Under the pieces are notes generated by a model. That model worked only from the letters and a program-made list of their open reading frames with translations, was not told where the DNA came from and made no database searches. A program made the position numbers and the translations under genes. Source: Coffea arabica (lineage: Eukaryota > Streptophyta > Magnoliopsida > Gentianales > Rubiaceae). From it: a DNA stretch of 64,000 nucleotides. How positions within the stretch are numbered: position 1 is the stretch's first letter; every line of letters begins with the position of its first letter. Of this stretch, positions 1-64,000 are shown piece after piece. The stretch is from the NCBI RefSeq assembly GCF_036785885.1, contig NC_092314.1, positions 15,893,638-15,957,637 on the forward strand. The letters run 5' to 3'.

Positions 1-230
1 ATGTTTACCTTGTCTTGGAATTGGTTATTTTCTTGGAATTTTCAATTTTTTTTATATGGTCAATGGCAGCAAGATGAGAATGCTGCGAAGAAAGAGCCAG
101 TGCCACCCCCTCCGTTGAGGTTCCATTTGCATTCTTTTTGTAAGACTTTTCCTGCATCTGATACAAGTACTCATGGTGGATTTTCAGTGCTGAGACGACA
201 TGCTGATGAATGTCTGCCATTACTGGTGAG

Positions 231-621
231 CATGGTTCGAAGTCTCGGCCGAGTCGTTACCGTCTCGACCCCTACTGATACGATACCGTGACGAAACGAT
301 ATCGAAATACTTGACTCGCCGAGAAATCGGCCGAGTCGTCACCGCCACGGATTGACTCGGCCGAGTTACACCGACTCACTCCGAGTTATCCCGAGTCAAG
401 ACGAGAAATCAGCCGAGATATACCGCGACGGATTGACTTGGCCGTTTCTTTTGCTATTTTTTAATTATTTTTATTTAGCATACTTTTTTATATTATTAAC
501 AATTTTTAGAATATTAAATACTTTAAAATTTGTGTCTCACCGAGACCGCAACCGATATGCCGAGACCGATATAGAACGTTCCGGGCCGTGACCGCGACCG
601 CGACCATGACTTTGAACCATG
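231..621. mobile_element. hAT-like MITE, 391 bp
   Basis: The element starts CATGGTTCGAAGTC and ends GACTTTGAACCATG, an imperfect terminal inverted repeat. It is flanked by a perfect 8-bp direct repeat CTGGTGAG (223-230 and 622-629), the target-site length of hAT transposons. The interior is rich in CGAG/CGACC motifs and has an AT-rich centre, with no coding capacity. It sits just after the donor site of the ARF intron that begins at 226. The target duplication recreates the GGTGAG donor on the far side. The same insertion is in the second ARF copy at 63572-63963. Confidence 0.8.
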
Positions 622-1079
622 CTGGTGAGTGCTTTTACAAGGCTTGAAGTGTTTTATTGTTTGTTAGTACTTTTTCGGGAATTGGGGGTTGTAATGCGTA
701 TATCTATTTGGTTGTCTATGACAGGACATGTCTCAACACCCTCCTAATCAAGAACTGGTGGCCAAAGATTTGCATGGAAATGAGTGGCGGTTTAGACATA
801 TCTTTCGTGGTATAATGTACTCTACAAGAAAATAGGCTTTTTGCAACACTTTTGCTGCGGCACAAGGACAAAGTGCGGCAAATAAGCAGCAAATTTCAAT
901 TTGTGCTGCAAATTTCACAACGGTTCATAATTTTTACATAAAAACGACATAGTTTTAATAAAGCTTAAAAAAGAAAAGAAAATAAAGCCCAAAAAAAGGG
1001 ATAAGGAACGATATTCTAAATATAACTAAACACCTAACTATCTAAATACCCAAAAATTTGATCCTTTCCAAAGTCTGAA

Positions 1080-1170
1080 AGCAAACACCTAATTCCACCT
1101 CTTTCTCTCTATCTCTCTCTCCCTCTCTCCCTCTCTCTCTATCTCTTCCACCTCTCAATTTCCTTTGATT
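1080..1170 (+). repeat. CT-rich low-complexity tract in the CACTA interior
   Basis: A run dominated by CTCTCT and CCCTCTCT lies upstream of the TNP1-like gene. It could be a 5' untranslated leader. No promoter box or transcript start can be fixed from sequence. The rest of 1180-3450 is AT-rich, with short open frames but no recognisable protein. Confidence 0.5.
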
Positions 1171-3454
1171 TCTAATGAAGCAGTAGAAATACCTTCGGTT
1201 CCTAATTCTTGGTCAATTAATTTTTGTCTTTCTCTCTAAAATCGAGTTCCACCTCCTTTATCTTTACTCCTGCAATAGAAATAGCTTAAGGCGATTCGTC
1301 AAAGAAAATGGTGAGGCTTATACCTTGTGATAGTTTTATCTCAATTTTATGTTTATTTCTTAGTTGATTCTTAGGTTTGTTTCTTAGTTTTATCTCTACA
1401 GTAGAAATATCAAACTGAATTTTCTTTTCAGTTTTAGGTCATTTTTCGAAAGGTGAATAAATTGGATATCCTCTGTTGGATTTGGTTCTCTGTCGATCAA
1501 CTAATCGTAGCATTGAGACAACTCAATCAACAATTCTGTGAGCTCTTCTGGTTCAAAGACAAGGTAATTAACCTCAATTTCTTTGTGATATTTTCACTTT
1601 ACTCATTTCAACTTGTGGTATTTGCTATCAATATTGCTGATTTTATGGGTTGATTCTATGTGGAGTATTCCTGATCTTAAATAAGAACTATCAGTTCTCC
1701 CAAAAAAGAAGAGGAATTTAGTGATTAGTAATGGTCAACTTGAGTTATTTATGCTTGTTTTTGGTTAAGATGGAGAACGACTATATGATTTTTTAATATG
1801 GATTTTAATAGTTTTTTTCAATTATTTGAGACTTAATGTGATTTAAGGTGGAATTCTAGAGTTTCAGTTTGAAAATTTGGATTGCATTGCACTTTAATGC
1901 ACATCTCTATGATTTTGGCTACAGTTCTAGTAGTATGTTGTGTGGGTAAAGTAAATTGTTACATTATGATATTTGCTTGACCATGTAATAATAATTGGTT
2001 ATGATATTTCCTTGACCATGTAGTAATAACTGGCTCTGTAATATGTGGGAAAAGATCATTGTTGACATAAATATTGACTTGGCTAAAGAGCGTGTCAATT
2101 TAAGCACGAATTCTGGTTTACACATATTTTTTGGACCTTATTGGCTTGTCAGATCTGCTTGACCTATTGTCGTTTATCTTTGCTCAATGACTCTTCTTCT
2201 ATAATTCTGGTTGATAGTATTAGGAACCTTATTGTATACATCACATGTATGTAATATAAGGTTCTACCCAATTTCAAACAATGCTGGAGAAATATATTTC
2301 TAAGGCCCTGCCATGTTTCATGTGTTCTGTTTTGTTAAAGTTGCATTTTCCTTTCTTCTTTATGCATGTGAAGCAAGCTGGAATTCATCTTCTAGAAAGC
2401 CTTTTGTTGTGAAATAATAAAAGCAGCACCAACCTAAAACTTTCAGACTGTTATGAAATCTCAAATTGTGTTTATAACACATATATTAGTAGAAAGGTAA
2501 TATGTACTAAGGTAAGACAACTACAAGCCATACAGATGAAGAAGCAATAAGAAGAAAATTGGATGTTAACCAACATTACTAAAGCTATCAAGTTAGCAAG
2601 TGCTTGAACCCGATACACAAAGCTAAAATGAGGATAGCGCAAGCCAAGATATATAGGGACTAAATGCTAAGCCTGATTTCAAGACAAGACAAATTATATA
2701 GCTTGGCCAAACAATGAACTCAAATACAGAATCTAAAAATAGATCAATAGAGTTCATCTTAACCAAAACTTAATACTTAAGGACAACTGAATCACTTCAC
2801 TCACTGGATTTAGTAAGTGAAGGTTTTAATTAACAGATTATTACTTTTCTAATTTTAGAATTAGCAGAATGAGAGAGAGATAGAACATGATAGCCATTCT
2901 TGTTATCCTATTTCATTGTCATCAAAGAATAAGTTCTCTTATTTGTGAGTCAGCTGGACTTAGCAAGTAAAGAGTATGGCACTTAAATGGACCATAGAAT
3001 TTTCCTATTAGTTGTGAGGCATAGCTTTCTCCATGCTTTTGGGAACTATCATTATGAATAATGAGATTATTGTGTACTTTCATTTCTTTTAGGTGTACAC
3101 GTCTATTTTATAGCAGCTGAATTAACAGTCCGGTGTTCTTAATAGTTTTTAGCTTTTACTATCACAAGCATATGGCAAAAATTTAAAAGCCCAAGAGTAT
3201 TCTGTAGAAATGTAAAAAAAATGAATTTATTAATAAAGGATTCTAAGAACTAACTCAAACATAACTTTAGTTATTTATAATATTGAACCATTTTTATCTT
3301 TCTTTCTTTTTTTTCTTTTTTTTTGTTTCCATGGACTGTCAAAACATGTTTTGGGTTTTATGCAATGTTCTTGGTACATTGATGTTTATTATGATGTTCG
3401 ATAGGGAGCATATGCTACTTTAGGCTGGTAATAAATTACCACTTACGTACACAG

Positions 3455-5204
3455 ATTGGAGGGCCATGCCTGAAGGATCTAAGGAGAGATTTTGGGAAGA
3501 TATTAAGGTATTTTGACTCACTATCAAAGTTAGCAACATTTTTTTCTTTTTATTTCATACAATCTTGTAGCTTGTGAATGTTTAAACTTTTGTTTTGTAA
3601 TTTTTGATAGAGAAATACAAATATTGATGATACATGCAAGAAAGTACAAATGATGAGGGTCAGCAAATTGTGGAGAAATTGGAAATCAAAAGTGAAGAGC
3701 ATGTATTTCACTCCTTATAGGAGGCACAAGTCATGGCTATTAGCACCCTGTCCTGCAAGAGTTGAGGAGGATCAATGGCCTATTTTGGTTGATTATTGGA
3801 GCTCAGAAGATATCAAGGCATGTATTTATTATCACATCTCTTTTGCTTTTGAATTAAATTCTAGTGGTATTATGATTTTGATGTGTTGTTAACTACATTT
3901 TTCTGTTTTGTACATAATTAGAAGCAAAGCAAGATTAATGGCAAGAATAAAAAAAAAACAAAAGATGCCACATCGAACAGGGCGAAAAGATCATGTGAAC
4001 CTTAGGGAAGAGGTATATTAAATTCTAATGCTTATGTTTCTAGCAATTTTTTCTGGAAAATAGTCTTATTTAGAAATATTAACACTTTAGTTTGTACATT
4101 GAATATGTGGCAGCTCCGGATTAAAATTGGAAAAGAGCCTTCGAAACTAGACGTTTTTATTCATTCAAGACAAGGAAAACAAATGGATGAGTTGACTTCA
4201 CAAACAATTGTAAGAATAGCTTTTAGTCACTTTTTATTGGTTTTACTTCATAAATAATTCTTTCTTCTATCTGTTTTTCAATTTAGGCAACTATGAATGA
4301 GGAAATACAAAAACTGCCAGAGACATCCAAGGATGATAATTTTGTGAAAGATATACTCTATGAAAATATTCTTGGACCTGAAAAACCAGGTCGTCTTCGA
4401 ACTTATGGGGTAGGTGCGACTCCAAAAGACGTGTATAGGATATCGGATAACATGAATGCTAGACAAAAGAAAGCATTTGAGGATGCAGTGAATGAGAAAG
4501 TGGAAATCATACGTGGTGAACTACGAGAAGAAATGAATTCGAAATTGGCAGATTTTAAGAAGGAGTTGATTGCTCAATTTGAAGCAAGAATGGTTTGGGA
4601 CAACTATTTGGTTAAATATTATAATTTTTCTAATTTTTTTATTGCTTTAGTTACTGTTTATCTTTGTTCTTCCAGGGGGCATCAATATGTGACTTGGCAT
4701 CACTCCAAAGAAGAGAAATGAATGCAGCAAAACAATCTCAAATTTCGGACTCATTAGAGGTTGTATATTAATTCATACAATTCGATTTTGTGTTCAAACT
4801 CTCTGAAATATCAGCAGCTATGGCCTGATTTTCTTTTCTTCACACTTTGTTGATAATGTAACAGGTTGGTGATAGAATGAACAGGGAAGTTGGAACAAAT
4901 GATGCTGAAATGTACAAGGAAGTTGGAACAAATGATGCTGAAATAAACAAGTGTGAAATGAATAAAAAAGTTTCTTCAATTGCTGATATTCTTGAGGTAT
5001 AATATGCGTACTTTGAGTTGTTCCTTTTATAGAAGACCAATTTTGTTGAGTTCCTTGTTGATATTGCATTGTGCATGACTTCCTTGTTGATTACTATTTG
5101 TGCATGAGCTCCTTGTTGATATTTAATTGACTAGTCTTTTGTTATACCAGAACCACCATACAAAGAAGAAAAGGAGTAGGACTATTTGCAAACGACTTGC
5201 TTGA
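3455..5204 (+). pseudogene. TNP1-like (Transposase_24 type) gene of the CACTA element
   Basis: The gene can be read as exons 3455-3507 (WRAMPEGSKERFWEDIK), 3611-3817 (KLWRNWKSKVK, DQWPILVDYWSSEDIK), 3922 to about 4014, 4114-4209, 4287-4592 (LGPEKPGRLRTYGVGATP, then a charged coiled-coil stretch), 4676-4759, 4865-4996 and 5151-5204, ending in TGA. The opening block and the GPEKxGRxRxxGxGxTP motif are typical of plant Ptta/En/Spm accessory proteins, which bind subterminal repeats. In exon 3922-4014 the frame slips at a run of ten A residues (about 3949-3958): the PHRTGRK-type block is one base out of frame with the KQSKINGK block. The donor at 3818 is GC. I therefore call it inactivated. Exon 7 contains an internal duplication of EVGTNDAE. 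Confidence 0.7.
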
Positions 5205-7159
5205 GGTACTGGAAAAGTTTCTGGAAATAACTCTATTCTGTCAAGTTTTCCATTGAGTATTTGTATGATTGGGAAGACGAGCTATTTTTGTTAAGATTTA
5301 GCCAGCTATTTATGGGACATAATGTAGTAGAAGTGGTCTTAATTTTCAGTGCCTGTGAAAAGGTTGAATTACAAATTCTGTTTTAGTATCTATTGCTATA
5401 TTAACGTTTTCTTCATGCTTAATGGGCTGGGGTTATATGAGCAGGGGACTAATAGAATATACTTTGCTGCCCTGGACTTGATGTTAAATGTGAAGTTGGA
5501 CCACTGGGGATGCATACAGGTGAAAAAGTTTGGTTCAAATGGGGATGGATGGTACATTGGAAGCACGCGGATTGGGAGATATGAAGATGTTTTTGAGAGA
5601 TGTATGATGAAGTGTTGTACTTTTGAAAACAAGCACATTTTGGAATATATGAAAATCTTGTAATTGGAGCGAACAATATTAAATGATAAAGTTTGTAGAA
5701 TCTGACTAAAACAATGTATGATACTTTATTCTAGTGTATTGTGGAACTATATTTTGTTATAATATTCGATTTTAGGATATTTGAGCATGACAATTATTGT
5801 ACCATGAAAAAATTGATTTCTGGTCTTTATATTGGTGACTTTTTTGTGACGCAAGTTTTTGTCGCATGATATTGTGGACATTTTGTAGCACATTTTTTGT
5901 GCCGCAAGTAGAGTGGTGACACTCAAATTGGCGTCGCAAAGAGCGATGCAAATGCATGCGACATATTGAAAAATTGTGTCGTTTTCTTTTGTAACGGCTA
6001 CTTTTGTGACACAATTTAATTCTGTCGCATTTGTGCCGCAAAAAGGTTTTCGCGGCGGTTTTTTGACTTTTTGCAGCACAATTTTGGCGTCGTGAAAAGT
6101 CGGTTTTCTTGTAGTGGTAGAAACTTGGCGCATTTTGGACTGTAGACCATTTTACCGTGTTGTATTACATCAGATTAGAAAAGCATTTTCTGTTGATTTC
6201 CAGGTCAACCACGAAGCCACCACCTTCAGAGCAGTTGGGAGTGTTTTTGCTAGTTCAAAAAGGCTTGTTGCAGGGGATGTCTTCATATTTCTCAGGTTTG
6301 CTATCATCCCAAAATTCTTATCGTCCTCTACACAAGAATTATTTTTTTTTCAAATTGATTAATATTGCATATTTAGAGGTGAAAATGGGGAGCTCCGCGT
6401 TGGGGTGAGACGAACCAAGAGACAGCAAGGAAATGCTCCATCGTCAGTCATGTCCAGTCTCAGCATGCATCTTGGTGTGCTTGCAAAAGCTTGGCATGCC
6501 ATTCAAACTAAAACAATGCTTACAGTTTATTATAAACCTAGGCATGTCACTTGTATCACTCTCTGTTTCAAGTTGTCTACTGACAAAGCCAAAGATTAGA
6601 ATGTTTCACAACATGCACCTTTATATGTTAAAGCAACATGATTGATGAATGGTTTTGGATGCTAGTGGAATTGCATTTGCTTGAGAATCTGACTGGTTTT
6701 CCTTCTCTATTTGTCGTCTACAGGACGAGCCCCTCTGAGTTTATTGTTCCTTTTGACCAGTATATGAAGTCTGTGAAAAACAGCTACTCCATTGGAATGA
6801 GGTTTAAAATACGATTTGAAGGTGAAGAGGCTCAGGCTCCAGAGCAGAGATTTACTGGAGCTATTGTTGGTACTGAAGAAGCTGATCCAAAAAGGTGGCC
6901 AGAATCAAAGTGGAGGTGCCTGAAGGTAGTATCTTTGAACTTCATTTTGTCTCATTTTTGTTTTTTGTGATGGAGCTGAAATGGTAACCTTTTCTTTAAG
7001 GTGAGATGGGATGAAACTTCAACTATTCTTCGGCCTGATAGGGTTTCACCCTGGAAAATTGAACCTGCGCTTAATCCTCTTCCGGTGCCTAGGCTATAAA
7101 GGTCTTGACCAAACATTTTGCCATAATCTCCTGATTCTTCTGTTCTTACCAGGGAAGGT

Positions 7160-8178
7160 AGGTTTTTGCTTTTATTGTTCTGATTCAAGAATCCAGCCGG
7201 AATTTTGGAGGGATTCCTGAAGGGATTTGAGGTAGAAAGTTTTGGTGAAATAGGGCAGGATCCCTTCCAGAATTCAGCCAGAAATTTGAGGGATTTTCGA
7301 AGAAATTCCAGTCAACAATGGTTGCTACAACTTGCATAACTTGATTTCCTCTCCAATATTTCGCACCTTTTGAGGGACATCTTATGGAAGATTTGTAGCT
7401 ATAAAGTAGAGATTCTAGCTTTAATTCTTGACCTTATTTTTTTTTTATAATGATGTGATTTAGTTTGGAACAAAAAAATGTTGACATCTGAAGCCAATGT
7501 TCACGCTTGAAGGAAGACACAAGGGGATAAAGATTTCTCGATAAATAGGAGGTTGTGGCTTATTTTGCTTATGTTCACAGGAGGTTGTGGGTCATAGTAG
7601 CTAATTTCAAATTCAACTTTTAGCCAACTATGTTATTCTTTCGATGCAGAATTTTACTTATGTATATGTCTACTTATTTAGAGATCATAGGCTTATATCT
7701 TTAACTTCAAATTCAGTGAATAAATTAGATTAAGGACATATTGATGGATATAACACATGGATCTTATTTGTCTTCATAATGCTCAAGTTCTATCCCTTCA
7801 GCCTTGCAAGAAAGTAGAGCAAATGCTCTTTGTATCCATCTCTATTTCTCTTACTTCCCGTAAAGGGGCTGCAATTTATGCTAATGTGGACTTTAATTGC
7901 ATCAATTACAGCAATAGTATCTTCAACGGCCAACTACATCGTGGGCTCACTCCCCAGTTGGAATCCTCTATGCCACTACTCGGTGCCAAATCCAGTGCCT
8001 ATCCACTTATCACGTGATGGTAGAAGAAATTTAAATAAACAACACATGACAAATTAAATAAATAGGGCACTTGGCATAAATATAGAAGTGGCACTGAATT
8101 GCCATAGGAAAAGTGACACTGAGGATCCCGTGTGCTCCCCAGCCGACCCTTTTGACGGGAAAGCGGCATAGATTTTTC
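7160..8178. other. No recognisable gene (ARF 3' flank)
   Basis: After the last ARF-like codons the sequence holds two similar ~40-bp phrases (AATCCAGCCGGAATTTTGGA-like and AATTCAGCCAGAAATTTGAG-like at about 7190 and 7270), then AT-rich DNA without a convincing ORF. Confidence 0.4.
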
Positions 8179-8190
8179 TATATATAGAGA
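8179..8190 (+). promoter_or_regulatory. TATA box of the glycine-rich-protein pseudogene
   Basis: CTATATATAGAG lies about 80 bases upstream of the ATG at 8268, the normal distance for a plant TATA box plus a short leader. Confidence 0.6.
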
Positions 8191-8267
8191 TCAATCTATT
8201 ACCAGCTTTCTCATCCCTCATCCTTCACAAAGTCAGTTTTCAATACATAAATTTTCCTCGAGCAAAA

Positions 8268-9042
8268 ATGGGTTCCAAGGCACTTCTTTTCTTTTGCATC
8301 TCCTTGGCTGTAGTTCTAACAATTTCCTCACAGGTGGCTGCTAGGGAATTGGCTGAGACTCCCACATCAGTTAACAACCGTAAGACATTTATTCTCTGAC
8401 ATATATTAACCTAAATTCAGGACCATAAAATTTCAAATTTGCAATTATGTACTAAATTTATTTGTACATGTCAACCTTTGGATTGTTAAGAAACAATGCT
8501 AAGGCCTACTTTAGTTTAAAGTTTAAATACACCTTCCACAAGGTTTTCATTTAAGTGTACAGCCCTTTACTGGCATGGGACTTGCGTTGTGATAGTTACT
8601 AACTCTGATTGGGATTAAGTTACCTATTCATAGGTAGTGTTTAAATAATTCAGGGACATCTAAAAAATCACCGATTTGGACTTACACGTCAAAAGACAAA
8701 TTTTTGACCTGAATATAATGTTATCGATTTGGTATTCTTTAAAACAAAACACATGCAACACATTAGTACAAAATCTAGAATTTCAAATTTTATGATCCCT
8801 GGGCCCAGATGAGTTTATTTGACAAGGTCATTCCCAGATTACATCAATGAACGTGTATGCTTTATTATCCTCAATGCAGCCAAGACACTTTGTGACTCCT
8901 CCCGACTATGGGGATCCTGGAGGAGGAGACCAAGTAGGGAACCTTGGAGGAGGTTGGTATCCTGGTCGTGGCTAACTAGGGAGGAAGTGGTGGCGGCGGC
9001 TAGGGTGGATATCCTGGTCAGGCTGTCGATGCTGAGCCTTAG
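8268..9042 (+). pseudogene. Glycine-rich protein (GRP family) secreted protein, broken
   Basis: Exon 1 (8268-8379) encodes a clean signal peptide beginning MGSKALLFF and ending near SSQVAARELAET, as in the plant GRP family (Pfam GRP type, cell-wall or apoplastic proteins). A consensus donor GTAAGA follows. The acceptor AG at 8878-8879 opens exon 2. There the glycine-rich frame (DYGDPGGGDQVGNLGGGWYPGRG, later GGYPGQAVDAEP then TAG at 9040) is not in phase with exon 1 and carries internal stops, one after WYPGRG and one inside the GGGG run where a Tyr codon would fit. The ending GGYPGQAVDAEP is characteristic of the family. The TATA box and signal peptide look healthy, so decay is probably recent. 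An alternative acceptor could restore phase but not remove the stops. Confidence 0.65.
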
Positions 9043-9196
9043 AACTAATAAAGCCGAAAATTGAAAATTGAGGGTACCAAGGGGAAGAACAGGTGCTGGT
9101 TGATTTGAAGGTAGATCTGGATTTGGAAAACAGGAAGAAAAGGAAAGGAAAACATGAAGAAGGAAGAAAGGGAAAGAAAACAAGGAAATAGAAAAG

Positions 9197-11236
9197 AGTT
9201 ATTATCACTTTACCTTCTTAATGTTTGGTGTCACTATCAATTTTTCTCCTTAACGTTATTTTATGATCATTTTATCCCCAAGACTAAGTGTCAAACTTAA
9301 CGAAGTTTATTAATTCAAGTGATAAAATATGTTTAACCTTTAAAATTATTACTATTTTACCCCCATAAACTATAATCTCATTATCAATTTACTCCTTAGA
9401 TTTACTTTTAGGCAATTTATCCCACTATTAAACCAATTTAGCAAGTTAAAAAATTTTAGAAAATAGTACCCTCTATTTTGTATAATAAAAATAAGGGTTA
9501 ATCACATTTAATCCCCTTAAGGTATATCCCATCTCTCAGTTTACCCCCTAACCTTTAATTTGCTCACTTAACTCCCTATAGGACAAAATTGCCCTTGCAT
9601 AATTTTGACTTTTCATTTACCTTGTTTTCCTTTCTTTTTTTTTTTTTTCTTTCTTCTTTATTTAATTCTTTCTCTTTCCCACAAAAATCTTCACCTTAAT
9701 GATTGAAATTAAAAAAGAGGAATTGCAGAGATCTCTCTTCTCCTTAAATGATTAAAAAAATATTCAAATCACTTTCTTAAAATACAATTTTTTAGTATTT
9801 CAATTCTTTTAATTTTGGGTTTTCCTCTTTCCTTTCTAGTTTCTCATTTTATTCTTAAGAAAATATCATAAGATGAAATTGTTTTCCTTTCTTTTATTTC
9901 TTTTTCTTTTTCTTCTCTCTTTCATCCTTCCCAATAGAAAATTCCATTTCAACGAATATTTTTGTTTTGAGTTTGTAATTGCATATTTCTGGGTGAAGGT
10001 TTAAAAGGCATTAAAAACTAATTTTGATTTTTTGTATGATGCCACGTGTCACAAATTTCAATTGATAATTATTAATCAGGTCACAATTTCATCTTAAGAT
10101 ATTTTTTTGGGAATAAAATGAGAAACTAAAAAGGAAAGAGGAAAACCCAAAATTAAAAGAATTGAAATGCTAAAAAAATTGTATTTTAAGAAAGTGATTT
10201 GAATATTTTTTTTAATCATTTAAGGAGAAGAGAGATCTCTGCAATTCCTCCTTTTTAATTTCAATCATTAAGGTGAAGATTTTTGTGGGAAAGAGAAAGA
10301 ATTAAATAAAGAAGAAAGAGAAAAAGAAATAAAAGAAAGGAAAACAAGGTAAATGAAAAGTCAAAATTATGCAAGGGCAATTTTGTCCTATAGGGAGTTA
10401 AGTGAGCAAAATTAAAGGTTAGGGGGTAAACTGAGAAATGGGATATACCTTAAAGGGATTAAATGTGATTAACCCTAAAAACAATAAAAAATTTAGAGTG
10501 GCTCTTCTCCTTTTCAGTACAAAAAAAAGTCAAAAAATTAATTTTTTTCCTTTTGACAATCTCATTAATATTGAAAAATATATAGAAGAATAAGAGAGGA
10601 GAAGGAGAGAGAGAGAGCTCAATCCTTTTTTTAAAAAAAATACAAATAAGAAAGAATTCAATATTTTTATTATTTTAAAATTACTTTATTTTTCTATTTA
10701 CTATCCAATTCCAATCAAAATCTCGAGAACATTAAAGCAATACAATAATATTAGATTTTTCCTTAGTTTCTTTCTTTATAAAATCTAATTTTCTGTTTCC
10801 TTCTATTCTATCTCCTTTTTTTTTCAAAGGATTAATAAGTGTGAAAAAAAGAAATTTGAGAAAACTCTTTTATTTTTATGTTTTTGGAATCTTAGAGTGA
10901 AAAAAAGGAAAAATAATTATTCCAACTTTTTTATTTTAAATTATATATCAAAGGGTAAATACATTTAAAAAATTTTGAACATACTTTCTAGATTAACGAT
11001 AGAGTAAAATATCTAGAAAATAATATTAGAGAGTAAAGTGATTATATCACTATAATTTAAAGGGATAAAGTGATAATAACAATGTAGTAATACTATAAAA
11101 TAAAAGAGTATTTTTGTTAAAAATTTATTAACATGCTGAATTGAATTACCTATGAAGTAAAATGACTAAAAGATAACATGATGGGAGTAAATTGATAGTA
11201 ATGATATAGTTTAAAGGGGTAAAGTGATAATAACCC
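9197..11236. mobile_element. Mutator-like (MULE-type) non-coding element, host of a nested insertion
   Basis: Terminal inverted repeats GTTATTATCACTTTACC (9198-9214) and GGTAAAGTGATAATAAC (11217-11233) bound the element. The flanks are near-identical 10-mers AATAGAAAAG (9187-9196) and ATTAGAAAAG (11237-11246), one mismatch, in the 9-10 bp range of Mutator-like elements. Internal copies of the terminal motif recur, for example near 11060-11085. No ORF of note. A 981-bp second element sits inside at 9495-10475. Confidence 0.7.
9495..10475. mobile_element. Foldback MITE with ~390-bp inverted arms (nested)
   Basis: The left arm (9495 to about 9882, starting GGGTTAATCACATTTAATCC) and the right arm (about 10083-10475, ending in its complement) pair almost base for base over roughly 390 bp, leaving a ~200-bp loop. 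The flanks TAAAAATAA (9486-9494) and TAAAAACAA (10476-10484) match in 8 of 9 positions, consistent with a 9-bp Mutator-type target duplication. No protein is encoded. A transcript would fold into one very long hairpin, a natural source of small RNAs. Confidence 0.8.
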
Positions 11237-11609
11237 ATTAGAAAAGTTACTTAATTTCAAAAATTTTAAGGGAATATTCTTTGGAATCTCTAAATTTACA
11301 TTTATGTCCCTAATAAATTTGATTTTTTTAAGTTACAATAACAAGTTAATGAAATATGCCAATTATTTTGTTAGTTTTGTATATTCCATCAAGGATTCTA
11401 CTCAAGTGAGACGGATTTTATAGTTTAGGGAGTTAAATATTCCCACTTTGAAAGTTTAAGGATGTAAGTAAGAGTCAAGCCAAAGTTAAAGGGTGCAAAG
11501 TGGAATTAATCCTAAGCTTAATTAAGCAATACAAATATTTTCAACGAAGTCAATCTTCTCTGTGATTCGTTATTCGTTTGGTTTATAATTGATTTCAAAA
11601 AGACCTGTC

Positions 11610-11920
11610 TGTTGAATATAGTGTATAAGCTGAAAAGAACTGGTAAAAGTAAATATTAAATCTAAGCATAAGACAATTAATGGCCAAAAGCTATAGAAGT
11701 TTTAATTGCTGATGTAACAAATGCATTGCGAAATTTTTCCAATCGGAAAGTTAGTTGGGTGCATGGTGGTATTAATTTTGTTGCCCATGAGAAGGCAGAG
11801 TATCTTAGTTCGGTTGATGATTCTATCATCCGGGGGATTCTTCCCCACGTTTTGTTCTGTCCGCTCTTTATATTGACTCACTAATCCATTAATATGATAG
11901 GCTTTTTCTATCAAAAAAAT
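11610..11920 (+). pseudogene. LINE RNase H tail, fragment 1
   Basis: From about 11711 the forward frame reads DVTNALRNFSNRKVSWVHGG, then INFVAHEKAEYLSS, matching the end of the RNase H domain of plant non-LTR retrotransposons (WVxR.xNxxAHxLA motif, here with HG for the usual arginine segment). The frame ends at a TAA near 11880. No reverse transcriptase is present upstream. The same sequence with its upstream leader recurs at 30765-31255. Confidence 0.55.
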
Positions 11921-11929
11921 TTGATTTTT

Positions 11930-13260
11930 ATCCATATTATATTTGTTGGATATTTTAATAAAAAATATCACATATTTATTTTGAATTCAAACACAATAAA
12001 TTACAATGTTAAATGAATTTTCAACTACCAATAAAACCATTCAAAAGTGTAACTTATGTCTTTAAAATAAGATTTATGTCTTGAATTGTGTGACGTATGT
12101 AATGATTAGGTTTATGAATTTATTTAGTTAATTTTTTACCGTTATACAATAAATCTAGACATTTCAATTTGTAGCTAAAATATGAGGTGTTTATTCCTCT
12201 TAATGTTAATATTTTAATACTCATAATTTCTTAACCTACAAATAAAGGTATCTATCAACCAAACCTAATATATACTTAGCCATCTCTAAACTATTTTCTA
12301 CTTTTCTTTCTCTCACTATAATTGGATATTATAGAGCAAAGAACAGTGTTGTGTGAGGTATCCATCTTACTCCAATAGTGTAAATTGGAGTAGACTACAG
12401 TGAGATAGGGTGAGCTGTTATATCCTAGAGGCGATGTGCTGAAACCTACTACACCAGAAGATACTCCGTAGGGGTGCGAATCGTTTCAAAGAGACCAATC
12501 TAGTCCATGCCTCAACCCATGCCAAATTAACTTTTTATGGTATAAATTATTTGCATTTTTTAATGTAATATTGAGGTATGAAATTTTTATTAATTTCTTT
12601 GTTAAATTTTGTTAAAGAAATTATTGTTATTTATATGATTTATTTTGGTCAAAAACCAACAATATTTGATTTATTGATCAAAACAAGAACAACACACACA
12701 CACGCACACATATTATATAAGATAATTCAATGTAACCAAGTCAATAAGTTATTATATAAACATGAGGGGAGATGGATTGAGTGGTACGGGGGGAGTGTAA
12801 GTAAAAGTTTTGAGTTCGATTTCTCTCATCTATACTGAAAAAAATGTAGAATCCACAAAATTCTAACAAAATTATATGGGAGATATGCAGGAGATATATT
12901 CGTAAAATCAATGTATATGGGGAGTCAATTTAACACCTATAAAAATGTGGGAGAAGAGGCATAAATATCAACAATAATAAGTTAATCACGCACTATAATA
13001 ACAAGTCTCTCAAGTCTTTCACTCTTCTCAACTAAACACAATAATATGACCCCCTATTTATAAACTAGATGACTTGATAAGCAAGTCTTATAATCATAAG
13101 AAATTTCCTAATAAGATACTAATTCTTAAATAATAAAACTACAATAACTTGATTCCAATAGAATTACTAAAACCCTAATTTGACTAAAACACTAGTAAAT
13201 AATAAGATGAAAATTTTTAATTTTGAGCCTTGATTTAACATGCCAACAAAAAATGTTAAA
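11930..13260. other. AT-rich stretch without a recognised gene
   Basis: I see no coding homology. Around 12769-12850 there is a tRNA-like phrase (GAGTGGTACGGGGGG followed by GAGTTCGATTTC) that could be a decayed SINE, but the box B match is imperfect. Confidence 0.35.
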
Positions 13261-13264
13261 AAAA

Positions 13265-13480
13265 TTATTCTATATACTTGAGGACACGCAACAACATCAA
13301 AAACGTAATGATAATACTTCTATTAGATACATAAGGATCAAATAAAAATTATTTGTCATACGGCAGTTGCTTGTTTTCAATCGAATTCAAGGCTATACCC
13401 TTGTTGGCAAAGGTGCAAAGGGCTTACAGGTCAAGATAGGGACCAATCCCAGTTCATTTAACCACATATATAGACTACTA
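13265..13480. repeat. Dispersed repeat, copy 1 (related to 32820-33000)
   Basis: Contains CGCAACAACATCAAAAACGT, AATGATAATACT and the phrase TTGTTGGCAAAGGTGCAAAG. Closely similar blocks occur at 30230-30330, 31780-31830 and 32820-32990. No coding potential is seen. The order of blocks also follows 12650-12765 as it does 32730-32830, so this is a multi-kilobase diverged repeat. Confidence 0.55.
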
Positions 13481-13489
13481 AGTGCTTAG

Positions 13490-14560
13490 GAACTTGTCCG
13501 AAGATGTGTGGTTGCTGCTGACGTATTGCTTCTTGATTCGCTGAAAAGTTGTCGTTCTTCATGAGCTATGCACTCGACAGGATAAGTTGGGCTGCCAAGT
13601 GCGTTTGTGAGCTGCCGAGTATTTTTGCTTGCATGCAATCCACTGAAGAACAATCTGTGATTGGGCTTGCTTTTTTCCTCTTTTCCACGTTACCTAATGT
13701 CAGGCTTTTGGTGATGAATTGTCATGAAAATTGGAGTGGTTATTGGGCTGAATGTGATGGGTCATCGGTAACTTATTTGCCCTTGGTTGGCATGTTTATT
13801 TATGTTCTTTTTTTACGAGTTGAATAAGTTCTGTTCTTGGGTTATAGATGTCAAAAAGTTTCCGGCCTACTGTAGAAGTTTTAAACTGTGCTTCCTCCTT
13901 TGACTTTGCTGCCGATTTTCCTTCTTGTTCGTACGATGTTAGGAGCTCAAACGATGTCTTGCGTCCTGGATTTTGCAGACATTATGATGATTCCTAGTGT
14001 GTTTAGTGTTTTTTTTTTCCTTTTTTATCTTGCCTTGCTACCGATAGCAGGCTAGCTTTTAATCTACATTGTACTATTTCTCCTCTTCGTTTCATTTGCT
14101 CTTTTGCCTCGTACTCTCTTCTTTTCAAGGCCTCTTTTCTCTTCATCTTGTCTTCCTCACCCTTGGTCAGTTTCCTGTTACAGATTTATGTGTTCTGGAC
14201 TCTTGTTATCTATGCATTGTTGTACCACAGTCTTTTTCTTGTAAACTAACTTCAAGTATTTCTTCCATTTCTTTGTAAATGCTACTGGGTATATGCTTTG
14301 GGACTTGTGGTGAGCTCATTTTAAACTTCCTGCTTTTTTGTTTCTATTTTTAGGTTTTGTTTCTATTCTTCTGATTGCCTGTCTTACATCCGTGTGATGT
14401 GCTTTTCTCTGTAGAATTTGCCGGCCTTTGCTACTTGAGAGGATCCTTTTTTGGAGCTGATTCTTTGTCATGTGGATTATACCATATCCGATTTGAATCG
14501 CTCCGAATCAGTTGATATTGACCGAGTTAGAACGGTGTAGAAGGATACCGGCCAAATTCT
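13490..14560. other. No recognised gene
   Basis: T-rich, moderately GC sequence with a 92-codon open frame from 13549 that resembles nothing I know and has no clear codon structure. It may be transcribed untranslated or retro-element sequence. Confidence 0.3.
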
Positions 14561-14578
14561 CGGATTCGACTCGGATAT

Positions 14579-15080
14579 AGGGCTGCAAACGAGCCGAGCC
14601 GAGTCGAGATTTGAGCTAATCGAGCCGAGCCTCGACTAAATTTTACCAAACTCGAGCTCGAGCTCGAGCTCGACGAGCCGGCAAATTTCGAGCTCGAGCT
14701 CGACTCGAATCAAGTCGAGCCGAACTCGAGCTCGGAAAAAAATAAAAAATAAATATTTTATTTTAAAAAAATAAATAAAATAATATTTTTTTCTTAATAA
14801 ATAATAAAATATTAAGGACATATACGTAATTTTACTATGAAAATAAAAAATAAAAAAAATAAATATAATATACGTAATTTTATTATTAAATAAAAATAAA
14901 AATAAAAAAAATATATATATATATCCAAGCTCGGGAGTAACGAGCTTAATATTCTGAGCTCGAGCTCGAGCTCGAGTTTGACTCGAGCCGGCTCGAGCTC
15001 GACTCGAGTTCGATTAACATCGAGCTCGACTCGAGCTTGACTCGAGCCGCTCGCGAGCGGCTCGATTCGTTTGCAGCCCT
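14579..15080. mobile_element. MITE, 502 bp, AGGGCTGCAAACGAG termini, perfect 10-bp TSD
   Basis: Starts AGGGCTGCAAACGAGCCGAG and ends CGATTCGTTTGCAGCCCT, inverted. Identical 10-mers ACTCGGATAT flank it (14569-14578 and 15081-15090). Both subterminal zones are packed with GAGCTCGAGCTCGA palindromic steps, and the centre is almost pure A/T. The 10-bp target duplication fits a Mutator-like mobiliser better than hAT (8 bp). It carries no gene. Confidence 0.82.
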
Positions 15081-15159
15081 ACTCGGATATGAACCGGTCA
15101 GATCATAAACAGCAATAAGAACACAGAGAGTCGGCCACCCATGCTTTTTTGTTTTCTTT

Positions 15160-15640
15160 TTCAATCACAAAGACAAGATTTAGGGGAAAAGGAGGATAAG
15201 GGGAGAAACATACCGTCAATTTCTGTGTGCCTTTTGCAGAGAGGGAAGGAGAAAACAGAGAGAAAGGAAAAGGGAAAAGAAAGAACGAGGGTCACAGCAG
15301 TATCTGGAGTGATTATTTGGAGAAGCGAGCTGAAGGGGTTCTTGAATTTCTTCATCGTCCGGCTATGAAGGAAGGAGAGGAGAAAAACAGAGGGTGACGG
15401 CAGAGAGGGAAGGAGACAACAGAGGGAAAGGGAAAGTGAAAAAAAGAATGAAGTTGACTGCTGAATATCACATCTGGAGCTGAAGGGATCTTCAATTTCT
15501 TCGTCATCTGTACCGGGCGAAGTGGTCTTCAGTCTGGCCGTGAAGGAGGAGAAAAAGGGCGAAAGGGAAATTGGAAAAAAAATGAAGAAAGGGACGGCCA
15601 AATCTGAGAGGAACAACACTAGTTGCAATGATCGTATACT
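15160..15640. repeat. Purine-rich diverged tandem repeat
   Basis: Two to three diverged copies of a ~150-200 bp unit containing GAGAGGGAAGGAG, GAGCTGAAGGG(G/A)T(C/T)TT and AATTTCTTC(A/G)TC. Long open frames here on either strand follow from the purine bias, not from a gene. Confidence 0.45.
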
Positions 15641-16339
15641 CTCCTTGGCTGCTGAAGAAGTGGAAGACAGCGTTGCTGAGTTGGATTCTGCATCATCTGT
15701 TGCTACTCCTTAGATGTCTTTTCTCTTTTGTCCTTTCTCATTTATGGGTCCTGCTTTGTAGAAAAGCTGGAAAGATTTGAAAAAAGGACAATTGGATGGT
15801 GCAAAAAAGCTGTTGTTGCATGTTTTGTCTTGGAAGTAACATGCAATTAACGTATCATGCTTTATTATGCTAAGAGAAGCGGGGGCTTTTGTACCGGATC
15901 AGGGAAAAATATAGAAGGAAAAATTGGAAGCACCTAAAGTTCAAGTTTGGCCCAAGTAATTAAGCGAAAATGCTTGTTTCTTTATATCTTTGCATTTCAT
16001 AATATTATTTGATAAGTATTTGTTTCTTTATTGTATTAAATAAATACCGTTATTTTCTTTGTGTATAGAGATTTGTATTGTATTATGTAAGATATGATAA
16101 TTTTATTCTTATATGTAATTATTTATCTCATATAAAATAGAATTAGAATGTACATTTGATTCTAAAATCATTTATTACTAATGCTATAGACCCTTGTGGT
16201 AATGACAGTATTATTTTATTTAATAATCAGTAACTATCTATGATAATGTAGGTATTTAGTAAATTTAATTTGATAATTGTGTTTTTAATGGTATTTTCTA
16301 TTTTTAGTAAATTTTTCAGATTTTTAAAAAATTTTTATA

Positions 16340-16439
16340 TACTATAAGGTGCATATCACCCGATATTTAACTGATATGCCGCGACGGATGTGGAACAACC
16401 GAGACCGCGACGTGACCGCGACCCGCGACAGCGAACCAT
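16340..16439. mobile_element. Right-end fragment of the CATGGTTC hAT-like family
   Basis: The stretch with GATATGCCGCGACGG, GAGACCGCGACG and a final GCGAACCATG resembles the last ~100 bp of the 391-bp element at 231-621. I cannot find its left end or a target duplication. Confidence 0.45.
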
Positions 16440-16659
16440 GGTTGGGACAGGAATTCTGTTGCAGGTCAGATGCTTTTTTTTTTTTTGTCTTCTTTGCTTA
16501 TTCCTTCTGTTGTACATCCTTTGGTTAGTTGCCATTTTTGCTCTTCCATTCTTGCTTCATATAGAAGCATCTCATCTGTGTAATAGTTATTAGCTCACGT
16601 GTAATAGTTGCCGTGCATGGATATTTTAAAAAAAAATTCCCTTTGGTCTTTTTCCTTCT

Positions 16660-16850
16660 TAGTTTTTTGCAGGAAAGCTGGAATGAATGCATTTTTTTTC
16701 CCTTGTATCGTATTTGTTATGAAAAAATTATTCTTTGTTCTTTTGCCTTCTTAGTTTTTTACAGTAAAGCTGGAATGAATGCATGTTTTTTTTTATTTCC
16801 TTGTATCGTATATGTTGTGTTGTTCTTTTTCGCAGTCGGTACATGTTGTT
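16660..16850 (+). repeat. ~95-bp tandem duplication
   Basis: The phrase AAAGCTGGAATGAATGCAT, followed by a T-run and CCTTGTATCGTAT, appears twice about 95 bases apart (first near 16674 and 16765). This is non-coding, T-rich DNA. Confidence 0.6.
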
Positions 16851-16956
16851 TTTTTTTCCTTCTTTGCAGTGATTTTATTATAGTTTTTTTTTTGTCTGTT
16901 GTAAACTGCCGTTCGTTGATTTTTTGGCATTGGTGGTTCTTAGTTATTTAAGTCAA

Positions 16957-17112
16957 ATGGATAGAAATGCTATTCGTCGGAAACGGTATGCTGAAATGCC
17001 ACAGAATGAGAAGGCTGCACTTTCACGTCGGAGGCATGAAGCCAGGGAAAAAAAAAAAAGAAAGAGAAATTCTCGCACTCTTATGTTCATGAGATGCCGT
17101 TTGGTTGCATAG
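16957..17112 (+). CDS. Short basic ORF, possible Helitron-associated exon
   Basis: MDRNAIRRKRYAEMPQNEKA, followed by a run of Arg, Glu and Lys, then RKRNSRT. The RxRYxxMPxxEKAxLxxRRR pattern resembles the N-terminal region of some plant Helitron helicase proteins. No helicase or Rep motif follows, so this is at best a fragment. Function is not assigned. Confidence 0.25.
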   Translation: MDRNAIRRKRYAEMPQNEKAALSRRRHEAREKKKRKRNSRTLMFMRCRLVA

Positions 17113-17689
17113 AAACTGGTGTCTTTTTTCCTGGTTCTACTCCTGAGGGAAATATCAAGCTACGGAGTAGTTAGGATCATATTTCTCATCATGATAGTCT
17201 TCTTGTTCAAGACTCAATGGACTATATGTCCATCGGTGCACCTGCATGCCCCAGTGCTTGTAGTAGTGGTCCTTCTGCTGTTATCATGCCACATTTAGTA
17301 CAATATGGTTTTACTCCTCAAGGTGTATATTCCATTGTGGTATTTTACCCATCTATTCTGTGTCCGTTACTTTATTTAGCACTGCATTGGCTCAGTGTCT
17401 TTTAATGGCTTCACTTTTCCTATGCTATTTACAAATGAGGCCATCTATTTTTGTGCATTGCAATAGCTCCACTGGATGACATAGTTCATGTTAGAAAAAG
17501 TCATCCAGAATCTAGTGTTGGAAAAATAAAAGTAAAAAACACACTACTGTGTCTTCTCACCTTTGGGCTAACGTCCAGCCTTGTTCTAATCAATGTTTTC
17601 AAACTCGGACCGTCAATCGAACCGGTGAAGTGAAAGAATCGAGGTTCAATCGGTCGGATCGGTTCAATCGGGGTTCAATAAATAAATAA

Positions 17690-17693
<4 letters not shown>

Positions 17694-17746
<53 letters not shown>
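17694..17746. repeat. (TA)n microsatellite
   Basis: About 26 uninterrupted TA dinucleotides follow an (AAAT)n-like run, and a short (CA)n lies after. It sits near the end of the hAT remnant. Confidence 0.95.
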
Positions 17747-17756
<10 letters not shown>

Positions 17757-18339
17757 CCTATGCATAGAACAAGATATAAATGCTGAACCACAATAAATAT
17801 AAGAGCAATATCCAACAATTAACACACACAATTAACATAGTTATGAAACTTACATGTCCAATTGTCTAAATATTAAAATTAACAAAAAACAATACAAGTC
17901 TAGAAAACAATCAAAAGGTCCAAACGAGTCCAATTTCTGAAGCTTCTATAATCTTCTTCATAATTCTGGGACAACAAAGCTTCAAAAAAAGCCATCTTGA
18001 CAAGTCATCATCATCATCCAAGACTATTATATGAATCACTGACAAGTGATAAAAGTATAAAATCATATTAGTTTCATCACACCAACTGATACAAATCTTA
18101 AAAATAAAAATAAAAGAGTACAAATAATTCTATACCAATTACCATTTGAACATTTAATGCCAATTATCATCTTCATCATTAAAAAAGTTTCGACACTGAA
18201 ATGTTTCTAAATCAACATCTTCTGCTTCATCTTCATTATCTAAAAAATCAACATATTTAATTATATACATATTCAACAATTGAATATCATATCATACTAG
18301 CTTTATTTTTGCATCAAACTAATGATTTATGTCAAACTA

Positions 18340-19030
18340 ATCTTCAAGTTGTTCAGAATTTGAACATTGACCATGAATTGGAAGTTCTTCAAGCTCTTCC
18401 TCTAACTCCTCATAATCAAGCTCCCCTTCTTGTTCTTCTTCAACCACCCAAAATTCTGTTTTATCAATTGACTCACAATCAACGGGATCATACGATCTCT
18501 TTCGCTGATTATGCCTACAACATATATATATACACACAACATATACACTTAGTTAGTACTAAAATATTTTCTTAAAAGGAATGAAATGTCATTTATAAAA
18601 ATAAACCATTTACATATACCTATACTGCAAACACAAATTGTAATGCACATATACAAGATCATTGAGCCTTTGATGCTCCAACCTATTCCTTTTCTTAGTA
18701 TGAATACGTTCAAAAACACTCCAATTACGCTCACATCCTGAAGAAGAAGCTGTTTGACTCAAAACCCGAATTGCAAGTTTTTGTAAGTTGGGAGCATCAC
18801 AACCAAAGAGCTTCCACCAATTCTCTGTCATATTCAAAATTTAAATATAAACAAAATATTTATAAATTAGATATATATATATATTAGAGAGATTCAAATG
18901 CTAGAAAAATATAAATTACCTGGTCTATCTTTCTTGCTAGTAAGAATAGCAAGTTTTCTGCCAAAACTTCTCTCCCGCTCTCGATACATTCCAATTTCTC
19001 TTGTTAAATTTTCCACACTACACCAATCGA
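18340..19030 (-). pseudogene. hAT transposase C-terminus (dimerisation domain)
   Basis: The minus strand reads in three blocks: about 19030-18920 (MYRERERSFGRKLAILTSKK), 18830-18615 (ENWWKLFGCDAPNLQKLAIR, then SSSGCERNWSVF, then NRLEHQRLNDLVYVHYNL), and about 18520-18340 (RKRSYDPVDCESID, then an acidic tail rich in Glu ending in a stop). The middle block is the hallmark hAT dimerisation segment (CERNWS, RL...L..V..N). Splice-like GT/AG signals separate the blocks. The catalytic DDE part is missing, so this is a remnant. Confidence 0.8.
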
Positions 19031-20270
19031 CCTTTGATTGAGAATAAATTAAAGAAAAGAACCTCAGTTGAGAATAAATTGGGGCAATTTTAGCATTGTC
19101 CTAAATAGGGTTAATATGAAGATGCGACCTCGAGTGATTTAAACACTTATAAAATCTGCCTTCAAAACTTAACCTTTTCTTAACACCTCACTTGATCACA
19201 TTACGAAAAACTGCAAGCCCTGACTTTCGTTCTTTGCATCACCTCTTTCAGAAAATTTTCTAATCAAATGGCAAATGATATCAATACACATTCACCAATT
19301 TTACAATGAAAGGATTGTCGCATTGATGCCATCATTTCTTAAAACACATTTTTGAGTTGATAAAGGCTATCAGCGGGATCTGTTCATCAGGTGAAAACCC
19401 GAAAAGGCACCTTACAAGAAAAAAAGAGAAAACGAAGAAGAAAAAAAGGAAAATGAAAAGAAAAAAAATAAAAGATGGGGGTAGCCTTAGTGAAAACCCG
19501 AAAGGGCGCTAAGGTAGGATTTTATGAAGAAAAGTGAGCATGGAATTGAATGGCTGGACACTCAGTTCATTGAAATTTCTCTTTATATTGTGGTTCTGTT
19601 GCCAAACATTGAACTCCGGAGGAATGATATCTAAAGGGTCAAACGTGATATTTTGTTCAAGAATCAAAGTGTTTTGATTCATCAAACATAAACTTTTGAA
19701 TATACATGTTCATTTATCTAAAATTAATTTTCTATCAATAAAGGTAAATTGTTGCTTTCATGTTATTTGAATTTTCATCATTTTTGTGTAAATAAAATAT
19801 TTTTATTTCATAGTCTCATTTATCCCGTTGAATTTATCAAATGGCAATCCCTATGATTTGTTAAAAGTCCCTGGATATCAAATGTCATACTTTATTAGTG
19901 TTGGAAATCAACAAAACTTGATATAGTTCATAGAAAAAAGTTGAGTTTTACAGCATCGAAGGGAAAATATCAAAATACTCATATTTGCACGTTTCTTTGA
20001 AAGCTAGACGGGTCGAATAGTGGTGGCATTATTTGTTCTTTCTCTTGCAGGTCCAACCGTGTTTCAAATAACAAAATTAGAGCAAAATTTTTGGAATGTC
20101 ACCCAAGAATTGAATATTCATGGTTCAGACTGAGAAAGAGATGTGAATCAAAATCTTAAAGAGGAGCAATAATGCCATAATGCAAGGCGAATGATCGGTT
20201 GCATAATAATCGGTTGAAATTGGGACAAAATTTTTTGAAAAGATTCACCAAATAAAAAAGTCAAATTTAA

Positions 20271-20468
20271 TTTCTTGTTGGTGGAGTCTCAGCGTCCGCC
20301 GCGCACCATTCTACCTCCTTCTTGACAGATCAAATCTAATTTCTTGTTAGTGAAGTCTCAGCGTCTGCCACGTCCGCCGCACACCCTTCTACCCCCTTCT
20401 TAACAGATCAAATTTGATTTCTTGTTGGTGAAGTCTCAGCGTCTATCGCGCACCCTTCTCCCCCCATT
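20271..20468 (+). repeat. Three tandem ~70-bp repeats
   Basis: Three copies each begin TTTCTTGTT(G/A)GTG(G/A)AGTCTC and include AGCGTC and CACC(A/C)TTCT. They lie directly before the 36-bp array in the same retrotransposon leader or trailer. Confidence 0.8.
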
Positions 20469-20501
20469 CTTGGCAATATAATTTCTACCGATGTTCAATT
20501 T

Positions 20502-21070
20502 TACGGCATGATCGGGTATTATCCTACTGATCGATGTTATGGCAAGATCGAATTTTATCCCACTGACCAATTTGATGGCATGATCGGGCATTATCCCACT
20601 GACCAATTTGACGGTAGGATCAAGTATTATCCTACTGACCGATGGTATAGCAGGATCAGATATTATCCCACTGATCAATTTGATGGCAGGATTGGGTATT
20701 ATCCCACTGACCGATGGTATGGCAGGATTAGATTTTATTTCACTGACTAATTTGATAGCAGGCTTGGGTATTATCCCACTAACCAATTTGACGGCAGGAT
20801 TGGGTATTATCCCACTGACCGATGGTATGGCAAGATCGGATTTTATTCCACTGATTAATTTGACGGCAGGCTCGGGTATTATTCCACTGATCGATATTAT
20901 GGCAGGATTGGATATTATCTCACTGATCAATTTTGCGGCAGGTTTGGGTTTATCCCACTAATCACTTTTATCTTGTTAGGTTTGAATTTTATTCCACCAA
21001 CCTCGGCAGGCTCGAGTTTTTATCCCACTGACCGAGGTTATGGCAGGTTAGGATTTTTATCCCACTGACT
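20502..21070 (+). repeat. 36-bp minisatellite, about 15 units
   Basis: The unit is approximately GGCAGGATTGGGTATTATCC followed by CACTGACCAATTTGAC, with GACCGATGGTAT alternating in some units. Because 36 is a multiple of three, frames stay open across units on both strands (12-residue periodicity such as YYPTDQFDGRIG forward). I regard these frames as by-products. Array position just upstream of the 3' LTR is typical for Tat/Ogre elements. Confidence 0.9.
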
Positions 21071-21178
21071 TTTTTATGTTTGCTTATTTCAGCTCACAAC
21101 AGAATAATTACAGGTAAGTATTTGGTGTCTACGTTTTTGTCTCGAATCTCTTCGAAACTCAGACAAAGAGGGGCAAAC

Positions 21179-24120
21179 TGTAGACACCAAATTTTCAATT
21201 TGGTTTAGTTAAATTTTAGCTTTATTTTTTTATTTATTTGTTTATTCTTATTCTTATTCTTATGTTATTTTACTATATTTTAGTTGGTTATTTGGTAGTA
21301 GCAAATTAGGTTCATTATTCTTTTTAAAACATTATTATTATTATTGTTATGAAATTTCTAAAAGAAGAAGAAGAAGAAGAAGAAAATTCTCAGTAAAAAT
21401 TCATTTTTATCTTGTTCAAATTCAGTTTTTTTCTAAATAAAATGACATTTTGTAAGGTAATTAGAGATTAGCATTTTATTTGTCAAAAATTAGTTTTGAA
21501 AAGAAAAATATAAAATATAAAATATGTGGCACACATGCAATAGGGTCAAGTGGAGGCCATGCAAATTAGCTAGATGGGGGGAGACAATGGACAAGTATTT
21601 CTTTATTTCTTTGACACCACATTATTTAAAGGATAGGTGGATAGGATACTTGAAAGTTTAGGAAAAATTTGAAACAAAAAAAACAAAAGGGAAAAGAGAA
21701 AACAAAGGAAGCTACGGGAAGGGGGAAGAGAAACCAAGCAAGAAAAAGAAAAGAACAACAGGCTAAAAGAAAGAGCAAAAAAGAAAGGAAAAGGAAGCTA
21801 CGGGGCTAAGGAACAAAAAAGGAGTAGCTACGGGAAAAAGGGAAGAAAAAATCGAGAGAGGGTTTTCAGAAACAAGGGAAGGTTTCGGCTGGGAAAACAA
21901 AGAAGGAAAAGAGGGAGAGGAATTGGGAAAAACAAAAAAAAACATGGGAAAGGGAAGAAGGAAGCTCGGGCAATAGGGGGAAGAAAGGAGGAAAACTAGA
22001 AGGAAAGCTTCGGGGGAAAAAACCAGGAGTTTGGGAAAATCTGGGAAGGAAAAAGAAAAAAACAGAAAGAAAGCAAAGAAAGGGAGAGTTACGGGCAAGA
22101 GAAAAAAAAGCAGCAAAGAAAAGAGAAAGAAAGGAACGGAAGGGTTTCAGGCGGGGAAAAAAGAGAAAACAAAGAAGAGTAAGGAGGAGGAAGAGACCGT
22201 GGAGAGTAGGAGAAACAAACAAAAAAGCCAAGGAGAGGCTTCGGGTTGGCAGGGAAGAAATAAGAAACAAAAGAAAGGCAAGGAAAAGAAACAGAAAAAA
22301 GGGTTTTCTGGGATAGGGGAGGAAGAGAGGAACGGGAGAAAGAATAGGAGGAAGAGAGGAAGAAGAGAAAGAGAAAAAGAAGAAAAAAGAAGGAAAGGAA
22401 GCAAGGAAAAGAAAAAAAAGGAAGGGGACGGGCTGAACAGAAAAAAACAAGGAAAAAAAAAGAGATTGAGGGAGGCTACGGGTTGAGGGAAAGGAAGAAA
22501 CGAAAAGAAAGAAAGAGCGAAAGAAAGAGGAAAAAAACAAAAGGAAGAAAGAGGATCTGGGGAGAGTTTGAGGAAGAGTAGGAGGGCAGCGGAGCAAGAA
22601 AGGAAACAAAGGAAAAAAGAGAAAACCGAGGGAAAAAGGAAAATTTTCAGGGATCAGGTTGGCGAGGCAGCCCATTTTCCGGTCAAATTCCGACCCAACT
22701 TCCAACCCTTAAAGCAAGATTCCTTCTTCTGCACCTTTTCTGGATGTCAGGCAGCAACTTTTGTTCAGTGATTACTCCTTGACAACACCTACAACGTGGC
22801 TAGATTGGAGCTCCAACTTGCGATTTTTCCAGCGCTGGGCATCTCTGTGGCAAAATTCTCTTCATCCATTTGCGTTTGTACGTCTCGCCTAGGAGTTCTC
22901 GTGATTGTTCAACCTTATAAGCGACAAAGGCTAAAGGTAGTCTTTCTATCTTTTCTAGATTATGGGGTTTACATCAAAGGCATTAAAATCATTGTTGCTT
23001 TGCTTGTTGTCGCGTTCTTCTGTTTTTCTTCCTCCTTGTATTTTCTATTCACGAATCTGGGTGGGAGTTCTGAGCCATGAAACTGGTGTCTTTTCTGTGT
23101 TGTTGGATTTTGGTACAAAAAGGGGAGAACAATGGGTGTAAATAATTTAACTAGAACCATGTTTCTTATGGCTACGAATCTCTGTTTCTTCTTTGTTGCT
23201 TTTTTCTTTCTTCCCTTATCATTTTGGTTCCAAAATCTGTTAATCGATCTGAGGTTTGGTTTCCTTTATGAGGGTGAGAATGATTTTGACATGGGTTTTA
23301 GTACTCTTAAAATAAATGTTTTGGTTCCTTTCCCTTTATGATATGACGACCCTGGATGACCTGCTATGGGAACTCAAGAAACCAGTGAAGAAAAAGATGA
23401 ATTCTTCGAATCAGTTGCATGAAAATTTCAGACAAATTGCATGCTAACCCCTCAATTTTTCCCTTTTCGACTATGGCCCAGAAAATTGGAAAATTTAATC
23501 AATTTTGCCCCTTCAAAATGTTATTTTTCTTTGGTATGTCTTAATGTGATTTTTGGATAGATTTTTAGTGAATTTTGGGGATAAATTTGAAGGTGTAATA
23601 ATTTTTGATAGATTTATAGTTTTGATTTGGATTTTTAGTGAAATTTTGGCTAATGGGTTTTCATTCATTTTATGAAGTTTAGCATTTGGTTTTAGTATAC
23701 TTCATCTTAAGCCTTTAATTTTATTTTATTTTAATTTAGAATCTTAATATTTATAATAATAATGATTTGACCCCTCAAACTTTTTTAATTCTTTCAATTG
23801 AGTCATTGTTTGTTTTAATTTGTTGACTATGGATTGTTTACTTTTATTTAAATGCTTTGATTGATTTAATCTCATGTCTATTTTCATTTTCTTGTGATTA
23901 TTTATTAATTAAAGTGATGTCTTGACCTTTTTCTTTGTTTTGGAGGGTAAATAAGAAAAATTTCATTTCATTAGGTCACCAATTCAAGGGTGGTATACTC
24001 TACTCTTTATTTTGATTTTTACTTGACCCTAAGGAAATCCAATTTAGACATTGTAAGAATAATTTCCAAGATGTACTGCAAGAACATTGGAAATATTGTT
24101 AATTTATTTTAATGTTTATG
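21179..24120 (+). mobile_element. Tat/Ogre-like 3' LTR (right boundary uncertain)
   Basis: Starts TGTAGACACCAAATTTTC right after a polypurine tract. The opening is mirrored by TTTGGTGTCTACG at about 21127, giving a short inverted pair across the boundary. From about 21660 to 22650 the plus strand is almost entirely purine (GGAAGAAAGAA-like), interspersed with GCTACGGG or GCTTCGGG phrases. From 22660 on the sequence is mixed and AT-rich. I cannot place the CA end exactly. No genes. Confidence 0.55.
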
Positions 24121-24245
24121 TCTTGTAGGTTTCAAGAACGAAACCTTTAAAAGGGGGAGAGAATGTGATATCTAGTCTAAAAATGAATTGTGAAAGTAGT
24201 GTCGAATTAGGACCCTAAATTCATGTCTAGATTTTTTTGATCGAC
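24120..24245 (+). mobile_element. Tekay-like 3' junction scrap (PPT plus LTR start)
   Basis: TTTCAAGAACGAAACCTTTA, then AAAGGGGGAGAGAA and TGTGATATC (24164), resembles the end of a chromovirus internal region running into its LTR. Only about 80 bp of LTR-like sequence follow. Confidence 0.45.
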
Positions 24246-24249
24246 CTAC

Positions 24250-25063
24250 CAAGATATTATGGGGACTGACCTGAGATTAAGTACCGCCTTACACCCCCAA
24301 AAGGATAGATAGTCGGAAAGGATCGTACAGACATTGGAAGATATGCTAAGAACTTGTGCTCTAGACTTCTCGGATAATTGGGATAGGTTAGTAAAACTAA
24401 TGGAATTCTCATATAACAATAGCTATCATAGCGAGACCGGCATGGCACCATTCGAGGCATTGTATGGACGAAAGTGTGGATTTCCCTTATATTGGGATGA
24501 AATAGGTAAGAAGCTGATCACTGGTCCTGATTTGGAGGAACGAACTTTGGAGAAAATTAAGATCATTCGAGAAAGGTTGAAAGTAGCTCAGGACCGAAAT
24601 AAGAGTTGGGCAGATTCCAAAAGGAGACCTTTAGAGTTTCAACCAAGAGAAAATGTGTATATTTGAAGGTATCCCCTACCAAGGGAGTGATGAGATTTGA
24701 AAGAAGTCGCAAGTTAAATTCGAGGTATGTAGGGCCTTACGAAATACTGGATAAAATTGGACCTCTGGCATATCGACTGGCTCTCCCACCTGCTTTGTCA
24801 AGAATACATAATGTGTTCCATGTTTCCCAACTGAGGAAGTATGTATCAGACCCAAGTCATATTTTGGAGGACCAACCTATCGAGGTGAAGGAGAACCTAT
24901 CAGTGGAGGAAGTTCCTTTAAGAATCGTAGATCGAAAGGATCAAGTCCTGAGGAGAAGGATCATACCCTACGTCAAGGTACAATGGACGAACCATACACC
25001 ACGAGAGGCAACGTAGGAGTTAGAAGAAGACGTGCGGAATAGGCACCCATATCTTTTTGATCA
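24250..25063 (+). pseudogene. Tekay-like Ty3-gypsy integrase C-terminus and chromodomain-like tail
   Basis: The forward frame gives STALHPQKDR, a stop, then SERIVQTLEDMLRTCALDF and SYHSETGMAPFEALYGRKCG (end of the integrase core and the GPY-adjacent region). A stop near 24664 and a frame change lead to KLNSRYVGPYEIL (GPY motif), SRIHNVFHVSQLRKY, and a tail LRIVDRKDQVLRRRIIPYVK followed by PYLFDQ. Integrase normally inserts the cDNA, and the tail steers the choice of target chromatin. At least three stops make it non-functional. The 5' part is missing. Confidence 0.85.
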
Positions 25064-25094
25064 AGGTATGCAAGTTTCGGGGACGAAACTTCTT

Positions 25095-25109
25095 GTAAGG
25101 GGGGTAGAA
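25095..25109 (+). promoter_or_regulatory. Polypurine tract of the Tekay-like element
   Basis: GTAAGGGGGGTAGAA sits immediately before the LTR start TGTGAAACCC at 25110, after the typical phrase GGGGACGAAACTTC. Confidence 0.7.
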
Positions 25110-28100
25110 TGTGAAACCCACGACTTTTGGCACCAATTTTATTATTTTATCCTAATTATTTTATTTTCTCAATTAATTAAAAAGATAAAGTTACTATGTA
25201 AAAAGGAAAAATAAAAAAATAAAATAACTGTAGGATGGGATAAGGGGTTCTAATATAAATAGTGCTAGGTTTAGGATTTTATTAAAACCCTAGACAGAAA
25301 AATAACCCTAACCTTACCTTCCTTTCGTCTGCCTCCTTAGAGTAAGAGCCGTCAGAGAGTAGAGAAGGAGAAGCAAGCATCATCGTCAATCGATCTGACG
25401 ACTAGACACCTAAACCTGTAAGTCTCGAGTTCACGCAAGAAAACCTCTCTTTTGAGTTTTAGTAGATGTATTAATTGTTCTAGAAATTTTATGGACATGT
25501 ATTATTGCTATGTAGGTGTAGATAGATATGTTTAATAAAATTCGTATCTGGGTTAATAGAAATAGTGGGTTGATTTCAATCTTGAGATTATAGGGTGATT
25601 GAATCTGTTTAAAAAAATATATAAAATAAAATAAAAGAAGAAGAAGAAGGAAAAGGGAAGAGCGGCGGCGGCTGCCGCTGCTCTGTCTTGGCTAGACGTT
25701 GCAGTAGCAACGCCGCACACAAAAAAGGAAAGGAAGGGGGCGTGCAGGCCGCCATCACTAGCGGCAGGGAAAAAGGATTACAAAGGTTGGCCTTTTGGCC
25801 AACCCAAGACCAGAAAACAAAAAATAATAATAATAAAAATATGCCAGCATGTGCTGGCGACAATAGGCCAGCAACAAGAGACGGCAGAAAGTCTGCATAA
25901 AGTCCTGGAGTCACAAATGACATCAATGAAAGGATTGACCATCGGTCAACCAATGAAAGAAATGGTCAAAGATGGTTGGCCGATGGGTCTAACCCAAAAG
26001 GAGGAAAAAAAAAAAGAGAAATTTTTTTTTGTTTTTTTAAGAATTGGAAAATATAGATATATATATAGGTATATATATATGGTATAGGTTTAATTGTTGC
26101 CCAATAGTTGAATATTAGATAAAACTAGCCTATCTTTTTGGACTAGCATAGGAACTAAATTTCAAAACCCAACTTAAAGATAGCTTTCAAAGTAAAGTTC
26201 AGTTATTAAACTTATACTTGATTAATTACGTCCAATATACTTAAATGAAAATCTAAAATATCTTAATCTAGCCGTATTAAGTCAAGTAGATAAGGTAAGA
26301 TAAATTCTAAATTGCTAAACGAAATGCTTAAAATCATAATAATAGTAATGCTAATAATAATAAAATAATAATTAACAAGCAATATTAGTAAGGGTAATAA
26401 CAATATGGACATGGAAGAAATAAATTAAGGATGTAAACGAAGATAAAAATATAAATACGAGTGAAATAAACTAAGTCAATACTAATTGTAATAGGCCAAT
26501 ATAGATATATATATATATATATATGTACGTGTATACATAAATAATAATAACACCTATACACGCACAAAGGTAGAAATAAAGCGAAAGACAATAGTAACTA
26601 ATTGACAAATACATATATATATGGTAATAAAATAAAGTAGCGACGACGAGGACGATAATAATAATGAATAATTATACATTATAAATATGTATGTTAAGAT
26701 AATAGTCAGGATAATAAACGTGATTAGGAATAATTATTTTCCTTTAAGTATAAAGCTTTACAAAAGGCAAACTTTCCAAATTAAGTAACTTTCTAAAAAT
26801 AGAAACTTTTCTAAAAATGGAAATCACCCAATTTGAGGGAGATGCTATTAGGGTCCATTTAATGGTCTAGGTATGAATCTTATGCTTATTTAGAGGTTGT
26901 ATATTTATGCATTTATAGGAAGTAGCAACTAATTAGGGAACCTATGCATTTAATAGGTGCAATATAAGGACCGAAGGTAGTTCCACTCGAGCAGCCAAAC
27001 CGAGGTAGGTGGTACTTACCCTTCTGAGATTTCAAATGTGCAAAAATGAAATTCTTATTTTCAGTCACATTTTGTTGTATTGACTTGAAAGGTGTTTGAT
27101 TAAATGTTTTACTTGGATATTTATGAAAGCTATACTTCACTATACAAAATGGACCATGTGAATTATTTGAAATGTTTGATATGTTTCTTATATACAAAAT
27201 GAGATGAATCTTTTATGAAAGCAAAGATTTATGTATACAATATATGAAATGAATTTTGACAAGTAAAGCTCAGAGCAGTCATGGAATAGACGGTAGGAAC
27301 TATAGTTCTGTCTAATCACCATGGTAGCCTGGTATAAAGCCCAGCTGATTGGTGAGGTCATGGTAGCCTGGTATAGAGTCCAGCCGATTGACCAATGGAT
27401 AAAGTCATGGTAGCCTGGTATAAAACCCAGCCGATTGACCCAAGATTGAAATGAGACCAATCGGTAGTCATGAAACTTATTGGTCGCCCACCTAGAAGGG
27501 GTAAAATCTCTAGGCTGAGTACTCAGTAGTCGGTCATTATATGTACTTGTTATGAGCTGAACTGAAAGAAGATTTATGAACGATATGAAATGATTTATGA
27601 ACTATTTTGAAATGATCTATGAATGGATATGTGATGTTTTATGGATGATACATGATTAGATATGAAGATGCATATAAATTGTTGCAAAGTGATTTATGAT
27701 GTTATGATTTTCCAAGTATGGTTATCAATGAAGTGCTTTTATATTCCTTGTCATTCTTTATTATTGATTGTTTTATAAATGACGTTACTTTCAAAATTAT
27801 GGATGTGAATGATATGCAAACGATTTGAGTTGTACTTATATATATTATGTATTTATAAAGTTAAGAGGGCATGGTCCAACAGAGGGGTAAATATTACCTA
27901 CTGAGCGATGTGTCGCTCAACCCACTTCTTACCATTTTTGCAGATTCGGAAGAGTATGAATTGGTTTACATAGAAGACCCTGAGGATGACTTTTACTAGT
28001 TTAGGTGCATAGAAGTTGGCAGCCTAGCTACTTCTCATGTTATGCTATTTCTTTTTGTTTCCGCTGTTTTAATTGGAGAATAAATGTACGAACGCCTTGA

Positions 28101-28265
28101 ACATTCGTGGACTTCCTTTTATATGTAATTCGAACCGCACTTTAATTGTTTAAATTATTTAGTATTGTCAAGTTAAATTAGTTAATGTAGCCTTGTATTC
28201 CTGAGTGGGACTTGGGAGTACGGCGGATGTCATATGATGAGCACGTGCGGGCTCGGGGCGTGACA
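25110..28265 (+). mobile_element. Tekay-like 3' LTR, about 3.16 kb
   Basis: Begins TGTGAAACCC and ends GGGGCGTGACA (28265), the TG...CA termini of plant Tekay/Del LTRs. The phrase CCTACTGAGCGATGTGTCGC, followed by a TTTTTGCAGATTCGGA splice-like element (27895-27955), is a familiar part of such LTRs. It includes low-complexity runs and a triple ~47-bp repeat (27321-27440). The 5' LTR and target duplication are not in the window because the element is truncated on the left. Confidence 0.7.
27321..27440 (+). repeat. Triple ~40-48-bp repeat in the LTR
   Basis: CATGGTAGCCTGGTATAAAG (with small changes), followed by CCAGC(C/T)GATTG, occurs three times starting near 27320, 27359 and 27407. Confidence 0.85.
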
Positions 28266-29048
28266 ATATATTACATGCTAGTCGTACTGTTCAGGTAAAA
28301 TCAAATAGATATATACATGGATTTAAAAAAAAAAAAACTATTCATACACATGGTCAATGAAGGATGAAACAATTTATTTTGTGAAATGTAAGGGACGAAA
28401 TATTTCATTTTGTGAAATATAAGGGACTATAGATCGGATTATGTAAATTTTGATATGATAATTTTAGCCCTAAAAAATAATCACATGCAAAAAACTAGGA
28501 ACATAAACTAGTCGGAAATTTAGTTAGGAATCAAATTTGATCAATGTGAATATGTAAGGAACATAAAATTATATTTTAAAAGTGAGAGATGAAAAAAAAA
28601 TCATTTTACAATATATGAGGGATGTTTTGAACGATTATTATATTTTTTGTTTATAGTGTTAAACTAAAGTTGGTTCTTTTATTTGTTTTTTCTTTTTCTT
28701 TTTGCCTCATGTTTGGTACAATGTAATTGTCTTCATTGCTTTTGGATTTGTTGTCATTGTCAAAATAGATTTATTCAATCTATATTTCATGTTGTTTCAA
28801 ATTTTAAGCTAGGTTCATCGATGATGAACCAAAGTATTCTAATTCTAACACACTGATGAACTGCATATGGATTCACAAGATTCATTTTAATTAGTAGCCT
28901 ATATGATACTAAAAATAACATATTAATTATTTATGACATATTTATGATGTCATTGTAAAACCATGGTCCTGAAGGAATGTACTAAAACCAAAGGTTTGAA
29001 TTTGATTTGGAATGTACTAAAACCAAAGGTTTGAATTTGATTTATCTC
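28266..29048. other. AT-rich sequence, no gene; a 34-bp tandem duplication at 28976-29043
   Basis: The only structure I see is GAATGTACTAAAACCAAAGG followed by TTTGAATTTGATTT, repeated twice in tandem. Phrases such as GTGAAATGTAAGGGACGAAA recur twice near 28380-28425. Confidence 0.6.
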
Positions 29049-29059
29049 CCATTTTTAAA

Positions 29060-29450
29060 CTAATTGTTGACAAGGATTGAAGAGCACTGGGCGTTTGCAG
29101 TTGGGCTAGAGGCATCTGGCAAAATCATGTAGCTGGAGGACTCTGATCTCGCTTCTCATCTTGTGGATTGGTTGAATGGATAAATTCGGCTTCTTCGCGT
29201 GATATTGATCTGGTTGTAGTATTGGCGTATTTAATTTATCATACTACCAAAAACCGCACTCATTCTAACCTCATATGGAAATACAGTCTTTTCGTCAATA
29301 ACTGCACTCAAAAAACAATAGACAAACTAAAGGAGTTTACTTGGAAAAAAAAGTCCATTAAGACTGAAGACAATGTCATGGAATTATTACTTTCAAGGAT
29401 GATAATATTACGATACATTTCCAAATCCTTGCTTTGCCCCCTATACTAGT
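29060..29450 (+). pseudogene. Possible LINE fragment (region before RNase H)
   Basis: A forward frame with a stop reads HWAFAVGLEASG, then LASHLVDWLNG, a stop, then INSASSRDIDLVVVLAYLIY. The WLxxxINxAxxxDxxLVxVLxxLI pattern resembles the segment between the zinc-binding region and the RNase H domain of plant LINEs. The match is weak and rests on pattern memory. Confidence 0.3.
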
Positions 29451-29720
29451 TCTAGTTTCAATTCCATAAACTCTATTAGCTATGCACATTTTATTTTTAC
29501 ATAGAATACATGCTCTGCATCATATCATCTTCTTCTGATGCCTGATTGTGCTATGTAGGGGAGAAAAAGTGAGGCCCTGCAGTCTGCATTTAATGGGAGG
29601 CAAGAAACCTACAAAAACTTGAAAACATCACCCAAGTTCTACATATCTGATGCATCTATTAATTTAACAAGAAAAGAAATGGAAAAGAGACTCATATGGC
29701 CACGGTTAATCACAAAGAAG

Positions 29721-30025
29721 TTACTTAGATGGTTCGCGAGTTGATATCAGCGTGGAAATAAAGAGCATTGTTGGCCTACATTGAGGATCAGCATGTAGAC
29801 ATTCTCTTGCTAGTTTGAAAATGGATATTAGGATCTTTTCAGTTTCTTGATTGGGATATAGAAGTCTTTGGTCAAGCAAGTCTTTCAGTTCTACATCTTC
29901 AAGATTTGAAGACATCAGATTAGCAGTCAAGTCTCCAGGATGCTTTCCTTTGATTATTTCCATTGTCAGGACCCCAAAACTATAAACATCACACTTTTCG
30001 TTAACTTTGATTGTGTAGACAAATT
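29721..30025 (-). pseudogene. LRR receptor-like kinase, C-terminal kinase tail (fragment)
   Basis: The minus strand, after an acceptor-like TTTTGCAG, reads FVYTIKVNEKCDVYSFGVL, then MEIIKGKHPGDL, LKDLLDQRL, LARECLHADPQCRPTM and a stop. These are kinase subdomains VIII-end to XI (D-V-Y-S-F-G and the invariant R of RPTM) of the class XII / MIK2-like LRR receptor kinases, which sit in the plasma membrane and sense peptides or pathogen signals. Only the last exon is here. No LRRs, transmembrane segment or catalytic loop are found upstream to 31000. It is probably a duplicated fragment. The family call is firm. The exact subfamily is less sure. Confidence 0.75.
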
Positions 30026-30224
30026 CTGCAAAATAAGTTGGAAAATCATAATGTGTGATTGCAGTTGCACTTGAAAAAATTCACCAATGGGTGTCTTGAT
30101 CCGGTGGTAGTTCAGTCCCTTCGAGTTCTCCTTTGACCCCCTTAAATCCGCCTCTCCTCCTTAGTGTAGAGTAGGAGTAGAAGTAGATGTAAAATTTATG
30201 GTGTCGACCAAAAAAAAGGTAGCA

Positions 30225-30480
30225 AAAATAATGTTAGGATACAGTACCCATGCTTGTTTTTAAACAAATTTGAGGTTCGGCCTTGTTGGCAAAGGTCCAG
30301 TGGACTTCTGCATCAAGATACGGAAATATCCTAGTCTTTCAAGACATGAGGACGCATTACCTCGTTCTTATCACTATGACTCAACGTAGGGATGCCCCTA
30401 AGATTTTGAAATTCCCCTTGACATTGGAGTTTAGGCGTAAATGAGTCTAATCAACTAGAATATTTTAATATTCAAATTTA
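30225..30480. repeat. Dispersed repeat, copy 2
   Basis: Shares AATGTTAGGATACAGTACCC-like sequence, TTGTTGGCAAAGGTCCAGTG and CGTTCTTATCACTATGACTC-like phrases with 13340-13480, 31780-31900 and 32870-33060. Confidence 0.45.
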
Positions 30481-30764
30481 TTTGTTTATAAATCGTGTTT
30501 AATTTTGACTTATTTATTTGTCACTTCAAATTTAAATAAGTTTTTATCAAATCAAACTCGAGTTGAGTTAAAGTAGTTTGAATTTTTTAAAACTTAAATA
30601 AGTTTTTATCAAATTAAACTCAAGTCGAGCTACTTGAGTCAACTCGATTATTTTGAATATTTTAGATGTAAGTTTTACTTTTATGATAACTAATATAGGA
30701 GTATGTGGATTGCAAGTTGTAGGTGCTACCTTCTTTTTATACTTTTTCAATTGTTCACTCCTAT

Positions 30765-31255
30765 ATACCTGTCTGTTGAATAAGCTGAAAAACACTAATA
30801 AAACCAAATATTAAATCTAAACATAAAAAATTAATGGTCAAAAGCTACAGAAAATTTTGTTTATGTAACTTAGATTCACGACCTAGCAATTTCTCTCAAA
30901 CCATAGCTGCCGCGGTTTAAGAGAAAGTTTAGGGCTGATGATATTGATGAAATCTAAAATTTTACATTGCAGTCAAAAACTCAACCGAAATATTGAAGTA
31001 TGTCCAAGACATAGAAGTTTCAGCAATCAATTGCTCATGTAACAAATGCATTGCAAAATTTTTCCACCTGGAAAGTTAGTTGGGTGCCTGGGGTTATTAA
31101 CATTGTTGCCCTTGAGATGCAAAGCATGCTAGTTCAATTGATGATTCTATCATCTAGGGGGATTCTTCATTTCTTGCCCACATTTTGTACTGTCCACTCT
31201 TTATATGGACTCATCAATTCATTAATTTTATTATAGGCCCGTTTCTATCAAAAAA
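30765..31255 (+). pseudogene. LINE RNase H tail, fragment 2
   Basis: The forward frame HVTNALQNFSTWKVSWVPGV, then INIVAL, repeats the fragment at 11711 with more damage: the AHE position is ALE and the frame then shifts. The upstream leader GAATAAGCTGAAAA...AAGCTACAGAA is shared too, but here about 170 bp of unrelated sequence separates leader and coding part. Confidence 0.5.
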
Positions 31256-31318
31256 ATACATTTGATTTTTATCTATTGTTGTACTGATCAAAATAAGAAT
31301 AACATATACATATATTTT

Positions 31319-31761
31319 GGGTAAAATATAAAAAAACTCCCTGTGATTTGTCAAATGTTTAATATAACTCCCTCTAATTTAGAAATCTACACTAGCTCCC
31401 TGTGGTTTCAATTAAATTGCAAATTGAACAGAAAGCATCCAGTCTAACGGTTCAATGTGAAATGTCAATATCGTCATCCTATAAATGAAGTCTTATGATT
31501 TGCTGAATGTTCAATTTAACTCCCTTGAATTTACAAAACTCTATTATAATTTTCTATGATTTTGGCTAAATTGAAAATTGAATAAAAAGCATTTCACATA
31601 TAGCAAGGGCAATATTGATATTTCATATACAACTTTTAGATTGGATGCTTACCATTCAATTTTCTATGTAGTTGAAACCATAAGGAGTTACAATATAGGT
31701 TTCCAAAATAAAGCTAAATGAACATTCAACAAAACAAAAGGAGTTTTTTGATATTTTACCC
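31319..31761. mobile_element. Mutator-like MITE, 443 bp
   Basis: Inverted ends: GGGTAAAATATAAAAAAACT at 31319 and GAGTTTTTTGATATTTTACC with a final C at 31761. The flanking 9-mers (ATATATTTT left, ATATAATTT right) match imperfectly. The ends resemble the common GGGTAAAAT plant MITEs. Confidence 0.65.
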
Positions 31762-31799
31762 ATATAATTTTTAGAGGTGCCAAGGACTTTTGGTCAAGA

Positions 31800-32475
31800 T
31801 GAGAACCTATCCTAGTCTTTAAGATATAAAGATGTATTGCCTCGTCTCTTTCATATCATGATACGCTAACGAGGGGAACAGGGTGGTGGGTGGGCAACCA
31901 TCTGCTAAACTTTTGAAAACCTTATTTCTTGACAGTGAAATTAGGGGATAAATGAATCCAATTAATCAAGCATATATTCTAATGTTCAAGTTTATTTTAT
32001 TATTTTTGATATATTTGAAATTGCACTAACATTAGCTTGTTTATTAACGAATTTGAACTTAAATGAATTTTTATCGAATCAGACTTAAGTTAAGTTTAGG
32101 TAAGCTAAACTTTTTATGATAAAGTTAGGTTCAATTCGAGTTTGACAATTTACCAAATAAAAAATATCATTTAAGTTTGGTTTGAGTAATTAATAAAATC
32201 AAGTTCGAATGAGTTCTTACCAAATCCAATTCAATTTGAACATCAAATAACTTGATTTGTCTTTTAACCCTTATTGCAACAGTATTTCTTTTCAAGTGGA
32301 TTTTTAGCAAAATTGGTTTTTGCTACTTGACATTATGTTTAAAATCAAAATTGGCCCTCACTAGTCGTGCATGCATCCAAGTATTGCTCCTCTTCCCTAT
32401 CCCACCCCATCATATTCATTGCCAAAGCTTCCCTCTGTTCAATTGTCTCCTTTTCCCTTCTTGTCCTCCATCAAT
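31800..32475. repeat. Diverged ~680-bp duplication, unit 1
   Basis: From AAGATATAAAGATGTATTGC through TTTCCCTTCTTGTCCTCC this matches 32995-33684 in order along its whole length, at perhaps 75-80% by eye. The two units lie 1.2 kb apart in the same direction. Confidence 0.75.
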
Positions 32476-32994
32476 ATCTTCCAAACATTATTTTCTAGAA
32501 GGGGAAGGGTGGTACATAAGAAGTAGGGAGGAGGTAGTGGGACTCTAACCTAAAATTTTTAATTCTTGATACCTCAACCTTAGCCACTAGAATTGATTTT
32601 AGTTATATACAAAAAGAAAAACAAAGACAAAAACAAAAATGGACCATGTTCCTCCATTTGTACAAACTTTCATAATTTTGTCATTGTAAACCCTGCAAAT
32701 TGAATGATAACACATTTTCTAATTGATTTAACTTTATCTACATTGATCTATTGATCAAAATAAGGAAAACTATTATATACTTTAAATAATTCGATGTAAC
32801 CATATCAATAAGTTATCATATAAGCAAGGACGCACAACAACCTCAAAAAGTCAATGATAATACTGTTAGATAAGGATCAAGGAAAAAAGGTTTTTGGGAT
32901 ACGGCAATGTGTTTGTTTTCAATCAAATTTGAGGTTGTGTCCTGGTTGGCAAAGGTCCAAAGGACTTTTTAAGTCACGGTGAGGACCTTATCCC

Positions 32995-33684
32995 AGCCTT
33001 TAAGGTATAAAGATGTATTGCCTCGTCTCTTTCTCATCACGATGCACCAACGTGGGGAATGGGGTGGTGGGTGGGCCGGTCAACCCTAAGATTTTGAAAC
33101 TCTTAATTCTTGACATTGGAATTAGGGAAATGAATTAGCATAATCAAATCAACATCTTAATGTTCAAGTTTATTTTATTATTTTTAAATAATTTGAAATT
33201 GTGATGAACATTGACTTGTTTATTTACATAACTAAATTTAAACAAACTTTTATCGAATCAAATTCAAGTCGAGGTCGAGTATGTTAAACTTTATTATGTT
33301 TAAATTTCACTTTTATGCTAATAGAGTCGAGTTCAAACCGAGTTTGATAATTTACCGAACACAAAATGCTACTTAAGTTTGGTTTGAGTAATTGATAAAA
33401 CTTAGTTCAAATGAATTCTTATTAAATCGAACTCGATTTGAGTTTCAAGTAATTTGATTTATTTTTCAGCTCTCATTGGAACATTATTATGTTTTGAAGC
33501 GGATCCTTACCAAAATTATTTTTTGCCACCTAATGATATGTTTAAAATCAAAATTGGCCCTCTCTAGCCTTGTATGTGTCCAAGTTTTGCTCCTCCACCC
33601 CATCCCATCCTACCCCAACTCTTCATATTCGGTGTAAAAGCTTCTCTTTCTTCAATTGTATCCTTTTCCCTTCTTGTCCTTCAA
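32995..33684. repeat. Diverged ~680-bp duplication, unit 2
   Basis: Partner of 31800-32475, sharing AAGATGTATTGCCTCGTCTC, GGGGTGGTGGGTGGGC, AAAATCAAAATTGGCCCTC and TTTTCCCTTCTTGTCCT. It also carries the GGCAAAGGTCCAAAGGACTT phrase just before. No ORF of note. Confidence 0.75.
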
Positions 33685-33934
33685 GTGCGGAACGATGGCT
33701 ATCGTAGGCAGAGGATAGACGTTCATGGCGGCGCGAGCAGCGGTGAATGGCACAGTAGCGAGCGACGGCAAAACTAGAGACGGGCGATGGCGAAACCAGT
33801 GATAGGCTTTGACGAACGGCGATGACAGCAACGGTAGTAGAGACAAACTAGCGAACTGCGACAACAGTGGACGGTGGGCGATGAACTGCGGGCAAGCAGC
33901 AAGTAGAGTTTTGGCGGTGCAGCTGAGGAAAAGA

Positions 33935-36717
33935 TGTGATAGCCCCACCTTCTCCTAAGGCGAACCAAAGGGGTTAGCGGACTGCCTGCCCAACTCTCGC
34001 CAGGACTAACGAATCAGTATACGTCCATCTAATACGTTCCGGAACATACCAATGCGCGCAAACAAGCCAAAATCACAAAATAAAAAAAACGAAAATCGAA
34101 GCCGATGATGAACAGTACCGGCCACGTCAAAATCCGGAGTTCAACCAAACATCAATCCAACGTATATACATTGAAATTTAACATTTACAACCAAATGGCA
34201 TGCCACAAAAACCATTCATCATGAATATACAGGTTCGGTTTGCCAATCAAAAGAAAATGAACCCAATACACATTAGGGTTTCATTCAAAGAGCTATTCAA
34301 AAGATACATTTACATGAGCTCAACTTGACAACCAACTAACACAATCTTTTCCAAAAGTGGTCATTTTCCTGTAAGGAAAACAAATGGAACGGAATGAGCT
34401 TAAGCCCAGTGAGTTACTACCACATAAGCAACAAAGAGCGTATAGCATGACCTTTCAATTAAAGTACACAATTAAGGAATGTAACCAAACGGTAAAAGGA
34501 TACGGACGGCTCTCAAGAGCCCATTTCCACGCTTACAATCTTGATCCAACCTCATTGACCCTCCGTCAATGTTAAGAGTACCAAACCGTAGACCTCACTT
34601 CACTTCCATTCCTTCCACCTAACATTCCCCAACCGGGCCCGCACTCCAATCAGTAGCTTTTGGTAATACTCGAGTATACCGGAATCAAGAGTCTCATTAC
34701 TACAAGATTCCCCAGTACAGTCCCCGTGGCATGTCAATTTTCACGACCAAACCCTCGCCGGCTCGATTCAATTAACAACCAACGGGGTTGAGCTCAGTAA
34801 TACAATAAGGCCGTTGGATACTCGTCCAAAAGACACCAAATCAGTTTTCCATGAATGGAATTCAATATCTCATATATCAAGTGCAGTATTTCAGTGAAAC
34901 GGTGAACAGTCATTAATGGTATCACAAGGGGTGAGGGCGGTCAAGTACACCTTCACCTCAATCAATTCCAATAGCCAAATAAGCCTTCAAGGCATCAAAA
35001 TCACATATAGCAAAGCCACATTGTAACATTCAAGTGAGTAGTATACTCACCAATCAAGTAAGTGATGTTTCATACACCGTGGTCAAAAGTGCGTCGTGAA
35101 CCACCGTCACGCCCTAGAACATGCAAACAAATACAATGAGACTCGATAACGAGTCATAAAGCAATGCCAATCACAACCCCAATAGGGTTTCATATGCATA
35201 TACAAGCATCATGAGTAACCAGAAATTCAAGAAATGGCATTAGCTTTGGCCCTGAATAAAAACAGTTTTGTCCCTATTTTGCGGTAATGGCACCAATTTC
35301 ACTACGATTATCGGATGAGGGTGTAAAATCCACCGTTTTGAAGCTAAGAACCAGGGCTACAACAATGTAGAAGGTCACTCAGTCCAATTCCTAGCACAAC
35401 TAGGTCAAATGTGCAAAATACCAAACCAGAACCTTAATTGCAGGTTTCCAAATTACACTATGCTGTAATCAGTACAACTCAGTCTGTACAGGTCCAAATT
35501 TGGAAATTCCAAAGGCACATGGTAGCTAAGACATCAAGCTACATTTCATCAAAAGGCCTCAACAGCCAAATCCAAAGCAATTCCAGCCAAAACCACCAAT
35601 TACAGACGCAGTTCTGCCATCCTGATGAACCCAGAACAGCAATAGTAATTTTGATATTTCTCACTCTACACTACTCCAAATGACCTGAAATTTTACAGGC
35701 ACCTCAAACACATCAATACCTACAACTTTCATGTTTTAAGCAAAGGCCAATTCGACCTCTAACCATATGATAAATATCGGACAGAAAAGGGGGTTATGAA
35801 ACCCTAACTTTTCACATTTCCTTCCAAATCCAAAATTGGTTGCAATTACCAATCATTTACACCTACTAGAGTTATTAAACATCATTTCCAACCATCATGG
35901 ACAGCCACAACATCATGATCAAATGAAACCAGAAAAATTACCATTAAATTGAAAACTTCATCAAATCATCCAAAAACAAGAAATAACCCACAAATTTCAA
36001 CACTTTAGCCACTACTAAGCATAACTTAAACTTCATTAAGTGTAAGAGGGAATTCACACACCACTCACCCAGAAACCAAGAGAGGGAGAGTTGTAGGACA
36101 CCTTAACTTCTCCAACCACTTCACCAAATCACTTACTAGCACCAACTAGAGGGATTTTATGGAGTAGAAACAAAATCAAGCAAGTGTTTTGGAGGATTTG
36201 AGCTAGATAGTTGCCAAACTTTGAAGAGTTCTTCTTCCTTCCTTGCTCAAGGTGGCCGGCCACTATAGAGGTAAGAAATGGTGATTTTTGTGGTAATTTT
36301 AAGATATTTAACCAATTGGTCAAAAGGTAAAAAAAATGAATAGTAAATCATAAGTTACCACCAACCTCATAGTGACACATGTCACTTCTTTAAATGCAAT
36401 CCTATCCTTTTTTTCCCCTCTCACATCAATCACTTCACATCCTCTACTTATCTCTTAACACCCGACAAATTTCCACCAGTATCCGGAATTTACCCTAATT
36501 GGCCGAATTTTTCCGAACTTTTCGCACTAGTGGGTCCTACGTCCATTATATATTCTTAATTTTTCAAAAACTCTCCATTACTAGAAAAATCATTTAAAAA
36601 CTATAATTACTCATAAAATTCACCAGGAGACTTTTCCTAAGCCAGAAAATGTAGAAAACATGCCATTAAAGGGGATAAACCCTAGGAAAATTATTAAGGA
36701 ATTTACAGGTTCTCACA
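33935..36717 (-). repeat. 3' LTR of the Tekay-like element
   Basis: Read on the minus strand it begins TGTGAGAACCTGTAAATTCC and ends GGGGCTATCACA. It matches 41373-44157 along its full length with scattered, mostly transition differences. Confidence 0.95.
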
Positions 36718-36734
36718 CTCTCTCCCCCTTAAAA
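36718..36734 (-). promoter_or_regulatory. Polypurine tract
   Basis: On the minus strand TTTTAAGGGGGAGAGAG directly precedes the 3' LTR start and follows GAGGACGAAATTC. It is the plus-strand primer of reverse transcription. Confidence 0.85.
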
Positions 36735-36760
36735 GAATTTCGTCCTCGAAATTTCTCACC

Positions 36761-37144
36761 TTAATTCCCGAAAAGGTTTGGGTACTTTTTCTGCATTTCT
36801 TCTTCCATTTCCCAAGTAGCTTCCTCTACTCCGTGGTTTCTCCATAGCACTTTCACTAGCGGAATCCGCTTGTTTCTGAGCTCTTTGACTTTTCGATCGA
36901 GCACTTGGACCGGTTTCTCTTCATAGGCAAGCGATTCGTCTACTTCGATATCTTCCGGTTGTAATACATGGGATGGGTCGGGATGATACTTCTTTAGCAT
37001 CGAGACATGAAACACATCGTGGATTCGAGAGAGACTGGACGGCAGTTCTAATCGATAGGCGACCGCTCCTACCCTCTGCAGGATCTTGTAGGGTCCGACG
37101 TACCGCGGTTGAAGTTTCTTCCCTTTTCCACTTTCTCTCTCCAC
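36761..37144 (-). CDS. Pol tail: GPY-like motif and Tekay chromodomain-like end (Tekay-like element)
   Basis: Starts within [19 protein letters not shown] (GPY/F motif of the integrase C-terminus), then [20 protein letters not shown] and, at the end, [20 protein letters not shown] with [12 protein letters not shown] and YPNLF, the chromodomain-like C-terminus of Tekay/Del integrases that guides insertion. It is cut off from its own catalytic core: the preceding bases belong to the RNase H side after a deletion, and it lies in a different frame from the RT-RNase H ORF it overlaps (37069-37144). The first Met is therefore only the first one available. Confidence 0.85.
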
Positions 37145-38451
37145 TTCCGTACCATCAAATCTTCGCCTTGCGCCCCTTTTATGCGTTCCAGTAGAGTGGA
37201 GGTCACCCTAACATTGCCAAATATCACCTTATGGCTCCCAAGACAGGGTCTCCACTCGCACACGGATTCTAATAAATCCCACTCCTTCATCATCAACCCG
37301 GCTACTTGTACCTTACGACTCAAGGCATCCGCTACCACATTTGCCTTTCCCGGATGGTAGTTGATTGTGCAGTCGTAATCTTCCAGAAATTCCATCCATC
37401 GCCGTTGTCTCATGTTCAATTCCTTCTGAGAGAAAAGGTACCAAAGGCTTTTGTGATCCGAATACACTTCGAAGGTCACCCCATATAGGTAATGCCTCCA
37501 CTTTTTCAGTGCAAAGACAACTGCGGCTAGTTCCAGATCGTGAGTCGGGTAGTTCTGCTCGTGAAGCTTCAATTTCCTAGAGGCGAAAGAAATCACATTC
37601 CGGTTCTGCATCAATACGCACCCCAGGCCTTCTCGCGACGCGTCTGCATACACCGCAAACCCGTCCACTCCATTTGGCAAGACTAGTACTGGAGCCATGG
37701 TTAATCTTTTCTTTAGTTCCTGGAAACTTGTCTCGCAACGGGCGTCCCAGACAAACCGACCATGCTTTTTCGTCAGGTCAGTTAAAGGTCCTGCTAGTTT
37801 AGAGAAATTTTTAATGAAACGTCGGTAGTACCCAGCTAGCCCTAGAAAGCTGCGAATTTCTGTGAGATTTTCTGGCCTCTTCCAATTTGTCACGGCCTCA
37901 ATCTTCGCCGGGTCCACCGAAATGCCGTCGTGGGAGATTACGTGCCCTAGGAATGCCACTTTCTCCAACCAGAACTCGCACTTACTAAATTTGGCGTACA
38001 ATTGATGCTCCCTTAAGGTCTGCAACACCACCCTCAAATGCTCCTCATGTTCCTCGCGTGTCTTAGAGTAGACCAAAATGTCATCAATGAACACAACGAC
38101 AAATCGGTCTAGATAGGGTTTAAAAACCCTATGCATTAGGTCCATAAATGCGGCGGGAGCATTGGTCAGTCCAAAGGGCATGACGGCGAACTCGTAATGC
38201 CCGTATCTTGAGTTGAAAGCAGTTTTCGGAATATCCTCCTTCCTAATTAACAACTGATAATATCCCTGTCGGAGGTCCAACTTGGAGAAGACCACTGCTC
38301 CTTGCAGCTGGTCAAACAACTCGTCAATGTGGGGCAGTGGACATTTATTCTTGATTGTAACATTGTTCAGACCCCGGTAGTCAATGCACATCCTCAAGGT
38401 TCCGTCCTTTTTCTTCACAAATAGGACAGGAGCCCCCCCAAGGAGACCCAC
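37069..38451 (-). CDS. Reverse transcriptase and RNase H (Tekay-like element)
   Basis: 460 residues. RT domain: [20 protein letters not shown] near the start, [11 protein letters not shown], the catalytic FIDDILVYS box (both Asp kept), [11 protein letters not shown], and the connection [11 protein letters not shown]. RNase [15 protein letters not shown] (first catalytic Asp), [17 protein letters not shown] (Glu), [11 protein letters not shown] (Asp) and [10 protein letters not shown]. These copy the element RNA into DNA in virus-like particles. The frame is open throughout, but it is out of phase with the upstream gag-protease ORF because of a seven-C run at 38433-38439, and it ends after only ~60 residues beyond RNase H, where integrase should start. 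About 20 out-of-frame residues finish the ORF. Confidence 0.93.
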
Positions 38452-39793
38452 TCTCGTGAATGAATCCCCGCTCCAAAAGATCTTGTAATTGCAATTTAAG
38501 CTCCTTAAGTTCTGCAGGCGCCATTCGATAAGGGGTTTTTGAGATAAGTGAGATTCCAGGTAACAAGTCGATTTGAAATTCTATCTCCCGTTCCGGCGGT
38601 AAAGCTACTAACTCATCAGGGAATACATCCGGAAATTCCCTCACTATGGCCACGTCTTCCACTTTTAATTTATCCGTAAGGGTGTTAATCAAAAAGACCA
38701 AAAATCCTTGCGCCCCTCTACTTATCAGTTTCCTAGCTCGAATGCCTGAAAGCAAAGCAGATGAGGCTAACCTACCCCTTATATCCAACCTTAAGGTTGC
38801 CTCGCCAGGAATGCGAAATTCTACTACTTTTGTTTTACAATCCAGTTGGGCGTTATATTTGGCTAGCCAGTCCATACCCAGAATCACATCATACCCCTTA
38901 ATGGATAAGCTAATCAGGTCTCCTAAAAAACTCCTTTCACCTACCCATACATCACAATCCCTATAAACCATACTAGTCACCAAACGTTGATTTCCCGTAG
39001 GTGTACTAACTTCTAGGTCATATGGTAAACTAGCAGGTTTTATATCGATGCCACACATGAAATCAGGGTTAACAAACGAATGAGTGGCACCAGCATCAAT
39101 TAAAACTTTGGCAAAACGGTGGAAAATAGGGATCGTACCTTCTACGACCTCCGAAGACTCCGGGACCTGATGGGGCTCTAAAGAATACACCCTAGCCGGC
39201 ACTTTAGGTTTAGACCCATCTCCCTTAGCTGGTCCAGTATTGGTCCTCGGCGGTGGTTGGCTACCCTTTCCATCCTGTTTCAGAACCGGGCAAGTAGCCA
39301 ATTGGTGGTCTGCGCTTCCACATCGCAGACATTTGTCCTGTTTCCTCCAGCAGTTATCTTCGTTGTGGTTTGACTTTCCGCAATGCCCGCAGGAACCGCG
39401 AAATGCTGAAGCCGAACCACTCTGAGCATTTCCTCTTTGTCCTCGCCCAGTTTGGCCACCCCTGAATGGAGTCCCTCTACCAGTTCTAGATTGTCGACCA
39501 CCACCCGTTCCTCGTCCAAATTTAGAGGGGCTACTCTTCTCGCCCTGTCCAGAGCTACTCCCAGGAAAGCCACGCTTCTTCGCCTGGAAGTTCCGGACTT
39601 GCAACCATGCACTCTCAACTCGCTGGGCCTTTTCCACAACCTCGCTAAACGCATTGATTTGAGCCACTGCGAGGTCTTTCTGAATCTCAACATTCAGACC
39701 CTGAATAAAGCGCCTAATCCGTCTTTGCTCAGTCATGATTAACTCAGGTGCAAACTTGGACAGGCGGGTGAACTGACTCTCATATTCCGCCAC
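38381..39793 (-). CDS. Gag C-terminus, CCHC zinc knuckles and aspartic protease (Tekay-like element)
   Basis: 470 residues. The gag end, [18 protein letters not shown] and [10 protein letters not shown], is followed by a basic Gly/Arg-rich linker, a [14 protein letters not shown] knuckle and a second [14 protein letters not shown] knuckle (both CX2CX4HX4C, RNA binding). The protease active-site loop is [11 protein letters not shown] with the flap-like region to [11 protein letters not shown]. The usual D-T/S-G triplet reads D-A-G here, a possible loss of the hydroxyl that stabilises the active site. The end, [20 protein letters not shown], is the start of the RT domain. A one-base expansion of a G run then shifts out of the RT frame. 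No in-frame link to the gag N-terminal ORF exists (stops at about 39800-39860). Confidence 0.9.
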
Positions 39794-39924
39794 AGTGGAC
39801 TGTGCCTCTTCTATTACATTAGATTACGGAGAAGTCCATTCTCGTCATGATCGATCAAACTCGTCCTCCTTCCTCTCCTGGACTAGAGGAGGGAAAAACT
39901 TTGCATTAAACTCTCGGATGAAGT

Positions 39925-40392
39925 TTATCCAAGTCCTCGGTGTCTGCTCTCGTTCCCATTCAGCCTAATTACGTTCCACCAGGAACGGGCCGCTCCCTCA
40001 AGCTGGAACACGGCAAAAGTGACCTGCCGTTCGTCAGGGTAGTGGAGAGCTGCGAATATGTCAACCATCTTTTCAAGCCATTTTTCGGCAACGTCCGGGT
40101 CAGGTCCCCCAACAAACTTTGGCGGAGCGAACTTTTGAAAACGTTCGAGAGCTCTATCTTCACTCTCGATGTGGTTACCAGGGTTTCCGGGGTTAGGGTT
40201 TGGGTTATGACCCTGTTGTTGCACTACTTGTGCTAGTAGGTTTGTCATTTGCTGCATAGCAGCAGCTATTTGCACATTTGGGCCTATTTGTTGTTCAAGA
40301 TTGGGTCCAATAGAGGTTTCCCCCGTACCCCTAACCGGTGTGGGTTGTCTAGTTCCGCGCCCACGTCCCCGACCACTTCGTGTACCTTCCAT
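39925..40392 (-). CDS. Gag N-terminal ORF (Tekay-like element), truncated by frameshift
   Basis: 155 residues: a basic start RSGRGRGRGTRQ, a glutamine-rich segment (AAAMQQMTNLLAQVVQQQ), then the retrotransposon gag fold PPKFVGGPDPDVAEKWLEKM and QLEGAARSWWNVIR. After WNVIR one base appears to be missing (near 39966), so the normal continuation (TPRTWINFIREFNAKFFPP region) is in another frame, and two stops lie between it and the next ORF. Gag would build the virus-like particle. This copy cannot make a full one. Confidence 0.85.
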   Translation of the reverse strand: MEGTRSGRGRGRGTRQPTPVRGTGETSIGPNLEQQIGPNVQIAAAMQQMTNLLAQVVQQQGHNPNPNPGNPGNHIESEDRALERFQKFAPPKFVGGPDPDVAEKWLEKMVDIFAALHYPDERQVTFAVFQLEGAARSWWNVIRLNGNESRHRGLG

Positions 40393-40734
40393 GAGTTTTA
40401 CTCGGTTTAGGTAAAAGTACTAAACCAAAGTAATAACAAAGCATGTAAGTAGCACTCAAACATCTCACAATAACACATATTTATACATTCCAAACATGAT
40501 CACAAACACATATATACATGCCAAACAAGTTCAAGCTACACACATATATACAATCAGTTAAGTCAAGTACGGCCAAGGCACGTACTAACATAGACGATCC
40601 CCCAAGGAAAGGCCTTCTCAAAAGACATTTACACGTAGCTAATCCACATCCAAAACGATTAGCTAAGGCTCTATCCCTATCCTTATATACATACAAAACC
40701 ACCAACTATCCAAAAGAAGCCTAGAAGTCAAGGC

Positions 40735-41256
40735 CTAGTCGGTTGCCGGGCTCTGGGACCCAGGCGACGGGGTAGACTCCTCCCCGGCCTCGGCCCCCGC
40801 ACAAGAGGCCTCATCGCTATCCTCCTCGAGCCCGTCATCACACAGATTAAGGATCGTCTCAGTGCGACCCCTGACTTTGCGAGCTCGCTTGAGCTCGCGC
40901 TCTCGTGCCTCCCTCAGTTGGTTGCATAGGTCATCAACTCTGTCCTCGACCTCGGGCACGTCATATTCTAGTTCCTTGATACGTGCAACCTGCTTCTCGT
41001 TGGCTGCCCTAACCTGAGTCATCTCAGCCTCCAACTTAGCATTATCCTCAGTAAGCTCCTCACGCTCCTTCGCCACAGCCAATACTAAAGCGTTCGAATA
41101 GTAGTAGGTGTTACGGCACTCACACTGTCGGAGGTGATTGGCCGGGCTCCAACGAACTACAGCCCCCTTTTGCCGGATCTGATACTTAATCGGTGGTAGC
41201 CCGCCACGAGAAAGCTCTCCAGCCGGACGATCACTTGGGTCACCACTTCCGTCCAT
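40735..41256 (-). CDS. Extra ORF ahead of gag, coiled-coil protein of unknown function
   Basis: 173 residues, intact. It begins about 100 bases after the primer-binding site and ends about 340 bases before the gag ATG, so it would be the first ORF on the genomic RNA. The N-terminal part has GGLPPIKYQIRQKG and RWSPANHLRQCECRNTYYYS. Residues about 60-130 are heptad-rich and highly charged (KEREELTEDNAKLEAEM, RVDDLCNQLREARERELKRA), which predicts a coiled coil. The tail is acidic and Ser/Pro-rich. I recognise no gag, pol or envelope motif, signal peptide or membrane segment. A role in particle assembly, RNA packaging or regulation is a guess. Confidence 0.7.
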   Translation of the reverse strand: MDGSGDPSDRPAGELSRGGLPPIKYQIRQKGAVVRWSPANHLRQCECRNTYYYSNALVLAVAKEREELTEDNAKLEAEMTQVRAANEKQVARIKELEYDVPEVEDRVDDLCNQLREARERELKRARKVRGRTETILNLCDDGLEEDSDEASCAGAEAGEESTPSPGSQSPATD

Positions 41257-41357
41257 CCTATATCAAAGGAAGAAATATCGTGAATACACTTAAAAGGCAT
41301 AAGCAAAGAAACCCTCAAGTCTAGCACTTCTATTACACCCAGACTAATTCAAAACTA

Positions 41358-41370
41358 GGCTCTGATACCA
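41358..41370 (-). promoter_or_regulatory. Primer-binding site, tRNA-iMet
   Basis: The minus strand reads TGGTATCAGAGCC two bases inside the 5' LTR, complementary to the 3' end of plant initiator methionine tRNA. It starts minus-strand DNA synthesis. Confidence 0.92.
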
Positions 41371-41372
41371 CC

Positions 41373-44157
41373 TGTGACAGCCCCACCTTCCCCTAAGGCG
41401 AACCAAAGGGGTTAGCGGACTGCCTGTCCAACTCTCGCCAGGACTAACGAATCAGTATACGTCCATCTAATACGTTCCGGAACATACCAATGCGCGCAAA
41501 CAGGCCAAAATCACAAAATAAAAAAAATGAAAATCGAAGCCGATGATGAACAGTATCGGCCACGTCAAAATCCGGAGTTCAACCAAACATCAATCCAACG
41601 TATATACATTGAAATTTAACATTTACAACCAAATGGCATGCCACAAAAACCATTCATCATGAATATACAGGTTCGGTTTGCCAATCAAAAGAAAATGAAC
41701 CCAATACACATTAGGGTTTCATTCAAAGAGCTATTCAAAAGATACATTTACATGAGCTTAACTTGACAACCAACTAACACAATCTTTTCCAAAAGTGGTC
41801 ATTTTCCTGTAAGGAAAACAAATGGAACGGAATGAGCTTAAGCCCAGTGAGTTACTACCATATAAGCAACAAAGAGCGTATAGCATGACCTTTCAATTAA
41901 AGTACACAATTAAGGAATGTAACCAAACGGTAAAAGGATACGGACGGCTCTCAAGAGCCCATTTCCACGCTTACAATCTTGATCCAACCTCATTGACCCT
42001 CCGTCAATGTTAAGAGTACCAAACCGTAGACCTCACTTCACTTCCATTCCTTCCACCCAACATTCCCCAACCGGGCCCGCACTCCAATCAATAGCTTTTG
42101 GTAATACTCGAGTATACCGGAATCAAGAGTCTCATTACTACAAGATTCCCCAGTACAGTCCCCGTGGCATATCAATTTTCACGACCAAGCCCTCGCCGGC
42201 TCGATTCAATTAACAACCAACGGGGTTGAGCTCAGTAATACAGTAAGACCGTTGGATACTCGTCCAAACGACACCAAATCAGTTTTCCATGAATGGAATT
42301 CAATATCTCATATATCAAGTGCAGTATTTCAGTGAAACGGTGAACAGTTATTAATGGTATCACAAGGGGTGAGGGCGGTCAAGTACACCTTCACCTCAAT
42401 CAATTCCAATAGCCAAATAAGCCTTCAAGGCATCAAAATCACATATGGCAAAGCCACATTGTAACATTCAAGTGAGTAGTATACTCACCAATCAAGTAAG
42501 TGATGTTTCATACACCGTGGTCAAAAGTGCGTCGTGAACCGCCGTCACGCCCTAGAACATGCAAACAAATACAATGAGACTCGATAACGAGTCATAAAGC
42601 AATGCCAATCACAACCCCAATAGGGTTTCATATGCATATACAAGCATCATGAGTAACCAGAAATTCAAGAAATGGCATTAGCTTTGGCCCTAAATAAAAA
42701 CAGTTTTGTCCCTATTTTGCGGTAATGGCACCAATTTCACTACGATTATCGGATGAGGGTGTAAAATCCACCGTTTTGAAGCTAAGAACCAGGGCTACAA
42801 CAATGTAGAAGGTCACTCAGTCCAATTCCTAGCACAACTTGGTCAAATGTGCAAAATACCAAACCAGAACATTAATTGCAGGTTTCCAAATTACACTATG
42901 CTGTAATCAGTACAACTCAGTCTGTACAGGCCCAAATTCAGAAATTCCAAAGGCACATGGTAGCTAAGACATCAAGCTACATTTCATCAGAAGGCCTCAA
43001 TAGCCAAATCCAAAGCAATTCCAGCCAAAACCACCAATTACAGACGCAGTTCTGCCATCCTGATGAACCCAGAACAGCAATAGTAATTTCGACATTTCTC
43101 ACTCTACACTACTCCAAATGACCTGAAATTTTACAGGCACCTCAAACACATCAATACCTACAACTTTCATGTTTTAAGCAAAGACCAAATTCGGCCTCTA
43201 ACCATATGATACAAAACCGGATAGAAAAGGGGGTTATGAAATCCTAACTTTTCACATTTCCTTCCAAATCCAAAATTGGTTGCAATTACCAATCATTTGC
43301 ACCTAGTAGAGTCATTAAACATCATTTCCAACCATCATGGACAGCCACAACATCATGATCAAATGAAACCAGAAAAATCACCATTAAATTGAAAACTTCA
43401 TCAAATCATCCAAAAACAAGAAATAACCCACAAATTTCAACACTTTAGCCACTACTAAGCATAACTTAAGCTTCATTAAGTGTAAGAGGGAATTCACACA
43501 CCACTCACCTAGAAACCAAGAGAGGGAGAGTTGTAGGACACCTTAACTTCTCCAACCACTTCACCAAATCACTTACTAGCACCAACTAGAGGGATTTTAT
43601 GGAGTAGAAACAAAATCAAGCAAGTGTTTTGGAGGATTTGAGCTAGATAGTTGCCAAACTTTGAAGAGTTCTTCTTCCTTCCTTGCTCAAGGTGGCCGGC
43701 CACTATAGAGGTAAGAAATGGTGATTTTTGTGGTAATTTTAAGATATTTAACCAATTGGTCAAAAGGTCAAAAAAATGAATAGTAAGTCATAAGTTACCA
43801 CCAACCTCATAGTGACACATGTCACTTCTTTAAATGCAATCCTATCCTTCTTTTCTCCTCTCACATCAATCACTTCACATCCTCTACTTATCTTTTAACA
43901 CCCGGCAAATTTCCACCAGTATTCGGAATTTACCCTAATTGGCCGAATTTTTCCGAACTTTTCGCACTAGTGGGTCCCACGTCCATTATATATTTTTAAT
44001 TTTTCAAAAACTCTCAAATACTAGAAAAATCATCTAAAAACTATAATTACTCATAAAATTCACCAGGAGAATTTTTCTAAGCCAGAAAATGCAGAAAACA
44101 TGCCATTAAAGGGGATAAACCCTAGGAAAATTATTAAGGAATTTACGGGTTCTAACA
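41373..44157 (-). repeat. 5' LTR of the Tekay-like element
   Basis: On the minus strand from TGTTAGAACCCGTAAATTCC to GGGGCTGTCACA. Partner of 33935-36717. The first dinucleotides and last dinucleotides are TG and CA. The promoter and transcription start of the element should lie within it, but I cannot place them. Confidence 0.95.
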
Positions 44158-44320
44158 AAAGAAGAGCGAAATAAAGAAAGAAAAAAAGAAAGAAGAAAGA
44201 AAGAAAGAAAGAAAGGAAAAGAAATAGAAAAGGGAAAAGGCAAAGGAAAGAATAAAAAAAAAAGGAAAGAATAAAAAAAAAGGAAAGAAAAAAAAAGAAG
44301 AGAAAAAAAATTCTTTTGGG
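44158..44320 (+). repeat. GAAA-type low-complexity tract
   Basis: Almost pure A/G, with GAAAGAAAGAAAGAAAG and AAAAAAAGGAAAGA runs, at the insertion site of the Tekay-like element. Open frames across it are compositional. Confidence 0.85.
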
Positions 44321-44339
44321 TTCAATTTGTTTTTTTTTC

Positions 44340-44690
44340 CCTTGCTAGGACAAGACGTGGGCACGTCTTATTGACTTTTTATGATAAAGTTGGCTAATTA
44401 CGAGTTACAACATACCCTCAAGACGTGGGCACGTCATGTTGGTCCATAGTTTTCTGATGATGGAATTGGATAGTTGTGCATTACCACATACCCTTAACGC
44501 GTGGGCACGTTTTGTTGGGAAAAAGTCTTCTAACCAAAAAAACATTAAAAACAAAAAATAAATGCCAAATTTGAAAAACATAAGATAAACATAGTGAAAC
44601 ACATAATATTAGTGAACAAACAATAAAAAAAGAATTTGATTGCCTCCCAATAAGCGTCTTGGTTTAACGTCTTTGATTAGAGATGGTCGA
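44340..44690 (-). repeat. Athila-like 3' spacer with three GACGTGGGCACGTC-type motifs
   Basis: GACGTGGGCACGTC occurs at 44354-44367 and 44422-44435, and ACGCGTGGGCACGT at 44497-44510. The phrase GATTGCCTCCCAATAAGCG (44638) is a familiar Athila trailer sequence. The motif is nearly self-complementary. Confidence 0.6.
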
Positions 44691-44698
44691 ATATTGTT

Positions 44699-46168
44699 CA
44701 AGTAGCATAAGTGGGATCTTCAAGATTTATTATCTCCACCTTCTCCATTGAAACACTTTCATAATAGGATTTAAAACATTGACCATTAACCACAAATTTC
44801 TTATCTATCTGCATACTCTGAATTTCCACTGCACTATAGTGAAAAATATTAATCACAACAAATGGACCAGCCCAACGAGAGCGCAACTTACCTAGAAAGA
44901 GCTTTAGATGAGATTGATAGAGAAGAACTCTTTGCCCAACTACAAATGATTTCCTTGCAACTTATTGGTCACGAAAAACCTTAATCTTCTCTTTATATAG
45001 TGTTGCATTCTCGTAAGTTTCATTCCTCAACTCTTCCAATTCTTGTAATTGAAGTTTTCTGTGGACTCCAACCTCATCAAGATCCATGTTGCATTTCTTG
45101 ATCCCCCAATATGCTTTGTGCTCGAGCTCAACCGGTAAATGACACGACTTCTCAAATACCAACCTATAGGGAGATATACCTATAGGATTCTTATAGACTG
45201 TCCTATCAATCTAGAGTACATCGTTCAATTGTGAACTCCAATCCTTCCTATCGGAGCGAACCATCTTCTCCAATATTTATTTAATTTCCCTATTCAAAAT
45301 CTCCGCTTGACCATTCGTTTGGGGGTGATAAGAACTAAATACCTTATGAGTCACTCCATATTTACGAAATACAGCCGCCATCATTTTATTGCAAAAGTGT
45401 TTTTCTCGATGACTTACTATAATTCGTGATACCCCAAAATGAACAAAAATATGTGATTGAATGAAATCTACAACCACTTTAGAATCATTAGTTCGGGTGG
45501 CTTTTATTTTTATCTACTTGGACACATAATCTATGGCCAACAAGATGTAAAGGAAACCAAAAGACGAAGGAAATGGACCCATAAAATCAATACCCCATGC
45601 ATAAAAAATTTCACAAAAAATCATAAGGGTTTTTAGTATCTAATTTTTATGACAAATATTTCTTATCCTTTGGCATCTATCACATGACTTACAAAACAAG
45701 TATGTATCTTTGAAAATTGTGGGCTAATAAAAATCGCTTTCCACTACTTTACAAGCTACTCTTTGTGATCTAAAATGGCCTCCACATGCATAAGAGTGAT
45801 AAAATATTAAAATAGAATTAAATTCACTCTTACTTACACATCTGCGCAGTATTTGATCTGCACATTGCCTCTATAAATAGGGGTTTTTCCATAAGTAATA
45901 CTTAGCATCACGTCTGAGCTTATCTCATTTTGTTTTTGACCAATGTGCAAGTAATTGATTAGTGGTCAAGAAATGAATAATATCCTTTTGGGCCGTTGCT
46001 CAAGTTTGTATAGCTTGGTTTGAAATCAATATATTTCCTAACGTTTCTGTAAAAAAAAAAAAAGAAAGGAATAATATCCGCATACCAAGGAAGAGAGGGA
46101 TTAATAGAAAATAGTTGCTCATTCACAAAAGTTTTCCTCAATATAAAATCATCCTTGACAATAGGCAA
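44699..46168 (-). pseudogene. Athila-like Ty3/gypsy integrase region, decayed
   Basis: The minus strand, across several stops and shifts, reads DEQLFSINPSLPWYADII-type pre-integrase sequence (as VNEQLFSINPSLPWYADII), a zinc-binding HHCC segment (YHSYACGGHF, CKSCDRCQR), core segments [10 protein letters not shown] and KYGVTHKVFSSYHPQTNGQA, then [34 protein letters not shown] and RSRWAGPFVV, ending at a stop beside 44699. The [12 protein letters not shown] and ELEELRxEAYE blocks are diagnostic of Athila. The second catalytic Asp (normally ISDGG) is replaced by His in IIVSHREKHF. Integrase would join element DNA to the chromosome. This copy cannot. Confidence 0.85.
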
Positions 46169-46199
46169 TTGACTCGAATGATCGGCAACTAAATTCTCT

Positions 46200-48155
46200 C
46201 CTCCCTTTTTATCACGGATCTGGGTGTCCTGCGGAGTTCGCGTGGGGGGAGGATTTGGTGGTGCCGTCAGTTTTAGGTGGGGGTTTGAGTGATATACATC
46301 ACACTAGTACTTAAGTAGGGTTAGTGGGTATGTGTAATATATTGGTTTCTGCAATCAATTGGATGGGGATGAAAATGGTCTGGGTCTGGGGGAGGTTAAG
46401 ATACCCTCATGTGAGAAAGATAATGAGGAGCAGCTTCTGAGCTTGGATTTTCTTTCTTTTATTAATTATTATCAGCTATAAGAAACTCGGTGGATCCACA
46501 CACGCTATTATTGATTCTCCAATCCACCAATTGCTGGTTTGGTGTAAAAACAAAAAACTAGTAGTACCTGCTTTCGACCTTTTATTAAGATAGATAGTAT
46601 TTTTTCTTCTCGCTCTTTTCCCTGTGAACAACTTTCTAGGAAGGGAATGACATTAGAGCATGTGGTGGGAATGAGCAATGGAGGCGTTGATGGCCGGAAG
46701 GGGAAGTCGGAGTGTGTTTTTTTTGGGGGGGGGGTTATTTGGCAGATCTGGCGAGGAAGTTTCTTTATTGGACCAATTACTGCTTCATGTTCAAAATAGA
46801 GCACCGAAGACTTTTGAGCAGAGAGCGGTGTGGTTCAATAGTCAACTGCTTGAATTACTTTTCTGTAGTTCCACATTCGATGATGATCCACAACCTGAAT
46901 AGTGCTGAAATCAAATTGCAAATCAGATACTCATTCATTTGATTGAAGAAGCTAAATAAAAGAAAAAAACTTTTAGCTTGGCGCATGTCCAATGCAGTGC
47001 AATCAACAAGATATATTAGTTGATTTACTACTGTCTTTGCTAGCTAGGATCCGAATGCTAAATGATGCCCGAAGATCGAGAAACACGTTCATTTGGTTGC
47101 TTTTTTCGGTTTGCTACAAATCTTATGTCTAGACTCTAGAACTCCTAGCAAACTACCTCAATGTTTAGGCATTGAGGACAGTCCTTCCAACAGTGTTCCA
47201 TTTGGACATGTTTATCCTTTACCCTCAATTAGGTTTTGTACCCTTGTCATGTAAGAGTGAAACAAGGAAAAAATATATACGCAAGAGTAACGTTTATGCT
47301 ACTTTTCTTTAATTCTTTAAAGCAACTAATGTGAAAGAGATAAAAACAATACGGGAAGCAGGTGAAGAACTCTGATTTCAAATCTTCATTTCCTTATTTC
47401 TACTTGAATAGCAAAAGAACATAGCCACAGACGCCCAGAAATACCTATTTATTTAAGAAACTTCTCTGCTTTTCCTAGTCGGTTTTAGCCCCTATTTCAT
47501 ATGCAATCAGTAAAATTTCTCCATCTAATGTAATCTTCCCTTTTGTGCAGCTTAATCAAGTTAGATTTAAAGAGCAGTAGTGCTGATATGGAGCCAAATC
47601 AAGGCAGTTCTATTGAATGCTGTCTGATCTGAATTTACCTACAAGTATATAGAACAGGTCAGCGTCTGTGTACATACTTAGTGTTGGAGGCAAGAGGACT
47701 TGGGGGAGATTTCAGGATTCATAGAATCATAATACCAGCTTGCAATTTACTGAAGTTGAAGTTGCTATTCCATTGTACTAGGAATTTCTGCAGTTGAACT
47801 AAACTTGGTCTATTCCAAAACATGGGCCATTTGGGTTTAGGTGCTTTTTGTGCACTGATTGTAAAACTTGATTTCGGGTATTAATATTTTGTTTTTTTTG
47901 GATATATTCTCACTAATTTCAAGTATTATTATGTTTTGCAATTTTTTATCTTCTCAATATGTAAAGTTGTGTAAGGAGGACTTTGCATATACAAGGACTT
48001 GGAATCTACTTTTCCAAACAGTTTTCCCAATACACTTTGTTGAACATCTTAGGCAGATTGGAATCAGAAAATTTATAGGGGAGGAAGATGAAATAAAGCT
48101 CATAGACATTTTGCAGCATGGGAAATCTTTGAAAAGATGACTCTGTATACAGTTA
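46200..48155. other. No recognised gene
   Basis: Contains a G-run (46726-46735) and two modest open frames (46678-46902 with QRAVWFNSQLLELLF; 47868-48140 with FVEHLRQIGIRKFIGEEDEI), neither of which I can assign to a family. No splice structure or repeats stand out. Confidence 0.35.
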
Positions 48156-48160
48156 TAGAA

Positions 48161-49430
48161 TGACAGGTGTCGTACCTGTGTAATAATAATTACCTACTCA
48201 AAAAAAATACAAATTTGTACATAGCGGTGAGCAGGGTCGAATCCATAGGGACTGGAGATAATTCATTTCTTCCAGAGTCTGAAGTATGGGGGATTTTTGG
48301 AAAATATAAAATAATTAATTAATCAACTAATGAAACAACTAATAGAAATAAACAGGAATTAATCAATAACCAATACAACTCTAGCCAAATGTGCAACTTT
48401 TCAGACACGGTCCATTCAACTGATCATCAATGCAAAGATAATTCAATTACTAATTAATAGATTGGTTATAGTTATCATACACGCGATAAACAACCAGTGT
48501 TTCCTTACTTTTTTTTTCGATAGTTAAGGTACGACCATTAACTATTTCCCTAATCGAGAAATAATCCTAGGTACGACTATAGGATTTAATTTCTCGATTG
48601 CAATAAGAATTAGAAAAACCCAACCCTAACTAACAAACACGCTATGACGGTTCGTTTAAGTTAGATCATACGTTTTCCTAACATGAAACCAATTATGCTA
48701 GTTGCCACTGGTATTAATCAATTGAACAATTACGGATTCAATCAATTAATCTGGCAGAAGATTATTAGATTAATTCGAATATCAAGCACTTGACATTCAA
48801 ATAACATAACAAGCATAAGAAGTTAAATCAGAAAATGCACAAATACCAATGAATAAAAGAAATAAGTAAAATAATTCGATCTCACAGATGTTTGGAACAA
48901 AGTCCTCAAATTGACATTCGACTAGAAAACAAAGATTTAGCTACACATTCTCAGGGGATATCCGCATGACTCCATCGATAACCATTGGTTTTTCCCTAAA
49001 GACTCACTAAATAAGAGACCAGCGGCCGTCTCCTTTTACTTGTTCCCTCCAAGGTAGTAATCACGAGGGATTCCGGCCTTTTTTTCTCTCTTTGTTTCCT
49101 AATTGAAGTCTACTACTTCGGCTGTCCATTGGCCAACTAAAAATAGAATTCTAATTGCAAAAGGAAACTTCTCCAACTAATGCTAATTGTTCCCTAATAA
49201 GACATCTAATAAAAAGTGGTAGTTTCCTAATTTTCATCCAATACTCCTCGTAAACTCCATCTTGAATTGAAAAACTCTTGAAAAATCACCTCTTTTATTA
49301 CTTTTTGCTCCACCTTCCTACAATTGACACAAAATACCAAATATAAGTAGAATCAAGCAATTAATATAATATTTGGTAATATAAACGAGGAAAATAATCA
49401 TAGAATTAATGACAAAAATACAACCTATCA
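48161..49430. mobile_element. Solo LTR, 1.27 kb, TSD TAGAA
   Basis: Starts TGACAGGTGTCGTACCTG and ends ACAACCTATCA. Identical 5-mers TAGAA flank it (48156-48160, 49431-49435). Contains the phrases GCAGGGTCGAATCCATAGGG and GGTACGACCATTAACTATTT, which recur in the repeat starting at 60596. No internal retrotransposon region is attached, so it is a product of LTR-LTR recombination or a tiny non-autonomous element. Confidence 0.8.
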
Positions 49431-49435
49431 TAGAA

Positions 49436-50225
49436 CCTTTGAAGTTTTCATCAGAAGGTTGCAACAGCATATTGTCATTCAAAAAATGTTCCATGGATTG
49501 CCGATAGAGTTCCAAGATAACTAGACTGAATTAAGGAATCGGAAATACTGAGGTGACAAATATGTGTCCATATGACTAGTTTAACTCTCTCTCTCTCTCT
49601 TATATTTTTTTTCTGCTTCTCCTTTTTGTGGTGTTCTCTTGATGAAATCTTCTTTTGTAATGACTTATTGAAGTTGCGATTTCTTGGATGGTTAATGAGC
49701 TAAAAAAAATTTGAATTGCCAATTGATTTCAAGCACTTCCTATTGTATGGCTCAAGATGTTGAAAGAGCTGGATGTTAATGTATTACTTTGCTAGCAATT
49801 ATTTTTAGCTAACCAAAGCTTTTGTATGTTTTCTATTGAATGTTTATCAAAGTAGCAAAATGGGGTTTGTTGGCACCAAGTGATATTCCAAAAAGCTATC
49901 AAATAGCAGGGCTTATGAGTTTAAATTTAATGAGTAGCTACGTTGGTCATGATTCATTAAAAAAAAAAATTTTGCCAAACAATTTGATACCTATAAGAAC
50001 CTGAAAAATGTACAACAGACACATGAGAAGCCAAATTGAAGCTATTTACAGCTAAATTTTCTAATAAAACCACCCAGTAATTTGCTCAGAGAATTAAGAT
50101 TAGCATGCTAAAATGGGATTAAGAAATGTTCATAACAGCATTGGAGAGGAACATTTTCCCACCAAACAGTTAGGCAATAATCAATTATCACTTATTAGAG
50201 AGAAAACTTTCCTGGCCTAAAATGT
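49436..50225. other. No recognised gene; AT-rich
   Basis: Only short (CT)n and poly-A runs are visible. Confidence 0.4.
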
Positions 50226-50229
50226 TTTC

Positions 50230-50610
50230 CTGGTACGCGGGGCATTGCAGATTTGTCAAAAGACTCCTTGCTAATTCTATACTATTGGCGAGGAAGCGCC
50301 ATTTTTCCTAGCAAAACACCTTGACTATTTGCAAGGAACTACTGGTTTTTGTGGGGAGTTTTTAACTTTAGTGGTGAGAAAAGTTTTCTCGCCATAGTAT
50401 TTGAGCTATTAGTGAGGAGGTCAACCCTTGCTATTGATCTGTTTCATTAGCGAGAAAAGCAGCAGCATCCTCACTAATAACTTTTAGCGACGAGCATCTA
50501 GCAAGAAACTTGGCGAGGAAGCATTTTTCTCGCTGAAATTAATTGGCAAGGAAGTCAAAACTTTTGGCGTGGACTTTTGCTCCTCGCCAAATCCCTTTTC
50601 TGTTGCAGTG
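50230..50610 (-). mobile_element. CACTA-type end with subterminal repeats (truncated)
   Basis: Ends with CCCTTTTCTGTTGCAGTG; the complement CACTGCAACAGAAAAGGG is a CACTA-type terminus. Upstream are repeated subterminal motifs GGCGAGGAAGC and TTTCTCGCC in both orientations. No opposite terminus is found in the window. Confidence 0.6.
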
Positions 50611-50849
50611 ATATAGTATCCCTCTTTATATCTATCTTTACTAGATATAGACTTGTTCAATGTTGTTGGTTCTTTTAATTTACATTTGGACACGCAAAAA
50701 AACTAATAATAATAAAGAACTTCAAAGGAAGCTTGGTACTAGAAGAAACTATCCGTTGCTGGTCCACAAGAATTAAAAAAAAAAAACATGAAAGCTTACA
50801 AAACACGCATACGTTATAGTTCTTATAACAAATCAATTAATTAAGAAGT

Positions 50850-50975
50850 CTTAGATATGAAATGTCAACAATACTAATTAAGTCAGATGAAATGTCAACA
50901 ATACTAACTTGGTCTTAGATATGAAATGTCAACAATACTAACTTGGTCCCCATATTAAAGTCAGATGAAATGTCA
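50850..50975 (+). repeat. Local tandem repeats AGATGAAATGTCAACAATACTAA
   Basis: The phrase ATGAAATGTCAACAATACTA is present three times between about 50856 and 50945, and a shorter AGATGAAATGTCAA follows. Confidence 0.8.
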
Positions 50976-50979
50976 AATA

Positions 50980-52160
50980 TGGAAAAAAAAAAAAAGCAAC
51001 TCATAAAGCTGGACGAAGCAAGTTAAACTATCAGACTGATTTCTAAGCAAAACCCGAAATGCTAGAAGTCTTGTTAGCTAATGTTAGGGCTGGTTTTAAC
51101 GATTCATAAGGTTTATGAACTAAGTGATAAGAAGGAATAAATTGTACTAGACCTAATAAATGTCTAGTTCAAATTAATAGCAAACCAATTACTAGACGCC
51201 TTGGTAACCGTTAAAATCAATCATTGAGATTTAATATGAGGGGTTACAAAACTCTTGCTTAGGAAATAAATGCAATGTAATTAATAATAATCCACTAGGA
51301 GGTGAACAAGTAAGGGAATTTTGGTGTCGAATAGCTTTGAGAATTAGCTACTATAATTTATTGAATTGGGAGACAAATTAACATGTGGAGTTATTAATAA
51401 GTGATAGTATTAAATATTTTTAAAATTTAAAGTATAGTTCGTAAAGTATAATGTATCAAGAATTTATTACGTATTTTTATAGTTTAGTTGAAAAGTATGA
51501 ATATTTTTGAAATATATGAACTACACAAGCTTTTATTGTGGTATACTTTTAAATGTGTATTGTACAAGTGTAATAGAAGCCTTTACTAACTAGGAAAATT
51601 CGTATAAATGAAGCATTTCCACCAAAAAAATCTTGAACGAAGATAAAATTCGTATAAAAAAAAAAAAAAACAACATTCAGATCTCCAAATGGCATTCAAT
51701 TCAAAATCTTGATGGCATCCAAAATATCCATTTTTGAGGGACTTTGTTTCCTTTCTCAGGAGCAGGATTGGGTACGTTTCACTCCGTCGATGCTGAATTC
51801 TTTCACATTGTAATGGCATGGCACGATGAAGAAGCACATATATACATATATTGAACATTCTGCACGTCTTGTATCAATCACACTAATTCTAGCAGGTCCA
51901 AGGTACAGAAGTTTATGATGTAACTGAGATAGAGATCATCAATTGTAGTAGATGATCAAATAGATTTATTTATTCAACACGACAACAACATAAGAAGAGA
52001 GCACTCGAACTGAGTACTCATTACATGCTTCCCCTGTTGATTCTACACCAATTCAAAGAGAAGCCGCATAAGTCTTTTACACACATAGGAAATCAACCAT
52101 TAAAAGCAAACACAACATAACATATTAAGGTAATAATATAGGTGTCATGGATCCTGTGTC
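50980..52160. other. No recognised gene
   Basis: AT-rich flank downstream (3') of the Cys-rich gene. No homology seen on either strand. An AATAAATAA phrase at 52166-52178 on the minus strand fits a poly(A) signal for that gene. Confidence 0.4.
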
Positions 52161-52180
52161 ACGCCCTTATTTATTTAGCA

Positions 52181-53295
52181 TTAATTTTTGACCTCATCTC
52201 CGGATGTAGCTTCAGTAGGTTGACAGCATCTTTGGCAATGTCCATGGTACCAGTGGCAGCAACCATGTCTGCAAGTCTCCTCAGCAGGTGGACAGCATCT
52301 TTGGCAATGTCCATGGTACCAGTGGCAGCAACCATGTCTGCACCGATGTTCAGGGGTCTCCTCAGCAGGTGGACAGCATCTTTGGCAATGTCCATGGTAC
52401 CAGCGGCAGCAACCATGTCTGCAACGATGTTCAGGGGTCTCCTCAGCAGGTGGACAGCATCTTTGGCAATGTCCATGGTACCAGCGGCAGCAACCATGTC
52501 TGCAACGATCTGCGGTTACGGTATCCTCATCTCCAGATGTGGCTTCAGGGGTCTCCTCGGCAGTTTGACAGCATCTTTGGCAGCGTCCATGGTACCAGTG
52601 GCAGCAACCATGTCTGCAACGATCTTCGCTTATGCTATCCTGATGAACCTCGCCTGAACTGGCATCGTGGACACCAGTGGTATTCACGCTCTTCTGATCT
52701 GTTTCAAGACACAAGGAGACATAAATATTTGGAGCTTTATCTTAAGCTGCGAACGTTAGGTGACTGGCTAGGCTGAAAATTTGCAAGATATATGCAAAGA
52801 AAAGAATACTATGGATTAAACAAAACAGTCTAGGCATATAAGATGGTGCGACTTGGATATGAATTATTTTGCTTTAAATTATAATTAGAAGCATTTAGTT
52901 TGGTTTTCGACGTTAGTTTAACCTTTGGTGCGACACTATGGAACGTGTATCCTTACAGCAATACTATAAGGATGCATGAAAAATTAGATGTGCCACTAAC
53001 CATTGATAGAAGCAACCCAATTTACTTTTGCTAAACACTGAAAAAGATATTAGCACATTAATATGACTTGCTTGATAATATACAAATAGCCTTCCATAAA
53101 AATTCACATCCCAATAATGAGTCTCCAAATCTCCATTCATTTAAGTATTTAGGTGCAGCCAAAAAAAAAAAGGAAGAAAGGAAAAAAAAAAAAAAAAAAG
53201 GACTAGGCACCTGCAGCTGTTGCATCAGAGGAAATATGGAGCACAAGTGCAAAGAGAACACCAATAAGAAAGAGCAAATTTTTTGAAGATGCCAT
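52181..53295 (-). CDS. Secreted Cys/His-rich repeat protein (GRP/nodulin-like signal peptide), 200 aa
   Basis: Exon 1 is 53295-53211 and exon 2 is 52698-52181. The 512-bp intron has GT (53210-53209) and AG (52700-52699), and the phase fits (85 + 518 nt = 200 codons plus TAA). Residues 1-28 (MASSKNLLFL...) are a signal peptide like those of plant GRP/nodulin proteins. An acidic stretch (29-54) follows, then five modules of the type CRHGCCHWYHGHCQRCC at residues 56-72, 94-110, 121-137, 148-164 and 171-187: C-x3-CC-x6-C-x2-CC, six Cys each, thirty in total, basic and His-rich. Linkers such as PPAEETPEH are acidic. The module resembles the single C-terminal Cys motif of some GRP-family proteins. 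Five in tandem suggests a precursor cut into small disulfide-bonded peptides, or a multi-site metal binder. Both are inferences. It is likely apoplastic. TATA box and poly(A)-like signal are in place, and no lesion is seen. Confidence 0.8.
52195..52620 (-). repeat. 81-bp tandem coding repeat of the Cys-rich gene
   Basis: TGGACAGCATCTTTGGCAAT followed by GTCCATGGTACCAG(T/C)GGCAGC recurs five times. Three units are 81 bp and nearly identical, and the outer units differ more. This fits recent expansion by unequal exchange. Confidence 0.9.
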
Positions 53296-53373
53296 TTGAT
53301 CACAACCTCACTCAAAATGTAAATAATGTGCTAAATTATTGATATCGAGTGATAAGTGCATTGAGTTGCAGCC

Positions 53374-53383
53374 CTATTTATAG
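53374..53383 (-). promoter_or_regulatory. TATA box of the Cys-rich gene
   Basis: Minus strand CTATAAATAG, about 80 bases upstream of the ATG at 53295. Confidence 0.7.
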
Positions 53384-53399
53384 GAACTAGGAGGGGAAC

Positions 53400-54640
53400 A
53401 CCATGCCTTGCGTGGAATGAATATTTTAGGGTTAATTTCAAAAACCTCCCTTGAGGGTTTTCATAATTTCACTAGCACCCTTGTTATATCCAATAATACA
53501 TTGAGCTCCCTTCTGATGTTGATCGGACCTAATGTTAATCTCATCAGGGGCAAATTGACCATAATGCCCTCACTAAAATAGCTTTTTTCAAGATTTTTAG
53601 AAGCACAATATAATCTTCCAATCTTACCAAGATACCATCAAAACCTGGTGCCAAAATTTAACAACTTTACTAAAAGTAATTTCTCTGTTGGTTGGTAAGC
53701 CTTGGAGACGAGCTTTCGGAGCTGAACTTTAAGCTCCGAAAATCTTTAATTGGGTGAAGGAAGATTGCTGCCAAAAGTGCGTTATCAGCTATATTCCTTG
53801 ACATCTATAAAAGGTAAAAGGTGGAAACTTTTTTAATTGAATGGTATGGTACCATGAATAAACTCGTTAAGTTGATAAGATGAACATTCTGGCCATAAGA
53901 AATGTTTAAAATGTAGCCAGTGGACATGACGAGTCATTTGAGGTCCACACCATGATATCTTGATGTTATATGAGCAATTTATGATGGATAATGCCATGCA
54001 TTATTGTTCTTTCTATTATGTGAAAATGGATGAAATATACATAGCTGGTGAATTAAGTAGACTGTATCGATTTTGATATGTAAGTACGACTCTCTGATTG
54101 GTTGCTCATTTTTTGTCTTCTAGGACAAATCTCCCAAAATAAGTTTATATGGTGTTTCATTGCTGAATCACGAACATTCCTATAGTAAAAATTTTAGTCT
54201 TAAATCAGGTTGAACTAATTATATGGAGGGAAAATTTTAGATGCTAAGTGACTGATTCACTCCTCATTTTGTCATGTACTATCCCAAAAAAAAAAGGCTG
54301 GCTAATTAGTTTGTTAATAAGGACCTTATAAGATCACCTCCAAAAGTAAGTTGTTGTATTATCTCTTTGTCGAGTTTTTATCATGAACATTTTTTAGGGA
54401 AATTAATCTTCAATTAGCTTGGACTACATTGTCTTAAATTAGTTAAGTTTTTGCAGTAGAAAATAGAAATATGCTGTAGTACAAATTCAATTATCTAGTA
54501 ATTAGATTACTATTTTCGATGCCTTTATCTGTTTACCACTAATTGAAATCCACCGTGAATGTTGAACAACTAAGATGGGAACTGTGCTCATGACATTATT
54601 GTGCGTTAATTTTTTTTTAGTTGCTATGTGGTCGATGAAT
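53400..54640. other. No recognised gene; upstream flank of the Cys-rich gene
   Basis: Starts with a MITE-like phrase GGGTTAATTTCAAAAACCTC at 53430, for which I find no inverted partner. The rest is AT-rich. Confidence 0.4.
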
Positions 54641-54649
54641 TTCTATAAC

Positions 54650-57600
54650 TGTATAAGGTTGATCGAAATAATAATTCACTTGGAGTACTCCAGGGTCAAA
54701 CATATAGGAATGAGTTAATTTTTCCTACTTTAATTACTCTAATAAAAATAATAAAATTTAAATTTAGAGGGTTTTTAATCACTAATTACGAAATTAAATA
54801 AATAATTGATGGGTATTTTATATACGTGCAAGTTTAAAAAAAAAAACCGAATTACACCCGTTCACTGCAAATATACAAGTCAACTAGTAGTTTAGGGTAT
54901 ATCGGGTCGATCCCACAAGGAAGAGCGAACAATTACTGGTATTACTAAAGCTTTTTTATTATTTAGACTATTAATGAATTATAACAAGTAAAACCTACTG
55001 AACTTATGCAAGAAAATAACAAATGAAAGCTCCTTAGGTTGTGGTATCGCTAACTACTCATACAAGTGCTATACTTGGATCATTGAATACTGCTATCTAG
55101 GCTAGTTATGGTGTAATTTTCTCATGCATATGAAACCTACTTTCGTAGTGAATCAATTATACTCATAACTAATCCATACCTGCTCTCATGGTTATGAAAT
55201 TAGTTACAAGTTCATTTCTTCAGTGAAATTACATGAAATTAATCACCAAAACCACATAGGTGAACCTCTACTTTCGTGAGTATACTTCCTATGTTTAGCA
55301 CTTCTTGAACTAGTGTTAAATCTCAATTTTCATTGCAGAAACAACACCTTATATAATCACAATTAATAGTACCAGATTAATCATGATTTAAAGAGTTAAA
55401 GTGCTAAATAACTTGCTCAAATAATAGCAATCAAATAACCAAATAATAAACACTAACAATCATAGAAAGTTCAACCAAACCCAAGGCATAAACTTTAAAG
55501 ACACATAAAAAACATAAAATCTAGAACTTGTATATTAACTAAACTTGGAATCAAGTACAAAAGATAAAGAGTTGGAAAGAAAAGTAACCCTTGTCACATG
55601 TGCTCTTCCCTTGCCTTCTTCATCTCCATCTACATCTTTGCCTAGCTAATAAACAAGTAGGATGAACTATACTACTCTATACTCAACTACTAAACTAATT
55701 GAACTAAGAAAAACTAGTGAGAACTACATTTTTGTGGAGTTTCTCTAACCTCCCAAAGTTATGAAAATGTTCTTCAAGGCTTCTCTTTATAGAGGAATTC
55801 TAGTTTATGGTGAGCTGTTAAAGTTGATGTAATTGCTTCATGGAATCACCAAAAGATGTTTCTTGACTTCTCCATACTTGCATGCTCAGTTTCAGCCGGA
55901 TTTCTTGCAGATAAATTGGTCAAAATGCTTGTGTGAAAAGAGCACAAATTGCAGAGCCAGTTACGGAGCCGAAAGTAGCGATCCGAGCTCAGATCGCTCA
56001 AAATAGCCCCTCGGATCGCATTTTTCTTCATTTTTATTTTCACTATTCATTGGGATCCGAGCCCTGCTACAGTGGATCTGAGCCTGTATCCTATCGCCTC
56101 GGATCCACTTGTCCAGAAGATCAGACGAGGGCTCGGATCGTATTGGATCCGGGTTCGGATCGATTGCTCTATTTTTTATCCACTTCAACTGATATTTTCT
56201 CAATGTTAGAGGCTGAACTAGCTCTTATGTAAAACATTAAAGTTTTATCTCTTTGAATTAGCTTTCCAATGCATCAAAAATCACCTAATTTGGAGCTCCG
56301 TGGACTGATAAATGAGGAAATTACCCTTGATTGGTCAGAAACTTGTTTCAGCTTCAACCATAGAAAATGTACTTCAATATTTCGACCTTTTGACTATGAA
56401 AACCACCGAACTGGACTTCAATGTCTTCATACCAATTGTAGATCTTTCTCTTGTCTTCAAAATGGTATAAGAATCACCTCAATCCGATCATTGTCGCCCA
56501 AGATATCGCCAAAATACCACAAGGTGTCAAAGCTGTGAAACTCCTTTTCTTTAGAACTTGATTGCATTTCATCTCTTGCACTTCATATTCTCTTTTTATC
56601 ACTTAAAACCATCATCAATCATCCAATTCTCTTCTCAATTTATGTCATTTGATGATTGAATCATTAAACCTACAAAAACATGAAGTTTTCACCATAAAAA
56701 TCCATCGAAATGCAATTTTTAACACTTAAACCCCTAAATGCATATTTTCACTAGAATCTTAGTTAATTAACTATAAAACTAATTAAAACACACCAAAACT
56801 AACTAATAAAATACACTAAAAACACGTAAACTATGCACTTATCAATAATCAAATCAAATAAGATATAGGTGAGAAAACAATTAGCAAAAGACAAGAGTTT
56901 CAAATTTTGATTCATAATTGGAATCATTATCCAATTATTTTCTTAACAAGTCAAAGACGTATCACGTAAAGGTATTTTAATTATCTCTCGATACATCTAA
57001 ATTGTGTCTAATGAAATCTCACATTGCTCTCGAGATCATAGGTATTTAATTAAACCCTTTAAGATTTTAGGTGATACGATTATGCCATACAAATCCTAAC
57101 CCACATTCATAATTAGGTTAAGTAAGTTTATTTATCTAATATATGGTTGTATATCGCTTCTCAATTCAATACAAACCCTAAAAGCATATCTATAGTGGCC
57201 AAACATAAATATGTAATAAAGGCAAGATAGATAAATCAAAGAAAAATTGAATAATTTATCTAGAACAAATAATCAAATCTCCTTCACAAAATCTTAAGTC
57301 TAGATATAAATTAGTTCAACATATTCATAGATAAATCCAAGAATTCAAATGAAAGACAAAATAAGAAGTTAAAAGTAAAGAAAACTTCTCAATTTTTCCC
57401 TGCTCCAATCTCCATCTTGAACTTTCTCTTTGATTCTTCAACACTTCCTTTGTAATCTCTCAAGAAAAGAAGATATAAAAAGGATGAACTAATGTAATCT
57501 AAATGCTTTCTAACCTAAAAATATCCTAGAATGTCCTATTTATAGTCTCTCAAAGTTGCATCCGAAATGTGGTAGGAATAGGTCTTGAAAACTTACCAAA

Positions 57601-57970
57601 AATCGAGTTTGAATGGGATTTCCAATAAAGTTCGGCCCGAAGACCGGCTCTAACTCTAGCCGCGAACTTGTTTCGATGCTCAAAAATCAGAGTAAATTCT
57701 TAAATTGTGATGGAAAAAAAAAGTTGTTCTACAAGGGGGTAATTTTTGAAACTAATTCTAGGATTATGGTCTTCACATTTGTGAAACGCGAGTTCAAAGA
57801 CTTCGCATTTCACAAATGCGAGGTCAGTGTTTCAGGAAAAAAGAGAAAGGTTTTGGGAAAAAGTCAAAAACAACGAAGTAAGCTCGTATGCGCCAAATGC
57901 GAGCCGAGGTACCTCGCATTTCTCGAATGCGAGGTACTCAATCTGAAAAAAAGGCAGAGCTCCTAATTAC
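54650..57970. mobile_element. LTR-like repeat interrupted by a solo LTR
   Basis: The left part (to 54806) has CAGGGTCAAACATATAGGAA. The right part resumes at 56850 with CAAATCAAATAAGATATAGG and continues through GTATCACGTAAAGG and GCGAGGTACCTCGCATTTC phrases. The layout (GGGTC-AAC-cATAGGAa near one end) follows the LTR family at 48161. Its outer ends are not clear. Confidence 0.4.
54807..56844. mobile_element. Solo LTR, 2.04 kb, TSD ATAAT, nested
   Basis: Starts TGATGGGTATTTTATATACG and ends ATGCACTTATCA, with identical ATAAT on each side (54802-54806, 56845-56849). Has GGGTCGATCCCACAAGGAAG near its left end and repeated GGATCCGAGC/CTCGGATC phrases around 55980-56160. No internal region is attached. 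Confidence 0.8.
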
Positions 57971-60595
57971 GGCATTCAAATCTGTCTCCTAACCTGCAGA
58001 AATTGGAGCTCACTCTCTCTTCTCTTTTGCTGAGCTAGAGACCAGTCCAAGCTTCCAGGATCGGCAGACGAAATCCCTCACATCTTTCTCGTCGGAAGCT
58101 CTGCGCCATTGTAGAGCTTGGACCCCTGTTCGGAACCCATTTCTGCCAAGCTAGCCAGCTGCGCAAAATATAAATTACTATAATTTGTAGCTTATCACTG
58201 TGCTTCACGGCTTCGGAATATTTCACTGGCTCTGCAAAATGGTCTATTCAATTTGTTCATTCACCAAGATTTTTATGCTATTTCCATTCAAAAGCAATAG
58301 CATAATTAGCAATGGTCATGTGACACTAACGATCAGAGACTTAAGAAGAGCTCTGTTGTGCTGTTGCCACCAATCACATGGAAAGCGTCCAAAATTAAAG
58401 TTTAGAGTAAGAGAATAGAAAAGTGATTCAAGTTCGAAGGTACGAAGCAAAATTTGTCCTATGTTACAATATTTCTTTTAGGGTCTATAAGGGTAAATGT
58501 GGAACAAAATGTGATGACACCATTTCTTGTCAATTTATTCCATTTCTTTTACTGATATGGGCTGAATTGGTTACTACATTAGTTAAAGTAAGAATGGTCA
58601 GCGTAATATTGAAAATAAGAGGGATACTGAAATTGTCCAAAACTTCAGTCAAGGTTTATGAAATTATCCAATAGTTTAAGTAGCTGTTCCTGTTGCTTGT
58701 ACAAGAGTGAATCTTCTCTGTTATCTTGAACGAGCTAAGAATTCGTCGAATTCCACACTTTATTATTGACTAATGAAGCGTCCACATCTCAAGTCTCCGG
58801 ACGCCGGAATAAAGAATTTATTGTCCTTGTACAAGTTACAGCCTTTCTTGACTGCTAAAGTTGATAGTTCAGCTAATGATCATTAAGAATTATAAGATAA
58901 TGTGGCTATTGTTCAATCTCTGGATACTGGATAGGATATCAATCTCCTTTTTATTTTTTTTTTGTTTGTTTGTTTTTTTAGGTAAGATAGACGTTCCTTT
59001 GAATATTATCATTTAAATTTTTTTTTTGTATTGAGTGAATTGGACTGCCCTTATTTTTGAAAACCAAAGTTGTCCTACCACATGGAATCAACTTCACATC
59101 TAAAATCACTCAGTATTGCTTATTCATAGATGCAAGTAGGTCTTCGATACAATAAAAGAGTGACTGAAAAGATCCCTTGTCTTGAGATGTAGTACTCGTT
59201 GCAAGCTAGTCACATTTTTCCAATTTCTTGTTTGAATATATGAAAAATTCTAGCTTGGGGTTATTTGAAATTGTTAAATCTAAGGAGCCCTGTTGTTCTC
59301 GTCAATTCTTCGAATAAACTCCAAATTCATTAATATATTTGTGTTTTTGGAACATTTTGTTGAGCAGCTAGTGAGATTGAAGGATGGTTTCAAGAAATTC
59401 ATATATTTGGGATATATTTTGAAATTTATCGTACATTTACCTTGAAGATCAGAAGAAAATTGAGGCAGAATTGAATTATTACTAAGAATGGTGAAGGGAC
59501 TTAGCATTAAGTCAAATCTAGAACAAAGGCTAATTTATTTTGAGGTGGATATTGAAGCAGCTGACATCAAATGGATCTTGCTGCTTAAGTCTTTATCTTA
59601 AAGTACTTAATTTAGCAATGCTCTCCATTTTAGCAATGTACTTAATTTACCTTAATTTAGCCTATGGCGTGCTTTATACGCAGCATTTGTGATCTTCCTA
59701 AAACTAAAACATTAAAGGATGAAAAATAATCATACAGATTACTAAAAGTATTTTGATTACTATACTTAAGCTATTATATTTAAGGAAATTGATGGTGCAT
59801 TGACAATCTAATCTAATCTAATACTATATAAAAGCGTTGATGGCTGCTCAGGGAAACAAATTGTCAACCAAGGGTACTTAGATTTCAATAGAGGGAGATG
59901 ATGACAAACCAAAGGAATAAATCTTCGAACAGGACCTAGCATTGACCACAAGGTGCTCAATTTTTTTTTAACTTATTATTATTATTTTTTTTTTTTTGGT
60001 TTTGACGATTGCTTAGTGAAAAGTTTAGAAATTAGAGATTTTGAATTCAAATTCCTTTTCAACCCCTATACTGCTTAAATTCCATCCTTCCTTTATTTGA
60101 AAAAATTTAAGACAAAAAAACTAAGATTTAAAAAAGTTTACCATTATCAAGATTCTGAACTGCTCTGCTTTCAGAACTTCTAAACATAAATATACCTAGC
60201 TTCTAGTAAGTTATTTGTCACCATCCAAGCCCATGGTTGGCCCAAATAATTTTTGTATCGAAATTCACTGTCCCAAAATGGTTATTCCAAATAACTAGTA
60301 ACTTATGAGACCAAATCTTATATAATATCAATCCTTTTCCTCTCCCACTTCCAACGTGGGACAAGGGGCATCACATTATTACTTACCAACATATTTTTTT
60401 TTTCCTAAACGTGAAAATTATATCCCAAAACCTACAAAATATCAAACTTATACAATTAATTTCACAATCCGTATTTGTTGTGTAAGTGCGTACAACTATT
60501 AGAGGTAATATCTATATTATACCATGGAGTTGAAACTGATAATTGAAGATGCCCTAAATCAGTAGAATGTAAAAATGCTGAATTTGCCTAGAGGC
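57971..60595. other. No recognised gene
   Basis: AT-rich DNA with short open frames only. A triple AATCT (59810-59822) and T/A runs near 59960-59990 are the only simple structures. Confidence 0.4.
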
Positions 60596-61560
60596 TGACA
60601 GGTTGTCAGGCTTGTGCAATAATAAAAACCTGCTCAACTAAAGTTAATTTTGTAAATAGTGGTAAGCAAGGTCGGGTATAACTGTTTCTTTTCAAATTTA
60701 CAGTAACCGGGGGGTGTTTTTGTGCAGAAGATGACAAACAAAGAAAATCTAAGAAGCTACTAAAAATTAAATAACAATCTACTAAAATCAAATGAGTGAT
60801 AATTAAGAATCTAGCCAAGAAATAACTTCAGCAATGGTTCACCTAATTGATCATCGATGCAAAGCCAATTCCAATTATTTACTAATAAATAGGTTATAAC
60901 TGTCAAACAAGCGATGACAGTCAATCTCTCCTTACTGTGTCGGTGATTAAGGTACGCCCGTTAATCACTGCCCTAATTGGAAAATAATCCTAGGTATGTC
61001 TGTAAGATTTAATTCTCCAATTGCCTTACGTTTAGAGGAGCCCTATTCTAACCAAATAACACACTACCAGGGTTATTTTAGATTAGCCCACGTATTTTCC
61101 TGACACAAAACCAATCATGTCAGTTGTCACTATATCAAGGCAATTAAACAATTACGGATTTAATGATCTAATTGATAATAGATTACCAAATTAACTAATT
61201 ATCTGGATCCAAGACAACCGATTAATTAAAAAACCATAAGTACTGAAATTAAAGAATATGCGAATACCAATAAATAAAAGAAAAGATAAAATTAAATCGA
61301 TCTCACAATTTTTAGGTAAATCAAAACTTCCGTTGTTCCTTGACTAGACAAAGGGATTTAACTCATCCCTTGTCTACTCCTGCGGAAGAGCAACTAAAGA
61401 CGAAAAGAAAAGTCAAAGGCTAAGCTGCCCTCCTCTGACATGCGTAGGAAAGAAAAATATAAAAAAGAGATCCCAGCAAAAAGTTAAAGAAAACAACTCT
61501 TAGTTGCTCCTGCCATGCGCAGGAGGAGTCCTACTCAAAAGCATCCGTTTCCATTCCTAT
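60596..61560. mobile_element. LTR-like repeat related to the solo LTR at 48161
   Basis: Starts TGACAGGTTGTCAGGCTTGT and shares GGTACGCCCGTTAATCACTG, AATAATCCTAGGTATG and CAATTACGGATTTAAT phrases, in order, with 48161-48760. The right end and a target duplication are not certain. Confidence 0.55.
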
Positions 61561-62343
61561 CAAATTGCAATCCTCTCTAATGCCTAACTATTGTGCGGCG
61601 GCCCCCACCAGCAAAAAGGAAGCCTTGCCTTCATCCAATAGATAAGTACTTGTGGTCCCAATTCAGTCAGATGTAGAAACAAAGCAGTCCAAATGTGCAA
61701 CAACTACTCCAAAGACTTGAGTAATTAAAATTGATGGGCAGATTACCCCAAGCAAATCAATTTGACACAACTGATCACCAAAAAGCAAAGGAAGGGCACA
61801 GTAGCCCCCCAATTCAACAAACAGGCACAGAAAAATACCCAACTAACGGCACTTCAAGGGGCACAAGACAGAAACTAACAAAACATAACTCAAGTGATAT
61901 CCACAAGGACCCCAACAGAGTAGTGAATTCAACCAATTTAAGCAAGTGAAACTCAACAAATGTCACCAAGTGGACAGTCAATTACCCAATTCAAACGACC
62001 AAAATTAGCAATAGAGCCAAGCAACAGGCAATTCCAGCAACCACCATTTAGAATTCGAGAAACAATTCAAGTACTAAAACTCAAAAGTCAAATACGCAGT
62101 CAAGCACATAGGATTAAGAAATTTAAAGCAACACCGCAATCAGTACCTCTGGTGTACTCACAGGGAGGAGTTAAATCAAACGGACAACCCAAGAAACTGA
62201 CGCCACTAAATTCCAGCAGAGGAGTCCTTTAGTGAGGCCAATAAGGAAACCCAGCAAAGGATATTCAAAACAGGCAGGTAATAGGCGTAATGGTACCTCC
62301 ACCGTGGTGATAGAGAGAAGGAGAGAGAGAGACGTGACCGTGG
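61561..62343. other. No recognised gene; upstream flank of ARF copy B
   Basis: A-rich sequence with Gln/Asn-rich accidental frames, then a GC-rich rise from about 62290 leading into the ARF-linked ORF. Confidence 0.4.
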
Positions 62344-63566
62344 GTGGAGTGTGGGTATGGTGAAGGCGGCGACTGGTGGTGCACAGGGGCTGTTGCAGAG
62401 AAGTGGGAGCGAGTTGGTGGCGGCGTGGGCAGGGGGCTGAGCTCAAAAGCAGCGTGGCTGTCTGGCTGCGGCTGTGCACAGCGTGTGGCTGAGAGGCAGA
62501 GTGAGGGAAAAAAGAGGGGCAGCAGTGTAGCTATAGCTACTGCAGTGGTGGGCACGATCGTGAGGTGGGCATGTGCTGGGCCGTTGGTGACAGTGCCTCG
62601 TCAGAAAGAGCTTGTGTACTATTTTCCTCAAGGCCACATAGAACAGGTTTTCTTAATTAATTTTTTTTATTCAAATGCTTTATCGTTAATGTTCATTTTC
62701 AGATTCATGCAAGTTTTTCATGGGTTTCTTCATTTTTTTTTGTCTTCGTGCATTTACATTTATCTGTCTAAATGCTTTATCAGCAATTTTTGTTTTCAGA
62801 TTCATACAAAATTTTCCTGGGTTTCTTCATTTTTATGTCCTATCTTCATTTACAAGCCTATTATGCTTCACTGCTTTGAAAGATAGTATTTTTTTTTTGT
62901 TAATTTTTGGTAACTTTTTACGTATCATACTTGGTGTCAGCTCAAAGGGGGGAATATTTCGGAAACTTTATTGTCCTTTCTGTATTTTTTTGGGTGAATG
63001 TACTGCTGTATATGGAGGCCGACTTGTCATGGGTTTTGTTCCTCTCCTTAGGTTGAAGCGTCAACTAATCAGGTTGCATACCAGGCGATGCCTGTTTATA
63101 ATCTGCCTTGGAAGATCCTTTGTCGTGTGATTAATGTTCAATTAAAGGTATTTCAAGTTCGACCATCAGGTCATCAGCTGTTAATTTTGAGGTTCTACTT
63201 GTCACTTGTGTGTGTGGTTTATAACTGGATGTAAAATGTATGAACATATGCAGGCTGAACCTGACACTGATGAGGTGTTTGCGCTAGTTACTCTGATGCC
63301 TGAGCCAGATGTGAGTCTCCATATGGAACCATGTTCATTGCATGTTTACCTTGTCTTGGAATTGGTTATTTTCTTGGAATTTTCAATTTTTTTTATATGG
63401 TCAATGGCAGCAAGATGAGAATGCTGCGAAGAAAGAGCCAGTGCCACCCCCTCCGTTGAGGTTCCATTTGCATTCTTTTTGTAAGACTTTTCCTGCATCT
63501 GATACAAGTACTCATGGTGGATTTTCAGTGCTGAGACGACATGCTGATGAATGTCTGCCACCACTG
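62344..63566 (+). CDS. ARF2-like auxin response factor, copy B (5' part, continues past the window)
   Basis: Exons: 62566-62646 ([27 protein letters not shown]), 63052-63147 (VEASTNQV to [12 protein letters not shown]), 63254-63310 ([19 protein letters not shown]) and 63411-63566 ([29 protein letters not shown]). All four are in phase with good splice sites. The family start (LWHACAGPLV) is cut at the Trp. Upstream, an open frame from an ATG at 62344 adds about 74 unrelated residues and runs straight into the ARF sequence, so a chimeric start is possible. Otherwise the true first exon is lost. The remaining exons lie beyond 64000. Intron 62647-63051 contains a ~105-bp internal duplication. 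The family is certain. Activity is open. Confidence 0.75.
62655..62840 (+). repeat. ~105-bp tandem duplication in an ARF intron
   Basis: AAATGCTTTATC, TTTTCAGATTCAT and GGGTTTCTTCATTTTT occur twice in the same order, near 62673 and 62770. Confidence 0.7.
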
Positions 63567-64000
63567 GTGAGCATGGTTCGAAGTCCCGGCCGAGTCCTTA
63601 TCGTCTCGACCCCTACTGATACGATACCGTGACGAAACGATATCGAAATACTTGACTCGCCGAGAAATCGGCCGAGTCGTCACCGCGACGGATTGACTCG
63701 GCCGAGTCACACCGACTCACTCCGAGTTATCCCGAGTCAAGACGAGAAATCAGCCGACATATACTGCGACGGATTGACTTGGCCGTTTCTTTTGCTATTT
63801 TTTTAATTATTTTTATTTAGCATACTTTTTTATATTATTAACAATTTTTAGAATATTAAATACTTTAAAATTTGTGTCTCACCGAGACCGCAACTGATAT
63901 GCCGAGACCGATATAGAACGTTCCGGGCCGTGACCGCGACCGCGACCATGACTTTGAACCATGCTGGTGAGTGCTTTTACAAGGCTTGAAGTGTTTTATT
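63342..64000 (+). repeat. Terminal duplication: copy of window bases 1-659
   Basis: Every base of 1-659 aligns here with about ten substitutions and one T insertion. It covers an ARF exon, the intron and the whole 391-bp MITE. Confidence 0.97.
63572..63963. mobile_element. hAT-like MITE, copy B (orthologous insertion)
   Basis: The same element as 231-621 at the same intron position, with TSD CTGGTGAG at 63564-63571 and 63964-63971. Confidence 0.85.

Follow-up and report, generated by a model that had tools for sequence, protein, structure and literature searches.

The window analysed here, a stretch of 64,000 nucleotides of Coffea arabica (C5:15893638-15957637 of the 1.198-Gb assembly), carries on its minus strand a two-exon gene encoding a protein of 200 residues, whose 30 cysteines all fall inside five modules of 17 residues with the spacing C-x3-CC-x6-C-x2-CC (Table 1). 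Reading of the sequence confirms the gene proposed by the initial annotation as intact, including its splice phase, the TATA box, the five modules and the 30 Cys in 200 residues. The six-cysteine repeats stand, as had also been proposed, behind a secretory-type N-terminus: judging from its hydrophobicity and its likeness to the N-terminus of glycine-rich proteins (GRPs, see below), this segment is probably a secretory signal peptide. The modules are basic, with a net charge of +2 or +3 without histidines and of +6 with every His charged, and their 85 residues comprise 17 His and 30 Cys. They are separated by four linkers of 21, 10, 10 and 6 residues, two of the four being PPAEETPEHR, with net charges from -2 to -6 when His is taken as uncharged.

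Table 1. Features of the gene in the window (all on the minus strand).
Feature	Position	Strand	Remark
TATAAATA box	53375..53382	-	starts at 53382, 87 nt 5' of the ATG
Exon 1, 85 nt, with ATG at 53295 and signal-peptide-like hydrophobic N-terminus	53211..53295	-	similar exon in intact paralogs
Intron, 512 nt, GT-AG, phase 1	52699..53210	-	position common to intact paralogs
Exon 2: pro-spacer, five modules, linkers, tail, TAA stop	52181..52698	-	sequence reading
Module 1, CRHGCCHWYHGRCQRCC	52568..52618	-	sequence reading
Linker 1, 21 aa, acidic	52505..52567	-	in paralogs, DNA resembles tail plus pre-module segment
Module 2, CRHGCCRWYHGHCQRCC	52454..52504	-	sequence reading
Linker 2, PPAEETPEHR	52424..52453	-	sequence reading
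Module 3, CRHGCCRWYHGHCQRCC	52373..52423	-	sequence reading
Linker 3, PPAEETPEHR	52343..52372	-	sequence reading
Module 4, CRHGCCHWYHGHCQRCC	52292..52342	-	sequence reading
Linker 4, PPAEET	52274..52291	-	sequence reading
Module 5, CRHGCCHWYHGHCQRCC	52223..52273	-	sequence reading
Acidic C-terminal tail QPTEATSGDEVKN and stop	52181..52222	-	alignable with class II GRP tails

At the DNA level the central units are nearly identical, as had been claimed: modules 2 and 3 agree at 51/51 bases, as do modules 4 and 5, modules 2 and 4 agree at 50/51, and module 1 matches the other four at 48-49/51. Tandem Repeats Finder accordingly reports an 81-bp unit in 2.9 copies with 98% matches, together with a 114-bp unit in 1.9 copies. 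A second frame of the array is open as well (52171-52515, minus strand) and reads as a repeated ADMVAATGTMDIAKDAVHLLRRPLNI-like peptide; at locus L017 (C5 10.040 Mb) a frameshift takes the protein into this ADMVAATGTMDIAKDAVHLLRRPLNI-like frame, with no stop through the end of the gene. Elsewhere in the window, long open frames on the minus strand (37069-41262) have the look of a Ty3/Gypsy-type retrotransposon, their motifs suggesting a gag with zinc knuckles, a protease, a reverse transcriptase and an RNase H. A 36-bp tandem repeat of 12.9 copies (20496-20959) lies within a 173-residue open frame of SGIIPNPAIKLV-like units.

The same 200-residue protein is encoded, without a single difference, at six loci (C5 15.854 and 15.946 Mb; C6 13.575, 16.636, 16.754 and 16.955 Mb), whose sequence, non-coding parts included, shows 99.8-100% identity in comparisons of 3.8-5 kb across the two contigs. 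For some copies the resemblance reaches further: at least 12 kb at 99.5-99.98% between the two on C5, and at least 9 kb between the window and the C6 16.955 copy. To judge from this extended identity, the six copies are recent segmental duplicates, and their agreement is therefore no sign of selection. At the C6 13.575 copy (L038) the 100% match stops in a recombination-like manner at window position 53724, 429 bp 5' of the ATG. A further copy at C6 16.932 is broken and has 95.7% identity over the gene, adjoining a stretch of 100%; for L041 the comparison with the window drops from 100% to 95.7% between 51861 and 52128, which again resembles recombination. Two residues set the identical copies apart: position 34 is Asn (VNTTG, a possible N-glycosylation site) and is Lys in the other 22 intact genes, and position 20, in the signal region, is His, while the others compared have Leu, Tyr or Gln-shifted residues and not His.

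A protein search of the whole genome gave at least 84 matches to the module, every one on C5 or C6, and we grouped these as 35 loci; a second search added the single-module locus L046, whose product is exactly protein P0010, so that 36 loci were found, 18 per contig, these counts being lower bounds. The start, the splice sites and the frame through the modules are intact at 28 of the 35 first-search loci and at L046, that is at 29/36, and the intact loci have from one to five modules each. The seven broken loci differ in their defects: an in-frame stop at a module Cys (L010), an exon 1 that was not found (L015), six modules with a frameshift after the third (L017), a donor GC for GT, with 41 residues read only (L020 and, likewise, the minus-strand gene of L036), an ATA in place of the start codon in a gene that contains a one-residue linker (L035), and several frameshifts (L041). 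The coffee multi-module proteins annotated as 'CYC02 protein-like' form a family with a two-exon gene, repeated modules and a common N-terminus, and the window gene has all three. That paralogs with clearly diverged introns retain both the gene structure and the Cys frame argues that the repeat gene is more than a product of chance.

Clearly, modules have been gained and lost within this family. Among the 28 intact genes of the first search one module is found in two genes, two in eight, three in four, four in one and five in 13, to a sum of 99 modules (97 of 17 residues and two of 18), and in 7/28 the tail is missing, the stop following directly after the last CC. On a tree of the upstream region, exon 1 and intron of these genes the module number changes at least eight times; on a tree of the same type for 34 of the 35 loci, in which L015 was left out, broken loci were kept and modules were counted in any frame, it changes at least 11 times, both counts being possibly inflated by gene conversion. 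L014 and L032, likely C5/C6 counterparts, have three versus four modules. The suggestion that copy number is in flux is supported, with one to five modules in intact genes and six in one whose frame is broken.

The database lists proteins P0001, P0003 and P0004 as 'isoforms' X2-X4 with differing module number. Exitron or in-register splicing was considered as the source of P0001 and P0003, but no tested GT/GC-AG pair or in-frame deletion yields either of them in 30 gene models from the 35 loci, among which the models of L021 and L024 had a wrong acceptor. Removing 207 bp in register from L037 does give P0004, which suggests an allele or an effect of the assembly. Since no tested pair of splice sites explains them, the three 'isoforms' are perhaps repeat-collapse artefacts or alleles.

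Among the relatives found by sequence, coffee proteins under the names 'uncharacterized' or 'CYC02 protein-like' come first, followed mostly by glycine-rich proteins, and there is a strong case, drawn from sequence, that the module corresponds to the cysteine domain at the C-terminus of class II GRPs. Indeed, the module CRHGCCYKGYRGCSRCC of the GRP P0032 (A. thaliana x A. arenosa) has a spacing identical to that of the coffee module, the N-terminus of the window protein can be aligned with the secretory N-terminus of GRPs, and the tail common in coffee, EETPEATSGDEVKN, finds its counterpart by alignment in GRP tails, for instance EAPDAEFEDDVKN of Catharanthus P0038. These three likenesses bear out the link, already suggested, to the Cys motif that ends GRP/nodulin-type proteins. 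The profile match is weaker: residues 1-44 match the Pfam GRP family at E 0.0055 and 17.8 bits, short of the gathering cut-off of 30 bits. At E<=1, PF07172 matches 12/12 members of our alignment A1, including the window protein and an Ilex GRP, one of the members being a 64-residue model of L024 with a wrong acceptor (the correct L024 product has 89 residues).

The window protein has the six-Cys C-terminal domain of class II GRPs five times over, but no Gly-rich stretch of the GGxxxGG kind was found in its 200 residues. In fact, glycine makes up 4-8% of the nine Coffea proteins found, and 20-32% of 21/25 non-Coffea relatives. We therefore strongly favour reading the window gene as a glycine-less, multi-domain derivative of a class II GRP, in which the Gly-rich region would have been lost and the Cys domain multiplied. 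GRP-like loci lie past the coffee cluster; their search matches are weak (E 0.0024 to 0.095), and they were identified by their reading frames. At C5 10.238 Mb, 74 kb past the cluster, L049 is one apparently intact canonical GRP, with a signal-type exon 1, an intron that, read by eye, apparently follows this signal-peptide exon, and an exon 2 comprising a Gly-rich region and one Cys domain (C-x3-CC-x7-C-x-CC). L048 (C5 10.299 Mb, 136 kb past the cluster) has both GRP parts in one frame, with the first Cys changed to Tyr, and L047 (C6 10.198 Mb, 47 kb past the cluster) looks broken, as its two parts sit in different frames.

A search of the sequences of solved structures gave a single hit, at E 0.55, and for P0009, a single-module relative, the predicted structure reaches a mean pLDDT of 61, too low for a fold comparison, with two short strands in the module. 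Among the papers listed for 'CYC02' none concerns a plant gene so named; in PMC7168108 the term denotes a cyclotide motif. The Juglans regia protein P0030, named 'probable pectin methylesterase CGR2', combines a GRP-type N-terminus with a GRP-like Cys-rich end and is possibly a chimeric model.

Comparison of the linkers with the tail reveals where the acidic segments come from. In five of the six genes compared, linker 1 and the tail have 37-41 of 42 bases in common (L036 41, L026 40), the window gene with its shorter tail reaching 18/42 without gaps, and the last 24 bases of linker 1 agree with the segment before module 1 at 16-19/24 in six genes. At the level of the DNA, these alignments establish the linkers as duplicated copies of the acidic tail of the GRP. 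The unit originally duplicated would have comprised the pre-segment, the module and the tail, in keeping with the 114-bp period, and the shorter linkers would have arisen by later deletions. The acidic tail is already present in GRPs with one Cys domain, from Ilex, Nicotiana, Vitis and Catharanthus, the domain of Catharanthus P0038 missing its first Cys.

The module sequences reveal a distinct pattern of conservation. Every module of the 28 intact genes (99 modules) has exactly six Cys; the search pattern requires the Cys by design, and it is the exact count of six per module that shows that these genes conceal no module lacking just one Cys. Across the 28 distinct DNA sequences of 17-residue modules, all changes in the six Cys codons are silent. 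Gly 11 is invariant, and four further residues are almost so: Trp 8 (27), Tyr 9 (26), Gln 14 (27) and Arg 15 (25). The variable positions 2, 3, 4, 7, 10 and 12 have pN of 0.17-0.42 against an overall pS of 0.12, the silent rate being also high, 0.77, at position 12. Between modules overall, pN/pS is 0.83, and a comparison of 19 genes gives 0.73 in the signal region, 0.65 in the spacer and 0.84 in module 1; introns and exons are about equally diverged, and paralogs whose introns differ by 16-25% from that of the window copy retain the Cys frame. On these figures overall selection is weak and the constraint falls on the Cys frame, with loops that are loose or diversifying.

Several known systems resemble the coffee gene in part. 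Class II GRPs of the AtGRP3 type (PF07172) have the signal-type N-terminus, the six-Cys domain and, in several cases, the acidic tail; the coffee protein differs from them in having no Gly-rich region and in carrying the domain five times, not once. Mondego et al. 2011 (PMC3045888) described class II GRP-like coffee genes that encode a signal peptide and 12 Cys, and these very probably belong to the same family, as our two-module members hold 12 Cys; in the accessible portion of that account, five-module members, the genomic cluster, the origin of the linkers and the turnover of modules do not appear. Seven of the 25 non-Coffea proteins among 34 relatives are multi-module by pattern, with two to four repeats: Cichorium P0013, Cornus P0017 (a further Cornus form is P0035), Oldenlandia P0019, Cinchona P0029, Nicotiana P0024 and Colocasia P0011 and P0012. 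All are Gly-rich except the two from Colocasia, and none has five modules. Among the proteins found in searches whose scoring was confined to the roughly 8,000 candidates with the most words in common, none outside coffee combines five modules with the lack of a Gly-rich stretch. Repetition of the domain has probably arisen more than once across plants, and the five-module coffee gene is preceded by a partial coffee report (PMC3045888) and by domains repeated two to four times in other plants.

Other Cys-rich peptides are more distant. Coffeetides and ginsentides are Cys-rich and the former come from coffee, but they have eight Cys in 37 residues and one mature peptide per precursor, as described in the available part of PMC10538209. 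The Impatiens balsamina Ib-AMP precursor, to which the layout had been likened, also has several basic Cys-rich peptides per transcript; however, each 20-residue peptide has four Cys (CC and CxxxC), against six in the 17-residue coffee module, and in the excerpted text of PMC4695807 the Ib-AMP peptides are without homology to other peptides. The coffee linkers, moreover, are relics of a GRP tail, and there is no support for placing the coffee gene in this precursor type. The likeness is closer to Crip21, the 21-residue Cys domain of the Cuscuta reflexa GRP, as given in the relevant section of PMC7576778: it is a six-Cys domain ending in G-x-C-x-R-CC, equal in number and order of Cys, although its spacing is C-x4-CC-x8-C-x2-CC and its loops are unlike those of coffee.

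We consider it most likely, with a probability of roughly 0.55, that the window protein works whole, as a multivalent binder whose partner is a wall component or a receptor, and is not a precursor cut into peptides. The protein would enter the secretory pathway, the six Cys of each module would probably form three disulfides, and its destination would be the cell wall. There, five domains on short acidic linkers could bind a wall or receptor partner multivalently, raising avidity or clustering it. Such partners are documented for the GRP domain, as far as the consulted portions of the reports go: the Cys domain of AtGRP3 is necessary for binding the WAK1 extracellular domain (PMC4777284, PMC4783359), Crip21 is the ligand of tomato CuRe1, swapping any of four of its Cys cut or abolished activity (PMC7576778), and the dodder GRP is located in the wall (PMC8096328). 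In coffee, the 12-Cys genes mentioned above are differentially expressed in plantlets and in arachidonic acid-treated leaves, according to the same part of PMC3045888.

The protein might instead be structural, cross-linked into the wall through its Cys/Tyr domain and lacking any receptor partner. The near-constant Trp and Tyr at positions 8 and 9 of the distinct modules would suit such a role. The tobacco protein TLRP is reportedly cross-linked into the wall through a domain of this type. We regard this as possible, at odds well below even; as it shares a wall partner with the multivalent binder, the likelihoods we assign to the readings do not sum to one.

The main rival to a multivalent binder is the polyprotein that had originally been proposed, in which apoplastic proteases would cut the linkers and release up to five disulfide peptides of 17-27 residues, as signals or antimicrobials. 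The alternation of basic modules and acidic linkers fits this, and variable loops on a fixed Cys frame recall secreted defence peptides, in which loop residues vary on a constant Cys frame. In addition, Crip21, a GRP domain on its own, shows activity in peptide form, and what was isolated of the dodder GRP, in the section of PMC7576778 available, is a fragment that begins at residue 70, so that cutting is possible in the GRP family. The linkers, however, are relics of a tail that single-domain GRPs already possess, which is the chief evidence against taking them for purpose-made spacers, and they are therefore no argument for a polyprotein. Moreover, the 71 linkers (17 distinct) of the 28 intact genes range from 5 to 21 residues with no universal site and no dibasic pair, and L035, which lacks its ATG, has a linker of one residue. 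The alternating layout stands as described, and the polyprotein drawn from it is weaker than proposed; we hold it to be unlikely.

A secreted protein whose module Cys and His hold a metal such as Cu or Zn, also put forward initially, finds its support in the 17 His and 30 Cys of the module residues. Yet the histidines are not conserved: they occupy positions 3, 7, 10 and 12 in 16, 8, 20 and 14 of the 28 distinct modules, are swapped in paralogs for Tyr, Asn, Arg, Gln and others, and are absent from all three modules of P0006, which weakens the proposal. Cysteines of secreted proteins, furthermore, normally form disulfides, and we judge metal binding improbable. Finally, the near-identity of the six copies down to their non-coding DNA, the 7/36 broken loci and a pN/pS not far under one would suit a non-functional repeat expansion spread by segmental duplication, but with 29/36 loci intact and 0/99 modules having lost a Cys, even in the paralogs with 16-25% intron difference, this is the least credible reading.

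The multivalent binder we prefer allows a more speculative extension, to which we give only slim odds: that in coffee a receptor-read GRP Cys domain has turned into a tunable multivalent or multi-peptide ligand, read by a WAK-type or CuRe1-like immune receptor. Equally tentative is the accompanying view that module number (from one to five or more) and loop residues change fast in such a ligand while the Cys frame stays fixed. If this were true, the proteins would signal damage or self-identity in the plant, with a strength that depends on the number of repeats. More generally, the acidic 'spacers' of this gene show that such segments can arise from a duplicated tail, which calls for caution before every layout of basic modules and acidic linkers is named a polyprotein. 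Both wall sensing, through WAK1, and the recognition of a parasitic plant have been linked to the class II GRP Cys domain, and the coffee genes, which naturally range from one to five intact domains and in some cases differ in number between likely C5/C6 counterparts, allow the effect of valency to be tested directly.
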